From Candidatus Alcyoniella australis (GTDB lineage Bacteria; Lernaellota; Lernaellaia; JAVCCG01; Alcyoniellaceae), in contig JAVCCG010000146.1 in assembly GCA_030765605.1 (NCBI GenBank), forward strand, positions 1 to 53,771: a stretch of DNA of 53,771 nt. Direction: 5' to 3'. The translations under genes were made by a program, and so were the position numbers. The notes under the pieces were generated by a model. It searched no databases. It had not been told where the DNA came from and was given only the letters and a program-made list of their open reading frames with translations. Below are positions 1 through 53,771 of the stretch, piece after piece; the stretch's first letter is position 1; the number at the start of each line of letters is the position of its first letter.

Positions 1-456
1 GCAACTTACAGACCTGCGAAAACTCAACCTATGCGATCAACTAAGCCCTATCGTACTTAGGCGGAATTACAGGGAAATCGCGGATTTTTTCGAAAGATTA
101 TCGCATGCGTGCGGTTTCAGGATTATCCTGATTAATCAGCAACTTACGCGGCAGAGGAAAGCAGTATATGAACATCGCATGGAGCCAAATCGCGATTACT
201 TTGCAATTTCAACGACTATACGCGCGCCGTAACCTATACGAAATCTGTGATTTGAAATCCCAATTCGCATGCAAGTCCTAAAGTATTTTACCAAGGACGG
301 AGGCTCAACTAGTTGCTTAGCAACGGTTATCAGCGTAAAAAACGGCAAAACCGACAGGTAAGGTATTACTTGACCTTTTGCGCTCTATCAGTCGATATTG
401 CAAGCTGTTTCCCGAGCAGCAGCGGCGAGAAGCCTGCATCGCGATCAAGGAATCAA
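1..456. other. gene-poor left edge, no gene recognised
   Basis: No convincing coding frame is seen. The stretch is visibly richer in A+T than the flanking genes, as expected of intergenic DNA. It holds a perfect 12-bp palindrome CTGATTAATCAG at 128-139, directly preceded by the imperfect AGGAT-T-ATCCT, and a 9-bp repeat GCAACTTAC at 1-9 and 140-148. No terminator with a T-run is visible below the subtilase stop at 457. Confidence 0.5.
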
Positions 457-2685
457 TCAGCCGCAGCACTCCGAGTCGTCGTCGTCGTCGCCCGAGACGT
501 CGTCGTCATCATCCTCGCCGCTCTGGCAGGCCGGGTCGTCGGCGTCGATCAGGTCGTTGCAGTCGTTGTCAATGCCGTCTTCGCACAGCTCCTCGTGGCC
601 CGGGTAGGCCTGGTCCGACTCGTCGTTGCAGTCGTCGCCGCCGCAGTACAGGGCCTCGTGGCCGTCGGCGTCGCCATCGCACGAGAGCACGCCGATACCC
701 GTGCCGGTCAGGCCGAAGTCCTGGGGCCCCTCGGGAATGCCCGAGCCGATGATCTGCACCATGTAATAGCCAGGGGTCGGGCCGGGAATCACGATCTGCT
801 CGATGTTGTCCAACACGTTGACGCCGCTGGTGGCAGGCGCGTCCGGGCTTCCCGGGTTGAGGGTCCAGGCATTGTAGACCGTGGCGCCGTCAGCGCCGAT
901 CACGGTCAGGTCCAGGTTGTTGACGTTCATCAACACAGCGCTGGGAGTGGCCGGAGCATCGTCCCAGGCCAGGGTGACTTTGAACTCGGGTTCGGCCGTG
1001 ATCTCGACAGGATAGCGCAGTACGTCGTCCTGCTCGATCGAGCCTTGAAGCACGGTCTGGTTGACAATTAAATCCACGGCGGGGACCGCCTGGATCTTGC
1101 CGTAGCCGTACTTGTAATCGGGCCCGGGGTTGCCCAGGTCCAGGGCGCTCTGCGCCAGGATCGCCTTGATTGTGGCCGGCAGCGGCTCCGGGGTCTCGGG
1201 GAAGTGGATCCTCCAGGCCTGGATCAGCAGCGAGCCCACGCCCACGGCCGTGGGGCAGGCCATGGAGGTGCCGCACATCTGGCTGTAGCCGTTGGGCGGA
1301 ACCGTGCTGGTCACGCCGCCGTCGCCACCGGTCTGGCAACCCGGCGCGCAGACATCGGGCCGCATCCGGCCGTCGTCAGTTGGGCCCCACGAGCTGAAGT
1401 CGGTCATGGTGTCGTCATCGGAGTTGATCGCGCCGATCACGATCGCGTTCTTGTTCGGCGCGGGCGGAGCCGAAGTGTAAAAGCTCGATCCGCATGAACC
1501 GCCGCGCTCGTTGCCCGCGGCCCAGAAGATCGGAATGCGTCGGCCCAGGGAGCCACGAACAATGGAATCGATCAGCGCGGCCGAGCTCTCGTAGTCGCCC
1601 TCCCAGGAACAGGGGTTGCCGTTCCAGGCCACGTTGGAGCCGATGGAGTTGTTGGACAGGTCGACCAGCCGGGTATTGATCGCCTGGTTGTAGTCGGCCT
1701 GGATATCGCCGGGGTTGTTGTAGAAGAAAGGATACGTGCCGTCGAAGGCCATTGAGTAGATGAACGTGGCCGGGGCCATGCCCGTGTACGTGGCGTTACC
1801 CGTGCCGTTGCCCGCGATGCTGCCCGCCACGTGGGTCGGATGGCTGTTCTGAGTTCCGCTCTGTCCCCATTCGACGTGACCGGCAAGGTCGGAGTGGCCG
1901 GTTGCAACCATGCCGCCGTCGAACACAAAGGCTGTGATGCCCGTGCCGTCGAACCCGTAGGGAGCGGCCCAGAGGGGCTCCACGCCAACGTCGGCGCGGT
2001 TGGAGTCGTTGAGATGGGTTAGGCCCGGCGCGACCTGGTCGACCCACAGCACCGCGTCGTCCGCGGCCAAAGAGTCGATCTCGTCCGCAGGCAGGGCCAC
2101 GCTGAGCATGTTGATCGCGTCCGCACCGTTGATCACCTCGCCGCCGTAGAGTTCGGCCACGTCCATCGCGCGCTCAAAGGGCACGTCAGCGCAGAACATC
2201 ACCGCCAGGTGCACGCGCTGCTGCTGATCAACGGCAAACCCGTCGAACTCGCGCTCGGCCACGCGCCCGGTGAGCTTGTACTCGGCGAGATATTCGCCCG
2301 CCCAACGCAGCTCGGAAAAACCGTTCGCCTCAAGCCGGATGTCGCGCGGCACAGAGGCAATCCAGGCGTGATCCGGCACGTAGTGCAACAGCTCGATGCC
2401 GCGTCGCTCCAGGTCCGCGCGCTGAGACAGCGAGGGGAACTCGCGCAGTTGCACCAGCAGATGCACACGGTCGGACTTGGTCGCGATCAGGCTGGGCGCG
2501 ATGTTGCTCACCAGCTCGGGGTCCAATCCCTGCGCGGGCAGGAAGCTTTGGGACTTGAACTGGATCGTGTAGGCCTCGGCCGATCCATAAATCGGGGACT
2601 GGTCCGCGGCGAGCGCGCCGAAGCTGAACAGGATTATCGCTGCGGCCAGCAGTGCGCCGGTCGACCTGGTCGTTGGTTTTCTCAT
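457..2685 (-). CDS. secreted subtilisin-like (S8) serine protease with MopE-like metal-binding motif and Asp-rich C-terminus
   Basis: Exported serine endopeptidase of 742 residues. The start at 2685 is chosen because AAGGAG lies 8 nt upstream and the protein then begins with MRKPTTRS and a hydrophobic signal ending near FGALAAD; an upstream in-frame start would bury this signal. Residues about 30-230 look like a propeptide or N-terminal domain. The S8 triad is visible: Asp256 (VFDGG), His285 (HPTHVAG), Ser474 (GTSMACP), with oxyanion Asn392 (AAGNERGG). A beta-sandwich-like region follows. Residues about 669-721 form a Cys/Asp-rich repeat of the type annotated as Cu-binding MopE (CGGDDCND, DNDCNDLID). 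The protein ends in two Asp runs and SECCG. This tail resembles the Asp tracts of three lipoproteins in this window, which suggests surface attachment or sorting (inference). The substrate is unknown. Confidence 0.92.
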   Translation of the reverse strand: MRKPTTRSTGALLAAAIILFSFGALAADQSPIYGSAEAYTIQFKSQSFLPAQGLDPELVSNIAPSLIATKSDRVHLLVQLREFPSLSQRADLERRGIELLHYVPDHAWIASVPRDIRLEANGFSELRWAGEYLAEYKLTGRVAEREFDGFAVDQQQRVHLAVMFCADVPFERAMDVAELYGGEVINGADAINMLSVALPADEIDSLAADDAVLWVDQVAPGLTHLNDSNRADVGVEPLWAAPYGFDGTGITAFVFDGGMVATGHSDLAGHVEWGQSGTQNSHPTHVAGSIAGNGTGNATYTGMAPATFIYSMAFDGTYPFFYNNPGDIQADYNQAINTRLVDLSNNSIGSNVAWNGNPCSWEGDYESSAALIDSIVRGSLGRRIPIFWAAGNERGGSCGSSFYTSAPPAPNKNAIVIGAINSDDDTMTDFSSWGPTDDGRMRPDVCAPGCQTGGDGGVTSTVPPNGYSQMCGTSMACPTAVGVGSLLIQAWRIHFPETPEPLPATIKAILAQSALDLGNPGPDYKYGYGKIQAVPAVDLIVNQTVLQGSIEQDDVLRYPVEITAEPEFKVTLAWDDAPATPSAVLMNVNNLDLTVIGADGATVYNAWTLNPGSPDAPATSGVNVLDNIEQIVIPGPTPGYYMVQIIGSGIPEGPQDFGLTGTGIGVLSCDGDADGHEALYCGGDDCNDESDQAYPGHEELCEDGIDNDCNDLIDADDPACQSGEDDDDDVSGDDDDDSECCG

Positions 2686-2728
2686 TGAGAGGCTCCTTAA
2701 AAGGGGCAAAGGGGCGTGTTCGGACCGG

Positions 2729-2757
2729 AGACTACTTGTTTTGCTAACGTCGTTCAA
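2729..2757 (-). promoter_or_regulatory. possible sigma70-type promoter of the subtilase gene
   Basis: On the minus strand TTGAAC is separated by 17 nt from TAGTCT. The -10 keeps only the three most conserved positions, so this is a weak match. The predicted start lies about 35 nt before the ATG at 2685, leaving room for the AAGGAG site. Confidence 0.4.
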
Positions 2758-2804
2758 GCATTGCTCTCTACGTCAGCCGCGTAGATTAATCCGTTGCATC
2801 GCCT

Positions 2805-2834
2805 TTGTCAGTTATCCCACCACTCGGGTATTAT
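2805..2834 (+). promoter_or_regulatory. promoter placing transcription start at the methyltransferase ATG (leaderless)
   Basis: TTGTCA (2805-2810), an 18-nt spacer and TATTAT (2829-2834). The ATG at 2842 begins 8 nt after the last -10 base, where transcription normally starts. No Shine-Dalgarno sequence is present, which fits a leaderless mRNA. Confidence 0.5.
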
Positions 2835-2841
2835 CATCAAC

Positions 2842-3444
2842 ATGCCGCAGACAAGACCGCTCTCTCCGCGCCTGTATTCCGGTTTGCGCCGGGTGGTCGA
2901 ACTCGGGTTCGGCCGCGACTTGCGGCTGCTCGAACCGCTGCTGCGCGGCTACGCGCATGTCGCTGACCTCGGTTGCGGCAGCGGGGAATTGACCCCGGCC
3001 ATTGCGAGCGGCAGCTACCTGGGGCTCGACTGGGACCTGGGACAGCTTGGATACGCGGCTGATAAATACGGCACTCAAGCAAAGAGATTTGCCTGCGCTG
3101 ATCTGACCCGGCTGCCCTTGGCCGATGCCGCCCTGCCCGCGCTGCTGTTCTCCAAGGCGGCGCATCACATGGATGACGACCAGGTGCAGGCGGTGCTGGC
3201 TGAGGCGTTGCGGATCGCGGTTGTCGGGGCAAAGCTGGTGATCGTGGACGTCTATCCCGCGGGCCACGGCCTGATGCACGACCTGCTGGTCAACCGCGAA
3301 CTAGGCGAGCATCATCGTCAACCCGGCGAGCTCGAGCGCCTGGCCATCGAGGTCGGCTGGACCGCCATCGAGCGGCATGAGCTGCGCAAGCCGACCCTGG
3401 CCTGCTACGTGCTGGTGATGCGCAAGCCCGAGGAGTTTGGATGA
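2842..3444 (+). CDS. class I SAM-dependent methyltransferase
   Basis: A 200-residue Rossmann-fold methyltransferase, probably cytoplasmic. Motif I is VADLGCGSGE near residue 50, an acidic ribose-binding position follows in YLGLDWD, and a motif-II-like ACADLTRLPLAD comes next. The second half (KAAHHMDDDQ, then LVIVDVYP) matches the UbiE/methyltransferase-11 type. The start at 2842 is preferred because a -10 element sits just upstream and the frame extending to 2794 lacks a ribosome site. The stop overlaps the start of the next gene by 4 nt (ATGA), so the two are translationally coupled. The acceptor substrate cannot be read from the sequence. Confidence 0.8.
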   Translation: MPQTRPLSPRLYSGLRRVVELGFGRDLRLLEPLLRGYAHVADLGCGSGELTPAIASGSYLGLDWDLGQLGYAADKYGTQAKRFACADLTRLPLADAALPALLFSKAAHHMDDDQVQAVLAEALRIAVVGAKLVIVDVYPAGHGLMHDLLVNRELGEHHRQPGELERLAIEVGWTAIERHELRKPTLACYVLVMRKPEEFG

Positions 3445-4001
3445 GCATGATCCAGCCCCGGCGGCAACGGACCTCGGCCCAAAGCCGCAAATTACGGATT
3501 ATCGGGATGATCGTGGTGGCCTGCCTGACCCCGCTGTGCTGCCTGGCCCTGTACGCAGGCCGCGTTGCCCAGGACGAGCAGCTGCGCACTTGGCAGCAGG
3601 CCAACCTACTGCTGGCTCAGGGACTGAGCGCAGGGGATTGCCGTGTAATCGCGCAGGCCGGGGAGGGCTATGACGAGGCACTCAGCGCGTTGCGGCTCTA
3701 CGGCAACCCCGTACCCCGCGCACGCGTGGTGTTTCGCGCCTCGTTGGCGCGCAGGCTGAGCCAAGTGTGCGGAAGCGACCTGGACCAGCGGCTGCAACAA
3801 GCGCAACAGACCGTGGATCTCAATCCGGGGAACGCCGAGCTGCTGTTGGAGCTGGCCGTAGTGCAGTTGGCCCGCGGCGAACTTATCGACGCTACGCTCA
3901 GCGCGCAACAGGCCCTGGCATTGGGTGATGATCAGCGCGCCGCGCACGAGCTGCTCGCGCTGCTGGACGAGCTACAGGCGTACCGCGATAGTTCCGATTA
4001 A
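3441..4001 (+). CDS. membrane-anchored TPR-like protein of unknown function
   Basis: 186 residues. A basic N-terminus (RRQRTSAQSRKLR) is followed by one transmembrane helix at about residues 20-40, giving an N-in topology. The rest is helical with TPR-like spacing, for example the segments around QQTVDLNPGNAELLLELAVVQLARG and ATLSAQQALALGDD. No enzyme motif is seen. It starts inside the stop of the methyltransferase gene (4-nt overlap). It ends convergently with the TldD-like gene, sharing 4 bp. A scaffold or interaction role is an inference from the TPR-like pattern only. Confidence 0.7.
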   Translation: MSMIQPRRQRTSAQSRKLRIIGMIVVACLTPLCCLALYAGRVAQDEQLRTWQQANLLLAQGLSAGDCRVIAQAGEGYDEALSALRLYGNPVPRARVVFRASLARRLSQVCGSDLDQRLQQAQQTVDLNPGNAELLLELAVVQLARGELIDATLSAQQALALGDDQRAAHELLALLDELQAYRDSSD

Positions 4002-5707
4002 TCGCCGGGCGGCGGCAGGATCGGCGGCCGCTGTGGTACGTCGGCGACTTTCTGCAACTCGAGCTCACTGACCAGGATCGCCGGAGCCACGGCGCTGACC
4101 GGCACGTATCCGCTCTCCGCACCGCAGAAGCCGTTGAACACACCGTCGCGCGAGCCGGTGGCCACGATCTTGTTGATCGAGGTCAGGGGCGTGCCCACGA
4201 TCTCCGCACCGCGCACCAGAGTCTCCTCGCCGGTTTGGGCATCGACCTTGTAGATCTGCAGCGGCCGGTGGCTGAACGCCTGGTAGTTCCAGGTGCTGGT
4301 CGAGGTGTGGCCGCCCACCGAGCCGCGGATGATCAGGCCGTAGGGCTTGCCCGCCTCGCGGGTCAGCTCCATCAGCCGCTGCTTGAGCTGCTCGTCGCTC
4401 AGCCGATTGTCGCTGAGCACGATGGTGTTGGCCATCCGCGCCATCGGGTCCTCATAGGATGCGGAGCGTCCGTGGCCGTTGGATTTGTCAAAGCCCTCCA
4501 CCGGCGCGCGCGACAGCAGGTAGTTCCTGAGCACGCCGTGGTCGATCAGCTCCACTCGCCACGCCTTAACGCCCTCGTCGTCGTAAAGGTAGTGGCCGTT
4601 GAGCTGCGTCCCATCGAAGCTCGCCAGGGTCGGATCGTCGATCACGCTGAGAAACGTTGGGATCACCTGCTCGCCGACTTTATTGGCGAAGGTCTGGCCC
4701 TCGTCCTCGTTGCGCTGGCGCTCGCCCTCAAGTCGATGGCCCACCGCCTCGTGGAAGAAGACCCCCGCGACCTCGGGGCCGAGGATCGCCGGGCCGGTGT
4801 AGGGATCGATCACCTCGGCTTGGCTCAGCGCTTTAAGGTCGTCCACTAACTGCGTCAGCTTGGTGTGCAGTGCGCGTTGATCGATAAACGTCGCCGGATC
4901 GCGGCCGTACTCGGAGAGCGTGCCGAGCAGCAGCATGCCGTCGTCCGCGCGCAGCGAGGCCCTGCCGCTGACGCTGAGCAGCACGCTCTCGGTGATCAGC
5001 CGGCCGCCCTCGGAGTTGACGTAGATCCGCGTCTGACGTCGGGCGTGGAACATCAGGTCAAAATCGATCAGCCCCGGCACCGAGGCCAGGTAGGCCGACT
5101 CCTGGGCAAGTATCTTCTCCCACGGCTGGCGCAGCCCCTGTAGATCGATCTTGGGCACCGGATCGACGTGGCGCGCCGGCTGCTCGCGGGTGAAGTCGTC
5201 CACCTGCACCTTGGGGTCGATCTCGAAGATTTGCCGCGACTTTTTCTGTTGGTAGGCGCTCAGCGCGCCTTTGTAGCGCAGGTCCGTGACGCGCCACAAC
5301 ATACGCCGCAGGGCCTTGCCGTCGTCGATGGGCGCGTCGAGGTAGTCCAGGTACGTCTCGTAATCCATCTCCGGGCCCATCGAGAACTCGAATCCGCCCT
5401 TGCCCGAGTTATCGAAGGAGTAGTCGCCCACGCGCACCTCAACGTAGCCCCTGCGGTTGCGTCCGCCGTGGGAGCCCAGCAGTGCGCCGTAGGCCGCCTC
5501 AACGGCCACACTCTGCACGTCGCGTAGCAGGTAGCTGATGAAGTACGGCCCGTCGAACCCGGGCAGCTCAATGCGTTCCATCGAACGCTCGAGTTCAGCC
5601 TGCATCGCTTCGAGAGTGAGGACTCGCGGATCGTCCGCAGCAAGGGCCGCGGTCGCGGCGAGCAGCACCAACAGGATCGACAATATGCTGCGGCAGAAAC
5701 GCTTCAT
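3998..5707 (-). CDS. exported TldD/PmbA-family metalloprotease
   Basis: 569 residues. The start at 5707 has GGAG 7 nt upstream and yields the signal peptide MKRFCRS...ATAALAADD; an alternative start 24 nt upstream would add a non-signal extension. The TldD zinc motif is present as FFHEAVGHRLEGE (HEAVGH at about 319-324), followed by the usual TldD region of about 200 residues. Classical TldD of E. coli is cytoplasmic and works with PmbA (TldE). Here there is a signal peptide and no PmbA gene in the window, so this is a lone exported homologue. It lies downstream of the M20 peptidase and DUF3467 genes on the same strand, 57 nt after the latter. Confidence 0.88.
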   Translation of the reverse strand: MKRFCRSILSILLVLLAATAALAADDPRVLTLEAMQAELERSMERIELPGFDGPYFISYLLRDVQSVAVEAAYGALLGSHGGRNRRGYVEVRVGDYSFDNSGKGGFEFSMGPEMDYETYLDYLDAPIDDGKALRRMLWRVTDLRYKGALSAYQQKKSRQIFEIDPKVQVDDFTREQPARHVDPVPKIDLQGLRQPWEKILAQESAYLASVPGLIDFDLMFHARRQTRIYVNSEGGRLITESVLLSVSGRASLRADDGMLLLGTLSEYGRDPATFIDQRALHTKLTQLVDDLKALSQAEVIDPYTGPAILGPEVAGVFFHEAVGHRLEGERQRNEDEGQTFANKVGEQVIPTFLSVIDDPTLASFDGTQLNGHYLYDDEGVKAWRVELIDHGVLRNYLLSRAPVEGFDKSNGHGRSASYEDPMARMANTIVLSDNRLSDEQLKQRLMELTREAGKPYGLIIRGSVGGHTSTSTWNYQAFSHRPLQIYKVDAQTGEETLVRGAEIVGTPLTSINKIVATGSRDGVFNGFCGAESGYVPVSAVAPAILVSELELQKVADVPQRPPILPPPGD

Positions 5708-5764
5708 CTGTTCTCCGTGGATGTAGGCCATAAGACTATCGACCGGTCTGCCGCAAAAAAGTTC

Positions 5765-6091
5765 CTAGTTGACGATCTCCACGTCACCTTGATCCGGGGT
5801 CTTGATCGACAGCGGGCCGAAGCGCGCCTCATAACGCCGCAGGTGCTCGCCGAGGATAGTGTGCAGGCGCTTGGCGTTAAGCGGGTTGAGGATGATCCGG
5901 CTGATCACCTTGGCCACCGGCCGCTCAGGCTGTAGGAAAAGGAAGTCGACCACGAATTCGGCCTCGGAGTGCTTGAGCACGGCCATGTTCGAGTAGTGTC
6001 CCGCGGCTGTCTGGTCGTCGATCTTGACGTTGATCTTGACCGCCTTCTTTTTTTTATCGCCCATCGGCTGATCCAATTTATCCTCCGTCAT
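5765..6091 (-). CDS. DUF3467 family protein
   Basis: A small protein of 108 residues. After a Lys-rich stretch (GDKKKKAVKINVKID) comes the DUF3467 core: HYSNMAVLKHSEAEFVVDF, FLQPERPVAKVISRIILNP and a C-terminal helix ending in RYEARFGPL. The family function is not established. The start at 6091 is chosen because it forms TAATG with the stop of the M20 peptidase gene (1-nt overlap, translational coupling). An internal Met at 6064 has GGAGG 17 nt away, which is too far. Tight coupling to a peptidase gene suggests co-expression but does not define a function. Confidence 0.8.
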   Translation of the reverse strand: MTEDKLDQPMGDKKKKAVKINVKIDDQTAAGHYSNMAVLKHSEAEFVVDFLFLQPERPVAKVISRIILNPLNAKRLHTILGEHLRRYEARFGPLSIKTPDQGDVEIVN

Positions 6092-7440
6092 TACGTTGCC
6101 AGCTCCCATACCAGCTCGACAAAGGCGCGCAGGCCGAAGCGGAACCCCTCGAGTGGAATCCGTTCGTCGTGGCCGTGGAAGCGTTTGGTGAATTTCTCGT
6201 CCGCGGGCAGTCGGATCGGGCCGTAGCCGAAGCAGCGGGCGCCCAGCGTCGAGAACCAGTTGGAATCGGTGAACCCGGAGACCAGGAACGGCACCACGTG
6301 CCCCTCGGGATCGTGGCGGCGGTTGACCTCGCTGATCTTATGAAACACCGGGTCGTCGTGGGGCGTCTCGTAGGCCGGGACCTCGCGGATCACCTCGATC
6401 TCGATTTCGGGGCCGATCAGCTGCTGCACCTCGCGCACTAGGTCGGCCGGGAGCTGTCCGGGCAGCAGTCGGCCGTCGCACTCGGCCTGGGCCACGGTGG
6501 GCATCACGTTGATCTTCTCGCCGGCGCGCAGGACCGTGGCGTTGACCGTGTTGTGCAGCTGGGCGGTGAAGCTCGGGCGCACCTCCTCGGGCAGCGCGCG
6601 GTCGATGATCAAGTCCGCGGTCTGCGACAACAGCAGCCCTTTGAGCAGCGTGCCCACGGCCGGGCCCTGGAGCTGCGCCACTTGGCTGACGAAGTCGCGC
6701 ATGGTGTCGGTCAGGCGGTAGGGCAGCAGCCGCGATCCCAGTCGCTCCAGTGCGTGGTTGAGTCGGATCACTGCGCTGTCGCGGCGCGGGAAGCTGCCGT
6801 GTCCCGGCTCGCCGCGCGCTGTGAGCCGCAGCCAGGCCACGCCCTTGGCCGCAGTCATCACCGGATAGAGCCGCACCCCGCGAAAGTCCATGCTGAACCC
6901 GCCGACTTCGCCCAGGGCGATCTGGGCGCGCACCTTGTCCGGGTGGTTTTCGACCAGCCAGCGACTGCCCAGCTCACAACCCTCTTCCTCGTCGGCCACC
7001 GCGGCAAGGATCACGTCGCGCCGCAGTTGCGCCTTGTGGCGCTTGAGCAGCCGCACGGCCATCAGCTGGTAGGCCACGATGTTCTTCATGTCCACCGTGC
7101 CGCGGCCGTAGAGGTAGGTGCCGTCGTCCTCGGCGGCGAACGGTGGATGGCTCCAGTGCTCGGGCTCGGCCAGCACCACATCGGTGTGGCCGTTGAGCAG
7201 CAGCGGACCATCGGACTCGCCCTTGGAGCCAAGCCGCGCCAGCAGGTTGCCGCGGCCGCTGCGGGGCTCGATGATCTCGGAATCGATCTTGTCGGCCTTG
7301 AGTTGCTCGGCAATGTACTGGGCCGCGACGGTCTCGCGGCCGGGAGGATTGGTGGTGTCGATCCTGATCAGATCGCGCAGCAGGGCCAACCCTTCCTGGT
7401 AAATCTCGTCCCATTGTTTGTCGCTAAGTTCGAGCCTCAT
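6091..7440 (-). CDS. M20-family zinc peptidase/deacylase (ArgE/DapE/ACY1 type)
   Basis: 449 residues, a normal length for the family. The metal ligands and catalytic residues are visible: His85 and Asp87 (LLNGHTDVV), bridging Asp117 (GRGTVDMKN), and catalytic/metal Glu151-Glu152 (ADEEEG). The middle dimerisation domain and a C-terminal metal-binding His region (GFTDSNWF onward) follow. Members cleave amide bonds of N-acyl amino acids or small peptides; the exact substrate is not evident. GGAGG lies 6 nt before the ATG. A promoter with a 12-bp palindrome sits just upstream. The stop is coupled to the DUF3467 gene. Confidence 0.88.
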   Translation of the reverse strand: MRLELSDKQWDEIYQEGLALLRDLIRIDTTNPPGRETVAAQYIAEQLKADKIDSEIIEPRSGRGNLLARLGSKGESDGPLLLNGHTDVVLAEPEHWSHPPFAAEDDGTYLYGRGTVDMKNIVAYQLMAVRLLKRHKAQLRRDVILAAVADEEEGCELGSRWLVENHPDKVRAQIALGEVGGFSMDFRGVRLYPVMTAAKGVAWLRLTARGEPGHGSFPRRDSAVIRLNHALERLGSRLLPYRLTDTMRDFVSQVAQLQGPAVGTLLKGLLLSQTADLIIDRALPEEVRPSFTAQLHNTVNATVLRAGEKINVMPTVAQAECDGRLLPGQLPADLVREVQQLIGPEIEIEVIREVPAYETPHDDPVFHKISEVNRRHDPEGHVVPFLVSGFTDSNWFSTLGARCFGYGPIRLPADEKFTKRFHGHDERIPLEGFRFGLRAFVELVWELAT

Positions 7441-7469
7441 GCTTATCCTCCGACGCTTGTCTGCGATAT

Positions 7470-7498
7470 ACGATAGGCCAAGCTTGGCAGTGTAGCAA
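7470..7498 (-). promoter_or_regulatory. promoter with palindromic operator for the M20/DUF3467 genes
   Basis: On the minus strand TTGCTA, a 17-nt spacer and TATCGT. The spacer contains a perfect 12-bp palindrome GCCAAGCTTGGC (7477-7488), a position where a bound repressor would block RNA polymerase. The regulator is not identified. Confidence 0.5.
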
Positions 7499-7513
7499 TC
7501 GATCGACCAGCTC

Positions 7514-8599
7514 TCAGTCGTCGATGCCCAGCTCGCGCACCTGCTGCGGATCGAGGCGCCCCAAGGCCAGAGCGACCCGCAACAGCCTACGGTTGATGCG
7601 GTCCGTGGCCCGATCGGCCATCCGGCCGTTGATCATCGTCGCTCCGCGGCCGGATTGGTTGGCTCGGCGGTATTCCAGCGCCTCGTGCAGCGCACGTTCG
7701 ATGGCGGCCTGGTCCGGCGCGAACGCCTCGAGCACCACGTCGACCTGGGCCGGGATGCCGGTCCACTTGCCGCTGAAGCCCAACCCGCGGGCCAGCTCGC
7801 AGTCGCGCCGCAGCTGTTCCAGGGCCTGTGTTCGCTGCTGCTCGGTCTTGTCGCTGGTAGGGTAGTCCAGCGTCATCTCGGCAATCGCCGGCACCCCGAT
7901 TCCGGCCGCGGCCTCGACGATCCGCACCCGGGCCGCGTTGACCAGCGGATGGTCGGGTCGGTATTCCTCGGCGGGCATTCCCAGGTCGGCCCAATAATCG
8001 AAAGCGCCGAAGATCAGGCCCCGCAATCGACGGCCGACATCGGCAATCTCGTGGGCACGCTGGCAGGCCTGGACCGATTCGATCAGCACCTCGACCTTAA
8101 TCCGCCCCGGCTCAAGGCCGTGAGTTTGTTCAAGCTCGTCCAGGCATTGCTCGAGGCTGCGCAGCTCGTCCGGGCCCTCGATCTTGGGGTAAACCAGGCC
8201 CTCGAGGTTGCGGCCCGCCGCGGCCACAACGATCGCCAGATCCTCGAACCCCGGGTCCAGGCGCATACCGCGCGGCCGAAAGAAGCGCAGCCGCGGACCC
8301 CAGTCCAACTCGTTGAGTGCGCGAATCACGTTGCTCCGCCCCTGGGCCAAGGCCCGATGATCGCCCTCGGGGATCGAGTCCTCGAGGTCGAGCATCACCA
8401 GGTTGGCGCGGCTGCGCTGCACCGCGCCTTCAACGTACTTCCAGACCGTGGCCGGACAGGTCAGGTGGGCGGTCTGCGCCATGTAGCGCGGCTCGAGCTC
8501 GATGCGGCGTGCGTCATCGGTTGCGAGCAGCAACGCGTTGCGCTCCGCAGCGCGCTGTGTGATTCGGCCATCGAACTGAAACTTCGTTTGATCGTCCAT
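7514..8599 (-). CDS. HpcH/HpaI aldolase / citrate lyase beta (CitE)-like protein
   Basis: 361 residues, a TIM-barrel lyase of the CitE/malyl-CoA lyase group. Family motifs: VMLDLEDSIPEGDH (about 68-81, with the Mg-binding acidic pair), an Arg-rich segment FFRPRGMRLDPG, VEVLIESVQAC, and GLIFGAFDYWADLGM. These enzymes cleave or form C-C bonds in CoA thioesters or related 2-hydroxy acids using divalent metal. The start at 8599 is preferred (AAGGGGGG upstream); the frame is open 24 nt further. The C-terminal 45 residues (INGRMADRATDRINRRLL) are an uncommon basic extension. The gene stands alone between the M20 promoter and the small membrane gene, so the substrate remains open. Confidence 0.8.
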   Translation of the reverse strand: MDDQTKFQFDGRITQRAAERNALLLATDDARRIELEPRYMAQTAHLTCPATVWKYVEGAVQRSRANLVMLDLEDSIPEGDHRALAQGRSNVIRALNELDWGPRLRFFRPRGMRLDPGFEDLAIVVAAAGRNLEGLVYPKIEGPDELRSLEQCLDELEQTHGLEPGRIKVEVLIESVQACQRAHEIADVGRRLRGLIFGAFDYWADLGMPAEEYRPDHPLVNAARVRIVEAAAGIGVPAIAEMTLDYPTSDKTEQQRTQALEQLRRDCELARGLGFSGKWTGIPAQVDVVLEAFAPDQAAIERALHEALEYRRANQSGRGATMINGRMADRATDRINRRLLRVALALGRLDPQQVRELGIDD

Positions 8600-8753
8600 G
8601 GTCGCCCCCCTTGCCGTCCGCATGATGTTAACCTATCAGTGGCCGTCGTAAGACGCCATTGGGTCAAATGCCCGACATCTTTCAACGACCGCTTGACCGA
8701 TAATTGGTCGGCGATTGGGTGTCTCGCTCGATTGCGAACGATAAAGGATCAGC

Positions 8754-8924
8754 ATGGACGATTATTCGATTCTGATATTCGTCGGCGTTTTCGTCGGCTG
8801 GCTGTTGTTGCAAAAGGTGATCCTGCCGCGCCTGGGCGTCAGCACCTGAATGAGTCCTGACGCCGCCTCGTGCAGGCGGCCCGACTCAAAGGACGACCAG
8901 AAACCGCAGACCCCGGAGCGCTGA
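8754..8924 (+). CDS. small single-TM protein, candidate selenoprotein (UGA at codon 32)
   Basis: Seen: ATG at 8754 with AAAGGA 8 nt upstream; 31 codons encode an acidic start, one transmembrane helix (SILIFVGVFVGWLLLQ) and KVILPRLGVST; then TGA at 8847-8849; then 24 more open codons to TGA at 8922-8924. Reading the first TGA as selenocysteine gives 56 residues with Sec32 and a Cys at 40 (STUMSPDAASC). The tail is polar and charged and would be cytoplasmic or periplasmic depending on topology. A perfect hairpin starts 12 nt after the TGA (see SECIS entry). Inference: redox-active membrane microprotein. Alternative: a 31-residue membrane peptide ending at 8849. No sel genes are in the window, so this is not proven. 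Confidence 0.5.
8847..8880 (+). promoter_or_regulatory. possible bacterial SECIS element
   Basis: Right after the in-frame TGA (8847-8849) lies a 7-bp perfect stem GCCGCCT (8862-8868) / AGGCGGC (8874-8880) with loop CGTGC. The apical loop has G at its second position, about 20 nt beyond the TGA. This fits the known bacterial SECIS pattern: loop 16-37 nt after UGA and a G in the first two loop bases. No T-run follows, so it does not look like a terminator. Confidence 0.45.
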
Positions 8925-8993
8925 ACAAGCACTTGGCCCAACCGTTGACGGGCTTTGGCCCGGCCCGTTGATCCTGCTAAGATCTGCGGCGTA

Positions 8994-10037
8994 ATGAGCA
9001 ACAAGCGTACCCCGCATCCGAAGAGATCCAACCTGCTGTTCGTGGTGCTGGCCGTGCTGCTGGCGTTGGGCGCGGCCGAGGTTGTGCTGCGCTTGGTCGA
9101 ACGCTTCGGTTCCGGGCCGGAGCAATTCTACTCGGACATCTACGACGTCGAATACGTGATGTCTCAAGACGCTCGCAACCCCTACGGCGAACAGCACGAC
9201 CCGATGAACGCCTGGGGTCTGCGCGGTCCGGACTTCCCGCGGGCCAAGCCGCAAGGCGAGCTACGGCTGGTCTGCCTAGGCGACTCCACGACCTACGGCT
9301 TCACCTCGCTGGAGGATTCCTTCCCCGGCATCCTTCAACGGCTGCTCGATCAGCGCGACGGCCCGGGCCGCTGGCGCGTGATCAACGCCGGCATCCCCGG
9401 CACGGGATTCTTTCAGCAACTGCTGTTCTTCAACAAGACCCTGCTGCCGGCCTCGCCGGATTGGGTGGTGGTCTTCTCCGGGCCCAACTATTGGCCCGCG
9501 GTCAAGACCTACCGCGACCGGATGGAGTCACGAATCTACCGCTCGACGCGGCCGCTGCAGCTCGTGCTGCGGCGGCTGGCGCTGTACCGCGGACTGCGGC
9601 GGCTGATAAAGGGCGGAGTCAGCCCCGAGATCCTCGACGACAGCCAGATCGAGGACAACCCGGAGTTGCAGTACGACTCGGCCGAGTACAAGGCCGACTA
9701 CCGCAGGGACCTTGAAGCGTTCGGCCGCTTGGCCATTGAGCATGGGTTCAGGCCGATCTTCATGCGGATCCCCGACGAGCACAACATCCCGCAAGTTTTG
9801 GAGCAGGGGGTAGAGCCAGGGGACGAGTGGTTCGAGCAGGCCTGCGACAAGGTGCACTCCGAAACTGTAACCAAGCGCTTCGCCCTGGAACAGGGCCATC
9901 CTTGGCTGGACATGTACGCCGACTTCATCGAGCGCCGTGACGCGCCCGGGCTCTACGCCGACGACACCCACCCCGACGCCCTGGGCAACGAGATGATCGC
10001 CCGGCGGCTGCTGGAATTAATCCCTAAACCTGACTAA
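8994..10037 (+). CDS. membrane-anchored SGNH/GDSL hydrolase
   Basis: 347 residues with a basic N-terminus and one transmembrane helix (about 13-32), so the catalytic domain is probably periplasmic. Block I is VCLGDSTTYG (nucleophile Ser98), block III-like NAGIPGTGFFQQ follows, and block V is ADDTHPDALGN (Asp323, His326). Such enzymes are esterases, lipases or acyltransferases acting on lipids or polysaccharide O-acyl groups. The start at 8994 is chosen because the frame upstream overlaps the tail of the small gene and lacks a signal-like start. It ends convergently with the HAD gene with a 4-bp overlap. The substrate is unknown. Confidence 0.85.
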   Translation: MSNKRTPHPKRSNLLFVVLAVLLALGAAEVVLRLVERFGSGPEQFYSDIYDVEYVMSQDARNPYGEQHDPMNAWGLRGPDFPRAKPQGELRLVCLGDSTTYGFTSLEDSFPGILQRLLDQRDGPGRWRVINAGIPGTGFFQQLLFFNKTLLPASPDWVVVFSGPNYWPAVKTYRDRMESRIYRSTRPLQLVLRRLALYRGLRRLIKGGVSPEILDDSQIEDNPELQYDSAEYKADYRRDLEAFGRLAIEHGFRPIFMRIPDEHNIPQVLEQGVEPGDEWFEQACDKVHSETVTKRFALEQGHPWLDMYADFIERRDAPGLYADDTHPDALGNEMIARRLLELIPKPD

Positions 10038-10693
10038 TCAGTCTGGGCAATACGGTCGAGCAACCCAGGCACCTGTTCAATGGAATCAAGGTAGAAGTCC
10101 GCGCCGGGAAGCTGGTCGATGGGCAACGAGGTCGGGACCACCGCCACCAGGGCTCCGGCGTCCTTTGCCGAGCGCAGCCCGAACGGAGCGTTCTCCACTG
10201 CCAGACACACCTCGGGGGCCAGACCCAGGCCCATCGCCGCTTTGAGATACGGCTCGGGGTTGGGCTTGCCGTGAAGCACAGCGTCGCCGGTAATCAGCAC
10301 CTTGAACATCGACCGGATCGGCGCGGGCAGCACCGTCTCCAGTTCGTCAGCGCTGGTGCCGGTGACCAGGGCCATGGCCAGGCCGCGGCGGGCAACCTCG
10401 GCCAGCACCTGCTCGATGTTGGGAAACGGCCGCGCCGGTCCCATGGCGGCGAAGATCTGTTCTTTGGTCTCGAGCAGCTGCCGGACCCGCTTGCGCGTGG
10501 GCATCATATCGTGGGCCTTGATGAAATCGCGGGCGCTGACCTCCCCCCTTTCACCCTCGCGGCGTAAGATTTCCTGGGGGTCGATCTCGTTCAGGCCCAA
10601 CTCGCCCGCGGCCCTGATCCAGGCCTGGGCGTGGCGGTCCATCGAATCGATCAGCACACCGTCCATGTCCCACAACACAGCCCGCAGTTTCAT
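10034..10693 (-). CDS. HAD-superfamily phosphatase / beta-phosphoglucomutase-like protein
   Basis: 219 residues. HAD motif I is LWDMDGVLIDS (nucleophile Asp9, acid Asp11), motif II lies in MALVTGTSADE, the motif III Lys in HGKPNPEPY, and motif IV in AVENAPFGLRSAKDAG. A helical cap (about 17-90) follows motif I, the subclass IA arrangement. This group covers small sugar-phosphate phosphatases and phosphoglucomutases; the substrate cannot be fixed from sequence. GAGGAG lies 6 nt before the ATG. It is transcribed towards the SGNH gene and overlaps its end. Confidence 0.85.
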   Translation of the reverse strand: MKLRAVLWDMDGVLIDSMDRHAQAWIRAAGELGLNEIDPQEILRREGERGEVSARDFIKAHDMMPTRKRVRQLLETKEQIFAAMGPARPFPNIEQVLAEVARRGLAMALVTGTSADELETVLPAPIRSMFKVLITGDAVLHGKPNPEPYLKAAMGLGLAPEVCLAVENAPFGLRSAKDAGALVAVVPTSLPIDQLPGADFYLDSIEQVPGLLDRIAQTD

Positions 10694-10734
10694 TCACGCT
10701 CCTCGCCACTGGGTTATAAATGATTGACGGGATC

Positions 10735-10764
10735 GAAAAAAAGGCCCGGGAAAATCCCGGGCCC
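10735..10764 (-). terminator. rho-independent terminator of the porin gene
   Basis: The 8-bp stem GGCCCGGG / CCCGGGCC (10743-10750 / 10756-10763) with a 5-nt loop is followed on the minus strand by a run of seven T. It lies 27 nt below the porin stop. The same stem sequence recurs in the terminator at 39352. Confidence 0.88.
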
Positions 10765-10790
10765 TTTGAAATATCAGCAGTTCAGGTCGC

Positions 10791-11963
10791 TTAGAAGGAC
10801 CACTGCATGTGAACGTACACGAGGGTGTCAGGATCGATGGTGTTCTCGTCCGCGTCCTCGGCAGTGTAAGCTTTCTGCTGGTAGTCCAGCGCGATATCCA
10901 CGGACTTGTGGATCTGGTAGCTCACACCGGCGATCAGCAGGCTCGTCTCGTCCAGGTAGCCGATGCCCTTGTCTTCGTCGTTCTCGGTGTTCGGGTCGCT
11001 CATGTCGTAGCGCACGAACAGCGCGGCGCCCTTGTAGAAGCGGAAGCGCAGCCAACCACTGTAGGCCATGTAGTTGGTGTCCTGGTAGTCTTCGTCGGCG
11101 ATGGTCTCGTCGGTGTAGGTGCCCATGAAGGCGCCGCCGCCGACGTTGATGCCCATGTTGTCATTGATCTCGTAGCGGTAGTTCAGCCATCCGCCGTAGA
11201 GCATGTCGGTCTGGTTACGGCCGCCGGCAATCTTGTCGTCCTTGTCGTAACGCGCGAACAGGGAGATCTCGAAGCCCTTCATGGCGTCGACCATCTGGAT
11301 CGGGGTCACGGTCACGCGGAGCTCAACAGCCTTGTACTCGTTGTCGGACAGGCTCTGGACGCCTTCGCCGTTGACCACGGAGATCTGGTACTCACCGAAG
11401 TTGCTCGGGAAGCTACCGTGGACCGCAACACCGAGGTCGGCCGAGGGGATTCCGCTCCACAGGTTGACGAAGTCTTTCTGCACGTAGCGGTATTCCCAGG
11501 CACGGCAGGCGGCGCCGACGATCGGGGTCGGATGCGCACCAGCGGTGATCTGGAAGAACGGGAAGATCTTGAAGGTTACGTACGCGTACTTGATGTACAG
11601 CATGTAGCCGCCGCCACTGATCGAAGCGGACTTACTTTCGCCTTCGCCCTCGTCCTCGTCCTCGACAACATCCACGCCGAGCTTGGTGATGTCAGCGGTG
11701 ATGTTGGCGCTGATTGCAGGATGCATTTTGGCTTTGAGGGTGATGTAGGAACGGGTCAGATAGAAGCCGTTGTAGTCTGTGGAGGGGAACCGGGGATCCG
11801 GTGCCGTATCAGCGTCTCCCTCTTCATAGGCCTGAACGTTGTACTGGTAGTGGAAGAACACTTTGCCGCTAACCTTCACTTCCGGCTGGAAGTCGCCGGC
11901 AAAGGCCGGAGCAACCGAAAGCAGGAAAAGGGCAGCGATCGCCAATGTTACGATACGCTTCAT
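10791..11963 (-). CDS. outer-membrane beta-barrel porin
   Basis: 390 residues. The N-terminus MKRIVTLAIAALFLLSVAPAFA is a clean signal peptide with AxA cleavage. The mature chain alternates polar and hydrophobic residues in beta-strand fashion, is rich in Tyr, Gly and Asp, and ends in HMQWSF, the terminal Phe recognised by the BAM machinery. Loops are strongly acidic (EDEDEGEGES near 105; DEDYQDTNY). This suggests Ca binding or cation preference (inference). Size and composition fit a 16-18 stranded porin; specificity is unknown. GAGGAG lies about 10 nt before the ATG. It is a single-gene unit with its own promoter, a structured leader of about 108 nt and a strong terminator. Confidence 0.85.
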   Translation of the reverse strand: MKRIVTLAIAALFLLSVAPAFAGDFQPEVKVSGKVFFHYQYNVQAYEEGDADTAPDPRFPSTDYNGFYLTRSYITLKAKMHPAISANITADITKLGVDVVEDEDEGEGESKSASISGGGYMLYIKYAYVTFKIFPFFQITAGAHPTPIVGAACRAWEYRYVQKDFVNLWSGIPSADLGVAVHGSFPSNFGEYQISVVNGEGVQSLSDNEYKAVELRVTVTPIQMVDAMKGFEISLFARYDKDDKIAGGRNQTDMLYGGWLNYRYEINDNMGINVGGGAFMGTYTDETIADEDYQDTNYMAYSGWLRFRFYKGAALFVRYDMSDPNTENDEDKGIGYLDETSLLIAGVSYQIHKSVDIALDYQQKAYTAEDADENTIDPDTLVYVHMQWSF

Positions 11964-11994
11964 ACCGTTTCTCTCCTCTTCAAGTTATTAAATT

Positions 11995-12051
11995 ATCTCG
12001 GGTTGCATGCTGCCGCCCGAGACGGAAGGTGTAATGCAGGGTACACCTTCC
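11995..12051 (-). promoter_or_regulatory. structured 5' leader of the porin mRNA (two hairpins)
   Basis: Two stems lie between the promoter and the porin ATG: GGAAGGTGTA / TACACCTTCC (10 bp, arms 12024-12033 and 12042-12051) and CTCGGG / CCCGAG (arms 11995-12000 and 12016-12021). No T-run follows either on the minus strand. An mRNA-stability or sRNA-target role, as known for other porin mRNAs, is an inference. Confidence 0.45.
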
Positions 12052-12077
12052 TCCCCTTTGTTTACTTCTTGGCGCGG

Positions 12078-12106
12078 AACATATCCCCGAATCCGCACTT
12101 CGTCAA
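12078..12106 (-). promoter_or_regulatory. sigma70-type promoter of the porin gene
   Basis: Minus strand: TTGACG, a 17-nt spacer, TATGTT. It lies about 115 nt before the porin ATG and downstream of the GMC gene stop, so the porin is transcribed separately. Confidence 0.65.
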
Positions 12107-12199
12107 GCATATATATTTATTATACGTCAACCGGTAGAAAATCATTCTTGCCCAATTGTCGGTAGATGCGATAGCCTTGGTTCTTCCCCTTTTTACAGC

Positions 12200-14326
12200 T
12201 TACAGCCGGTGGCCCTTTGGATCCTGCGCCGGATCGTAGGTCGCTTGGTTGTAGCGCTCCAAAATAAAGAAATTGGAGAAGACCCGTAGCGGCCCCAGGG
12301 CGAGGTATGCCTTGCCCAGGTAGAGATCTGGATTATCGGGGTCCACCTGCACCAGGTAGTCGCGCAGCAACCGCGGCGGCGCCAGCCCGTTCTTGCGCAC
12401 CCCGTAGTTCAGCAGCAGCGCGTGGGGGGCCTTGTTCTCCTTGGAGTCGGCGTCCACCGGCGCTACCGAGTACCAGCCGAAGGGCTTGGAACGGGCCTCG
12501 GTGGGCTTGCCGGTGTGCGGCAGATCCAGGCCGTTGACGCGGATCGGCCGGTTGTACCCCATGAAGCGCTGCTCCCCGGGCACCCGGTAGAAGCCCTTCT
12601 TGAATTTCTGGATGCCGACCAATTTGGTGAAATACGGAGTGTTCCAACCGCGGAATTCCCACCCGGCCAGCTTGTCCGGGTCGGGGCGCACGCCTTGATC
12701 AAAAAGTCGCTTGAGCCTGGACGTGCTCGCCTTGGCCAGGTTCTCGAAGGTCAACAGCGGGTTCGCGCCCTCGTGCCGCTCGGGCTTTTGATCGGCGAAC
12801 AGCCGGCGCTCCTCCTGGTGCAGGTGGGTGGCCATGCGCAGGGCCATGGCCATGATCGGCAGCTGGCTGTTGACGCTCAGGGCCGTGGGGAACACGCTGC
12901 CGTCGATCACGTACAGCCCCTGCATTCCATGCACGCGGCCCCAGACGTCGACCACTGAATCTTCGGAGCTGTGTCCCATACGCGCGGTGCCCAGGGGGTG
13001 GAACGCGGCGCACTCGATCTGATTGCCCTTGATCTGATCAGCGTCCACAGCGCGCACTTGATCCATGTTCTCAAAGCGTTCCAAGCCGTGGAAGCCCGTA
13101 AGCACCTGCTTGGCCCCGGCCGCGAAAAAGATCTCGGCCAGCATCTGCATCGCCTTGACCGCCAGGTTCTTCTCCGGCACGGGCATGCGGTAGAGGATCA
13201 TCGGATCTGGTCCGGATGTAGGTACGATACGGCCGTTGGGCCCGTCGTGGATCATCGCCCCGAACGCCGCGATGTTCGGCCGTTGCTGCGCGAACTCGCG
13301 GTTCTTGGCGCCGATCCCCGGCAGGGTGGCCATCATAATCGCCTCGGGAACGTAGATCGCGTTGAAAGTGATGTCGGGCATGAACTTGTCGACGTAGATC
13401 GGCTGCAACGCGGACTGATTGGCGTTGAGCTCCTCGTCGAACAGTCCGTAGGTGCGGAATCCCGGATGGAGCGTCATGCCCCGGCCGAGCTGCCCCGAGC
13501 CGTTCCCCACGCCGTTTTTAAGCATGAACGCCGAGGTGTGCACGCTGCCCATGGCCAGCAGCACGGTCTTGGCCTTGATCTTGAAACGCGCGTGGGGTTT
13601 GCGGTGCTCGTTGAGCAGCACGCCCGAGAGACCCGTGGCCCGGCAATTGCGGACCTGCAGCTTCGTGGCCCGTGCCTCGCAGATTAGGGTCGCGCCGCCC
13701 TGCATCGCATGCGGCAGCGCCGAGATATCGACGCTGGTCTTGGCGCCGTGGGGACAGACGAAGTTACAGCGCCCGCAGCCGCGGCAGGCGTCGGTCATGT
13801 TGCGATTGATCACCTTAACTTCGTAGTCGAGCTTGTTGCAGCCCTCGATGATCTTGCGGTTGCCCTTGCCCCACATCTTTTCCGGCGTGGGCCCGATCGA
13901 CAGCCAGTCTTCGATCGTCTCGTAGAATGGGGCCATCTTGTCCGGTGCCAGATCGCTCAGGCCCAGCCGACCGACCCAATCGTCGACCACGGTATCGGGC
14001 ACGCGGTAGCACACCCCGCCGGTAAGCACCGAGCTGCCGCCGGGACCCCAGCCCATTGTCAGGCTGATGCTCGGCGATCCGCCCAGGCCCATGGTGAAGG
14101 TCGCGCCCTGGTTGCGATAGAGCCGGTACATCGACTCGGTGACCGAGAAGTTGCGCTTCTCCTCGTTGGAAAACCACGGGCCCTCCTCGAGCACGATCAC
14201 ATCGAGACCGGCCGCGGTCAGCTCGCGCGCCGCGATCGCGCCCGAGGCGCCCGATCCGGCGATAGCAACGTCGCAGGAGAATTCGTAATCCCGTCCGCCC
14301 AGTGCGTCGCGCCCCTTGATGATCAT
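12200..14326 (-). CDS. GMC-family FAD oxidoreductase with ferredoxin-like Cys motif and C-terminal extension
   Basis: 708 residues. The dinucleotide-binding motif is AIAGSGASGAIAA (about 21-33), followed by EEG for ribose binding. The GMC signature region includes GWGPGGSSVLTGGVCYRVP. Cys181, 184, 187 and 191 form CxxCxxCxxxCP, like a [4Fe-4S] ferredoxin loop. The C-terminal GMC catalytic part is AAFHPLGTARMG with DGSVFPTALSVN. About 190 residues follow that GMC enzymes normally lack. Its start overlaps the stop of the small upstream gene by 4 nt (ATGA). Size and partner resemble split long-chain alcohol oxidases (inference); it could equally act on another alcohol or sterol. There is no signal peptide. 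Confidence 0.85.
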   Translation of the reverse strand: MIIKGRDALGGRDYEFSCDVAIAGSGASGAIAARELTAAGLDVIVLEEGPWFSNEEKRNFSVTESMYRLYRNQGATFTMGLGGSPSISLTMGWGPGGSSVLTGGVCYRVPDTVVDDWVGRLGLSDLAPDKMAPFYETIEDWLSIGPTPEKMWGKGNRKIIEGCNKLDYEVKVINRNMTDACRGCGRCNFVCPHGAKTSVDISALPHAMQGGATLICEARATKLQVRNCRATGLSGVLLNEHRKPHARFKIKAKTVLLAMGSVHTSAFMLKNGVGNGSGQLGRGMTLHPGFRTYGLFDEELNANQSALQPIYVDKFMPDITFNAIYVPEAIMMATLPGIGAKNREFAQQRPNIAAFGAMIHDGPNGRIVPTSGPDPMILYRMPVPEKNLAVKAMQMLAEIFFAAGAKQVLTGFHGLERFENMDQVRAVDADQIKGNQIECAAFHPLGTARMGHSSEDSVVDVWGRVHGMQGLYVIDGSVFPTALSVNSQLPIMAMALRMATHLHQEERRLFADQKPERHEGANPLLTFENLAKASTSRLKRLFDQGVRPDPDKLAGWEFRGWNTPYFTKLVGIQKFKKGFYRVPGEQRFMGYNRPIRVNGLDLPHTGKPTEARSKPFGWYSVAPVDADSKENKAPHALLLNYGVRKNGLAPPRLLRDYLVQVDPDNPDLYLGKAYLALGPLRVFSNFFILERYNQATYDPAQDPKGHRL

Positions 14327-14769
14327 TGGGGCACCTCCTCGAGCACGTCGAGCAGGCAGCGTTGGTCGCTGCCCAGATCCTTTTTAACCTCGTCCAAATC
14401 GAAATAGACGATCGCACCCATCAGGTAGATGCCGAACAACAGCATCCGCACCGGGTAGAAGTCGAGGTTCAGCCAGCGCTCGACCAGCCGCAGCTTGCTC
14501 TCGTCGCTCAGCGAGACAAAGCGCCGCAGCTTGCCCAGGAACAGCAACGGGGCGATCCAGTTCAACGCCCAGATCGCGAATTTAAAGCCCAGCAGCGTCA
14601 GCTTCTCGCCTTGGCTGAGCCAATGGCTGAAACGCCCAGCCACATCGACCTGCGAGGGCTTGGTGTGGTTCGGGTCGTCCGAGGCATAGACCGTGTCGAA
14701 AAACGCCTGTAGCACCCGGCGTTGCCTGGCGCTGATCGCGTGTCCAAGAGGGAGGTGATCGTTGCTCAT
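14323..14769 (-). CDS. small partner subunit of the GMC oxidoreductase (uncharacterised)
   Basis: 148 residues. It starts with SARQRRVLQAFFDTVYA, the type of helix seen in gluconate dehydrogenase subunit 3 and in the N-terminal extension of long-chain alcohol oxidases. Two hydrophobic segments (about 66-80 and 107-122) could be membrane-associated. AGGA lies 9 nt before the ATG. It is coupled by a 4-nt overlap to the large flavoprotein, so the two are very probably a complex. I cannot assign a biochemical role beyond partner subunit. Confidence 0.65.
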   Translation of the reverse strand: MSNDHLPLGHAISARQRRVLQAFFDTVYASDDPNHTKPSQVDVAGRFSHWLSQGEKLTLLGFKFAIWALNWIAPLLFLGKLRRFVSLSDESKLRLVERWLNLDFYPVRMLLFGIYLMGAIVYFDLDEVKKDLGSDQRCLLDVLEEVPQ

Positions 14770-14876
14770 AGCTGTCTTTCCTCTGGTTGAATGTGCCTGC
14801 CCGAAGATATCGCAATCGCCCGCCGGGCTCGTCGCGGGCTTGGTCGTCTGTGTTTGCAGTCCATCGGCGCTCCTGG

Positions 14877-16079
14877 CTATTTGGGCTCGATCAGGCCCAG
14901 TACGCTGCGATCCGCGCCGGTGATGCGGCCATCGTTGTTAACGTCGCTCCACAGGTCGATCAGAAAGCGCCGCGAGTTGGGACTCGGCGCTAGATAGACC
15001 TTGAGCGCACTGTTGAAACAGCAGTAGATTTCGGATGCCTTGTCAGCACCCAGCGGCGCGGCCATCAGCCGGATGCCGCGGAAGTGCTCATAGGTCGAGG
15101 GCGCCGCGCTGAGATACAGTACTCGGCCGTGCTCGGCCCAAACTCCGCCGAGCAGGTTGCCCGTGGGCGGAGCCAGGGTCAGCGACTCGACATCGCCGGT
15201 GTGCACGTTGACCACCAGGATCTGCCCCGGCTCGTCAAGGGCCACGTTGCCGTCGCCGTCCGCGTCCACGCCCACGTGGGCCAGCACACGCGTGCCATCG
15301 TCGGACCAGCGCGGGGCGAAGTAGAGCAGCGAAACTCCTTCGAGCAGGCTACGGCGGCTGTAGTTGTCCGCCGGGTCGACCAGTTCCAGCGCCATACCCG
15401 CCTGGCCCTCGATCACCGCGACGAACCGATCGCCCTCGGGCGAAAATACTGCCGAGACCATCCCGGGAATCGGCACGCGCACCGGGCTAGCGCCGGAGGC
15501 GGTGGCCAGATAGAAGTCGCGCCCGAGGCCGACGTTGCGCACCGAGTAGAGAATACGCTGCGCCTGCTGCGAGACGTCGGCCAACCGCGGGTTGCCCTGC
15601 GCAATCAACGACCGCTGGTCCGAGCCGTCCCGGGCCATCGACCACAGCTCGACCTTATCGGCGGTGGTTAAAAGTCCGTCGCCGTCGCTGTCCGCGCTCA
15701 CGCGATGAAACAGGATCCGGCCGTCGATCACTGGACGTGTACCGATGGCAAAACCCGAGTCGGGTAAAAAGCAGTTGGAGCTCTGGGAGTCGGTCAGCTC
15801 GCTCCAGCGCCCGCTATCCAGGTCAATGCTCCAGATCGCGCTGCGGTCCGCGCCGGTGAGCAGTCCGTCGCCGTCGAAGTCGCGGATGAAAGCGGCGATC
15901 ACGTGGTTATCGTCAAAGAACGCCGCGGCCTGGACCGTGGTTGACGCTTGCAATGATACCGGCGGAATCAGCTCGCTGATCTCGACCCGCGCGTTCTCTA
16001 AAAAGCGTGGACCGCAGTGACAGCCGCCGATGGTAACGGTAAACAACAGCAGCGAGATCCAGAGCCTGGCGTGTCTCAT
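14877..16079 (-). CDS. lipoprotein with beta-propeller-like fold and four Ca-loop repeats
   Basis: 400 residues. Signal peptide with lipobox TIGGC (lipidated Cys20). The body has TolB/WD-like repeats (for example ILYSVRNVGLGRDFYL, RVLYLSAA). Embedded are four Ca-binding loops of dockerin or EF-hand type: DFDGDGLLTGAD (about 67), DSDGDGLLTTAD (about 130), DADGDGNVALDE (about 275) and DVNNDGRITGADRSVLG at the C-terminus. The start at 16079 (GGAGG just upstream) gives the signal peptide. Inference: a Ca-stabilised surface or periplasmic binding protein. It is not linked to a polysaccharidase system here, so classic cellulosome docking is unlikely. Confidence 0.7.
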   Translation of the reverse strand: MRHARLWISLLLFTVTIGGCHCGPRFLENARVEISELIPPVSLQASTTVQAAAFFDDNHVIAAFIRDFDGDGLLTGADRSAIWSIDLDSGRWSELTDSQSSNCFLPDSGFAIGTRPVIDGRILFHRVSADSDGDGLLTTADKVELWSMARDGSDQRSLIAQGNPRLADVSQQAQRILYSVRNVGLGRDFYLATASGASPVRVPIPGMVSAVFSPEGDRFVAVIEGQAGMALELVDPADNYSRRSLLEGVSLLYFAPRWSDDGTRVLAHVGVDADGDGNVALDEPGQILVVNVHTGDVESLTLAPPTGNLLGGVWAEHGRVLYLSAAPSTYEHFRGIRLMAAPLGADKASEIYCCFNSALKVYLAPSPNSRRFLIDLWSDVNNDGRITGADRSVLGLIEPK

Positions 16080-16211
16080 CCGCCTCCGGTGATCTGTGGG
16101 GTGGGTCCTAACGCCCTGCGTCAATTCAAACGTTGCGCAAGTCGGAGTGGTGCGGGCTGGAAATGAATACTACATTTTTTTCTCGATATTTCCAATGCCG
16201 ATAGTCGTGGG

Positions 16212-16240
16212 TTGACAGTGCGCCGCGACCACGGCATCTA
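16212..16240 (+). promoter_or_regulatory. possible promoter of the ECF transporter operon
   Basis: A perfect -35 TTGACA (16212-16217), then 17 nt, then CATCTA, a poor -10. I looked for a vitamin riboswitch in 16080-16270 and recognise none. Confidence 0.35.
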
Positions 16241-16270
16241 TGCAACTGGATCCAAGGGGGCGCGTTTACC

Positions 16271-17107
16271 ATGAAAGAGCTGTTGACGATCTGGACCAAT
16301 ACCCGGGGCATCGTGCTGATCTCGGTCTGCGCCGCGGTATACGTGGCGGTGCTGCTGCCCTTCAAGCTGTTCACCATCGTGCCTGGACTGACTGAGTTTC
16401 GTCCGGGCGCGGCGCTGCCGATCTTCCTGAGCTTTATGTTCGGCCCGGCGGCCGCCTGGGGCGCCGGCATCGGCAACCTAGTGGGCGACCTGCTCGGCGG
16501 GATGTTCGGTCCGGCCTCGTTGTTCGGCTTTGCCGGCAACTTCTGTATGGGCTATATCCCCTATCGCGCCTGGCGGGCCTGGACCGGCAAGGTCGATCCG
16601 CGGCCGCAAAGCGCGAGTCAGTGGCTGTTGTTCGTACTGATCCTGTTACTGAGTTCCGCGGCCTGCGGGCTGTTCGTAGGCTGGGGCGTTCACATGCTCA
16701 AGCTGTTCCCGTTCATCGTGCTGGGCAACGTGATCACGATCAACAACTTCCTCGTAAGCGCCATTGTCACCACGGCCCTGGTCTTCGCGGCCTCGGCGCG
16801 AATCACCAAGTGGAACATGCTCTACACCGACATCCTCGAGCCGCGGCAGATCTCGTCGTTCCGCTTTTCCAGGGCCGCCTCGATCGTGCTCGCCGTGGCG
16901 ATCGTCGGCGGAATGGTGCTCGCCAACTGGATCAGCGTGGCCAACCTGGGCAGCGATATGGGCGTGCAAGGCGCGAGCGTGGACCTGCTCGACACGTTCC
17001 AGCAGGGGGTCGGCGGCTATTACGGCAAGGTGCTCTCCACCCAATCGCTGGGACTGGGCGTCGCTCCGGCGATCGTGCTGCTGATTGCGGCGCTGATCGT
17101 ACTCTAG
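16271..17107 (+). CDS. ECF transporter substrate-binding (S) component
   Basis: 278 residues, about six transmembrane helices. The segment FRPGAALPIFLSFMFGPAAAWGAGIGNLVGD near 41-70 is typical of S components of energy-coupling-factor importers, with the Ala/Gly-rich helix that docks on EcfT. ECF systems import vitamins, precursors or metal ions. The exact ligand of this S protein is not clear; QueT- or YkoE-like proteins are the nearest types I recall. The genes for the double ATPase (14 nt later) and the T protein follow in order, giving a complete dedicated group-I ECF transporter. AGGGGG lies 10 nt before the ATG. Confidence 0.75.
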   Translation: MKELLTIWTNTRGIVLISVCAAVYVAVLLPFKLFTIVPGLTEFRPGAALPIFLSFMFGPAAAWGAGIGNLVGDLLGGMFGPASLFGFAGNFCMGYIPYRAWRAWTGKVDPRPQSASQWLLFVLILLLSSAACGLFVGWGVHMLKLFPFIVLGNVITINNFLVSAIVTTALVFAASARITKWNMLYTDILEPRQISSFRFSRAASIVLAVAIVGGMVLANWISVANLGSDMGVQGASVDLLDTFQQGVGGYYGKVLSTQSLGLGVAPAIVLLIAALIVL

Positions 17108-17121
17108 CCGTTGCACAACAG

Positions 17122-18819
17122 ATGCAGGATCACGACGGCGTAAAGCTCTCCGGCGTCGGCTTCTCCTACCGCAACAGCGACCGGCAGGCCCTGGGGCCGA
17201 TCGATCTCGAGCTGCGGCCCGGTCAAGTGCTGGCCGTGCTCGGGGCCAACGGCGCGGGCAAGTCGACCCTGGTGCGCACGCTCAACGGCCTGGTGCCCAA
17301 GTTCTTTCACGGAGAACTCCGCGGCCGAATCCGCGCGGCGGGCCTGGACCCGGCCGAACACTCGGTGGCGGGCATGGCCCGCGGCGTGGGCATGGTGTTC
17401 CAGGATTTCGAGAGCCAGCTGTTCAGCACTACCTGCCGCGCAGAGGTCGCCTTTGCCATGGAGAACCTCGGACGTCCGCGCGAGCAGATGCAGCAGCGGG
17501 TGCCCGAGCTGCTCGAGCGCGTGGGCCTGGGTGGATTCGATCAGCGCTCGCCCGCCTCGCTCTCCGGCGGACAGAAGCAGCGGCTGGCCATTGCCAGCGT
17601 GTTGGCCCTGGACACCCAAGTGCTGGTGCTCGACGAGCCGACTACCGACCTGGACCCTAAGGGCCGCCAGGAGGTCTGGGCGCTGATCCGCGAGCTGCGC
17701 GACCAGGGCAAGACGATGATCATCGTTGAACACGGCATCGAGGCACTGAGCGACGCGGACCTGGCGCTGGTGCTCGATGGCGGAAAGCCTGCCTACCTCG
17801 GGCCGCCCGAGCCGTTGTTGCTCGATCCCGAACTGCTGCTGCGCAACGGGGTCAAACCCGCCGAAGGCGCGCTGCTTTTGCAACGTCTGAATCTACCCAT
17901 CGAACACTGGAGGCCAACGCAGGTGGCGCACAGCGTGCGCCAAGCCGGGTTCACACCGCTATCCAGGCCGGAGATCCCGCCGCAAACCGACTCCCAATTG
18001 CTGTTCGAGGTACGCGGATTGAGCTTCGCCTATCCCGGTGGACCCGAGGTGCTGCACAAGCTGAATCTGCAAATCGACCGCGGCGAGATCGTGGCCCTGC
18101 TGGGTCCCAACGGCTCGGGAAAAACCACGCTGGTCAAGCTGATGACCGGGCTGATGCAACCCCAGCTTAAGGGTAAAGCCCAGCCGCCGCTGCTCTATGA
18201 TGGAAAACCTCCCGGCATCCGAAGGTCGGCCCAAGCCCTGGGTCGCTCCATCGGGTTCGTGTTCCAGAATCCCGACGCCCAGATCTTCAGCCCCACAGCC
18301 TTCGACGAGGTGGCCTTCGGCCTACGCAACTTCGGCGTGGATCACGAGCAAATCCCCCTACGTGTTGCCCAGGCTCTGGAGACCGTGGGTCTGGCCGGCC
18401 AGGAGCAGCAGGATCCGTTCGTGATGACCAAAGGCGACCGCCAGAAGCTGGCCGTGGCCTCGGTGCTGGCCTGCGAGCCCGAGACGATCGTGCTCGACGA
18501 GCCGAGCACCGGGCTGGACGAGCGCGAGCTGGCCGGAATGTGCGGACTGTTGCGTCGGCTGCACGAGCGCGGGCACACGGTGGTGATGGTCACCCACAGC
18601 CTGGCGTTCGCCGCACAGCTTGCCCGACGCTGCATCGTGTTGGACCAGGGCCGGATCTTGGCCGACGCCACGCCCGACGAACTGTTCGCCGATCCCCAGA
18701 CCTGCGCCGCAGCCAACCTGGTGCCGCCCGATGCGGCGCTGATCGCACGTGAACTGGGCCTCAAGGCCAGCACGGTCGAGAATCTGGCCGCAAGCCTGGC
18801 GATCAAGGAACAGGGCTGA
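17122..18819 (+). CDS. fused double ABC ATPase of an ECF transporter (EcfA-EcfA')
   Basis: 565 residues with two ABC ATPase domains. Domain 1: Walker A GANGAGKST (41-49), signature LSGGQKQR, Walker B VLVLDEPTTDLD, then VEHGIEAL with the H-loop. Domain 2: Walker A GPNGSGKTT (about 331), Walker B TIVLDEPSTGLD, switch His in MVTHSLAF. The second signature is MTKGDRQKLA instead of LSGGQ, so one composite site is probably degenerate. The protein powers uptake with the S and T components. The start at 17122 is the first ATG after the S-gene stop; no Shine-Dalgarno is evident, so translation may be coupled. Its stop overlaps the T gene by 1 nt. Confidence 0.88.
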   Translation: MQDHDGVKLSGVGFSYRNSDRQALGPIDLELRPGQVLAVLGANGAGKSTLVRTLNGLVPKFFHGELRGRIRAAGLDPAEHSVAGMARGVGMVFQDFESQLFSTTCRAEVAFAMENLGRPREQMQQRVPELLERVGLGGFDQRSPASLSGGQKQRLAIASVLALDTQVLVLDEPTTDLDPKGRQEVWALIRELRDQGKTMIIVEHGIEALSDADLALVLDGGKPAYLGPPEPLLLDPELLLRNGVKPAEGALLLQRLNLPIEHWRPTQVAHSVRQAGFTPLSRPEIPPQTDSQLLFEVRGLSFAYPGGPEVLHKLNLQIDRGEIVALLGPNGSGKTTLVKLMTGLMQPQLKGKAQPPLLYDGKPPGIRRSAQALGRSIGFVFQNPDAQIFSPTAFDEVAFGLRNFGVDHEQIPLRVAQALETVGLAGQEQQDPFVMTKGDRQKLAVASVLACEPETIVLDEPSTGLDERELAGMCGLLRRLHERGHTVVMVTHSLAFAAQLARRCIVLDQGRILADATPDELFADPQTCAAANLVPPDAALIARELGLKASTVENLAASLAIKEQG

Positions 18820-19595
18820 TGGCCGGCGATCTGTACCTACACCGCTCAAGCCCGATGCATCGATTGCACCCGGTGACCAAGATCGTGCTGCTGCTGTTGA
18901 TGTTGGCCACGCCGTTTTGCGCCGAGCATCCACTCTACGTGGCCGTGCCCTTTGCAATCGCCGCGGCCCTGGCCTTGATAGCCGGAGCGGCGCGCACTCT
19001 GTGGCGGGTGCGCTGGCTGATCTTGGTGTTCTTCGTACTAAGCATGGTGCTGTGGAGCCTGTTCACCCGCGACGGTGACCCGCTGTGGACCCTGGGCGGC
19101 CTGAGTATTACCCGCAAGGGGCTGCTGTTCGGCCTCAGCGTCGGCCTGCGGCTCAATACGTTTTTCCTGGCGGCCATCGCCGTGCTCAGCAGTACACCCA
19201 ACGAGGATCTGGTCTTCGCCCTGGGGCGTATCGGCCTACCCTACCCCTTTGCCTTTGCGATCTCGCTGAGTTTCCGCCTGGTTCCACTTTTCCTGGAGAC
19301 CGTGTCCACGGTGAGCCTGGCCCAACGCGCCCGCGGGCTAGATCTGGAGAGCGGAAATTTCATTGTCCGTGCCCGACGTCACGTGCCGGTTTTACTGCCG
19401 GTCCTGTTCCTGGCGATTCTGCGCACCAACCGATTGGCCATGGCCCTGGAGAGCAAGGGATTCGGCGCCACAGGTAAACGCACGCGCCTGGCGGAGCACA
19501 AAATCAAGGCCGCCGACATGATTACAGCTTTGCTGATGGCGCTGCTCGCCGTGGCTGGGGCGTTGGTTGTCGTTCACAGCCTTGGCGGACTTTAA
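18819..19595 (+). CDS. ecfT: ECF transporter transmembrane (T) component
   Basis: 258 residues with about 5-6 transmembrane helices. The coupling helices that contact the ATPases carry the family motifs: AQRARGLDLE (Ala-Arg-Gly, canonical) and ALESKGFGA, where Ala-Arg-Gly has become Ser-Lys-Gly. The changed second motif goes together with the degenerate signature of the second ATPase domain, so one ATPase half may be specialised (inference). ATG overlaps the ATPase stop (TGATG). It is the last gene of the operon; an AT-rich gene-free stretch follows. Confidence 0.85.
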   Translation: MAGDLYLHRSSPMHRLHPVTKIVLLLLMLATPFCAEHPLYVAVPFAIAAALALIAGAARTLWRVRWLILVFFVLSMVLWSLFTRDGDPLWTLGGLSITRKGLLFGLSVGLRLNTFFLAAIAVLSSTPNEDLVFALGRIGLPYPFAFAISLSFRLVPLFLETVSTVSLAQRARGLDLESGNFIVRARRHVPVLLPVLFLAILRTNRLAMALESKGFGATGKRTRLAEHKIKAADMITALLMALLAVAGALVVVHSLGGL

Positions 19596-20014
19596 ATTCT
19601 ATTATTTCAAAGGTTTAATCTCCTTTAGGTTTTATACGGCCCGCGGTAGTTACAATACTGTAATTTTCACCTCAGGCTATTCCTCTTTGTTTTATGGTCA
19701 CTTTACTTAATGTTGCTTCCCCTTAAAACGTTATAGTAATAATTGTTACGAAAAAGGATAGCCAGCGAGCCGGCAATGGATCAGCCACAGAAAGAATACC
19801 CTTTACAATCAACGCTTAGCAATCTTGGCACAAAGGCTGCTTTATTCACTTGTAAGCGAATAAAGGCGAGGTAAATTCAAAGAGCAACACCATGTCATTA
19901 TCTCCCGTACACTCCACTGCCCCCATGAGAGATTCCCTGATCGCCCCTCTAGCTAAGCGGGGAATGGGAAGACGCTCCGCAGTGGTCTACCAGTCCAGCG
20001 AGGGACTGGGATCA
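19596..20014. other. AT-rich gene-free stretch with an inverted repeat
   Basis: No gene recognised. The sequence is much richer in A+T than its neighbours. It contains an 8-bp inverted repeat CTTTATTC (19840-19847) / GAATAAAG (19858-19865) with a 10-nt loop; on RNA this is a small hairpin, on DNA a possible operator. No recognised riboswitch motif. Confidence 0.4.
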
Positions 20015-20212
20015 ATGCGCATCGTCCTCCTGCTGCTAATTGTGTTGACTCTGATGGCTACGATCATGTTCCTCGCCACCCTCGGCGACCGTCCGTTTGG
20101 TCAATCCACCCCCGACCAAACGGCGGCCCCGGGGGACCACAGCACTGTCGCCGTGATTGGAACGGCGGCCTGGATCAGCACCCCATGGTTGGCGGTAGTC
20201 CCGGCCGGGTAA
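20015..20212 (+). CDS. possible small membrane protein, hypothetical
   Basis: Possible 65-residue product starting MRIVLLLLIVLTLMATIMFLA (the first 20 or so residues are a strong transmembrane helix), followed by a polar Pro/Thr/Asp stretch and a short hydrophobic C-terminus. GAGG lies about 11 nt before this ATG. The frame is open back to an ATG at 19892, but that extension is low-complexity and has no ribosome site. No family recognised and no conserved neighbour, so this may be non-coding. Confidence 0.3.
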   Translation: MRIVLLLLIVLTLMATIMFLATLGDRPFGQSTPDQTAAPGDHSTVAVIGTAAWISTPWLAVVPAG

Positions 20213-20254
20213 GAACGGCTCCCGGGCTCGGTCGGGCTCCGCCTGCTTTTTTCC

Positions 20255-20728
20255 TTACGTTTTATTTTGCAATGATTCCAGCAGCTTGCCTACCACGGCA
20301 AGATGATCGGCCTCGGACTTGACAAAGCGTTCGAAGATCGGCTTGAGGTTTTGTCTAAGCCCCGAGAGCAGCCCGACGTAGAAGTCGTGTGTCTCCTGCT
20401 CTACTGCATGGGCTTGCTCCACAGCCTGTCTCAGGCTCCCTGATGCGCTTTTCATGGGTTTAAGCGTTTCCAACACCGCATCGAGGGAGCCGCGCAAGGC
20501 GATCCAGTCGATCTCGCTTTTAAGCACCTCGAAATGCAGCTGGCCGGTGTCGCGCCACAGCTTGTAGCTGTCCTGCAGGTATCGCAGGTGATCGTGCTCA
20601 TCGTGGGCCAACGCTCCGAGGATCTTCTTAATTTCCGGGTTCTGGGCCTGCTTCATCGCCTGTTGATATGCGTCGCGCACACGCTTCTCGTAGGTAATGG
20701 CCGTCTGCATCGCCTCTTTGATATTCAT
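20255..20728 (-). CDS. ferritin-like / rubrerythrin-type diiron protein
   Basis: 157 residues, all helical. Both half-sites of a diiron four-helix bundle are visible: Glu in AITYEKRVRDAY, ExxH in HDEHDHLRYL, then Glu in AVEQETHDFY and ExxH in KSEADHLAVV. It lacks the C-terminal rubredoxin domain of full rubrerythrin. Such proteins handle peroxide or iron; the exact role is not fixed. No Shine-Dalgarno precedes the ATG. Instead a -10 TATAAT ends 6 nt before it, so the mRNA is predicted leaderless. It is divergent from the agmatinase gene and shares its 111-bp promoter region. Confidence 0.75.
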   Translation of the reverse strand: MNIKEAMQTAITYEKRVRDAYQQAMKQAQNPEIKKILGALAHDEHDHLRYLQDSYKLWRDTGQLHFEVLKSEIDWIALRGSLDAVLETLKPMKSASGSLRQAVEQAHAVEQETHDFYVGLLSGLRQNLKPIFERFVKSEADHLAVVGKLLESLQNKT

Positions 20729-20734
20729 AGTTTT

Positions 20735-20761
20735 ATTATAGCACGAACGAAAAACCGCCAA
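20735..20761 (-). promoter_or_regulatory. leaderless promoter of the ferritin-like gene
   Basis: Minus strand: TTGGCG, a short 15-nt spacer and a perfect TATAAT. The ATG begins 7 nt after the -10, at the expected transcription start. Confidence 0.5.
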
Positions 20762-20776
20762 CGTCAGCCAGCGGCA

Positions 20777-20805
20777 TTGACCGCACGTCAAGGCGGTCCG
20801 ATAAT
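20777..20805 (+). promoter_or_regulatory. sigma70-type promoter of speB-speA
   Basis: TTGACC (20777-20782), a 17-nt spacer, GATAAT (20800-20805). The leader before the speB ATG is about 28 nt. Confidence 0.65.
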
Positions 20806-20839
20806 ACCGCCCCCGTCGCACATTCGAAGTCGAGGCGAG

Positions 20840-21742
20840 ATGAAACAGGTCGAATACGAACACACTCCACACAACTTCCTCGGGCTCGATCCCGAGGATT
20901 GCAGCTTGGAGACCAGCCGCAACGTGGTGCTGCCGATTCCGTACGACCGTACCGCATCTTACGGTGTTGGTGCGCGCAACGGCCCGGCCGCAATTATCGC
21001 CGCCAGCGGGCAGGTCGAGTGGTACGACATGCGCCTGGACTGCCAGCCGCATAAAAGCGGCATCGCCACCCTACCGCCGCTGACTCCCTCGGCAGCCGGC
21101 CCCGAACAGATGTGCGCCCAGATCCGCTCCTGTGCGGCAGGGCTGCTCGACGAAGAAAAAATGCTCGTGGGACTGGGCGGCGATCACAGCGTGACTATTG
21201 GCTTGGCCCAGGCACACTCCGAGCGTTGGCCCGAGATCGGGTTCGTGCAGCTCGACGCCCACGCCGACCTGCGCGACAGCTACCAGGGCAGCCGCTATAG
21301 CCACGCCTGCACCGCACGCCGCCTGAACGAGATCGGACCGCTGCTGCAGTTGGGCATCCGTAGCGCATGCAAAGAGGAACTGGAACTGGACCTGCCCACG
21401 CCGCATCCGCTGATCACGCTCCAGGCCCGCGAGCTGCTCCAGGGCAGGGACTGGAGCGTCGAGCTGGATCGACTGCCCGAGCAAATCTACCTGACCATCG
21501 ACGTCGACGTACTCGACCCGGCGATTATGCCCTCCACCGGGACTCCCGAGCCCGGCGGCCTGGGCTACTACCAAACGCTTGAGATCCTTGAACGGTTGTT
21601 CGACTCTAAGCGTATCGTGGGCATGGATCTGGTCGAACTGGCGCCGATCAGCGGCATCAGCGGACCGGACGTGATCTGCGCGCACCTGGTGCAAACCGCC
21701 ATCGGCCTGCGCTGGCGCAGCCTGTTGAGGGAAAATCGATAA
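20840..21742 (+). CDS. speB: agmatinase (ureohydrolase family)
   Basis: 300 residues. Hydrolyses agmatine to putrescine and urea with two Mn ions. All ureohydrolase metal motifs are visible: GGDHS (His116), DAHADLRD (Asp139, His141, Asp143) and DVDVLDP (Asp221, Asp223). The length is usual for agmatinase. The start at 20840 has GAGG 4 nt upstream; open frame further upstream runs over the divergent gene and is not used. Arginase or another ureohydrolase is possible from motifs alone. The coupled arginine decarboxylase, with the speB stop overlapping its ATG by 1 nt (TAATG), makes agmatinase the likely function. Confidence 0.88.
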   Translation: MKQVEYEHTPHNFLGLDPEDCSLETSRNVVLPIPYDRTASYGVGARNGPAAIIAASGQVEWYDMRLDCQPHKSGIATLPPLTPSAAGPEQMCAQIRSCAAGLLDEEKMLVGLGGDHSVTIGLAQAHSERWPEIGFVQLDAHADLRDSYQGSRYSHACTARRLNEIGPLLQLGIRSACKEELELDLPTPHPLITLQARELLQGRDWSVELDRLPEQIYLTIDVDVLDPAIMPSTGTPEPGGLGYYQTLEILERLFDSKRIVGMDLVELAPISGISGPDVICAHLVQTAIGLRWRSLLRENR

Positions 21743-23643
21743 TGGCCCGACATAAAAAGAGCATTACGCAGGTCTACGGGATCGAGAATTGGGGCACGCC
21801 CTATTTCAGGATCAACCGCAAAGGTAACGTCTGCGTCGACGTCCACGGCCGCGACGGCCAAACAATCGACCTGCTCGAACTGATGGAGCAGGTCCGCTCC
21901 AAAGGCATCGATCCGCCGGTGCTGCTGCGCTTCCCACAGATCCTCGAGACCCAGATCCAGCGCCTGCACCAGTGCTTTCAAAACGCGATCCAGGAATTCG
22001 AATACAGCGGCAATTACCAGGCCGTGTTCCCGATGAAGGTCAACCACCGCCGCGAAGTAATCGAGGATATTTTATCGGCGGGCAAAAAGTACCGCTACGG
22101 CCTGGAGGTTGGCTCCAAGCCCGAGCTGTTCGTAGCCCTGGCGCTGCAGATGCACCCCGAGGCGTTGCTGGTCTGCAACGGTTACAAGGATTCGACATAC
22201 CTTCGACTAGTGCTGGACGCCCACGACATGGGACGTAGCGTCGTGCTGGTAATGGAATCGCTCGACGAGTGCCGCCTGCTGCTCAAAATATTCAAGCGTG
22301 AAAAGCGCGAGGACCTACCGATGTTGGGCATGCGCATCAAGCTCACCAGCCGCGGCTCGGGCAAATGGGAGCAATCCGGCGGCGACCAAAGTAAGTTCGG
22401 CTTGACCTCGAGCCAAATCCTCGAGGCGATGAAACTGCTGGAAAAGGCCGGCTGCAACCGCTACCTAAAGATGCTGCACTTCCACATCGGCTCGCAGATT
22501 ACCGAAATCCGGCGCATTAAATCCGCGATCCGCGAGGCGGCTCGTTTCTACTCCAAGCTCAAGCGCATCGCGCCGTCGCTGCAATACCTTAACGTGGGCG
22601 GCGGACTCGGCGTGGACTACGACGGCAGCCGCACCAGCTCGGACGCCTCAGCCAACTACACCATGCAGGAGTACGCCAACGACGTGGTCTACACGATCAT
22701 GGAGGTCAGCGACAACGAGGACGTGGAGGAGCCGACGATCGTCAGCGAATCCGGTCGGGCGGTCGTCTCCTACCATTCGATCCTCGTCTCTAACGTGTTG
22801 CGCGATCTCGACGGATTTAACAAGGATCTGAACCGAATCGAGATCACCGACGAGCATCCGCAGGTGCTGATCGAGCTGCACGACATCTTCAAGAAGACCT
22901 CGGCCAAGAACTACCGCGAGTACTACCACGACGCCATCGAGAAACGCGAAGAGCTGCTGAGCCTATTTAATTTGGGCTACCTCAGCCTGGAGGACCGAGC
23001 GCTGGGCGAAGACTTCTTCTGGGCGATCTGCCATAAAACCCTGGGCTACAGCCGTCGCGCCAAGGGCACGCGCGAGGAATGGGACGCCCTGGCCCGTTCG
23101 CTGACCGGGAAGGTGATCGTCAACCTCTCGGTCTTCCAGTCGTTGCCCGACTACTGGGCGCTGGAGCAGCTCTTTCCGATCATGCCCCTGCATCGCCACC
23201 ACGAACCGGCCGACCGCAACGTGGTGCTGGCCGACATCACCTGCGACTCCGATGGCGTGATCGACCGCTTCATCGACATTAAAGAGGACAAGGAGTTCCT
23301 GGAGCTTCATCCGCCCAGCAAAAAGCCCTATTACATGGGGTTCTTTCTCGTCGGCGCGTATCAGGACATCATCGGCGACTTTCACAACCTGTTCGGCAAA
23401 ACCAACGAGGTGCACGTTCTGGCCGATCCCAAGGGCGGGTTCCTGATTAAACGCAACATCGCCGGCGACACGATCAACGTGGCGCTACGGCACGTGCGCT
23501 ACGACGCCGACGCTCTGCTCAAGGGCTTCATCTCCATGGTCGAAAACGCGGTGGAGCAAGGGAATTTGAGCAAGACCTCGGGCAAAAAAACAATCGATTT
23601 CTACCGCGAGGGACTTACCGGGTATACCTATCTAAAGGACTGA
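21742..23643 (+). CDS. speA: biosynthetic arginine decarboxylase
   Basis: 633 residues, the size of SpeA-type fold III PLP decarboxylases. Converts arginine to agmatine. The PLP-binding Lys99 lies in FPMKVNHRRE, and the conserved HFHIGSQ and NVGGGLGVDYDG phosphate-binding stretch follow. The C-terminal half contains the ADITCDSDGVIDRF region and the C-terminal beta domain. It is translated from TAATG overlapping speB, so the two steps arginine-agmatine-putrescine are co-produced from one promoter. It ends 16 nt before the convergent rhaA stop. Confidence 0.92.
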   Translation: MARHKKSITQVYGIENWGTPYFRINRKGNVCVDVHGRDGQTIDLLELMEQVRSKGIDPPVLLRFPQILETQIQRLHQCFQNAIQEFEYSGNYQAVFPMKVNHRREVIEDILSAGKKYRYGLEVGSKPELFVALALQMHPEALLVCNGYKDSTYLRLVLDAHDMGRSVVLVMESLDECRLLLKIFKREKREDLPMLGMRIKLTSRGSGKWEQSGGDQSKFGLTSSQILEAMKLLEKAGCNRYLKMLHFHIGSQITEIRRIKSAIREAARFYSKLKRIAPSLQYLNVGGGLGVDYDGSRTSSDASANYTMQEYANDVVYTIMEVSDNEDVEEPTIVSESGRAVVSYHSILVSNVLRDLDGFNKDLNRIEITDEHPQVLIELHDIFKKTSAKNYREYYHDAIEKREELLSLFNLGYLSLEDRALGEDFFWAICHKTLGYSRRAKGTREEWDALARSLTGKVIVNLSVFQSLPDYWALEQLFPIMPLHRHHEPADRNVVLADITCDSDGVIDRFIDIKEDKEFLELHPPSKKPYYMGFFLVGAYQDIIGDFHNLFGKTNEVHVLADPKGGFLIKRNIAGDTINVALRHVRYDADALLKGFISMVENAVEQGNLSKTSGKKTIDFYREGLTGYTYLKD

Positions 23644-23659
23644 GCGGCAGGCTTCGATA

Positions 23660-24928
23660 CTATCCGCGTTGGGACAGGATGGACCGCTCGTACTCGCGTA
23701 CGCTGTCGATCCATTGCTCGGCAGGCGGCACATCGCTTTTCAGACAAAAGTAATCCCATACAGCGCCCAAGGGCATTAATTTCATTTCATCGAGCAGTCC
23801 CAGCCTGGCGAATAGCTCGCCGTTACGCTCGATCTCGCGCAGCTGGTCGGTGGGCTCGAGCAGGGCGAACAGCAGCGCCTTGAGCGTGGCGCGCGCGCCG
23901 ATCACCCAGGCGCCGATGCGGTTGATCGAGCCGTCGAAGAAGTCGAGCGCCAGATAGACCCGCCCCAGGGCGCGGGCGCGCACGATCTCGAGCATCAGCT
24001 CGCGCAGCTCGTCGCCGTACAGCACCACGTGGTCCGAGTCCCAGCGCACGCCGCGGCTGACGTGGATCAGCAGCTCGGGCAGGAACGGCAGCAGCGCGCT
24101 GAGCTTGTCGGCCACCGACTCTGTGGGGTGGAAGTGCCCCATGTCCAGACAAAGCATCGCGCTGTTGGCCGCGGCCCACGCCAGGTAGAAGTCGTAGGAG
24201 CCGACCACGAACGATTCCGAGCCCAGGCCGAACAGCTTACTCTCCACAGCGTCCCGGAGCTGCTCGGCCGGATGCTTGACCGCGTAGATCTCGTCCAGGC
24301 TGGTTTTAAGCAGCTCGCGGTGGGCCAGCCTGCTGACGGTCAGGTCCTTGGTCCCGTCGGGAATCCACAGGTTGTGGACGCACGGCGTGTCCAGCTTGTC
24401 GCCGAGCCAGGCGCCGATTTCGCGACAGCGCTGCACGTGCTCGATCCAGAAGCGCCGCACGCGCTCATCCGGACTCGAGAGCGTGAACCCGCCTTCGGCC
24501 AGCGGATGCGAGAAGCAGGTGGCGTTGAAGTCCAGGCCAATACCGAGGCCCTCGGCCCAATCGACCCAGCCCGCGAAGTGCTCGGGCCGAATCTGGTCGC
24601 GGTCCACGCGCTCGCCGCGGAAGTCGCCGTACATCGCGTGCAGGTTGACCCGATGTCCGCCGGGTACCAGCGACAGTGCGCGCTCAAGGTCTGCCTGCAG
24701 CTCGTCGATGGTGCGCGCCTTGCCCGGGTGGTTGCCGGTGACAGCGATGCCGCCGCCCTCCAGGGCCGCTTCCGGGGTCTCGAACCCGCCCACGTCGTCG
24801 CCCTGCCAACATTGGATCGACAGCGCGACGCAGCTCAGCAGTTCCAGGGCCGCGTCCACGTCAACGCCGATCTCGGAATAGCGCTGCTGGGCAGTGCGAA
24901 AGGCTTGCTCGACCTGCTTCTCATTCAT
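23660..24928 (-). CDS. rhaA: L-rhamnose isomerase
   Basis: 422 residues, matching the E. coli enzyme length. Interconverts L-rhamnose and L-rhamnulose with Mn or Zn. Family stretches include CWQGDDVGGFE near the N-terminus, GIAVTGNHPGKART, FSHPLAEGGFTLSS, IPDGTKDLTVSR, LDMGHFHPTE (metal ligands) and LALDFFDGSINRIGAWVIG. It is the third gene of rhaDBA, beginning 3 nt after the rhaB stop. Confidence 0.93.
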   Translation of the reverse strand: MNEKQVEQAFRTAQQRYSEIGVDVDAALELLSCVALSIQCWQGDDVGGFETPEAALEGGGIAVTGNHPGKARTIDELQADLERALSLVPGGHRVNLHAMYGDFRGERVDRDQIRPEHFAGWVDWAEGLGIGLDFNATCFSHPLAEGGFTLSSPDERVRRFWIEHVQRCREIGAWLGDKLDTPCVHNLWIPDGTKDLTVSRLAHRELLKTSLDEIYAVKHPAEQLRDAVESKLFGLGSESFVVGSYDFYLAWAAANSAMLCLDMGHFHPTESVADKLSALLPFLPELLIHVSRGVRWDSDHVVLYGDELRELMLEIVRARALGRVYLALDFFDGSINRIGAWVIGARATLKALLFALLEPTDQLREIERNGELFARLGLLDEMKLMPLGAVWDYFCLKSDVPPAEQWIDSVREYERSILSQRG

Positions 24929-24931
24929 CGA

Positions 24932-26401
24932 TCACTCCTGTGCGCCGACCAGCTGTTGCAGCCGCTGGTATGCCTCGTCCAGTCCCGCTACCGGCTGCGG
25001 CTCGTAGCGCTTGACCTCGAACGATTCGGCCACGACTCCACGTAGGTGAGCCAACGAGTCAATGGCTCCCAGGGCTCTGGCCTGCATTAGCAGATTGCCC
25101 ACGGCCGTGGCCTCCACCGGCCCGGCGAGCAACGGCAGGCTCGTAAAGTCGGCGGTCAGTTGGCACAGCAGCCTGTTGCGAGCGCCGCCGCCGATCACGT
25201 GGATGCGCTCGATGGGTTCGTCCGTGGCCTGACGCAGTTGGTCGAGCACCAGCCTGTACTTCAGCGCCAGGCTCTCGAGCACGCAACGCACCATTGCCGG
25301 CTGCGTCTCGGGCACGGGCTGGCCACTGCGTCTGCAAAAGGCGCGGATCGCATGCGGCATATCTGTGGGATTGAGAAACGACGGGTGGTCAGGGTCGATT
25401 ACGCTGCAAAGCGGCGCGGCCTCGCGGGCCGCGCGCGTGAGCTCGGCGTAGTCCGCGCCGCCCCAGGCCGCGCGGCAGCGCTGGATCAGCCAAAGTCCCA
25501 TCACGTTCTTGAGCACGCGGAAGGTGCCTTCCACGCCTCCTTCGTTGGTCAGGTTGGCGGCCCTGGTCTGCTCGTTGATTAGCGGCTGGGCCGACTCGAT
25601 CCCCATCAGCGACCAGGTGCCCGAACTGATGAACGCCCAGCCCTTGCCCTGGGTCGGCGCCGCGACCACGGCCGAGCCGGTGTCGTGGGTCGCCACTGCC
25701 ACAAGCGGCAGCGGTCCGACTGCGGTCTGCTGCGCAACGTCGTCGCTCAGCTCGCCCAGCACGCTGCCGGGCTGCACGATCGGCTGCAGCAGCGAACGAT
25801 CGAGACCCAAGGCCGCGAGCAGTTCGGGCTCCCACTGCTTGGTAGTCGGATTGTAGAGCTGCGAGGTGGTGGCAAAGCTGAACTCCGTGGCCTTGACCCC
25901 GCTCAGCAGGTAGTGCAGCAGGTCGGGGATGAACAGCAGATCCCGGGCCGCCTCGAGTAACGCAGAGCCCTCGCGCACCATCGACTCGAGCTGAAACAGC
26001 GTGTTGATCGGCAGTAGCTGAATGCCGGTCAGCTCGTACACGCGTTCCAGCGGCACCTTGCGCGCAAACGATTCCATGGCCCCGCGGGTGCGGTCGTCGC
26101 GGTAGCTGTAGGGCGGGCCGAGGATGTTCCCCTGGCAATCGAGCAGGCCGAAGTCCACGCCCCAGGTGTCCACGCCGATGCTCGCGGGTTTGATCCCCTG
26201 GTCCGCGCAGAGCCGCAGGGCGTGCAGCAGCTGCTCGAACAGCCGGAAGATGTTCCAATGCTGATGCCCACGCAAGGTGAGCAGGCCGTTGGGGAAGCGG
26301 TGCAGCTCGCGCACGCGCAGGCGTCCCGAGTCGAGCTCGCCGAGCAGCGCGCGGCCGCTCTCAGCCCCCAGGTCGAACGCCAGGTGGGTTTGCGCGGCCA
26401 T
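24932..26401 (-). CDS. rhaB: rhamnulokinase (FGGY family)
   Basis: 489 residues. Phosphorylates L-rhamnulose at C1. The N-terminal ATPase-fold motif is AFDLGAESGRALLG, GVDTWGVDFGLLD carries the catalytic Asp region, and the C-terminal ADP-binding stretch is IHVIGGGARNRLLCQLTAD. Length and order agree with RhaB. It lies 3 nt after rhaD and 3 nt before rhaA, so the three genes form one operon. Confidence 0.92.
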   Translation of the reverse strand: MAAQTHLAFDLGAESGRALLGELDSGRLRVRELHRFPNGLLTLRGHQHWNIFRLFEQLLHALRLCADQGIKPASIGVDTWGVDFGLLDCQGNILGPPYSYRDDRTRGAMESFARKVPLERVYELTGIQLLPINTLFQLESMVREGSALLEAARDLLFIPDLLHYLLSGVKATEFSFATTSQLYNPTTKQWEPELLAALGLDRSLLQPIVQPGSVLGELSDDVAQQTAVGPLPLVAVATHDTGSAVVAAPTQGKGWAFISSGTWSLMGIESAQPLINEQTRAANLTNEGGVEGTFRVLKNVMGLWLIQRCRAAWGGADYAELTRAAREAAPLCSVIDPDHPSFLNPTDMPHAIRAFCRRSGQPVPETQPAMVRCVLESLALKYRLVLDQLRQATDEPIERIHVIGGGARNRLLCQLTADFTSLPLLAGPVEATAVGNLLMQARALGAIDSLAHLRGVVAESFEVKRYEPQPVAGLDEAYQRLQQLVGAQE

Positions 26402-26404
26402 GGG

Positions 26405-27217
26405 CTAATCCAGGTTGAACTCGACGGCCAGCTCGTTGAGCTGCTCGCTGCTCAGGCCGCGGGGTTTGTGCCCCGTTGCGTGCACCAGTAGCAGCACCTT
26501 GGCCGACTTGTTCAGCGCGTCGATCAGGTCAAAGGCGACCTCGATCCGCTCGTTGACCGCGACCACGCCGTGCCATTGCCACAGGGCCACGCACAGGTCG
26601 CGCTTAAAGACCTCCACCGTGGCCTGTGCCAACGCCTCGGTCCCCGGCACAGCGTAGGGGACCAGCCCCACGCCGCGCGGCACGTTGACTTTGACCTCGG
26701 GGTGCGTGCAGAGCAGGGCCGCGTTGAGCGCCCGCTCGTCGGCGTACTCGGGCAGGTGGGTCAGGGCGATCAGCTCGGTGGGGTGAGTGTGCAGCACCAC
26801 CTGCTCGGGCCTGCCCGCCTCTCGCAGGTGCTCGTGGATCCGCAGGTGCGAGGGGAACTCCGAGGTCGGCCTGAACCCCACGTCCGCATCCCCGCCCCAC
26901 AGCAGACCGTAGCTTGACCCCTGGTCGTCGATACGCAGCATGCAGGCGTTGGCCGCCGCATCCTGAGCCAGGTCGCGGTAGCGCCGTCCCGTGCCCGTGA
27001 CCAGAAAGCTACGGCCGGCCAGCGATGGGTAGCGCTGATCAAGGGCGATCGCCGATCCGGCTTCGAGATCGGAGCGCTCCAGGCAGTCACTGACGTCCAC
27101 GGACAGGTTGCCCGCGTTGCGCTCGGCCCAGCCCCTGTCCCACAAGTAGAACGATATCTGCTGCATGCTCGCCAGCCACGCGCTGAGCTTTGGGCTATTC
27201 GCGACAAGGTTTTTCAC
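26405..27217 (-). CDS. rhaD: rhamnulose-1-phosphate aldolase
   Basis: 270 residues, class II zinc aldolase. Cleaves L-rhamnulose 1-phosphate to dihydroxyacetone phosphate and L-lactaldehyde. Visible motifs: phosphate-binding RNAGNLSVDV near the N-terminus, the HxH zinc pair in VVLHTHPTEL, and the later catalytic region ALWQWHGVVAVNE with a third His. The start codon is GTG at 27217, with AGGAG 6 nt upstream. First gene of rhaDBA, with a strong promoter about 50 nt upstream. No rhamnose transporter, mutarotase or regulator is in the window. Confidence 0.92.
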   Translation of the reverse strand: MKNLVANSPKLSAWLASMQQISFYLWDRGWAERNAGNLSVDVSDCLERSDLEAGSAIALDQRYPSLAGRSFLVTGTGRRYRDLAQDAAANACMLRIDDQGSSYGLLWGGDADVGFRPTSEFPSHLRIHEHLREAGRPEQVVLHTHPTELIALTHLPEYADERALNAALLCTHPEVKVNVPRGVGLVPYAVPGTEALAQATVEVFKRDLCVALWQWHGVVAVNERIEVAFDLIDALNKSAKVLLLVHATGHKPRGLSSEQLNELAVEFNLD

Positions 27218-27266
27218 TGCTCTCTCCTAATGGCGACATTTACTTTGAACATAACGTGCGGTTGCG

Positions 27267-27295
27267 ATTGTAGCCCCGGTCGAGCGCCTTGCCAA
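27267..27295 (-). promoter_or_regulatory. rhaDBA: sigma70-type promoter of rhaDBA
   Basis: Minus strand: TTGGCA, a 17-nt spacer, TACAAT. The predicted leader is about 43 nt. An interrupted repeat TTCCA-N11-TGGAA (27334-27354) lies upstream of the promoter and could bind an activator (speculative). Confidence 0.65.
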
Positions 27296-27433
27296 CGTAG
27301 GGCGATCAGGACGCGATGGCACCTTTTTTTATTTTCCAGGAGCTAAGTTTGGAACCTTTTTGCACGCATGGCAGTCATAGCCAGGGGTAAGAGGCAGAAC
27401 GATTTTTAATGAGCAATTGTCCGGAGGTGCTTC

Positions 27434-29041
27434 GTGAAAAAGGCCGTCGCAATTTTTATCCTGATCAGCATGGCACTGTGGATCGGCGCCTGCACCAAGA
27501 CCGGCACGCTTGTCGAGCAGCAACAGAATGTTGCGGAGCTTCCGCCGCCCGTTGCTGGCGAATCCAAGGTGCTCAGCCGCGCCGAGGCAGCCGACGGTCT
27601 GAGATATTATCAGCCGGAATTCAATACCGAGACCTACGACCGGATTGTCGAAAACAGCTTTAAGATGGTGGGCCAAAATCCGCTGTCAACGTTTTCAATC
27701 GACGTTGATACCGCCTCGTACTCCAACGTGCGGCGCTTCCTCACGCAGGGCACTCAGCCGCCGCCGGACGCCGTGCGTATCGAAGAGCTGATCAACTACT
27801 TCAGCTACGACTACCCCCAGCCCGCGGGCGATGACCCGTTCTCGGTCAACGTCGAGGTCGCGCAATGCCCCTGGAACCTCGAGCATCGCCTGGTGCGTAT
27901 CGGCCTGCGCGGCCGCACCATTGAGCAAAAGGAACGGCCGGCGTCCAACCTAGTCTTTCTGCTCGACGTCTCGGGCTCGATGAACAGCCCGAACAAGCTG
28001 CCGCTGCTCAAGCGCTCGTTCAACGTGCTGGTCAACCAGCTGGACAAGCGCGACAGCGTGGCGATCGTGGTCTACGCCGGGGCCTCGGGGCTGGTGCTGC
28101 CCAGCACGAGCTGCGGCGACAAGAACGCGATCATCGACGCCTTCGAGCGGTTGCAGGCCGGCGGCTCCACCAACGGCGGCGCGGGGATCGAGCTGGCCTA
28201 CCAGGTGGCTCAGCAGAATTTCATCAAGGGCGGCAACAACCGCGTGATTCTGGCCACGGACGGCGACTTCAACATCGGCACCACCAACCAGGGCGACCTG
28301 ACGCGCCTGATCGAGGAAAAGGCGCAAAGCGGCGTGTTCCTCACGGTGCTGGGCTTCGGCATGGGCAACTACAAGGACTCGACCCTGGAGAAGCTGGCCG
28401 ACATGGGCAACGGCAACTACGCCTACATCGACAACTTCCGCGAGGCGCGCAAGGTGTTCGCCGAGCAGATCAGCGGCACGCTGTACACCATCGCCAAGGA
28501 CGTCAAGATCCAGGTCGAGTTCAACCCGATCAACGTGCTGGCCTACCGTTTGGTGGGCTACGAAAATCGAGTGCTCAACAATGAGGACTTCAACGACGAC
28601 CAGAAGGATGCGGGCGAGATCGGCGCAGGCCACACTGTGACCGCACTGTATGAGGTGGTGCCCGTGGGCGCCAAGCTCGGCTTCGAGATTCCGGATGTCA
28701 ACGAACTGAAGTATCAGCAACCGACCCCACTGACAACCGCGGCCATCGGCCCGGAGATGCTGACAGTCGCGCTACGCTACAAACAGCCCGACGGCGATAC
28801 GAGTAAGCTGCTCTCAATGCCGGTAATCGATCGCGGCCAAAACTTTGACAACGCCTCGGACGACTTTCGCTTTGCCGCGGCCGTGGCCCAGTTCGGCATG
28901 CTGCTGCGCGGTTCGGAATTCAAGGGCGGCTCGAGCTACGAGTACCTAATCGAGGTCGCCAACGAAACAAAAGGGCAGGACTCCCACGGCTACCGCGCCG
29001 AGTTCATCGAACTGGCGCGACTGGCCCGGGATATTAAATAG
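27434..29041 (+). CDS. von Willebrand factor A-domain lipoprotein (YfbK-like)
   Basis: 535 residues. GTG start with GGAGG 7 nt upstream. Signal peptide with lipidated Cys20 (LWIGAC). An N-terminal domain typical of this family (NPLSTFSIDVDTASYSNVRR) precedes the VWA domain, with MIDAS Asp178-Ser180-Ser182 (LLDVSGSMN) and the later Thr/Asp positions in GGSTNGG and LATDGDFNIG. A C-terminal DUF3520-like domain ends in IELARLARDI. Family members are surface or periplasmic metal-dependent adhesion or assembly proteins of unknown partner. It stands alone and is followed by a strong hairpin. Confidence 0.88.
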   Translation: MKKAVAIFILISMALWIGACTKTGTLVEQQQNVAELPPPVAGESKVLSRAEAADGLRYYQPEFNTETYDRIVENSFKMVGQNPLSTFSIDVDTASYSNVRRFLTQGTQPPPDAVRIEELINYFSYDYPQPAGDDPFSVNVEVAQCPWNLEHRLVRIGLRGRTIEQKERPASNLVFLLDVSGSMNSPNKLPLLKRSFNVLVNQLDKRDSVAIVVYAGASGLVLPSTSCGDKNAIIDAFERLQAGGSTNGGAGIELAYQVAQQNFIKGGNNRVILATDGDFNIGTTNQGDLTRLIEEKAQSGVFLTVLGFGMGNYKDSTLEKLADMGNGNYAYIDNFREARKVFAEQISGTLYTIAKDVKIQVEFNPINVLAYRLVGYENRVLNNEDFNDDQKDAGEIGAGHTVTALYEVVPVGAKLGFEIPDVNELKYQQPTPLTTAAIGPEMLTVALRYKQPDGDTSKLLSMPVIDRGQNFDNASDDFRFAAAVAQFGMLLRGSEFKGGSSYEYLIEVANETKGQDSHGYRAEFIELARLARDIK

Positions 29042-29085
29042 CTGAATACGACAGGCTAGCGCTTCATTCTCTCCCCTTTGCCCCC

Positions 29086-29123
29086 TCGGCCCGCCGGCAC
29101 CCCTTCGGCGGGCCGAACCTTTA
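29086..29123 (+). terminator. likely terminator after the VWA gene
   Basis: An 11-bp GC stem TCGGCCCGCCG / CGGCGGGCCGA (29086-29096 / 29106-29116) with a 9-nt loop, followed by the weak tail ACCTTTAT. Confidence 0.6.
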
Positions 29124-29274
29124 TCCCCGCTGAAATTAGTGGAACAGTCCCTTGACTTCCGAGTTCAAGCCGGACTAGCGTTCTGAATTAATCGATTCGA
29201 ATAGTATTAACCTTTTATTTGCCTGGATCGACCAATGGGCCCTTTGAAAATCCGGGCGGGGGTGAGGGGATAAA

Positions 29275-31035
29275 ATGCGTAAGACAATCATGGCTGTCGT
29301 GCTCTGCGCTCTGGTCGTGGGCATCGGCGCTCAGGCCAATGCGGATGACGGATTCAACGCGCAGCTGTTCTGGCCGGCGCTGTTCGGCGGCAACTTCATC
29401 GCTGTGGAGGATTCCCAGACCTTGTGTCCGTGGGGCTTCGGCGGCGGGCTGATCGTCAACTACGCCGACAGCCTGGTGGTCCGCGACCGCGGTGAGGACT
29501 ACGAGATGGGAGTGCTCAACAGCCTGTTGACCACCGACGTGCTGGTCGGCCTGGGCACTTTCAGCTTTCTCAGCGTGGGCGCGGACGTTCCGATCCACTT
29601 CTACGCCCGGGGGCGCACGTTCGAGGATCTGGAGCAAAACGCGGACCTCTCGGACCTAGAGACGAACATGACCCTGGGCGACGTGCGCGCCGAGATCAAG
29701 GCCCGCCTGTTGGAGCAGGAAAAGCACTGGCTAGGCATGGCCCTGGCGCCGTTTGCAACCTTCCCCACGGGCGATGAGACCCTGCTGCTGGGCGAAGGCC
29801 GGATCACCGGCGGCGGCAACCTGATCCTCGAACACGACTTCGGCCTGTTCAACCTGGGGCTCAACGGCGGGTACCAATACCGAGGCGACTTCCAGACCTT
29901 GGGGACAAATTTGGGCGACGCCTGGAAGGCCGGCGCGGGCATCTCCCGCGAGTTCGACTCCGGGCTGTCGTTCTCAGTGGAGTACTGGGGTGCCTGGTAC
30001 GACAGCGGCAGCACCGAGCGCCTGAAATCCAACCCAATGGAGCTGATGGGCACGCTGCGCTATCGCTTCGGCAAAGAAGGCCGGGGTCCGCGGCTGATCG
30101 CGGGCGGCGGCGGCGGCATCAGCGAGGGCGTGGGCAGCCCGTCGTACAGGATCGTCGGCGGAGTTGATTACTATTACTGCCGACCCGAGTCCACGGACGG
30201 CGCGCTGATGATTACGATTGTCGACCAGGACGGCCAGCCGCTTAACGCGGATCTGACAATCAACGGTCCGATCATGGCCGAGCTTAACGCCTCGTACTTT
30301 GAGGAGCTCAAGGCTCCCCAGGGCATGTACGACATATCAGCCGCACTGACCGGTTACCAGCCGGTGACGACCTCGGGTATCGTGGAGGTCGAAGAGGCCA
30401 CCGAGATCACCATTACGCTGCAGGCGATCCCCACCACCCTGGCGATCGTTGTAACCGATATCCACTACGGCGAGATGATCGAGACCGAAATCGTGGTCAA
30501 CGCCGGGCAGCCCGGCGAGCAGACCCTGATGCTGGCCCAGGGCGAACTCAGCCAGAATTGGGAGCCGGGCAGCCACACCCTGAGCGTCAGCGCCAAGGGG
30601 CACGAGACCAAGCAGATCGAGATCGAGGTGCTGCCCTATCAGCACAACGAGGTCAGCGTGAAGCTGGCGCGGGTGATCGTGCAGATCGGCAAGATCTTCT
30701 TCGACTTCAACTCCGACAAGATCCGCCCACAGTCCTACGTGGTGCTCGACGACATCGTGACACAGATCGACACCCTGCCGCCGTGGCGCGTGATCGTGAT
30801 CGAGGGGCACTGCTCGGACGAGGGCTCGGACGAATACAACCTCAGGCTTTCCAATCGCCGCGCGGCATCGGTGCGCAAGTACCTGATCAGCAAGGGCGTT
30901 GACGCGGACAAGCTCGAGTCCGTCGGGTTCGGCGAGGGACAACCCATCGCCTCCAACGAGACCGAGGAGGGACGCGAGAAGAACCGCCGCGTCGAGTTTA
31001 AGATCGACTACATCGAGATCGGGATTAGCGAGTAA
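29275..31035 (+). CDS. OmpA-family outer-membrane protein with PEGA/CarboxypepD-like middle domain
   Basis: 586 residues. Signal peptide MRKTIMAVVLCALVVGIGAQANA. Residues about 25-310 look like a beta-barrel or beta-rich domain with Gly/Tyr alternation and a Gly run at its end. Residues about 320-460 are beta-sandwich repeats (ISAALTGYQPVTTSG, LSVSAKGHETKQIEIEVLP), the kind found in PEGA or carboxypeptidase-regulatory-like domains. The C-terminus (about 470-580) is an OmpA peptidoglycan-binding domain: FFDFNSDKIRP, IEGHCSDEGSDEYN, LRLSNRRAASVRKYL. It probably links the outer membrane to the cell wall. Followed by a hairpin terminator. Confidence 0.88.
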   Translation: MRKTIMAVVLCALVVGIGAQANADDGFNAQLFWPALFGGNFIAVEDSQTLCPWGFGGGLIVNYADSLVVRDRGEDYEMGVLNSLLTTDVLVGLGTFSFLSVGADVPIHFYARGRTFEDLEQNADLSDLETNMTLGDVRAEIKARLLEQEKHWLGMALAPFATFPTGDETLLLGEGRITGGGNLILEHDFGLFNLGLNGGYQYRGDFQTLGTNLGDAWKAGAGISREFDSGLSFSVEYWGAWYDSGSTERLKSNPMELMGTLRYRFGKEGRGPRLIAGGGGGISEGVGSPSYRIVGGVDYYYCRPESTDGALMITIVDQDGQPLNADLTINGPIMAELNASYFEELKAPQGMYDISAALTGYQPVTTSGIVEVEEATEITITLQAIPTTLAIVVTDIHYGEMIETEIVVNAGQPGEQTLMLAQGELSQNWEPGSHTLSVSAKGHETKQIEIEVLPYQHNEVSVKLARVIVQIGKIFFDFNSDKIRPQSYVVLDDIVTQIDTLPPWRVIVIEGHCSDEGSDEYNLRLSNRRAASVRKYLISKGVDADKLESVGFGEGQPIASNETEEGREKNRRVEFKIDYIEIGISE

Positions 31036-31058
31036 CAAGCTGATTTAGAGTTTACATG

Positions 31059-31089
31059 CGCCGGCGCGGCTTCTGCCGCGTCGGCGTTT
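31059..31089 (+). terminator. terminator after the OmpA-like gene
   Basis: A 12-bp stem CGCCGGCGCGGC / GCCGCGTCGGCG (31059-31070 / 31075-31086, one G-U pair), loop TTCT, then TTT. Confidence 0.6.
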
Positions 31090-31178
31090 CTGCGTCAGGC
31101 AAAAATATTCGTCCGCCAAAATGTTATAAAATAGTTAGCCGTTGGTTAAGAAGCTTTGGTGATGGGAGGATTACCGCA

Positions 31179-32282
31179 ATGCGACTCAGATCGAGTTTGA
31201 TCATTCTATTATTGCTGCCCTGCCTGGCGATCCTCTGCATCTCCTGCAATGACCAAGCTGACGATGACGACGACTCCGGCGCTGATGCGGATGATGATAC
31301 TGACGACGACGATACGGCGGACGATGACGACGATGCTGCGGGAGACGACGATGACGCGCCCTACTACCCAAACGACGATGTGCTGCGACTGAACGACCTG
31401 CAGGGATTGGGCACGCACAACAGCTATCATCTCGAGCCGCCGGTGCCGTTTCATCAGTCGCATCGCTATTCGCACAAGCCCCTGGACGAGCAGCTCGAGA
31501 TCGGAGTGCGGCAGTTTGAGCTAGATTTGCAATGGGGTCCGGGGGAGGCGATCAAGGTTTACCACATTCCGGTGGTCGACCAACTGTCGACCTGCGACAC
31601 GCTGGTCGATTGCCTTGACGTGCTCAAGGGTTGGTCTGACGAGCATCCCGGGCATCACGCAATCGTGGTGTTTTTAGAGCCCAAGGACGATCTGCACGTC
31701 AACCACATCGAGGAGCACGTTGGCGACGTGATCGACGACATCTACTCGGTCTGGGAACCGGAGCGGATACTGACGCCCGACGATGTGCGCGGCGACTCTG
31801 CGACCCTGCGCGAGGCGATCGTTGGCAACGGCTGGCCGACCTTGGGCCAGGCGCGCAACAAGATCATCTTCCACGCGCATTCTCATGCCGCGTTTCTGGA
31901 TAACTACCTTGCCGCATATCCCAATCTCGAGGGCGCGCCGATGTTCATGGACGCCAACGAGGCGGACGATATCGCGGCGATCATCCCGATGAACAACTCA
32001 TTGACCCAGGGAGAGCGGATCACCGCGGCCGTGGAGGAAGGATTCATCGTCCGCACCATGGCGGGCAACTGCTGCGACGAGCCCGCGGCCAACGACTACA
32101 CCAAGTTCGAGGCGGCCCTGGCCTCGGGCGCGCATTTCATCAGCACCGACTTCCCCGAGCCGGTGGAGGAGTACGGCGACTACCATCTCGCAATCCCGGA
32201 GGGCAACCCGTCGCGCTGCAACCCGATCACAGCTCCCGAGTTCTGCGTTTCAGCGGATATCGAAGACCTGATTACGAACTAA
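31179..32282 (+). CDS. Asp-tethered lipoprotein with PI-PLC-like phosphodiesterase domain
   Basis: 367 residues. The start at 31179 (GGAGG 10 nt upstream) gives a signal peptide ending CISC, with lipidation probably at Cys23. Residues about 27-59 are an Asp-rich tether with Ala, Thr and Gly spacers. The rest is a Ca-dependent PI-PLC-like TIM barrel: GLGTHNSYHLE (catalytic His80), QFELDLQWG (metal acids), then KVYHIPVVDQ with a second His and VVFLEPKDD. Such enzymes cleave phosphodiester bonds of phosphoinositides or related lipids; substrate and metal use are inferred. The protein is probably surface- or periplasm-facing on a flexible acidic arm. Confidence 0.85.
   Translation: MRLRSSLIILLLLPCLAILCISCNDQADDDDDSGADADDDTDDDDTADDDDDAAGDDDDAPYYPNDDVLRLNDLQGLGTHNSYHLEPPVPFHQSHRYSHKPLDEQLEIGVRQFELDLQWGPGEAIKVYHIPVVDQLSTCDTLVDCLDVLKGWSDEHPGHHAIVVFLEPKDDLHVNHIEEHVGDVIDDIYSVWEPERILTPDDVRGDSATLREAIVGNGWPTLGQARNKIIFHAHSHAAFLDNYLAAYPNLEGAPMFMDANEADDIAAIIPMNNSLTQGERITAAVEEGFIVRTMAGNCCDEPAANDYTKFEAALASGAHFISTDFPEPVEEYGDYHLAIPEGNPSRCNPITAPEFCVSADIEDLITN
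31260..31356 (+). repeat. GAC/GAT trinucleotide tract coding the Asp tether
   Basis: Mixed GAC and GAT codons interrupted by GCG, GCT, ACT and TCC. It encodes most of residues 27-59 of the PLC-like lipoprotein. Codon mixing argues against recent pure slippage. Confidence 0.8.
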
Positions 32283-32497
32283 AGTTCGCTGAAGGGAATG
32301 GCCGCAATCTGCGGCGCCAGGGGCTACTCGTGCAAATCTGCATTCGAAATGCAAAATTGCAAGTCTGTATTTATCTTAGGGCCCGCTTGTCAAACCGGCC
32401 GGTCCGGGTGATATGGGAAAACCCCTATAATATTATTAGCATATCCTTGCCAACGAAGCTTTAAAAACAAGTTCGGCGGGAGGAATGCTAGTCTTAT

Positions 32498-33268
32498 TCA
32501 TCCCTCCAGCCCCGCCGGGTCTTGCTGGTAAAACAGGCGTAATTGCTCGTAGAGTTCCGGGTGGCATTGTTTGAGTTGTCGGCCTTGTTCGAAAAATAGC
32601 TCGGTGACAACGGCGAAGAACTCGGCCGGGTTGGTGGCGCCGTAGCTGTCGATGCAGTTGCGGCGGTGCTGTTCCAGGTCTTGCAGGAGCTGCTGGTACT
32701 CGGTCGAGAGCACGCGCGCCCAGGAGATGTACATCGAGCGTCGCGGCAGGGCGGGTGCGCCATCGGTCCGGCCATCGGCCTCCGCGTCGAGCTGGTGTGC
32801 GAACTCGTGGAACACCACGTTGTGCCCATCGTGCGGATCCTGCGCGCCGCTTAGCACGTCGTTCCACGAGAGCACGACCTCGCCGCGCTGCCACGATTCG
32901 CCCAAACGCGCGTCCACGCCCTCGGTGACCGTGCCGTCTGGGTTGCGCACAATGCTCGGTGCGAAGTAGTGGTGCGGGTAGACCAAGATCGAGAGCAGGT
33001 CCGGGTAATAGTCGGTTTGGCGGTGCAGCAGCAGGATGCAGGCCTGGGCCGCGATGGTCACGCGGATCTCATCGGTCATCTCCAGGCCGCCTAGCCCCTC
33101 GAACTTCTTTTCGGCCAAAAAGACCTGGACGTGCCCTTGCAGTTCGGCCTGGTCCTCGGGGGGCAGTTTCTTAAAAAAAGGCAGGTTGCGCTCGATGATC
33201 GCCAGCCACGGGGGTGGAAACGGCTGCTCTTTGAGTTTCTCGCGACGTTTTTGTTTAAAGCCGAACAT
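32498..33268 (-). CDS. MtfA-like zinc-dependent peptidase (M90)
   Basis: 256 residues. Zinc motif VFHEFAHQLD (HEFAH at 154-158) with a downstream acidic ligand in NPAEFFAVVTELFFEQ. The N-terminus has the family stretch PPWLAIIERNLPFFKKLPPEDQAEL. In enterobacteria MtfA binds the repressor Mlc and cleaves peptides; whether Mlc exists here is unknown. The start at 33268 is chosen for the family-typical beginning MFGFKQKRREK and GAGGGAGAG upstream; open frame extends far upstream through the neighbour in another frame. It lies 23 nt after the membrane-protein gene. Confidence 0.85.
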   Translation of the reverse strand: MFGFKQKRREKLKEQPFPPPWLAIIERNLPFFKKLPPEDQAELQGHVQVFLAEKKFEGLGGLEMTDEIRVTIAAQACILLLHRQTDYYPDLLSILVYPHHYFAPSIVRNPDGTVTEGVDARLGESWQRGEVVLSWNDVLSGAQDPHDGHNVVFHEFAHQLDAEADGRTDGAPALPRRSMYISWARVLSTEYQQLLQDLEQHRRNCIDSYGATNPAEFFAVVTELFFEQGRQLKQCHPELYEQLRLFYQQDPAGLEG

Positions 33269-33291
33269 CTCTCTCCCTCGCGGTTGACCTG

Positions 33292-34971
33292 TCAGTGGAT
33301 GGATGCGCCGTGTTGTTCGACGCTGGCAATCAGTTGCCGTACTTGGTCCAGTTTGCGGCCGTCCGGTTCGAGTTCGATAAAGCGTTCCAGCGAGCGCGCC
33401 GCACCCTGATAATCGCCGTGCGCCTCGAGCAATACGGCCAGGATCAAATGGCCGTTGGTAAAATGCGGGTTTTCGGCCAGCAGATAGCGTGCTTCGGAGA
33501 TCGCCTGTTCCAAGTCGCCCGTGTCGCGTTTGCCCCAAGGTGTGATTTGCTCGATGCGCCGCACTTGCGGCATCTCGCGGTTCCTGATGAACACCGCCGA
33601 GTATTGACCGAAATAGACCAGGTCCCATTGCCGATTGTCGGTCAGGCAGCGCGCCACGGGTCGCCTGATCGACACCAGCACGGAATCGATCTCGAACGTG
33701 TCGAGCAACATCTCCCAGCCCGGTTCGCAGTTGGCGATCTCGTTGTAATCCTCGAGCAGGCCGCTGTCGCCGTAGACCTCGAGCCTTCCGTCGATAAACA
33801 CCTTGCGCTCGGGCCACAAGCGCCAAATCAAGTAGCCGCCGTAGTTGAAGTCGTTGAACATTCGTCCGCTCAACCCATGGCGCTCGACAAAATCGGCCGC
33901 GTCTTGCGGCAAGATCGCGCGGTTGGTATCGAGGCGAAACGCCTGGCCGCTGTAGGTCAGATAGCCGCCGCCAAGCAGCGCGGCGCAGGCCAACGTGCAG
34001 CCGAAAGCTGTCGCGGTTCGGCCTTGCAATCGCGCGAACAGTGGTCCGTAGCGGCGCGCTGCCATCGGGGCCAGATAGAGCATGGCTACGATCCCCATGC
34101 GTGCGGCGCTTGCCGCCAATCCGAGTAAAAGCGCCAGCCGCAGGCCGTCGAACATCCTGTTGCGCGAGCCGTTGATCACCTGGACTATCAGCGCGGCGCA
34201 GTAGGCAAGCAGTACCCACAGGTAGAGGCTGTCCAGCGGATACTGCCGCCATGAGCCGATGCCGCCGGTGTGGCCGCTGATCTTTAGAAAGAAGGGGTAG
34301 ATCTGCGGACCGTAGGGATTAAGGCAAGGAACGCAAACAAACAGCACAGCCCAGATCAGCCAGTCGCGATCGCGGTGGATGAAAAACTGCTCGATCGCCC
34401 AGATCAGACTGAAGGCCACGGCCAAAATGAAGCTGGCATGGCAGTTGGCCCACAGCAACAGAATCGCGGTTACGGCCGGGCCCGATTTGTGGCGCTGGGC
34501 CAGCAGCAGTCCGCCGATCAACGCCCAGCACAACATGTCGGGCTGCAACTGAATCCGGCTGTGAGCCACCACTGCGCAAGCCAGCAGAATCAGCGCGCTG
34601 AGCAGGGCATCGCCGCGGATCGCCAGCGCGAGCAGACCAAAGGCCAACGCCAGGGCGAGTAATTTGAGCAGCACCAGGCCGGGCACGCCCAATGTGCGGT
34701 CGACTAGAAACAGACCGATTTGTGGCAGCCAGGATTGGGCCAGCACATCGACGTGGGTTGCGGTGAAAGAGAACGGGTCTGTCGCGGGCAATGTCCGCTC
34801 GTTGGCGATAAGCTCGCCCATCCGGACGTGCAAACCCAGGTCAAGGCCCGACAGCGGTTCGAGACCCAAGCTGAGCAACCCGAACAGCAGCGAGATGGCC
34901 AGCAGCAGCACCAGCCATCTGGGTCGCGGCGTCTGGGTCGGCAAGTCGGCGGGCAGGGAGCGTGGATGCAT
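33292..34971 (-). CDS. polytopic membrane protein, possible GT-C-type glycosyltransferase fold
   Basis: 559 residues with about ten transmembrane helices in the first 340 residues. A luminal/periplasmic stretch LDLGLHVRMGELIANERTLPATDPFSFT early in the protein resembles the first acidic loop of lipid-linked glycosyltransferases, where Asp residues bind the donor. The soluble C-terminal half (about 345-559) has no recognised fold except a terminal TPR-like pair. The start is ATG at 34971; a TTG 9 nt upstream is possible, and neither has a clear Shine-Dalgarno. Function not assigned; the glycosyltransferase link is inference. Confidence 0.6.
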   Translation of the reverse strand: MHPRSLPADLPTQTPRPRWLVLLLAISLLFGLLSLGLEPLSGLDLGLHVRMGELIANERTLPATDPFSFTATHVDVLAQSWLPQIGLFLVDRTLGVPGLVLLKLLALALAFGLLALAIRGDALLSALILLACAVVAHSRIQLQPDMLCWALIGGLLLAQRHKSGPAVTAILLLWANCHASFILAVAFSLIWAIEQFFIHRDRDWLIWAVLFVCVPCLNPYGPQIYPFFLKISGHTGGIGSWRQYPLDSLYLWVLLAYCAALIVQVINGSRNRMFDGLRLALLLGLAASAARMGIVAMLYLAPMAARRYGPLFARLQGRTATAFGCTLACAALLGGGYLTYSGQAFRLDTNRAILPQDAADFVERHGLSGRMFNDFNYGGYLIWRLWPERKVFIDGRLEVYGDSGLLEDYNEIANCEPGWEMLLDTFEIDSVLVSIRRPVARCLTDNRQWDLVYFGQYSAVFIRNREMPQVRRIEQITPWGKRDTGDLEQAISEARYLLAENPHFTNGHLILAVLLEAHGDYQGAARSLERFIELEPDGRKLDQVRQLIASVEQHGASIH

Positions 34972-35015
34972 CGGCGGCAAGTCTACTACAACAATCGTAG
35001 GCTTATTAACACGAG

Positions 35016-35243
35016 CTATGACACAAGCAATGCGGACAGCGCCAGCAGCCGCACCTCGACGCCGTTGCGCACCAGGGAGGTAAAGATCAACGCGGGCAGT
35101 GTGACGTTGAGCACAAGCTTGGTTAACAAACCGCCGTGTTCGGCCTTGATCATGCCGATGCGTCGCAGGCCGATCGCCAACCCGATGATCCCCAGCAGCA
35201 CGAATACCGATTGAACCATCTGCCAGTGAAAGTGAGGGTGCAT
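35016..35243 (-). pseudogene. N-terminal remnant of an AEC-family (auxin-efflux-carrier type) permease
   Basis: 75 codons from ATG 35243 to TAG 35016. The product (QSVFVLLGIIGLAIGLRRIG, then LLTKLVLNVTLPALIFTSL) matches the first two to three helices of AEC permeases, which normally have about 310 residues and ten helices. The next gene starts 44 nt after the stop, so the remaining 230 residues are gone. Reading through the TAG adds only about ten hydrophobic codons before another stop. It lies 22 nt after the channel gene on the same strand. Confidence 0.6.
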
Positions 35244-35265
35244 TCGATCCGGTTCCGGCTCCGGC

Positions 35266-36147
35266 TCAGCTTGGTGATTTATCCAACTTATGCCCGCAGC
35301 GTTTACAGAAACGCGCATCAATATCGTGGCTGTCCAGCCCGCACTCGGTACAAGTGCGGCCGCTACGTCGCGCATTGAACAGCTCTACAGAGAAAATGCC
35401 AGTGGGCACCGCGATTATTCCGTAGCCCAGGATCATCACCAGCGCGGCCAGCGTCTGGCCCGGCACGGTGCGTGGCGCGATGTCGCCGTATCCCACCGTG
35501 GTCATGGTGACGATCGCCCAATACACCGAGCGCGGAATACTGGTGAACCCGCGTGCGGGCCCCTCGATCAGGTACATCAGCGAGCCCACGATCACCACGA
35601 CCGTCAGCACGGCCAAGACGAAGACCACAATCTTGTGTCGGCTGCTGCGCAACGCCGTGGTCAGCAGACGCGCCTCACCCATGTATCGTGTGAGCTTGAA
35701 TACGCGGAAAACGCGCAACAGCCGGATCACGCGAATCACCAACAGCGCCTGGGTGCCGGCAGCCAGCAGGCTCAAGTAGGTCGGCAGCACGGCCAACAGG
35801 TCGATCACTCCCAGGAAGCTTCGGGCGTAGCGCATCGGCCGCCTGGTGCTGTAAAGGCGGAACAAGTATTCAATCGTGAACAGCAGCGTGAAGCACCACT
35901 CGGCTGCCAGCAGCCAGGGCCCGTACTCGCCGCGGATCGCTCCGACGCTTTCGAGCATCACCGCCAGCACCGAGAGTAGAATCATTACCAGCAGCGCGGC
36001 GTCGAAAGCCTTGCCCGCAGGTGTGTCGGCCTCGAAGATCACCACGTACAGCGCATCCCGCAACAGCGAACCGGGACGCTGCCCGCGCGTGGAACGCGGC
36101 GGGTCCGATGGGGCCTGCGGCCGGGGACGTTTTTTATCGGAACTCAT
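35266..36147 (-). CDS. voltage-gated-type K+ channel with C-terminal zinc ribbon
   Basis: 293 residues. Six-helix Kv architecture: S1-S3 (about 47-125), S4 with Arg every third residue (VIRVIRLLRVFRVFK, Arg139-148), pore loop with selectivity filter TVGYGD (217-222), and S6. A short zinc ribbon follows, Cys266-x2-Cys269 and Cys281-x2-Cys284, a possible redox- or metal-responsive gate or tetramerisation knot (inference). The start at 36147 is the Met before SSDKKRPRP; only a weak purine stretch precedes it. It is divergent from the kor operon. Confidence 0.85.
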   Translation of the reverse strand: MSSDKKRPRPQAPSDPPRSTRGQRPGSLLRDALYVVIFEADTPAGKAFDAALLVMILLSVLAVMLESVGAIRGEYGPWLLAAEWCFTLLFTIEYLFRLYSTRRPMRYARSFLGVIDLLAVLPTYLSLLAAGTQALLVIRVIRLLRVFRVFKLTRYMGEARLLTTALRSSRHKIVVFVLAVLTVVVIVGSLMYLIEGPARGFTSIPRSVYWAIVTMTTVGYGDIAPRTVPGQTLAALVMILGYGIIAVPTGIFSVELFNARRSGRTCTECGLDSHDIDARFCKRCGHKLDKSPS

Positions 36148-36230
36148 TAGGTTTCTTTTATCACACATTCTGCGCGGCTTGGAGCCCACGACGCGCGTCG
36201 GAAATAATCTACGCCTAATGATCGCTCGGC

Positions 36231-36258
36231 TTGCTATGACGCAGCATGTCATGATAAT
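36231..36258 (+). promoter_or_regulatory. promoter with overlapping inverted repeat for korDABC
   Basis: TTGCTA (36231-36236), a 16-nt spacer and GATAAT (36253-36258). The spacer is filled by ATGAC-N7-GTCAT (36236-36252), a good operator position. Confidence 0.5.
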
Positions 36259-36309
36259 TTCATCGGCTCGAATGAATCTTAACTACTGTAACCGAGAGCG
36301 GAAGGCGAC

Positions 36310-36525
36310 GTGAAGAAGGGCCGAATCGAAATACGTACCGAATTGTGCAAGGCCTGCGAGCTGTGCATCGAGGTCTGCCGCCACAACGGACTGCGGCGCA
36401 GCAAGACGCTCAACCGCATCGGCTACGTGCCGATGGAACCCAACCCGGACGGCAATTGCAACGGCTGTGCACTGTGCGCAATCCGCTGCCCCGAGGCGGC
36501 GATCGAGGTCTGGCGCGATGAGTGA
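36310..36525 (+). CDS. korD: 2-oxoacid:ferredoxin oxidoreductase delta subunit (2x[4Fe-4S] ferredoxin)
   Basis: 71 residues, GTG start with GAAGG just upstream. Two ferredoxin loops: CKACELCIEVC (Cys13, 16, 19, 23) and CNGCALCAIRCP. It carries electrons from the TPP enzyme to soluble ferredoxin. The order korD-korA-korB-korC is the usual 2-oxoglutarate oxidoreductase arrangement. Its end overlaps the korA start by 8 nt. Confidence 0.88.
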   Translation: MKKGRIEIRTELCKACELCIEVCRHNGLRRSKTLNRIGYVPMEPNPDGNCNGCALCAIRCPEAAIEVWRDE

Positions 36526-37600
36526 GCGCGTGCTGTTCTCTGGCAACCATGCCATCGCCGAGGCCGCGATCCTCTCGGGATGCACGGCCTATTTCGGCTA
36601 TCCGATCACGCCGCAGAACGCCCTGCCCGAGTACATGGCGGCCAACCTCCGCCGCCGCAACAACGGCGTGTTCATCCAGGCCGAGAGCGAACTGGCGGCG
36701 ATCAACATGGTGATCGGCGCATCGGCCGCGGGCGCAAGGGTGATGACCAGCTCGTCGAGTCCCGGGATCTCGCTCAAGCAGGAGGGGATCAGCTTCCTGG
36801 CCGGGATGGAGCTGCCCGCGGTGATCGTCAATATGAACCGCGGCGGCCCTGGGCTGGGCAACATCGCGCCGGCACAATCTGACTACTTCCAGTCCACGCG
36901 CGGCGGCGGCCACGGCGACTACCGCGTGATCGTGCTCGCGCCGGGTTCGGTGCAAGAGCTGATCGACGCCACGCGCCGCGCCTTCGAGCTGGCCGACCGC
37001 TACCGCACGCCGGTGCTGATCCTCGGCGACGGGATGATCGGCCAACTGATGGAGCCGGTGGTGCTGCCCGAGCCGATCGACCCGGCCCAGATACCAGAGC
37101 GCAGCTACACTCTAAGCGGGGCCTCCGGACGTCCGAAGCGGCTGATCAAGTCGCTGATCCTCGACACGGCCAAGATGGAAGAGCACAACTGGAAGCTCTT
37201 TCGCAAGTACGAGATGATCTCGGCCGAGATTGCCGACGCCGAGACCGAGTTCGTCGAGGGAGCCAAGCTGCTGGTGGTCGCCTTCGGTACCGCGGCGCGC
37301 ATCGCCAAGGGCGCGGTCAAGCGCGCGCGCGCCGAGGGGATGGACGTCGGTCTGATCCGCCCGCTCACGCTCTGGCCGTTCCCAAAAAAAGCGCTTGCCA
37401 AGGCCAGCCGCAGCTGCTCGAACTTCTGCGTGTTTGAGATGAACACCGGCCAGATGGTCGAGGACGTCAGGCTCTCAGTACAGGAGGGAACCAACGTTGT
37501 CTTCTCCGGCCGACCCGGCGGCGTTGTGCCGACCCCGATCGAGCTCTACCGGGCCATCGCCCGTATCCACCATCGGGTGAAGAAGGGGGCCGCGGTCTGA
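36518..37600 (+). CDS. korA: 2-oxoacid:ferredoxin oxidoreductase alpha subunit
   Basis: 360 residues. The pyrimidine-binding TPP-enzyme domain begins with SGNHAIAEAAILSGCTAYFGYPITP, a typical KorA start. The middle SSSPGISLKQEGISFLAGMELP loop binds substrate/CoA-side elements, and a transketolase-C-like domain (LVVAFGTAARI, VGLIRPLTLWPFP) ends the chain. With korB, korC and korD it oxidises a 2-oxoacid, most likely 2-oxoglutarate, to an acyl-CoA and CO2 while reducing ferredoxin. Other 2-oxoacids cannot be excluded. Overlaps korB by 1 nt. Confidence 0.9.
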   Translation: MSERVLFSGNHAIAEAAILSGCTAYFGYPITPQNALPEYMAANLRRRNNGVFIQAESELAAINMVIGASAAGARVMTSSSSPGISLKQEGISFLAGMELPAVIVNMNRGGPGLGNIAPAQSDYFQSTRGGGHGDYRVIVLAPGSVQELIDATRRAFELADRYRTPVLILGDGMIGQLMEPVVLPEPIDPAQIPERSYTLSGASGRPKRLIKSLILDTAKMEEHNWKLFRKYEMISAEIADAETEFVEGAKLLVVAFGTAARIAKGAVKRARAEGMDVGLIRPLTLWPFPKKALAKASRSCSNFCVFEMNTGQMVEDVRLSVQEGTNVVFSGRPGGVVPTPIELYRAIARIHHRVKKGAAV

Positions 37601-38355
37601 TGAGCAAGGTCTTCTCCCGTCCTGAATCGCTGCTCGATACACCGCTACACTATTGCCCGGGATGCGGCCACAGCATCATCCACCGGTTGATAGCCGAGGT
37701 GATCGACGAGCTGCAAATCCGCGAACGCGCGATCCTCGTGCCTCCGGCCGGCTGCGCTGTGCTTGCCTATAACTACCTCGACGTCGACGCCATCGAGGCC
37801 GCCCACGGCCGCGCCTCAGCCGTGGCCACGGGGCTCAAGCGCTTGCGTCCCGACTGCGTGGTCTTCACCTATCAGGGTGACGGCGACCTGGCCGCCATCG
37901 GCATCGCCGAGTCGATCCACGCTGCCAACCGTAGCGAAAAAATTACCGTAATTTACGTCAACAATGCGGTCTACGGCATGACCGGCGGACAGATGGCTCC
38001 GACCACGATGATCGGCCAAAAAACCACCACCACGCCGTTCGGCCGTGACGTTGACCAAGCGGGCTACCCGATCCTGATCTGCGAAATGCTCTCACAGCTT
38101 CCCGGAGCGACATACCTTGAGCGCACCAGCGTGCATGACGCCAAACATATTCTGCGCACGCGCAAGGCGATCAAGCGCGCCTTCGAGGTTCAGCTCGCGG
38201 GGCAGGGATTCTCGTTGGTCGAGGTGCTCTCGCCCTGTCCGACCAACTGGCACCTCACGCCTGCGGAAGCCCACCGGCACGTGCCCGAACAGATGGTCAA
38301 GACCTTCCGCCTGGGCGTGTTCCGCGAGCCCGGCGACGGGAGGGTCTCGTGCTGA
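37600..38355 (+). CDS. korB: 2-oxoacid:ferredoxin oxidoreductase beta subunit (TPP-binding)
   Basis: 251 residues. N-terminal HYCPGCGHS (Cys19, Cys22) contributes to a cluster near TPP. The TPP-Mg motif is YQGDGDLAAIG with the downstream NNAVYGMTGGQMAPT. The C-terminus carries VEVLSPCPTNWHLTP. It completes the catalytic heterodimer with KorA. ATG lies in the TGATG junction with korA; its last codons overlap the korC GTG start by 7 nt. Confidence 0.92.
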   Translation: MSKVFSRPESLLDTPLHYCPGCGHSIIHRLIAEVIDELQIRERAILVPPAGCAVLAYNYLDVDAIEAAHGRASAVATGLKRLRPDCVVFTYQGDGDLAAIGIAESIHAANRSEKITVIYVNNAVYGMTGGQMAPTTMIGQKTTTTPFGRDVDQAGYPILICEMLSQLPGATYLERTSVHDAKHILRTRKAIKRAFEVQLAGQGFSLVEVLSPCPTNWHLTPAEAHRHVPEQMVKTFRLGVFREPGDGRVSC

Positions 38356-38885
38356 TCAAATCAATCTTCTCCGGTTTCGGCGGCCAGGGCGTGCTGTTTA
38401 TGGGCTACTGTCTGGCCAACTCGGCCATGGACCAGGGTCTGCACACCACCTACCTGCCCAGCTACGGTGCTGAGGTGCGCGGCGGCACTGCCAACTGCAC
38501 TGTGGCGGTCTCAGACCAGGAGATCGCCAGCCCCGTGGCCAGCGAGCCGGATTTCGTCGTGGCGATGAACAACCCCTCGCTGCTCCGTTTCCAAAACCAC
38601 CTGATAACCGACGGCACGCTGTTTCTCAACCAGGACCTGGTCGACATCGAGCCGACGCGTGACGACGTCAAAATCGTGCGCGTGCCCGCAGTGACCATCG
38701 CCACACAATTGGGCAACCAGCGCGGAATGAACCTGGTGATGTTCGGCGCGATGATCAAGCACACCGGCCTGGTCGAGTACGAGGTCGCCGAACGCGTTGT
38801 CTCCCGCCTGTTCAGGGAGAAGAACGAGAAGCTAGTAGAGCCCAACATCGAAGCGTTACGCGCCGGCCGCAACTACGACGACTGA
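38349..38885 (+). CDS. korC: 2-oxoacid:ferredoxin oxidoreductase gamma subunit
   Basis: 178 residues, GTG start inside the korB end. FSGFGGQGVLFMGYCLANSAM and the following SYGAEVRGGTANCTVAVSD are the hallmarks of the gamma subunit, which helps bind CoA and shape the complex. The length is normal. The ACT-domain gene follows 10 nt later in the same transcription unit. Confidence 0.9.
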   Translation: MLIKSIFSGFGGQGVLFMGYCLANSAMDQGLHTTYLPSYGAEVRGGTANCTVAVSDQEIASPVASEPDFVVAMNNPSLLRFQNHLITDGTLFLNQDLVDIEPTRDDVKIVRVPAVTIATQLGNQRGMNLVMFGAMIKHTGLVEYEVAERVVSRLFREKNEKLVEPNIEALRAGRNYDD

Positions 38886-38895
38886 GGAGGAACCG

Positions 38896-39321
38896 ATGAG
38901 GCCGCACCAGATCAAACTGCGCATGCCCGACAAGCCGGGCCATATCTCCAAGGTCAGCGAGCTGCTCGGCGTCAACGGAATCAGCATTAAAGCCATCGCC
39001 GAGAACAACGAGGGCGACCAGGGGGTACTGACGATCGTGGTCGACGACCACCAGCGCGGCGTGATGGTGTTGCGCGGCCACGGCTACGAGGTCGAAGAGT
39101 CGCCGGTGATCGCAGCCTACGCCCCGGATCATCCCGGCGGGCTCAACGCGCTGTTCAAGCCGCTGAGGGAGGCCGGAGTCAACATCGAGCGGCTCTACCT
39201 GTCGGTGGCGCGCAAAAGCACCAACCAGCTGATCATCATCCAGGTCGACGACTGCGAAAAGGGAACCGCCGCGCTACGGGCCAACTACGTCGAGGTCATC
39301 GAGGGACGGATTACCTTCTAG
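38896..39321 (+). CDS. tandem ACT-domain protein
   Basis: 141 residues, two ACT domains (about 4-70 and 72-140). Domain 1 has the pattern MPDKPGHISKVSELLGVNGISIKAI. Domain 2 repeats it as PDHPGGLNALFKPLREAGVNIERLY. ACT domains bind amino acids or other small ligands. GGAGG lies 5 nt before the ATG, and the gene sits in the kor operon, directly after korC and before its terminator. A regulatory or chaperone role for the oxidoreductase is an inference from position. Confidence 0.82.
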   Translation: MRPHQIKLRMPDKPGHISKVSELLGVNGISIKAIAENNEGDQGVLTIVVDDHQRGVMVLRGHGYEVEESPVIAAYAPDHPGGLNALFKPLREAGVNIERLYLSVARKSTNQLIIIQVDDCEKGTAALRANYVEVIEGRITF

Positions 39322-39351
39322 CAGCAGGGTGTAAAACCAACGAATGGAAAC

Positions 39352-39386
39352 AAAAGGCCCGGGGAACCCCCCGGGCCTTTTTTATT
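39352..39386 (+). terminator. strong terminator of the kor operon
   Basis: Stem GGCCCGGGG / CCCCGGGCC (39356-39364 / 39369-39377), loop AACC, extended by A-T pairs, followed by TTTTTT. The A-run on the left lets it also act on the convergent minus-strand operon. Confidence 0.9.
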
Positions 39387-39402
39387 ATTCGTAACAACAA
39401 AC

Positions 39403-39858
39403 TCAGAGCGGCTTAAAATACTTGATGTCAAGAATCGATCCCTCGCGCTGGTCGGCGAACTGCGCCTCAACGCGCATGCCGCGAACCACCTGCTCCGGGT
39501 CGACCTCGCACAGCAGGTGCGTCAGCGGCGTGTCCGCGCCGTCGAGCTTGATCAGCGCCAATACGTAGGGCGGCTCGAGCGGTTGGTACGGCTCGGCGTA
39601 GTTGATCACCGTAAAGTCGGTCACCTCGCCCTGCGATCCGATCTCAACCCAGGCCTCACTCAGGTCGCTCATGCAGCGCTCGCAGGTCTTACGCGGCGGG
39701 ATGAACACCTTGTCGCAACGCTCGCAACGCTGACCGAGGATCTTCTGCTCATCGCGCAGCGCGATCAGGAACTTGCTGCCGATCTCGCCCGCAAAGTACT
39801 GGTAGGGCAAAGCGAGCTTGCCATCGACAACGAACGCGTCTTTGTACTTGTCGTCCAT
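39403..39858 (-). CDS. DUF35 protein: zinc ribbon plus OB-fold (acyl-CoA binding)
   Basis: 151 residues. Rubredoxin-like zinc ribbon CERCDKVFIPPRKTCERC near residue 44, then an OB-fold with GQGEVTDFTVI-type strands and the terminal VEAQFADQREGSILDIKYF. DUF35 proteins bind CoA thioesters and pair with thiolase-fold partners; in sterol degradation a DUF35 domain is required by the aldolase Ltp2. It is the last of nine minus-strand genes, 10 nt after a second DUF35 gene. Confidence 0.85.
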   Translation of the reverse strand: MDDKYKDAFVVDGKLALPYQYFAGEIGSKFLIALRDEQKILGQRCERCDKVFIPPRKTCERCMSDLSEAWVEIGSQGEVTDFTVINYAEPYQPLEPPYVLALIKLDGADTPLTHLLCEVDPEQVVRGMRVEAQFADQREGSILDIKYFKPL

Positions 39859-39868
39859 CGCGGCCTCC

Positions 39869-40354
39869 TTACTCGTTCTCGATGATCTTGAAGTGTTTAA
39901 TGTCGGTCACCGAGCCGCTACGTTGCTCGTTGAAGATCGCACGCACGCGCATACCGCGCTTGATCTTCTTCGGGTCGGTTTCGTCGAGCAGGTGCCACAG
40001 CGTATCCTTGCCCTCCACGCCGTCGAGCAGCACGTTGACCGTGGTGTAGGGTGCCTGACGCGCCTCGCCGGTCAGCGGATCGGGGCTGGCGTAGTAGACC
40101 AAGTCGTAGCTCTGGATCACGCCCTCGGGGCCGACCTCGACGAACTCTACGGCCTCCACTCGGCAGATCGCGCAGACCTCCCGCGGCGGCAGCTGGAAGC
40201 GTCCGCACTTGGGGCAGCGGTTGGCCATGATCCGCTTGTTGTCGCGCAACTCTTTGAGGAAACGTCCCATCACCGGGCCGGTGCTGAAACGCTGGGGGAT
40301 CTCGAGGATCATCCGTTTGACGATCAGGTTCTGTTGTACGTTCGACTCAGCCAT
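39869..40354 (-). CDS. DUF35 protein: zinc ribbon plus OB-fold (acyl-CoA binding)
   Basis: 161 residues. Zinc ribbon CPKCGRFQLPPREVCAIC, then an OB-fold (GPEGVIQSYDLVYYAS ... RVRAIFNEQRSGSVTDIKHF). The start at 40354 has AAGGAGG 7 nt upstream; open frame before it overlaps the thiolase end. Two nt separate it from the first thiolase gene, so this is the likely direct partner. Two different DUF35 proteins and two thiolase-fold proteins suggest two cognate pairs (inference). Confidence 0.85.
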   Translation of the reverse strand: MAESNVQQNLIVKRMILEIPQRFSTGPVMGRFLKELRDNKRIMANRCPKCGRFQLPPREVCAICRVEAVEFVEVGPEGVIQSYDLVYYASPDPLTGEARQAPYTTVNVLLDGVEGKDTLWHLLDETDPKKIKRGMRVRAIFNEQRSGSVTDIKHFKIIENE

Positions 40355-40356
40355 GA

Positions 40357-41550
40357 TCACGCCTCCTTGAGCTGGGGCGGGTTCTTGGAAAGCAGCATCA
40401 GCACGGTCCACAGCGTACCGCCGAAGCCCGAGGCCAGCGCCAAGTTGACCGGTTTGGGAACCTGATGATCGCCCGCCATGCCACGAATCTGCATTGCGGC
40501 CTCGGCCGCACGCAGCATTGCCGTTGCACCGATCGGGTTGGTTGCTACCACGCCCCCTGAGGGGTTGATCGGCAACTTACCGTCGATGTCGATCTCGTCG
40601 TTCTCGACCATCTTGAGGTGTTCATCTCCCTCGAGTAGCAGGAACTCCCGCATCCAGTCCAGCCCCCACCAGCTCGATGGATCGTACATCTCGAACACGT
40701 CGATCTGCTCCACCGGGTTGGTGATGCCGTTGCGCCCGAACAGTTTTTCCGCCGCGTAGCGCATGGTCGTTGCCTCTTCGACGTTGCCGAACAGGTTGAA
40801 GGTCTCCTCGCGATGCACGGTAATATGGTCGACCATCCAGGCCGGATTGTCGCAACGTGCCTTGGTGATCTCCTCATTGGCGAAGATCATCGCGCAAGCG
40901 CCGTCGGACTGCGAACACATGTGTACGATGCGCAGCTCGCCGACCAGCGGCGGAACGTTCTCGACCATCGCCGGGATCATCTCCTCGGAGAAGTTAAAGC
41001 GCCGATGCGCATTGGGGTTGCGCATCGCATGCTTGTCCATGATCACCCGGTGCTTCATCGCCGCGTTCTTGGCGCGTTCCTCGCCGAACTCCTCGATCAC
41101 CGCGTCGGCGGTCATGCCGGTCAGCGCTCCGGTCTGCAGCTCGCGGCCCCACAGCGGATCGGCCATGTTGGTGATCCCGCCGGTGGTGTGCCCTTCCTGC
41201 AGCTTTTCAAAACCGATGGCCAGCACTACGTCGTGCAGTCCACTGGCCACCAGGTTGTCTGCGGCACAGACCAGCGTGGCGCCGGTGGTGCCGCCGGTGG
41301 TCAGCCGCAGCAGCGGCTTGCCGTAGGAGCCGTCGCCGATCACGTGCCACATGTCCGGCTGGAACACCATCTCGAACAGTTCCATGTTGCCGTGCACGAT
41401 GCAGTCGACATCGTCGATAGTCATGCCGGCGTCATCCAGGGCCTGTCGCACCGCCTCGTGGATCATCTCCGGCTGGTTGACGTCCTCGCGGTGGCTCGAA
41501 TGCTTGGTCTGGCCGATGCCGATGATTCCAACGTTTCTGTTTCTAGCCAT
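40357..41550 (-). CDS. SCP-x-type thiolase-fold protein lacking the nucleophilic Cys
   Basis: 397 residues. Thiolase fold of the SCP-x/lipid-transfer group: VGIIGIGQTKHSS start, DVVLAIGFEKL, and the C-terminal NPSGGVVATNPIGATAMLRAAEA and ALASGFGGTLW. Where active thiolases have CxSG, this protein reads GTTG (Gly87 to Gly90 in RLTTGGTTGATLV), so the acyl-Cys intermediate cannot form there. Cys-less members such as Ltp2 of actinobacteria act as retro-aldolases with a DUF35 partner. A similar C-C cleavage is the favoured inference. The start at 41550 has GGGGG 7 nt upstream. Confidence 0.82.
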   Translation of the reverse strand: MARNRNVGIIGIGQTKHSSHREDVNQPEMIHEAVRQALDDAGMTIDDVDCIVHGNMELFEMVFQPDMWHVIGDGSYGKPLLRLTTGGTTGATLVCAADNLVASGLHDVVLAIGFEKLQEGHTTGGITNMADPLWGRELQTGALTGMTADAVIEEFGEERAKNAAMKHRVIMDKHAMRNPNAHRRFNFSEEMIPAMVENVPPLVGELRIVHMCSQSDGACAMIFANEEITKARCDNPAWMVDHITVHREETFNLFGNVEEATTMRYAAEKLFGRNGITNPVEQIDVFEMYDPSSWWGLDWMREFLLLEGDEHLKMVENDEIDIDGKLPINPSGGVVATNPIGATAMLRAAEAAMQIRGMAGDHQVPKPVNLALASGFGGTLWTVLMLLSKNPPQLKEA

Positions 41551-41560
41551 TTGCCACCCC

Positions 41561-42703
41561 CTATCCTTCCAGGACCACGACGGTCTGCATTTGTCCGGCT
41601 GGCCCGGTGATGCCATGGGCCACGGCGCGTTTGGCGTCGGCCACCTGGCGCTGACCGGCTTCGCCGCGCAGTTGCAGCGTGCATTCAGCCACGCGCGCCA
41701 GTCCGCCGAGGATCATCGGCTGCCCCGCGAGCAGTCCGCCGGAGAGGTTGACATTGAGCGCATCGGGGCCTCCGGCCGCGAGCCAGGCCGCTGCGCCCTG
41801 CGGGCACAGACCCAGACCCTCGGCCCACTGCGGCAGCATGTAGGCGTGGCGGTCGGAAATCTCAAACAGATCGACCTGGCTTAGCGGGTCGGACACTCCG
41901 GCCATCGAATATGCTTTTTGTGCTGCCTTGCCCAGCTGGAAGCAGCCGACCAGATCGCGCTCCCCAAGGAAGAAGCTGTCCATGCAGTTGCCCACACCGC
42001 TTATCCAGACCGGCTTGTCCGTGATCTCGGGAACGCGCTCTTCGGCAGCGATGATCAGGCCGATCGCCCCATCACTTACCGGGTAGGTCATCAGCTCGCG
42101 GATCGGGTCGGCGAGCATCGGCGATTGGAGCACCTGCTCGACGTTGACCTCGGGCAGGTCCTTGATCGACGGGTTGAGCTGCGCGTTCTTGCGCGAGCGC
42201 ACCACAAGTTGGGCCAACTGCTCGGCGCTGACGCCCGAGGCGTCCATGTAGGCCCGCGCCTGGATTCCCTCGGCCGCCAGATGGTCGAGCCCCACAGGCC
42301 GGGTGAAGAACGGATCGAAAACCAGGTGCGTCACCATGTTGCGGCTCTTGGCCTGGCTCTCCTTGCAGTGCCCGACCACCATTACTAGGTCCTGGTGTCC
42401 GGAAAGCACCGATGCCAGAGCGTAGTAGACCGCCTGGGCGCCGTCTTGCGAGACTTTCTCCTCGCAACGGTAGTGCGCGCCGATCACGTCGGTCATCGCA
42501 TTATCGGAGATCGTACGTGCGTCGAAAATATCATCCGAGGTAGTGACAACTTGGCCGATGCCGCGCTCCTCGGAGAAGTCCAGGCCCGTGGAGTCGATCA
42601 TCGGTTTGACCACCTCCCAGGCCATGCCCTGCATTCGTTGGTACCATTTGTCGCGCTCGAAGCTCGTTTGAGCGACTGCGACAATTGCAGCTCGTCTAGC
42701 CAT
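41561..42703 (-). CDS. second SCP-x-type thiolase-fold protein lacking the nucleophilic Cys
   Basis: 380 residues. Thiolase-like start AAIVAVAQTSFERDKW; DLVMVVGHCKESQ; C-terminal VNLSGGLLAGQPMILGGLARVAECTLQLRG. The CxSG nucleophile element is replaced by SQDG (Ser85 at the Cys position, by spacing to the following VLSG). It differs strongly from the neighbouring thiolase, so this is not a recent duplication. GGAGG precedes the ATG. It may form a hetero-oligomer with the neighbour or serve a second cleavage step. Catalytic identity is unproven. Confidence 0.78.
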   Translation of the reverse strand: MARRAAIVAVAQTSFERDKWYQRMQGMAWEVVKPMIDSTGLDFSEERGIGQVVTTSDDIFDARTISDNAMTDVIGAHYRCEEKVSQDGAQAVYYALASVLSGHQDLVMVVGHCKESQAKSRNMVTHLVFDPFFTRPVGLDHLAAEGIQARAYMDASGVSAEQLAQLVVRSRKNAQLNPSIKDLPEVNVEQVLQSPMLADPIRELMTYPVSDGAIGLIIAAEERVPEITDKPVWISGVGNCMDSFFLGERDLVGCFQLGKAAQKAYSMAGVSDPLSQVDLFEISDRHAYMLPQWAEGLGLCPQGAAAWLAAGGPDALNVNLSGGLLAGQPMILGGLARVAECTLQLRGEAGQRQVADAKRAVAHGITGPAGQMQTVVVLEG

Positions 42704-42731
42704 GTTCGGTTCCTCCTGCTCTGTTAATCTT

Positions 42732-44597
42732 CTAGGGCTGATAGGGATTGAACAGTTTGGTCAGGCCCATCAGCAGGCTCAGATCGCCCTCGGCCTTGAT
42801 CTTGCCCGCGCCGAACGCGGTCATGCCATCGAGAGTGCCCAATGTCAGACCGATCCAATCGCGTGCGGCGATCATCACCCGGACGTCGACCTCGCCGATC
42901 CCTTCGCTTACTTTGCAGACGCTGTCGATCACGCTGACCGTCCAACTGCCGCCGCCCTCGCCCGTGATCTCGTAGCCCACGCGGCCGTTAAAATCGCCGG
43001 CGCGCTCGGAGTTGAAACGTTGCTCCATCGTGCCGAAGATGTCCGCCACCTCGACCTGTGGCTGCTCGAGCTGGGGCACACCATCCACGGCCCAGCGCTT
43101 AAGATCTTTTTTAAGCACCTTGCCGATCGGATTGCGCGGGAAATCACGTTCGAGGAACTCGACATAGCGCGGCACCTTGAACTCCGCCAGATGCTGGGCG
43201 CACCAATCGCGGATCTCTTCTTCGGAGGCCTGCTTGCCGTCGCGCAGCACTACGAACGCCTTGACCTCCTCGCCCATGTCGGTGTCGGGCACGCCCACGC
43301 AAGCCGCCTCGAGCACCTTGGGATTGGCGGCGATCGCGTTGTCGATCTCTTTGGGGTAGATGTTCTCACCGCCGCGGATCACCATCTCCTTGATCCGATC
43401 GACGATAAAGATGTAGCCGTCTTTATCGCGATAGCCCACATCGCCGGTGTGCAGGCACCCCTCGGCGTCGATCGCCTCGGCGGTTTCCTCGGGGCGGTTG
43501 TAATAGCTGAGCATCACCGCATTGCCGCGGATCAATATCTCGCCGGGCTCACCTACGGGCTGCTCCTTGTTATTCTCGTCGACGATCCGCACCTCCTGGC
43601 CCGAGATCGGCAGGCCGATCGAGCCGACCTTGCGTATACCGTCGCGCGGATTGAGCGTGCTGACGCAAGTCGCCTCGGTCAGGCCGTAGCCCTCGACGAT
43701 CGGAATGCCGAAGGTGCGTTCGAAGTCGTTGAAAGTCTGCACCGGCATCGGCGCCGCGCCGCAGATGCCGAACATCAGCGAGCTGGTATCGAACTTGGCA
43801 CGGTCTGGATCCTTGAGCAGGATCGAGTAGACCGCCGGCACGGCGGAGAAAAAGTTGACCTTGTACTGCTCGACCGTCGGCCAGAAATCTTTGGCCGAGA
43901 ACTTGGTGCGCAGTATAACCGCGTGCCCCTTCTGCATGCTCGAGACGCAGGAGAGCATCGCGTTGACGTGAAACAGCGGCAGGAAAATCATTACCCGGCA
44001 CAGCTCGGGCACATTGAGGATATCCTGCACGCCCTCCAAGTCGGCGATCACGTTACGGTGCGAAAGCAACACACCCTTGGGCTGCCCGGTTGTGCCCGAG
44101 GTGTAGAAGATGTAGGCCGGATCGCTGTCGAGCACCAGCTCGGCAATCCGCTCGGAGGGCGAGTCCTCGATCAGCGACTCGAAGGACACATGGTCCGAGC
44201 GCGTAGGGCCGTCTATTTCGATCACGGTCTGCAGGTGTGGGCAGTGGACGCGAATCTTGTCGAGGGTCTCAAGGTAGTGCGGCCCGATGATCAGCGCGCT
44301 GCCCTTAGAGTCGTTGAGCAGGTAGCGTATCTCCTCGGCCTTCCACCAGCCGTTGATCGGCCCGGCCACCGCGCCCAGATGCTGGATCGCGAAGTAGCTC
44401 AGCAGGGTCTCGGGCGAGTTCTCGACCAGGATATGCACGAAATCGCCCTTGCCGATACCGAGCTTTCGCAGGCCGTGGGCCAGGCGATAAACTTTGTCGG
44501 CGAACTGGGCGTACGACAACTCCTGGCCGTAGAAAAACAGGTATGGTTTGTCAGCGTATTGGGCGGTCTTTTCAGCGAAATAATCGAGCAGGCTCAT
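42732..44597 (-). CDS. acyl-CoA ligase fused to C-terminal SCP2 sterol-carrier domain
   Basis: 621 residues. Residues 1-510 are an AMP-forming ligase: P-loop YTSGTTGQPKG, EGYGLTEATCVSTL, motif YLHTGD-type GCLHTGDVGYRDKDGYIFIVDRIKEMV, and C-terminal Lys in NPIGKVLKKDL. Residues about 520-621 match an SCP2 lipid-binding domain (VGYEITGEGGGSWTVSVIDSVCKV, VMIAARDWIGLTLGTLDG, GKIKAEGDLSLLMGL). This fusion suggests activation of a bulky hydrophobic acid such as a sterol or isoprenoid side chain. The start at 44597 has GGAGG 6 nt upstream. The operon places it between the acyl-CoA dehydrogenases and the thiolases. Confidence 0.88.
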   Translation of the reverse strand: MSLLDYFAEKTAQYADKPYLFFYGQELSYAQFADKVYRLAHGLRKLGIGKGDFVHILVENSPETLLSYFAIQHLGAVAGPINGWWKAEEIRYLLNDSKGSALIIGPHYLETLDKIRVHCPHLQTVIEIDGPTRSDHVSFESLIEDSPSERIAELVLDSDPAYIFYTSGTTGQPKGVLLSHRNVIADLEGVQDILNVPELCRVMIFLPLFHVNAMLSCVSSMQKGHAVILRTKFSAKDFWPTVEQYKVNFFSAVPAVYSILLKDPDRAKFDTSSLMFGICGAAPMPVQTFNDFERTFGIPIVEGYGLTEATCVSTLNPRDGIRKVGSIGLPISGQEVRIVDENNKEQPVGEPGEILIRGNAVMLSYYNRPEETAEAIDAEGCLHTGDVGYRDKDGYIFIVDRIKEMVIRGGENIYPKEIDNAIAANPKVLEAACVGVPDTDMGEEVKAFVVLRDGKQASEEEIRDWCAQHLAEFKVPRYVEFLERDFPRNPIGKVLKKDLKRWAVDGVPQLEQPQVEVADIFGTMEQRFNSERAGDFNGRVGYEITGEGGGSWTVSVIDSVCKVSEGIGEVDVRVMIAARDWIGLTLGTLDGMTAFGAGKIKAEGDLSLLMGLTKLFNPYQP

Positions 44598-44613
44598 GGT
44601 CTTCCTCCGATCT

Positions 44614-45753
44614 TCACTTGAACGGGCGTAGGCATTGGGCGGCGATCTCCATGCGATGCAGCTCATTGGTTCCGCCGCTGATCTCACCGGGTTTGGCATC
44701 GCGGTACAGTCGTTCGACAACAGACGTAGTCAGGCAGCCGTATCCGCCGTGGACCTGCACCGCCCAAGAGCCGACCTTGGAGGCGGCCTCGCTACAGAAA
44801 ACCTTGGCGCATCCGGCCACGGTAGTTGCGTCGGGGGCGTTGCTGTCGATCAACCATGCGGCGTTGCGCGTGATCAGCCCTCCGGCGTCGATCAGCATTT
44901 TCATGTCCGAGAGCTTGAAGCCCACCTCTTGGAAACGGTGGATCGGCTTGCCGAACGCCTTGCGTTCGCGCGAGTAGGTCACCGCCGCCTCGAAGCCCGC
45001 GCGGCACAGCCCGACCGCAGTAGCAGCGCGGAGCGCCAGTGCCGGCAGCAGCAGCTCATCGCGCTGAGACATCCCACTGTCGGGCTCGCCCAAGAGCACA
45101 GCCTCGCAGCCGTCTAGCCGGAGCTCGCACATTAACGCCCCTCGGCAGCCCAGCATGTCTAAAGTAGGTCCGGCCTTGAGTCCCGGCACCCCGCTCTCGA
45201 CTAAAAACATGCCGAATTGCTCGTCGCCGGTTTTAGCCAGCACCAGCGCGACATCGGCCAGCGGGCCGTTGGTGACCATTGTCTTCACGCCGCGCAGGTT
45301 CCAGCTTTGGCCCTCGAGAGTTGCCCGGGTCTCAATCGCGGCGACATCCGAGCCGCAGCCGGGCTCGGTCACGGCAAAGGCGCCGATCAGCTTGCCTTGG
45401 CGTAGGCCGGGTAGCAGCCGCTGCTTGGCGTCGTCCGCGGCAAAGCGCCCGATGCCCTTGGCGCAGAGAATTGTGGCCAGGGCGCTGCTCGCCGTGGATT
45501 GGCAGGCCTGGCCCAGCAGCTCGGTATAAACCACTATCTCGGTCAGCGGCGCACCGCCGCCGTCCGGCGCAGGGATCTGCATCTCGAAATAGCCGAACTC
45601 GCCTAGGGCGGCGACGTTTTCGCGCAACAGTCGTTCGCGCTCGCTCTGGGAGCCCTTGTCCAGGCCATCGGCATTGGGTGCGATGCGCTCGGCACAGAAC
45701 TTCTCGAATTTGCCAAAAGCGGCCTTCTGGTCGTCGGTATAGTCGTAATTCAT
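44614..45753 (-). CDS. acyl-CoA dehydrogenase
   Basis: 379 residues, flavoprotein fold of the family: GAFAVTEPGCGSDVAAIETRA (FAD/substrate region), MVTNGPLADVALV, FGKPIHRFQEVGFKLSDM, and C-terminal VQVHGGYGCLTTSVVERLYRDA. Near the C-terminus the usual YEGT is SGGT, so the catalytic Glu of the MCAD class is absent here. Its ATG overlaps the stop of the next dehydrogenase (TGATG). Paired unequal dehydrogenases form heterotetramers in steroid pathways, which suits this pair (inference). Confidence 0.88.
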   Translation of the reverse strand: MNYDYTDDQKAAFGKFEKFCAERIAPNADGLDKGSQSERERLLRENVAALGEFGYFEMQIPAPDGGGAPLTEIVVYTELLGQACQSTASSALATILCAKGIGRFAADDAKQRLLPGLRQGKLIGAFAVTEPGCGSDVAAIETRATLEGQSWNLRGVKTMVTNGPLADVALVLAKTGDEQFGMFLVESGVPGLKAGPTLDMLGCRGALMCELRLDGCEAVLLGEPDSGMSQRDELLLPALALRAATAVGLCRAGFEAAVTYSRERKAFGKPIHRFQEVGFKLSDMKMLIDAGGLITRNAAWLIDSNAPDATTVAGCAKVFCSEAASKVGSWAVQVHGGYGCLTTSVVERLYRDAKPGEISGGTNELHRMEIAAQCLRPFK

Positions 45754-46907
45754 CAGCGCTCTCCCTGGACGAAGCGCGAGATGATCATCCGCTGGACCTC
45801 GCTGGTGCCGCCGCCGATCGAGGTCAGCTTGGCGTCGCGGAAGTAGCGTTCGACCGGGTACTCGTGCATTAATCCGTACCCACCGAAGATCTGCACCGCG
45901 TCTGACGCCGCGAGCATCGATTGCTCTCCCATGTAGAGCTTGGACACGGCTGCGTCGAGATGGTTCATCGGACGGCCCTGATCCTTATTCCAGGCCACGC
46001 GATAGACCAGCAGCTTGCCGACTTCGTAGAAAATCCGCAGGTCGGCCAGTTTGTGCTGCACCGCCTGAAACTGGGCGATGGGACGGCCGAACTGTTTACG
46101 TTCACAGGCGTACTGCGCGGCCAGGTCGAGAATCCGCCGCGTGCCGCCGATTCCCGGCGCGAGCAGCGCTGAGCGGTCCCACTCCAGCGCGCCCAGGGCC
46201 ACGAGAAATCCGGCGCCGATCTGTCCCAGCACGTTCTCCTCGGGCACCAGCGCGTCCTCGAAAATCAGCTCCGATGTCGTGCTGGCGCGCACGCCGAGCT
46301 TGTGCAGCACCTTGCCCACCTTGAATCCCGGCGTATCCTTCTCCACGAAAAAGGCGGTGATCCCCATCGGCCCGGCGTCTTTGTCAGTCACGGCGAAGAC
46401 CACCACAACGTCGGCCAGCGGGCCGTTTGTGATGAACATCTTGGTGCCGTTGAGCACCCAGCCCCCGTCGCGCTTCTCGGCGCGGGTACGAATCGAGACC
46501 GCGTCCGACCCGGCATCGGGCTCGGTCAGGCCCATGGCGCCGATCCACTCGCCGGTGGCCAACTTGGGCAGGTAGCGCTGCTTCTGCTCCTCGGTGCCGT
46601 GCTTCATAATCGTGTCGCCGCACAGAAAAGAGTGTGCGCCGTAGGCCAGCATCAGGCCGCCGTCCGCACCCCCCTCGGCCAGCGCCTCACCGGCCAGGCA
46701 AGCGGTGACCACGTCGGCGTTCGAACCGCCGTATTCCTCGGGAAAATGCAGACCGAGAATGCCGAACTCTCCGAGCTTGCGCCAGGCCTCGGCGCACCAC
46801 TCGCTCTTGAGGTCCGATTCCTCGGCCAGCGGTTCGATCTCTTTGGATGCGAACTTGAGCACCTGCTCGCGGAAGGCGAGCTGTTCAGGGGTAAACGAAA
46901 ACTCCAT
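45753..46907 (-). CDS. acyl-CoA dehydrogenase
   Basis: 384 residues. Typical motifs: MGLTEPDAGSDAVSIRTRA, MFITNGPLADVVVVFAVTD, FGRPIAQFQAVQHKLADL and FGGYGLMHEYPVERYFRDAKL. The C-terminal position is IGGGTSEVQR, without MCAD-type Glu; the helix with the IVD-type base reads LEWDR, with Asp before Arg (alignment by eye). The start is ATG 46907 with GGAGG 5 nt upstream rather than the GTG 6 nt further. It lies 66 nt after the PHP gene, in the same operon, and is coupled to the second dehydrogenase. Confidence 0.88.
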   Translation of the reverse strand: MEFSFTPEQLAFREQVLKFASKEIEPLAEESDLKSEWCAEAWRKLGEFGILGLHFPEEYGGSNADVVTACLAGEALAEGGADGGLMLAYGAHSFLCGDTIMKHGTEEQKQRYLPKLATGEWIGAMGLTEPDAGSDAVSIRTRAEKRDGGWVLNGTKMFITNGPLADVVVVFAVTDKDAGPMGITAFFVEKDTPGFKVGKVLHKLGVRASTTSELIFEDALVPEENVLGQIGAGFLVALGALEWDRSALLAPGIGGTRRILDLAAQYACERKQFGRPIAQFQAVQHKLADLRIFYEVGKLLVYRVAWNKDQGRPMNHLDAAVSKLYMGEQSMLAASDAVQIFGGYGLMHEYPVERYFRDAKLTSIGGGTSEVQRMIISRFVQGER

Positions 46908-46973
46908 CGACACCTCCGTTAACGAATGCGCTGTTGGTACTGCACCGCATCTGCGCGGGCAGTCGCGCCGCCA

Positions 46974-47525
46974 TCAACTGAAACAAGGCTTGGCTTCCCC
47001 TCGTTTGATCGCGCGGATTATCTCGTCGCGATCACGCACGCAGTCGATCTCGACCCAGGCCCTGCCGCAGCCGAACGAGGTGTGGCTGTCGTCTGAGGCG
47101 ACCTTGGGGTAGGGGATTTCGGAGGTGTCGTATTCCGGGGTGTAGAACCCCTTGGCCGAGACCTCGACTGCGTCGAGTGGATACTTGTGCGACACCGCCT
47201 CGATGATCTCGATCAACTGCTTGAGGCTGTAGTCGTACTCTCCCGGGTGATTGAAGATGTGCAGCTGCTCGTGCTCGCCGAAGATCTGCGAGACGTGAAC
47301 ATAGCCGCGCTCGAAAATCGTCAGTTCGATCCCGGCGAACACCAGCAGGCCGTTGTTCGAGGTTGGGACGTTCTCGCGCCAGTCGGGCCGCAGCAGATAA
47401 TCGTGGTCAGTGATCGCCAGGAAGTCGAACCCCAGTTCGGTGTAGCGCTTAACGACCTGCTCGGGGCTGAGCTCTCCGTCGGACAGTGTGCTGTGGTTGT
47501 GTAGCGCTCCGCGCAGCCGGGGCAT
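46974..47525 (-). CDS. PHP-domain phosphoesterase
   Basis: 183 residues. PHP metal motifs: LHNHSTLSDGELS at the N-terminus, ITDHDYLL, the acidic/His positions in FAGIELTIF and HIFNHPGEYDY, and C-terminal VASDDSHTSFGCG. PHP proteins are metal-dependent phosphoesterases or nucleases; this short single-domain form is not one of the polymerase-linked types. ATG is 1 nt after the TetR stop (TGAGATG), so it is co-translated with the regulator. Its role in the acyl-CoA operon is unclear. Confidence 0.82.
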   Translation of the reverse strand: MPRLRGALHNHSTLSDGELSPEQVVKRYTELGFDFLAITDHDYLLRPDWRENVPTSNNGLLVFAGIELTIFERGYVHVSQIFGEHEQLHIFNHPGEYDYSLKQLIEIIEAVSHKYPLDAVEVSAKGFYTPEYDTSEIPYPKVASDDSHTSFGCGRAWVEIDCVRDRDEIIRAIKRGEAKPCFS

Positions 47526-47526
47526 C

Positions 47527-48180
47527 TCAGCCTTCCTTGGGCAATGCGCTGCCCAGGCCATCGAGGATGAAGGCCAACGCCTCCTGCTCGACCTTGCGCA
47601 AATCCTTGGAGCCGATCTGCCAAATATAGTAGTGGTAGGCCATGCGCTCGAGCATTCCCAGAATGCTCACCGCGACCACCTCGGCCTGGCGCCGCGCGCG
47701 GCGCCCGCCGCTGCCGCTGACCCGCAGCAGCGCGTTGGCGATGTCGTGGATCAGCAGCTCGAATACGCGCATGCGCTGCTGTTCGATCTCCGGGCTGAGC
47801 CCCACGGATTCGCGCAGCACCAAAATCAGCATCTCGCGCCGGTCGTTGCAGAACTCGCGAAAGAACGCCCGGCCGCTACGCTCGAAGCTGTCCAGCGGCC
47901 CGCGGCCGCGGGCGAAGGCCCGGCCGAGGATCTGGCGCAGCCGAGCGATGGCGTCGTCGAGCAGCGCCAGCAGCAGCTCGTCCTTGTTCTCGAAGTACAG
48001 ATAGAAGGTGCCGACCGAAATCCCCGCGGACTCGGCGATGTCGGCGATGGCCGCTCCGGAGACCCCACGCTCGGCAAAGAGCACCAGCGCGGCGTCCATG
48101 ATCTGTCCACGGCGCTGGTCCTTGAGCCTGCGGAACTTGACGTTTCCGCGGTTGTCACGCTTTTCGGCAACGTTTGACAT
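47527..48180 (-). CDS. TetR-family transcriptional regulator
   Basis: 217 residues. The N-terminal helix-turn-helix is RRGQIMDAALVLFAERGVSG ... IADIAESAGISVGTFYLYFENKDELL, a standard TetR domain; the remaining helices form a ligand pocket. It is the first gene of the acyl-CoA operon, in the same direction, so it probably autoregulates the operon in response to an acyl-CoA-type ligand (inference). No Shine-Dalgarno precedes the ATG, which lies 12 nt after a -10-like TAAATT. Confidence 0.88.
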   Translation of the reverse strand: MSNVAEKRDNRGNVKFRRLKDQRRGQIMDAALVLFAERGVSGAAIADIAESAGISVGTFYLYFENKDELLLALLDDAIARLRQILGRAFARGRGPLDSFERSGRAFFREFCNDRREMLILVLRESVGLSPEIEQQRMRVFELLIHDIANALLRVSGSGGRRARRQAEVVAVSILGMLERMAYHYYIWQIGSKDLRKVEQEALAFILDGLGSALPKEG

Positions 48181-48191
48181 AAATGAAAGTG

Positions 48192-48221
48192 AATTTAGCT
48201 TCAGTTATTTCCGGCAGACAA
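48192..48221 (-). promoter_or_regulatory. promoter and possible operator of the TetR operon
   Basis: Minus strand: TTGTCT, an 18-nt spacer, TAAATT. The leader would be only about 5 nt. An inverted repeat TAAAT-N8-ATTTA (48180-48197) overlaps the -10 and ATG and may be the autoregulatory operator (short arms, so weak). Confidence 0.4.
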
Positions 48222-48274
48222 TTTTCTACACCGAACGCCGATCGCAGTCAAGGCCGGTCCGCAAGCCGCCGAAA

Positions 48275-49125
48275 TTATTGCGAGGGGATTCGCTCGATCC
48301 GTCCGGCGATCAGCCGTTGGCCCTCGGGGTTGGGGTGGATGTGATCGGCGAAGTAGCGGCTGCTGACGATCCCGTTCCCATCGCGGCAATCGTTTGCGCG
48401 AAAGATCTGCTCCAGGTCGAGCAGCGGCGCGTCGAATTCGACGGCCAGTTCGCGCAACAGACTGTTCATCTGCGAGGTGGTTCGCCCCAGGTAGGGTTCG
48501 CAGTCGATCGCCGCCTGATAGTGCCGCGTCGCCGCGCGACAGTCGCCCAGCGCCTCGTAGGCCCAGGCCGTTACGTAATGCGCTTGCAGGTTGATCGGCT
48601 GCTCGGCAATCGAAGCTTTCAACAACCCGATCGCCCGTTGCGGCTCGCCTGCCTCCAACGCCGCGACCCCCTGCTCGTAGAACGACTCGGCGCGCATGGA
48701 ATCCAGGGCGGATCTGTAGTTCGTCTCGGCATGCAGTTGAGTGGGCACGCTGAACAGCACCAGGTCGGCGTTGTTGGCCCGGCACAGCGAATCGATGGCG
48801 CGCAGGTTGCGCTCAAACGAGTCGAGGGAAAGCACGCCGTTGCGCCGGGGGATCGAATCACAGATCAGTTCCGAGGAGAGCATCCAGTTGCGCAGCACAG
48901 TGATGAAGTATGAGCGATAGAGCGAGCGTTTGAATTGCAGCAGCAGATTGTCGGCGTGCACCTGGGACGGCGAGTCGAACTCGCCGTACATCTCGTTGTT
49001 GCCCAGATAGACACCACGTCGGGCTGCAGCTTGATCAGCGTGCCCTCAACGCCTGGTAGCTGTTGTAGCCCGGCACCGTAGCGTTAACCACCTGTACGCC
49101 GTCAATGCCGAGGCGCTCGCGCGTT
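48275..49125 (-). pseudogene. decayed SGNH/GDSL hydrolase with internal TPR-like segment
   Basis: The 238-codon frame from 48991 begins inside the fold (its natural N-terminal neighbour is YLGNNE) and ends with DHIHPNPEGQRLIA, the block V Asp-His. Upstream the homology continues in other frames: VEGTLIKLQPDVV joins after a shift near 49011-49016, and GVQVVNATVPGYNSYQAL after a second shift near 49044-49050. The GDS block is missing; homology stops at about 49125, against the stop of the dihaem gene. So two frameshifts plus 5' loss. A sequencing error could explain the shifts but not the missing N-terminus. Confidence 0.65.
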
Positions 49126-49422
49126 TTACTGTGCCGCGTGGCACTCCAGGCACTTGTCTGGAATGGTCTCACTGTTATAGGCGCCGTCGTGTGCGCCGCT
49201 GTGACAGGTCACGCAGTTCGAGGCCGGGTCATGCCCGACGGGCAGAGGCGTGGCATCGTCGTCGTCATCATCATCAACAGTATCATCATCGTCGTCGTCG
49301 ACGACGTCGTCGTCATCATCACCGTCGTCATCGTCGTCACCGCTGTTGCAGGCCACGGAGCCCAGCACCAGCCCGAAGGACAGCAGAAGCGCCAACAAGA
49401 TCCATAAAAAGTCTTTACGCAT
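49126..49422 (-). CDS. Asp-tethered dihaem c-type cytochrome lipoprotein
   Basis: 98 residues. Signal peptide MRKDFLWILLALLLSFG; Cys25 is the probable lipidation site (GSVACN). Residues 29-57 are nearly pure Asp with Gly, Val and Thr breaks. Two haem sites close the chain: CVTCH (70-74) and CLECH (91-95). AAGGGGG lies 8 nt before the ATG. It is 30 nt below the GMC gene in the same direction, so it is a likely electron acceptor of the GMC/Tat module. Its stop abuts an SGNH remnant. Confidence 0.8.
   Translation of the reverse strand: MRKDFLWILLALLLSFGLVLGSVACNSGDDDDDGDDDDDVVDDDDDDTVDDDDDDDATPLPVGHDPASNCVTCHSGAHDGAYNSETIPDKCLECHAAQ
49255..49341 (-). repeat. GAC/GAT tract coding the Asp tether of the dihaem lipoprotein
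   Basis: Trinucleotide tract, on the plus strand mostly GTC and ATC, interrupted by GTA, AAC and ACC codons. It encodes residues 29-57. It is a protein-coding repeat, not an array with spacers. Confidence 0.8.
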
Positions 49423-49452
49423 CGCTAGCCCCCTTTATCGTGTGAGATAGGT

Positions 49453-51000
49453 TTATTGCTTTTTCTCCGGCGGATTCATCCGGCTCGGTCGGCCCAACAT
49501 ACCATCGGCCACCTTGTAGGCCAACGCGTAGATGATGAACGCGCAGTTGGCCAACAGGGGCGCGGGGAACAGGCTGCCGTCCGCAATCCAGAGGTTGTCC
49601 ATGTCGTGGACCTTGCCGTCGAGGTCAGTCACCGCCTGCGTGGGATCGGTCCCCATGCGGCAGGTGCCGACCTTGTGCACTACGTCGATGCCGCCGGCGA
49701 AGGTGTACTCGTCGATCACCCCGGCCTTGCGCAGGAACGAGCGTGAGTGCTCACAAGAGGTCTCGACCCATTGGCGCTCCTGGGCGTTGGGCTCGAACTG
49801 CACCACGGGCAGCGGATCGCCGTAGCGGTTGGTCTTGGACGGGTGGGGCAGCACGAAATTCTCGGTGAAGCCGTTGTCGTAGGAGCGGCACAGCGGGGCC
49901 GAGCAGGCGATGCGCGGGAAGTAGCGCATCAACCGTTTGAACTTCAGACCCAGCAAGTCGATCAGGTCGGCGGTCTCCATCACCTCGACCATGCCGCCCA
50001 TGTAGGTCGGCGGCGAGGCCATGTTGTATTCCATCAGGAAGCCGTTGTCGTAATTCTTGTAGTTGTCGTTGAGTTCGACCACCTGGCCCTGATATGTGCG
50101 CACGTCCTCGCGCTGCAGCACGCCGTAGGTGGCGCGGAAAAAATGTCCGCGCAGGTTCCGGCCGACCTGGCCCGAGGAGTTGGCCAACGCCTCGCCGTTC
50201 TTACCCGACCAGTGCAGCAGCATCGGGGTGATCATCGAGCCCGAGGCGAGCACAAAGCGCTCGGCGTAAATCGTGTGCTCCTCAACATGCTCGCCCATAC
50301 CCATCGCGTTGCCGCCGGTGCGCTTGAGATAGGTGATGCTCTCGATCTTGGTCCCCGCGGCGTTGGTGTTCAGCCGCGTGACCCAGCAGTTGTCGCGCAC
50401 CTCGGCGCCGAACCACTTGGCCTTGGGCAGGGTGATAGTCAGCGCGTTGGCCTTGGCGTTGTAGCGGCAGCCCAAGATGCAGCAGCGGCAGCGGCGACAG
50501 CGGTCGTGGTACACGCCGTATTCGAACCACGGCTCGCGATTAAAAGCCGACTGGATCGGCACCAGCTCGCCGCCCGAGACCTCGTTGAACAGCTTGGCGT
50601 AGTGGCTCATCTCGTCGACCGGCCAGCGGTAGACGTGGAAGCGTTCTTTAACTAGGTCGATGTATGGCAGAAATTCGTGGTGGCTGAACGGCCACTGGGA
50701 ATAGTCGCGCGGGGTCGACTCCTCGAGCACGCCGCCGTAAGTCGTAGTGCCTCCGCCTGCGCATTCGCCCATGTCCGTGCGCCAGCGCCGACCGGCGAAC
50801 TCCTCGTGCCAAAACAGGTTGATCGTCGGCAGGAACTGTTGGCTGTCGGCGAAGTGGTCGGGCGAGCCAAAGGTAATATCCAGGTCGTCGCCGGCCTCGA
50901 GGAATACGACCTTAGCCCCGGCCTCGGCCAGCTCGCCGCCAAGGGTAGCGCCTCCGGCGCCAGCTCCGACGATTACGACGTCAGCTGTATCAATCGCCAT
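49453..51000 (-). CDS. GMC-family FAD oxidoreductase with CxxCxxCxxxC motif
   Basis: 515 residues. FAD motif VVIVGAGAGGATLGGELA, GGGTTTYGGV, and C-terminal VHKVGTCRMGTDPTQAV with DGSLFPAPLLANCAF. Between them HDRCRRCRCCILGCRYNAK has Cys168, 171, 174 and 178 in ferredoxin-like spacing plus Cys173. It has no signal peptide, but the next upstream gene encodes a Tat-exported small subunit, so export as a complex is likely. It resembles the large subunit of gluconate/fructose-type dehydrogenases; the substrate is unknown. The start at 51000 overlaps the small-subunit gene by 11 nt. Confidence 0.88.
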   Translation of the reverse strand: MAIDTADVVIVGAGAGGATLGGELAEAGAKVVFLEAGDDLDITFGSPDHFADSQQFLPTINLFWHEEFAGRRWRTDMGECAGGGTTTYGGVLEESTPRDYSQWPFSHHEFLPYIDLVKERFHVYRWPVDEMSHYAKLFNEVSGGELVPIQSAFNREPWFEYGVYHDRCRRCRCCILGCRYNAKANALTITLPKAKWFGAEVRDNCWVTRLNTNAAGTKIESITYLKRTGGNAMGMGEHVEEHTIYAERFVLASGSMITPMLLHWSGKNGEALANSSGQVGRNLRGHFFRATYGVLQREDVRTYQGQVVELNDNYKNYDNGFLMEYNMASPPTYMGGMVEVMETADLIDLLGLKFKRLMRYFPRIACSAPLCRSYDNGFTENFVLPHPSKTNRYGDPLPVVQFEPNAQERQWVETSCEHSRSFLRKAGVIDEYTFAGGIDVVHKVGTCRMGTDPTQAVTDLDGKVHDMDNLWIADGSLFPAPLLANCAFIIYALAYKVADGMLGRPSRMNPPEKKQ

Positions 51001-51604
51001 TTCTCAACCCCTTCCTCAGCGCCACCGGGAACTGTTGGCAATCCGGATACCCCTCGCACGGGTAGCGGAAGGTGCCGGTGGGATCTTGCGGGTCGTACCA
51101 GTTCATTGACTCGAACAGTACCTTCCACTCCTCCTCGGTGTTCTCCTCGAAGGTGCCGATCATCGAGATCGTCAGCAGGCCGGTGAGCATGTCCTTGATC
51201 AGCGGCGCAAGCTCCTCGCGCTCGGATACCCAGGCACGGATCGCGGCCAGACGCTCGGCGTCGTCGCAGTCGAGGAAGAACGACTTGCCCACGGCCTGCT
51301 TGGAGTACTTGTTGAGCATCAGCGCCACGGCGTACTGCCCCACGTTCTCGAGGTAGGCCGCCAGCACCCAGTCGCCGTGATAGTCCGAGCCCTTGAAGTC
51401 GTTGGGAATCTCCGGGTCGGCCGGGACGATGACGTCAACCGCCGCGGTGATCTCGGGCAACGGCGCGGGGCCGCTCTTGTTCAGCGGATCGCCCGGCCGC
51501 CAATCCTGGAAACCCAGAGGCAGGTCCTGGGCCATGATCGAGGTCGAAAGCAGAGTCGAGAAAAGCCCGACGGTCGTGGTCGTGATAAACGTGCGTCTGT
51601 CCAT
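50990..51604 (-). CDS. gluconate 2-dehydrogenase subunit 3-like protein, Tat signal
   Basis: 204 residues. The N-terminus MDRRTFITTTTVGLFSTLL has twin Arg followed by Thr-Phe-Ile and a hydrophobic stretch ending SIMAQD, a Tat signal. The family core is AAVDVIVPADPEIPNDFKGSD, and FLEPGY-type elements are replaced by LAPLIKDMLTGLLTISMIGTF. This small subunit is needed for export and stability of GMC dehydrogenases such as GADH and FDH. AGGAGGGG precedes the ATG, 9 nt after the multihaem gene. Confidence 0.85.
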   Translation of the reverse strand: MDRRTFITTTTVGLFSTLLSTSIMAQDLPLGFQDWRPGDPLNKSGPAPLPEITAAVDVIVPADPEIPNDFKGSDYHGDWVLAAYLENVGQYAVALMLNKYSKQAVGKSFFLDCDDAERLAAIRAWVSEREELAPLIKDMLTGLLTISMIGTFEENTEEEWKVLFESMNWYDPQDPTGTFRYPCEGYPDCQQFPVALRKGLRNGD

Positions 51605-51613
51605 CGGCCCCTC

Positions 51614-52456
51614 CTATTGCTCGCCGGGCATGTCGATGTGGCCGTTGATGTGGCTGCCCAACGGCAATATCTGCTGGTTCTCGTCCACCGAGCTGGGGTG
51701 GCACGAGTTGCAGTCGGCGTCGGCGTTGCCCTGGGGATCGGTTAGGCGGTGGCAGGCGCCGCAACGTGAGGCGTCGCCGCTTTGATCCCACCAGCCCGGC
51801 TGCTTGTGATCGCCGCCGCTGAGGGTCGCGCCGTGGCAGTAGACATTGGAACAGGTCTCGCCATCGTAGCTGGGCTGCGCGCCGTCGTGTGTCGCCATGA
51901 AGCCGAAGTTGATCTCGGCCACGTTGTCGCCGTCGATGTGCCCAGGCTTCCAGGTGCCGTTTGGCACCACGTGGCAGTTGACGCAGTTGACCTTGTGCGC
52001 GTCAATGGCGTCTCGCCGCATGGCCGCGTGCGCGCCCACGCCTTGCTCCTGCACATCGCACGAGCCCTCGAGGTTCTGCGGCGGCGAGGTCCCCAGGTTC
52101 CAGCCGTGGCACGAGCTGCAGCCCACTGCATAGTCGACCTCGCCGTTGTTGTGCCGCTCCGCATCGACGAACTCCCAGTTCTGGTCGACAACGTAGCCGT
52201 GGCAGCGGTAGCAACGGATGTTGTCCGGGTGGCGGCTGGTCTGCGGAGGAGCCCCATGACAGCTATCGCAGCCCTCGGGGACCTCCATCAGCGCAAAGCC
52301 GCAATCGTCGAGTTCGCCTTGGTCGTTGTCATCGTCATCGTCGCCATCAGTGCAGGTGGCCAGCAGCGCCAGCGCAAGCACGGCGATCAGCGCGACAATG
52401 ACCAACCACCAAGACGCGGCTTTTACTTTAGGTCGGTGTATTGTGTCGGTTTTCAT
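51614..52456 (-). CDS. seven-haem c-type cytochrome lipoprotein
   Basis: 280 residues. The signal peptide ends LLATC (lipidated Cys35), then an Asp run (38-43). Seven haem sites: CDSCH 63, CYRCH 82, CSSCH 113, CVNCH 158, CSNVYCH 202 (a CxxxxCH site), CGACH 232 and CNSCH 249. The CxxxxCH type is known from Geobacter-like multihaem families. First gene of the module, with GGAG before the ATG and a promoter upstream. It would pass electrons from the GMC enzyme to the membrane or an extracellular acceptor. Confidence 0.9.
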   Translation of the reverse strand: MKTDTIHRPKVKAASWWLVIVALIAVLALALLATCTDGDDDDDNDQGELDDCGFALMEVPEGCDSCHGAPPQTSRHPDNIRCYRCHGYVVDQNWEFVDAERHNNGEVDYAVGCSSCHGWNLGTSPPQNLEGSCDVQEQGVGAHAAMRRDAIDAHKVNCVNCHVVPNGTWKPGHIDGDNVAEINFGFMATHDGAQPSYDGETCSNVYCHGATLSGGDHKQPGWWDQSGDASRCGACHRLTDPQGNADADCNSCHPSSVDENQQILPLGSHINGHIDMPGEQ

Positions 52457-52509
52457 CCTGGCTCCAAAAAAAGGCTCAAGGCCGGGCGCAGCCGCCCGCT
52501 CAATAGAAT

Positions 52510-52538
52510 GTTTTACGGGTCGCGGTACGAGTGGTCAA
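52510..52538 (-). promoter_or_regulatory. sigma70-type promoter of the cytochrome/GMC module
   Basis: Minus strand: TTGACC, a 17-nt spacer, TAAAAC. The leader before the cytochrome ATG is about 45 nt and contains a 6-bp GC hairpin CGGGCG / CGCCCG (52482-52497). Confidence 0.6.
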
Positions 52539-52637
52539 GGCCTTAGCATTCAAGTCGGCAGGATGGGGTCATTATTAGAGTTTGAAACTATCGAGAGGCC
52601 AGCGTAGAGTTTAAGCACGCCCGTGGAGAGGATAAAC

Positions 52638-53585
52638 ATGAGCAGCCGCAGAAAATTCATCATCGGCTCGACCGCGGTCCTGGGCGGCGTGGCGGCCGGG
52701 GCGCATTTAAGCTCCTGCTCGGCGCACGACGCGCCGCGGGCGATCGGCAACACCGATCCGAAAACCGCCCTGGTGGCCTGGTACAGCCAGACCGGCCACA
52801 CGGCGCGCATGGGCAAGCTGATGGCCCAGACCTGGCGCGCGGCAGGGCTGGAAGTGCTGGCAAGCGACATCCGTAAAGTCGATCCACAGCAGGCAGCGCA
52901 ATACGACCTGCTGCTGCTGGGCGCGCCGGTCAACTTCATGGATCTGCCACCCAACGTACTCCAGTGGCTCGATCGCCTGCCCGACCTGGGCAAGTCCGCC
53001 TGCGCCTCGTACGTCACCTATGGCAACGACGGGCACAACGAGCACAACACCGCCTGCCATATCCTGGAGATCGCGGCGGAGCGGGGAGCGGCCACGGTGG
53101 GCATGGAGCTGTTCTCCAACATGAACACCTTTTCGCCGTTCTACCTCACGCAAAGCGGGCTGAAACGCGTGCTGCGCTACAGGAACCTGCCCGACGAACA
53201 GCAGTTCGAGCGCGCCCGCAACTTCGCCGCCGATGTATTGCAGGCGGTGCGCGCAGGACGGATCACGCCGATCGAACACAAGTTCGACATCGCGGCATTG
53301 GGCACGATGTTCGCCCCGGTCTGGTGGACCAAGCAGGCGATCAACCTACACCGCATCGACCCTGAGACGTGCATTGAGTGCGGCGCCTGCCAGGACAAAT
53401 GCCCGGTGGGCGCCATCGACTTGGCCGCGCGCAGCATTGACCACGACAAGTGCATCGCCTGCATGGGCTGCGTCAACAACTGCCCCACTACGGCCCTGGA
53501 GATGGAGCTGTTCGGCCGACGCGTCACCGGATTCAAACGGATGTGCGAGCAACAGGACATCGTCATTGCCGAGCCGGAAGTTTAA
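52638..53585 (+). CDS. Tat-exported flavodoxin-ferredoxin (EFR1-type) lipoprotein
   Basis: 315 residues. The start at 52638 has AGAGG upstream; a GTG 15 nt earlier would disrupt the signal. The N-terminus SSRRKFIIG (twin Arg 4-5) is a Tat motif and the signal ends LSSC (Cys27 lipidation likely). Residues about 42-190 are flavodoxin-like, with the FMN phosphate loop WYSQTGHTA. The C-terminus has two [4Fe-4S] loops, CIECGACQDKCP (Cys245-255) and CIACMGCVNNCP (Cys272-282). EFR1 proteins are usually cytoplasmic; folded FMN/Fe-S export fits Tat. Divergent from the cytochrome module, possibly exchanging electrons with it. Confidence 0.85.
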   Translation: MSSRRKFIIGSTAVLGGVAAGAHLSSCSAHDAPRAIGNTDPKTALVAWYSQTGHTARMGKLMAQTWRAAGLEVLASDIRKVDPQQAAQYDLLLLGAPVNFMDLPPNVLQWLDRLPDLGKSACASYVTYGNDGHNEHNTACHILEIAAERGAATVGMELFSNMNTFSPFYLTQSGLKRVLRYRNLPDEQQFERARNFAADVLQAVRAGRITPIEHKFDIAALGTMFAPVWWTKQAINLHRIDPETCIECGACQDKCPVGAIDLAARSIDHDKCIACMGCVNNCPTTALEMELFGRRVTGFKRMCEQQDIVIAEPEV

Positions 53586-53612
53586 TCCAAAATAAGCCGC
53601 CGACGTGGGGCG

Positions 53613-53751
53613 GGTCGTTGCTCAACGACCAGAAAAGTACGCGAGCCTTGCTGCGTATACATGAAAGAGGGCTGTCCTCGAGGTCTGTTTGATAAAACAG
53701 CCTCAAACGTTAAACGTGCTCATACGACACAAACTTTGAGGAGGACAGCCC
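53613..53751 (+). ncRNA. hairpin-rich segment upstream of a truncated coding start, possible IS end/RNA
   Basis: Three structures: GGTCGTT / AACGACC (53613-53619 / 53624-53630, loop GCTC); GAGG-CTGTTT / AAACAG-CCTC (53680-53704, one bulged T); and long-range GGGCTGTCCTC / GAGGACAGCCC (53669-53679 / 53741-53751) enclosing the second. The right arm contains the Shine-Dalgarno of the next start. This resembles the non-coding end of an insertion sequence; in IS110 elements that end makes the bridge RNA. The RNA identity is inference. Confidence 0.35.
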
Positions 53752-53752
53752 A

Positions 53753-53771
53753 ATGCAACTTTACATCGGCC
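53753..53771 (+). CDS. first codons of a truncated gene, possibly a transposase
   Basis: ATG at 53753 with a good AGGAGG 8 nt upstream; only MQLYIG is visible before the window ends. This start is compatible with IS110-type transposases (usually an early G-I-D), but six residues cannot prove it. The structured upstream segment supports a mobile element. Confidence 0.35.

Follow-up and report, generated by a model that had tools for sequence, protein, structure and literature searches.

Among the systems closest to the locus described here are the prokaryotic selenoproteins, of which a 2026 inventory lists 119 families (PMC13188914, Table 1), and the eukaryotic membrane selenoproteins SELENOK and SELENOS. 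The bacterial SECIS element (bSECIS) is a hairpin located right after the UGA codon, with its apical loop 16-37 nt away and a G within the first two loop bases (PMC13188914). Bacterial selenoprotein surveys mostly seek Cys/Sec pairs in proteins of ordinary length. SELENOK and SELENOS are small proteins with a single transmembrane helix on the N-terminal side and a disordered cytoplasmic tail bearing selenocysteine (Sec); SELENOS forms a selenenylsulfide, and thioredoxin may be its electron donor (PMC10650576). Known responses to sulfide and persulfide include rhodanese and ArsR regulators of the SqrR/BigR type (PMC9774590). E. coli YgaV together with YgaP is such a BigR/SqrR-type system, and, to our knowledge, no selenoprotein is known in ArsR-rhodanese-YgaP operons of this type.

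The window analyzed here is the 53,771-nt contig JAVCCG010000146.1 of Candidatus Alcyoniella australis (GCA_030765605.1). Its plus-strand region 8754-8924 (stop codon included) very likely encodes a genuine selenoprotein of 56 residues with Sec at UGA 8847-8849, as inferred from comparative sequence analysis, with no experiment on Sec incorporation. This reading rests on a UGA kept at one position across many phyla, the hairpin, selection on the downstream codons, and a full Sec apparatus; taken as a whole with the membrane redox mechanism proposed below, we consider it likely (probability approximately 0.88). A Shine-Dalgarno-like AAGGA (8744-8748), read from the sequence, lies 5 nt upstream of ATG 8754, and such a site is present in 102 of 125 family members. 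From the ATG, 31 sense codons encode MDDYSILIFVGVFVGWLLLQKVILPRLGVST; the in-frame TGA is followed by 24 open codons encoding MSPDAASCRRPDSKDDQKPQTPER, in which Cys40 (codon 8871-8873, U+8 in this protein) is the presumed partner thiol of Sec32, and by a terminal TGA, also read from the sequence, at 8922-8924. The original prediction, made from sequence alone, had claimed the same 31-codon frame with its ribosome site, in-frame TGA, 24 open codons, and Cys, and on reading the sequence this part held. Because of its internal stop codon, the gene had escaped annotation. It is followed by an SGNH/GDSL-like gene, and its divergent neighbor (7514-8623, minus strand) resembles the HpcH/HpaI (CitE) family, both named by eye from the sequence; the 401-codon plus-strand frame 7655-8860 opposite the latter is a shadow frame.

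Distant matches found in a first search of 60 genomes already had TGA at the same place; five other hits of that search (L011-L015) were rejected as chance matches. Profile A1, built from nine sequences and run against 386 genomes, identified relatives in 44 of them, belonging to 34 families, and the Sec position was TGA in 45 of 46 places. The single exception (L072 3078-3200, in the SelA-bearing genome G254) has CGA (Arg) there and a very short tail ending in CK, and this copy may be decayed or repurposed. For an independent scan of 84,980 genomes of named species, we used the pattern [VFY][IV]LP[RK]LGV[PS]T, which stops short of the Sec codon; aligning the full set of 38 members gave too much diversity for this purpose, and a closer subset was taken. 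The scan returned 233 stretches, of which 174 were confirmed and 80 kept, and the next codon was TGA in all 80. Their hosts comprise Desulfuromonadales and Geobacter relatives (including Geotalea toluenoxydans JCM 15764, Geotalea sp. SG265, and Oryzomonas japonica Red96), Desulfobacterales, several classes of Acidobacteria, Planctomycetota, Nitrospirota, KSB1, Krumholzibacteriota, Chloroflexi, Myxococcales, and UBP1. Neither Cys nor TAA or TAG was found at the Sec position in the 386 genomes and the 80 named loci, and no member has Trp there. Homologs with Cys at position 32 had been expected, and that prediction failed. Two gene copies occur in a Desulfuromonadales MAG (L095 and L103) and in G360 (L074 and L093).

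The bSECIS-type hairpin of the window gene occupies positions 8851-8888. Its upper stem of 7 bp (GCCGCCT/AGGCGGC, 8862-8868 and 8874-8880) carries the loop CGTGC (8869-8873), which starts 19 nt past the TGA and has G and U at loop positions 2 and 3, in agreement with the bSECIS rule (PMC13188914). The earlier description of a 7-bp GC stem with this loop and its G approximately 20 nt after the TGA was correct; the hairpin is, however, larger than described, as a lower stem of 6 bp (8851-8856 and 8883-8888) had been overlooked. With both stems, the whole 38-nt element therefore folds as one hairpin, and a fold check gave -20.2 kcal/mol (z -2.5), with 5 of 200 shuffles equally good. An Rfam scan of 8600-9100 yielded no RNA family.

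Taken alone, the hairpin in the window is merely suggestive, whereas across the relatives it is far beyond chance. Hairpins obeying the bSECIS rule follow the UGA at 44 of 45 sites in the 45-member set (23 expected from dinucleotide shuffles) and in 77 of 80 further loci (37.7 expected), that is, in 121 of 125 members overall; in a control stretch 200 nt downstream, 45 of 80 pass this loose rule. Under a stricter definition, which required a stem of 6 bp or more and a loop no longer than 5 nt at a distance of 16-25 nt from the UGA, 67 of the 80 loci qualified versus 1.8 expected. In the commonest geometry, with the loop at +23 (42 distinct sequences), each of pairs 1-6 is represented by at least three pair types with almost no mispairs. 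The stem of the family hairpin thus strongly covaries, which is the outcome of the covariation check proposed together with the original prediction.

The codons beyond the UGA also behave as coding sequence. A Cys is found within 20 residues after Sec in 119 of 125 members, exactly at U+5 in 87 of them, and about six members lack a nearby Cys; in the 45-member set, 39 sequences have it in frame, whereas the two alternative frames give 17 and 11. Terminal stops in this set are TGA (24), TAG (12), and TAA (9). Among 13 independent close pairs, pN/pS was 0.17 before and 0.42 after the UGA, and the excess of synonymous changes after it was significant (p 8e-9). The post-UGA codons are under purifying selection, with the reservation that the pairs were picked by protein similarity, a choice that favors low pN/pS. 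Homologs that all ended at the TGA, or a genome without sel genes, would have refuted the original prediction. Neither was observed: the downstream codons are conserved and selected, and selA, selB, selC, and selD are all present in the host.

The host genome (4.29 Mb, 98% complete) encodes SelA, SelB including its C-terminal winged-helix domain, and SelD, whose own frame contains one TGA; its tRNA-Sec scores above the Rfam gathering score and was confirmed by ARAGORN (anticodon tca). SelA is found in 43 of 44 carrier genomes versus 190 of 386 overall (hypergeometric p ~1e-13, although species are not independent). The remaining carrier, G344, has the gene without a SelA match, and its genome is 82% complete. 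Within the window's own phylum, all five carriers have SelA and both non-carriers lack it.

The family motif, L-P-x-L-G-V-x-T-U-x(4)-C, is set on a lone transmembrane helix. AlphaFold2 predicts for the window protein one helix (residues 3-26, 8760-8831), which ends in the conserved LPxLG turn, followed by a disordered tail, with pLDDT of 87-92 over the first 20 residues. L24, P25, and G28 are conserved among relatives, and the tail is poorly conserved except for the Cys. The net charge in family members changes from -0.55 ahead of the helix to +1.1 behind it. According to the positive-inside rule, a positive tail lies on the cytoplasmic side. Based on this rule and the charge bias, we infer an N-out/C-in single-helix membrane protein with its tail in the cytoplasm. 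It resembles SELENOK and SELENOS in being a small one-helix protein with a disordered Sec-bearing tail, but does not match their Pfam profiles and has no Gly-rich segment. Moreover, Sec in SELENOK and SELENOS lies 2-3 residues from the C-terminus, whereas in the new protein it is placed at the membrane surface with 24 residues after Sec32, and the SECIS element is of the bacterial type, inside the coding region.

Direct hints to the partner of this protein come from fusions. Five species, all from one phylum (G086, G227, G388, G389, G390), carry an in-frame thioredoxin domain beyond the UGA and hairpin; the hairpin is identical (GCGGAA-GGTC-TTCCGC) in four of the fusion loci (L187, L188, L189, L190, L207) and compensated (GCGGGA-GGTC-TCCCGC) in the fifth. 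Two fusions (G227, G390) lack the U+5 Cys, and the thioredoxin CxPC possibly takes over its role there. As a caveat, the thioredoxin part might also arise from an internal start. The second TGA of three fusions is merely their terminal stop. As inferred from sequence, thioredoxin is the sole partner with such direct support, and a thioredoxin gene also lies directly downstream in L067.

Among the neighbors in the 125 loci, the most frequent adjacent gene encodes an FmdB zinc ribbon, present in 28 loci, in 24 of them within 150 nt on the same strand. It is downstream-adjacent in 20, often overlapping or within a few bases. Because there are just a few FmdB genes per genome, chance does not explain their adjacency in one-fifth of the loci. 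The FmdB family (Pfam Zn_ribbon_8; itself a rare listed selenoprotein) is distinct from the new protein, as it has no membrane helix, and the copies read here have intact CxxC pairs and show no similarity to it. Other neighbors are a YgaP-like membrane domain (YgaP-TM, 25 loci), an RND pump (24), an adjacent ArsR (21), rhodanese (14), TlpA (12), DUF302 (12), a P-II-like protein (10), and DUF6132 (8). ArsR, rhodanese, and the YgaP-like membrane domain are shared with sulfur-stress operons of the BigR/SqrR type (PMC9774590), but the Cys pair of SqrR was not shown for the ArsR copies beside the new gene, whose Cys positions vary, and these are thus no more than possible persulfide sensors of the SqrR/BigR type. 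In Acidobacteria (L123, L125, L126, L134, L146, L152, L158), the operon order is RND pump, YgaP-like domain, P-II-like protein, ArsR, selenoprotein, FmdB, and mostly DUF302. Geobacter relatives (L105, L113, L116, L133, L135) have a YgaP-like membrane protein gene right after the selenoprotein gene; one such protein ends in ILAKLGVPRFPKSCC, which by eye recalls ILPKLGVPTU..C. Homology of the selenoprotein with the C-terminal part of YgaP-like domains is thus possible, but was seen by eye only.

From the thioredoxin fusions and neighbors together with the sulfur-response genes, we therefore infer that the protein holds a selenol on the inner side of the membrane, recharged by thioredoxin, and acts in sulfur or oxidant stress. 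Sec-tRNA would be delivered at UGA 8847-8849 by SelB bound to the hairpin, yielding a product with one helix, its N-terminus outside and its polar tail in the cytoplasm. Located right at the membrane surface, Sec32 would reduce an oxidant there and form a selenenylsulfide with Cys40, which thioredoxin would reset. The most likely candidates for the substrate are a reactive sulfur species and a peroxide. We lean toward the thioredoxin-recharged redox role, which is inferred, and hold the inferred sulfur-stress substrate in particular with less conviction, as more doubtful than not. The substrate remains uncertain because contexts are mixed and many loci have no recurrent neighbor; none of these neighbors occurs beside the window's gene, so that the function of this copy rests on relatives. 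A quinone or peroxide link suggested earlier was not shown, and the neighbors favor thiol and sulfur redox.

Of the alternative explanations, the one that survives best accepts a genuine selenoprotein but gives it a role in handling metals or metalloids, in which it would assist an RND pump and ArsR and use Sec and Cys as metal ligands. This is possible, given the RND pump and ArsR counts above and a ZnuA gene beside L080; moreover, the similarity in the PDB of the adjacent ArsR proteins to SqrR and BigR is no better than to the metal sensors SmtB and NmtR. However, RND is missing from most loci, and the thioredoxin fusion in five species, together with thioredoxin/TlpA, rhodanese, and YgaP-TM neighbors, favors thiol/sulfur redox. 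Very unlikely is a selenium-sensing leader, in which UGA readthrough under plentiful selenium would control the next gene, often FmdB, rather than produce a working protein. The small size and the 20 loci with FmdB directly downstream speak for it, but the followers differ among loci, many loci have no conserved follower, the protein sequence is selected on both sides of the UGA, and the thioredoxin fusions are products in their own right. An ordinary gene end, with a 31-residue membrane peptide stopping at the TGA before intergenic DNA and a chance hairpin, is all but excluded: a plain table-11 reading does yield this peptide and the open run alone is short, yet TAA and TAG never occur at this position in 125 members while TGA makes up just 55% of long-frame stops in these loci, and the Cys, hairpin, selection, and thioredoxin fusions beyond the TGA as well as the tie to SelA oppose it. 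Reading of UGA as another residue, e.g., Trp through a suppressor tRNA or an altered code, can likewise be practically ruled out, since, although readthrough alone would account for the open frame, UGA terminates the same gene and about half of long frames, the SECIS hairpin and SelA co-occurrence would have no role, and Trp is absent from all members.

The selenoprotein family is likely new in the catalogs searched. Thirty-eight members gave no match in NCBIfam release 20 at E 0.1 and only chance-level matches in Pfam (weak hits to Arabinose_trans and DUF5337 were rejected as such), a PDB profile search gave nothing beyond chance, and the inventory of 119 families (PMC13188914, Table 1) has no such entry, an earlier mention elsewhere not being excluded. 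The family is like the catalogued ones in its UGA-encoded Sec, in the bSECIS immediately downstream of the UGA, and in the nearby Cys. In contrast to most of them, which have Cys homologs, it looks Sec-only because no Cys-for-Sec homolog was found, an unusual minimal membrane design. It was probably overlooked because its members are short, split by annotation, and without Cys relatives, and thus escape surveys built on Cys/Sec pairs. The gene was found in 43 of the 190 SelA-bearing genomes sampled, or about 20-25% of the Sec-using species in the sample, and selenoprotein counts of many species are therefore incomplete. A bolder reading, to which we give no more credence than doubt, is that of a widespread family of tiny Sec-only membrane selenoproteins whose selenol, coupled to thioredoxin, acts on the inner side of the membrane in a pathway of sulfur or oxidant stress. 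If the inferred function is true, the family would represent a convergent bacterial counterpart of SELENOK and SELENOS, and its size of under 60 residues makes its chemistry and structure easy to study.

FmdB may be linked to selenium use, given its presence beside both selA and the new selenoprotein gene. In the window's genome, selA is closely followed by a gene for an FmdB zinc ribbon (L001 1080-900, minus strand; G000:C17:65218-65331), and the same selA-then-FmdB arrangement occurs in G004 (C33).
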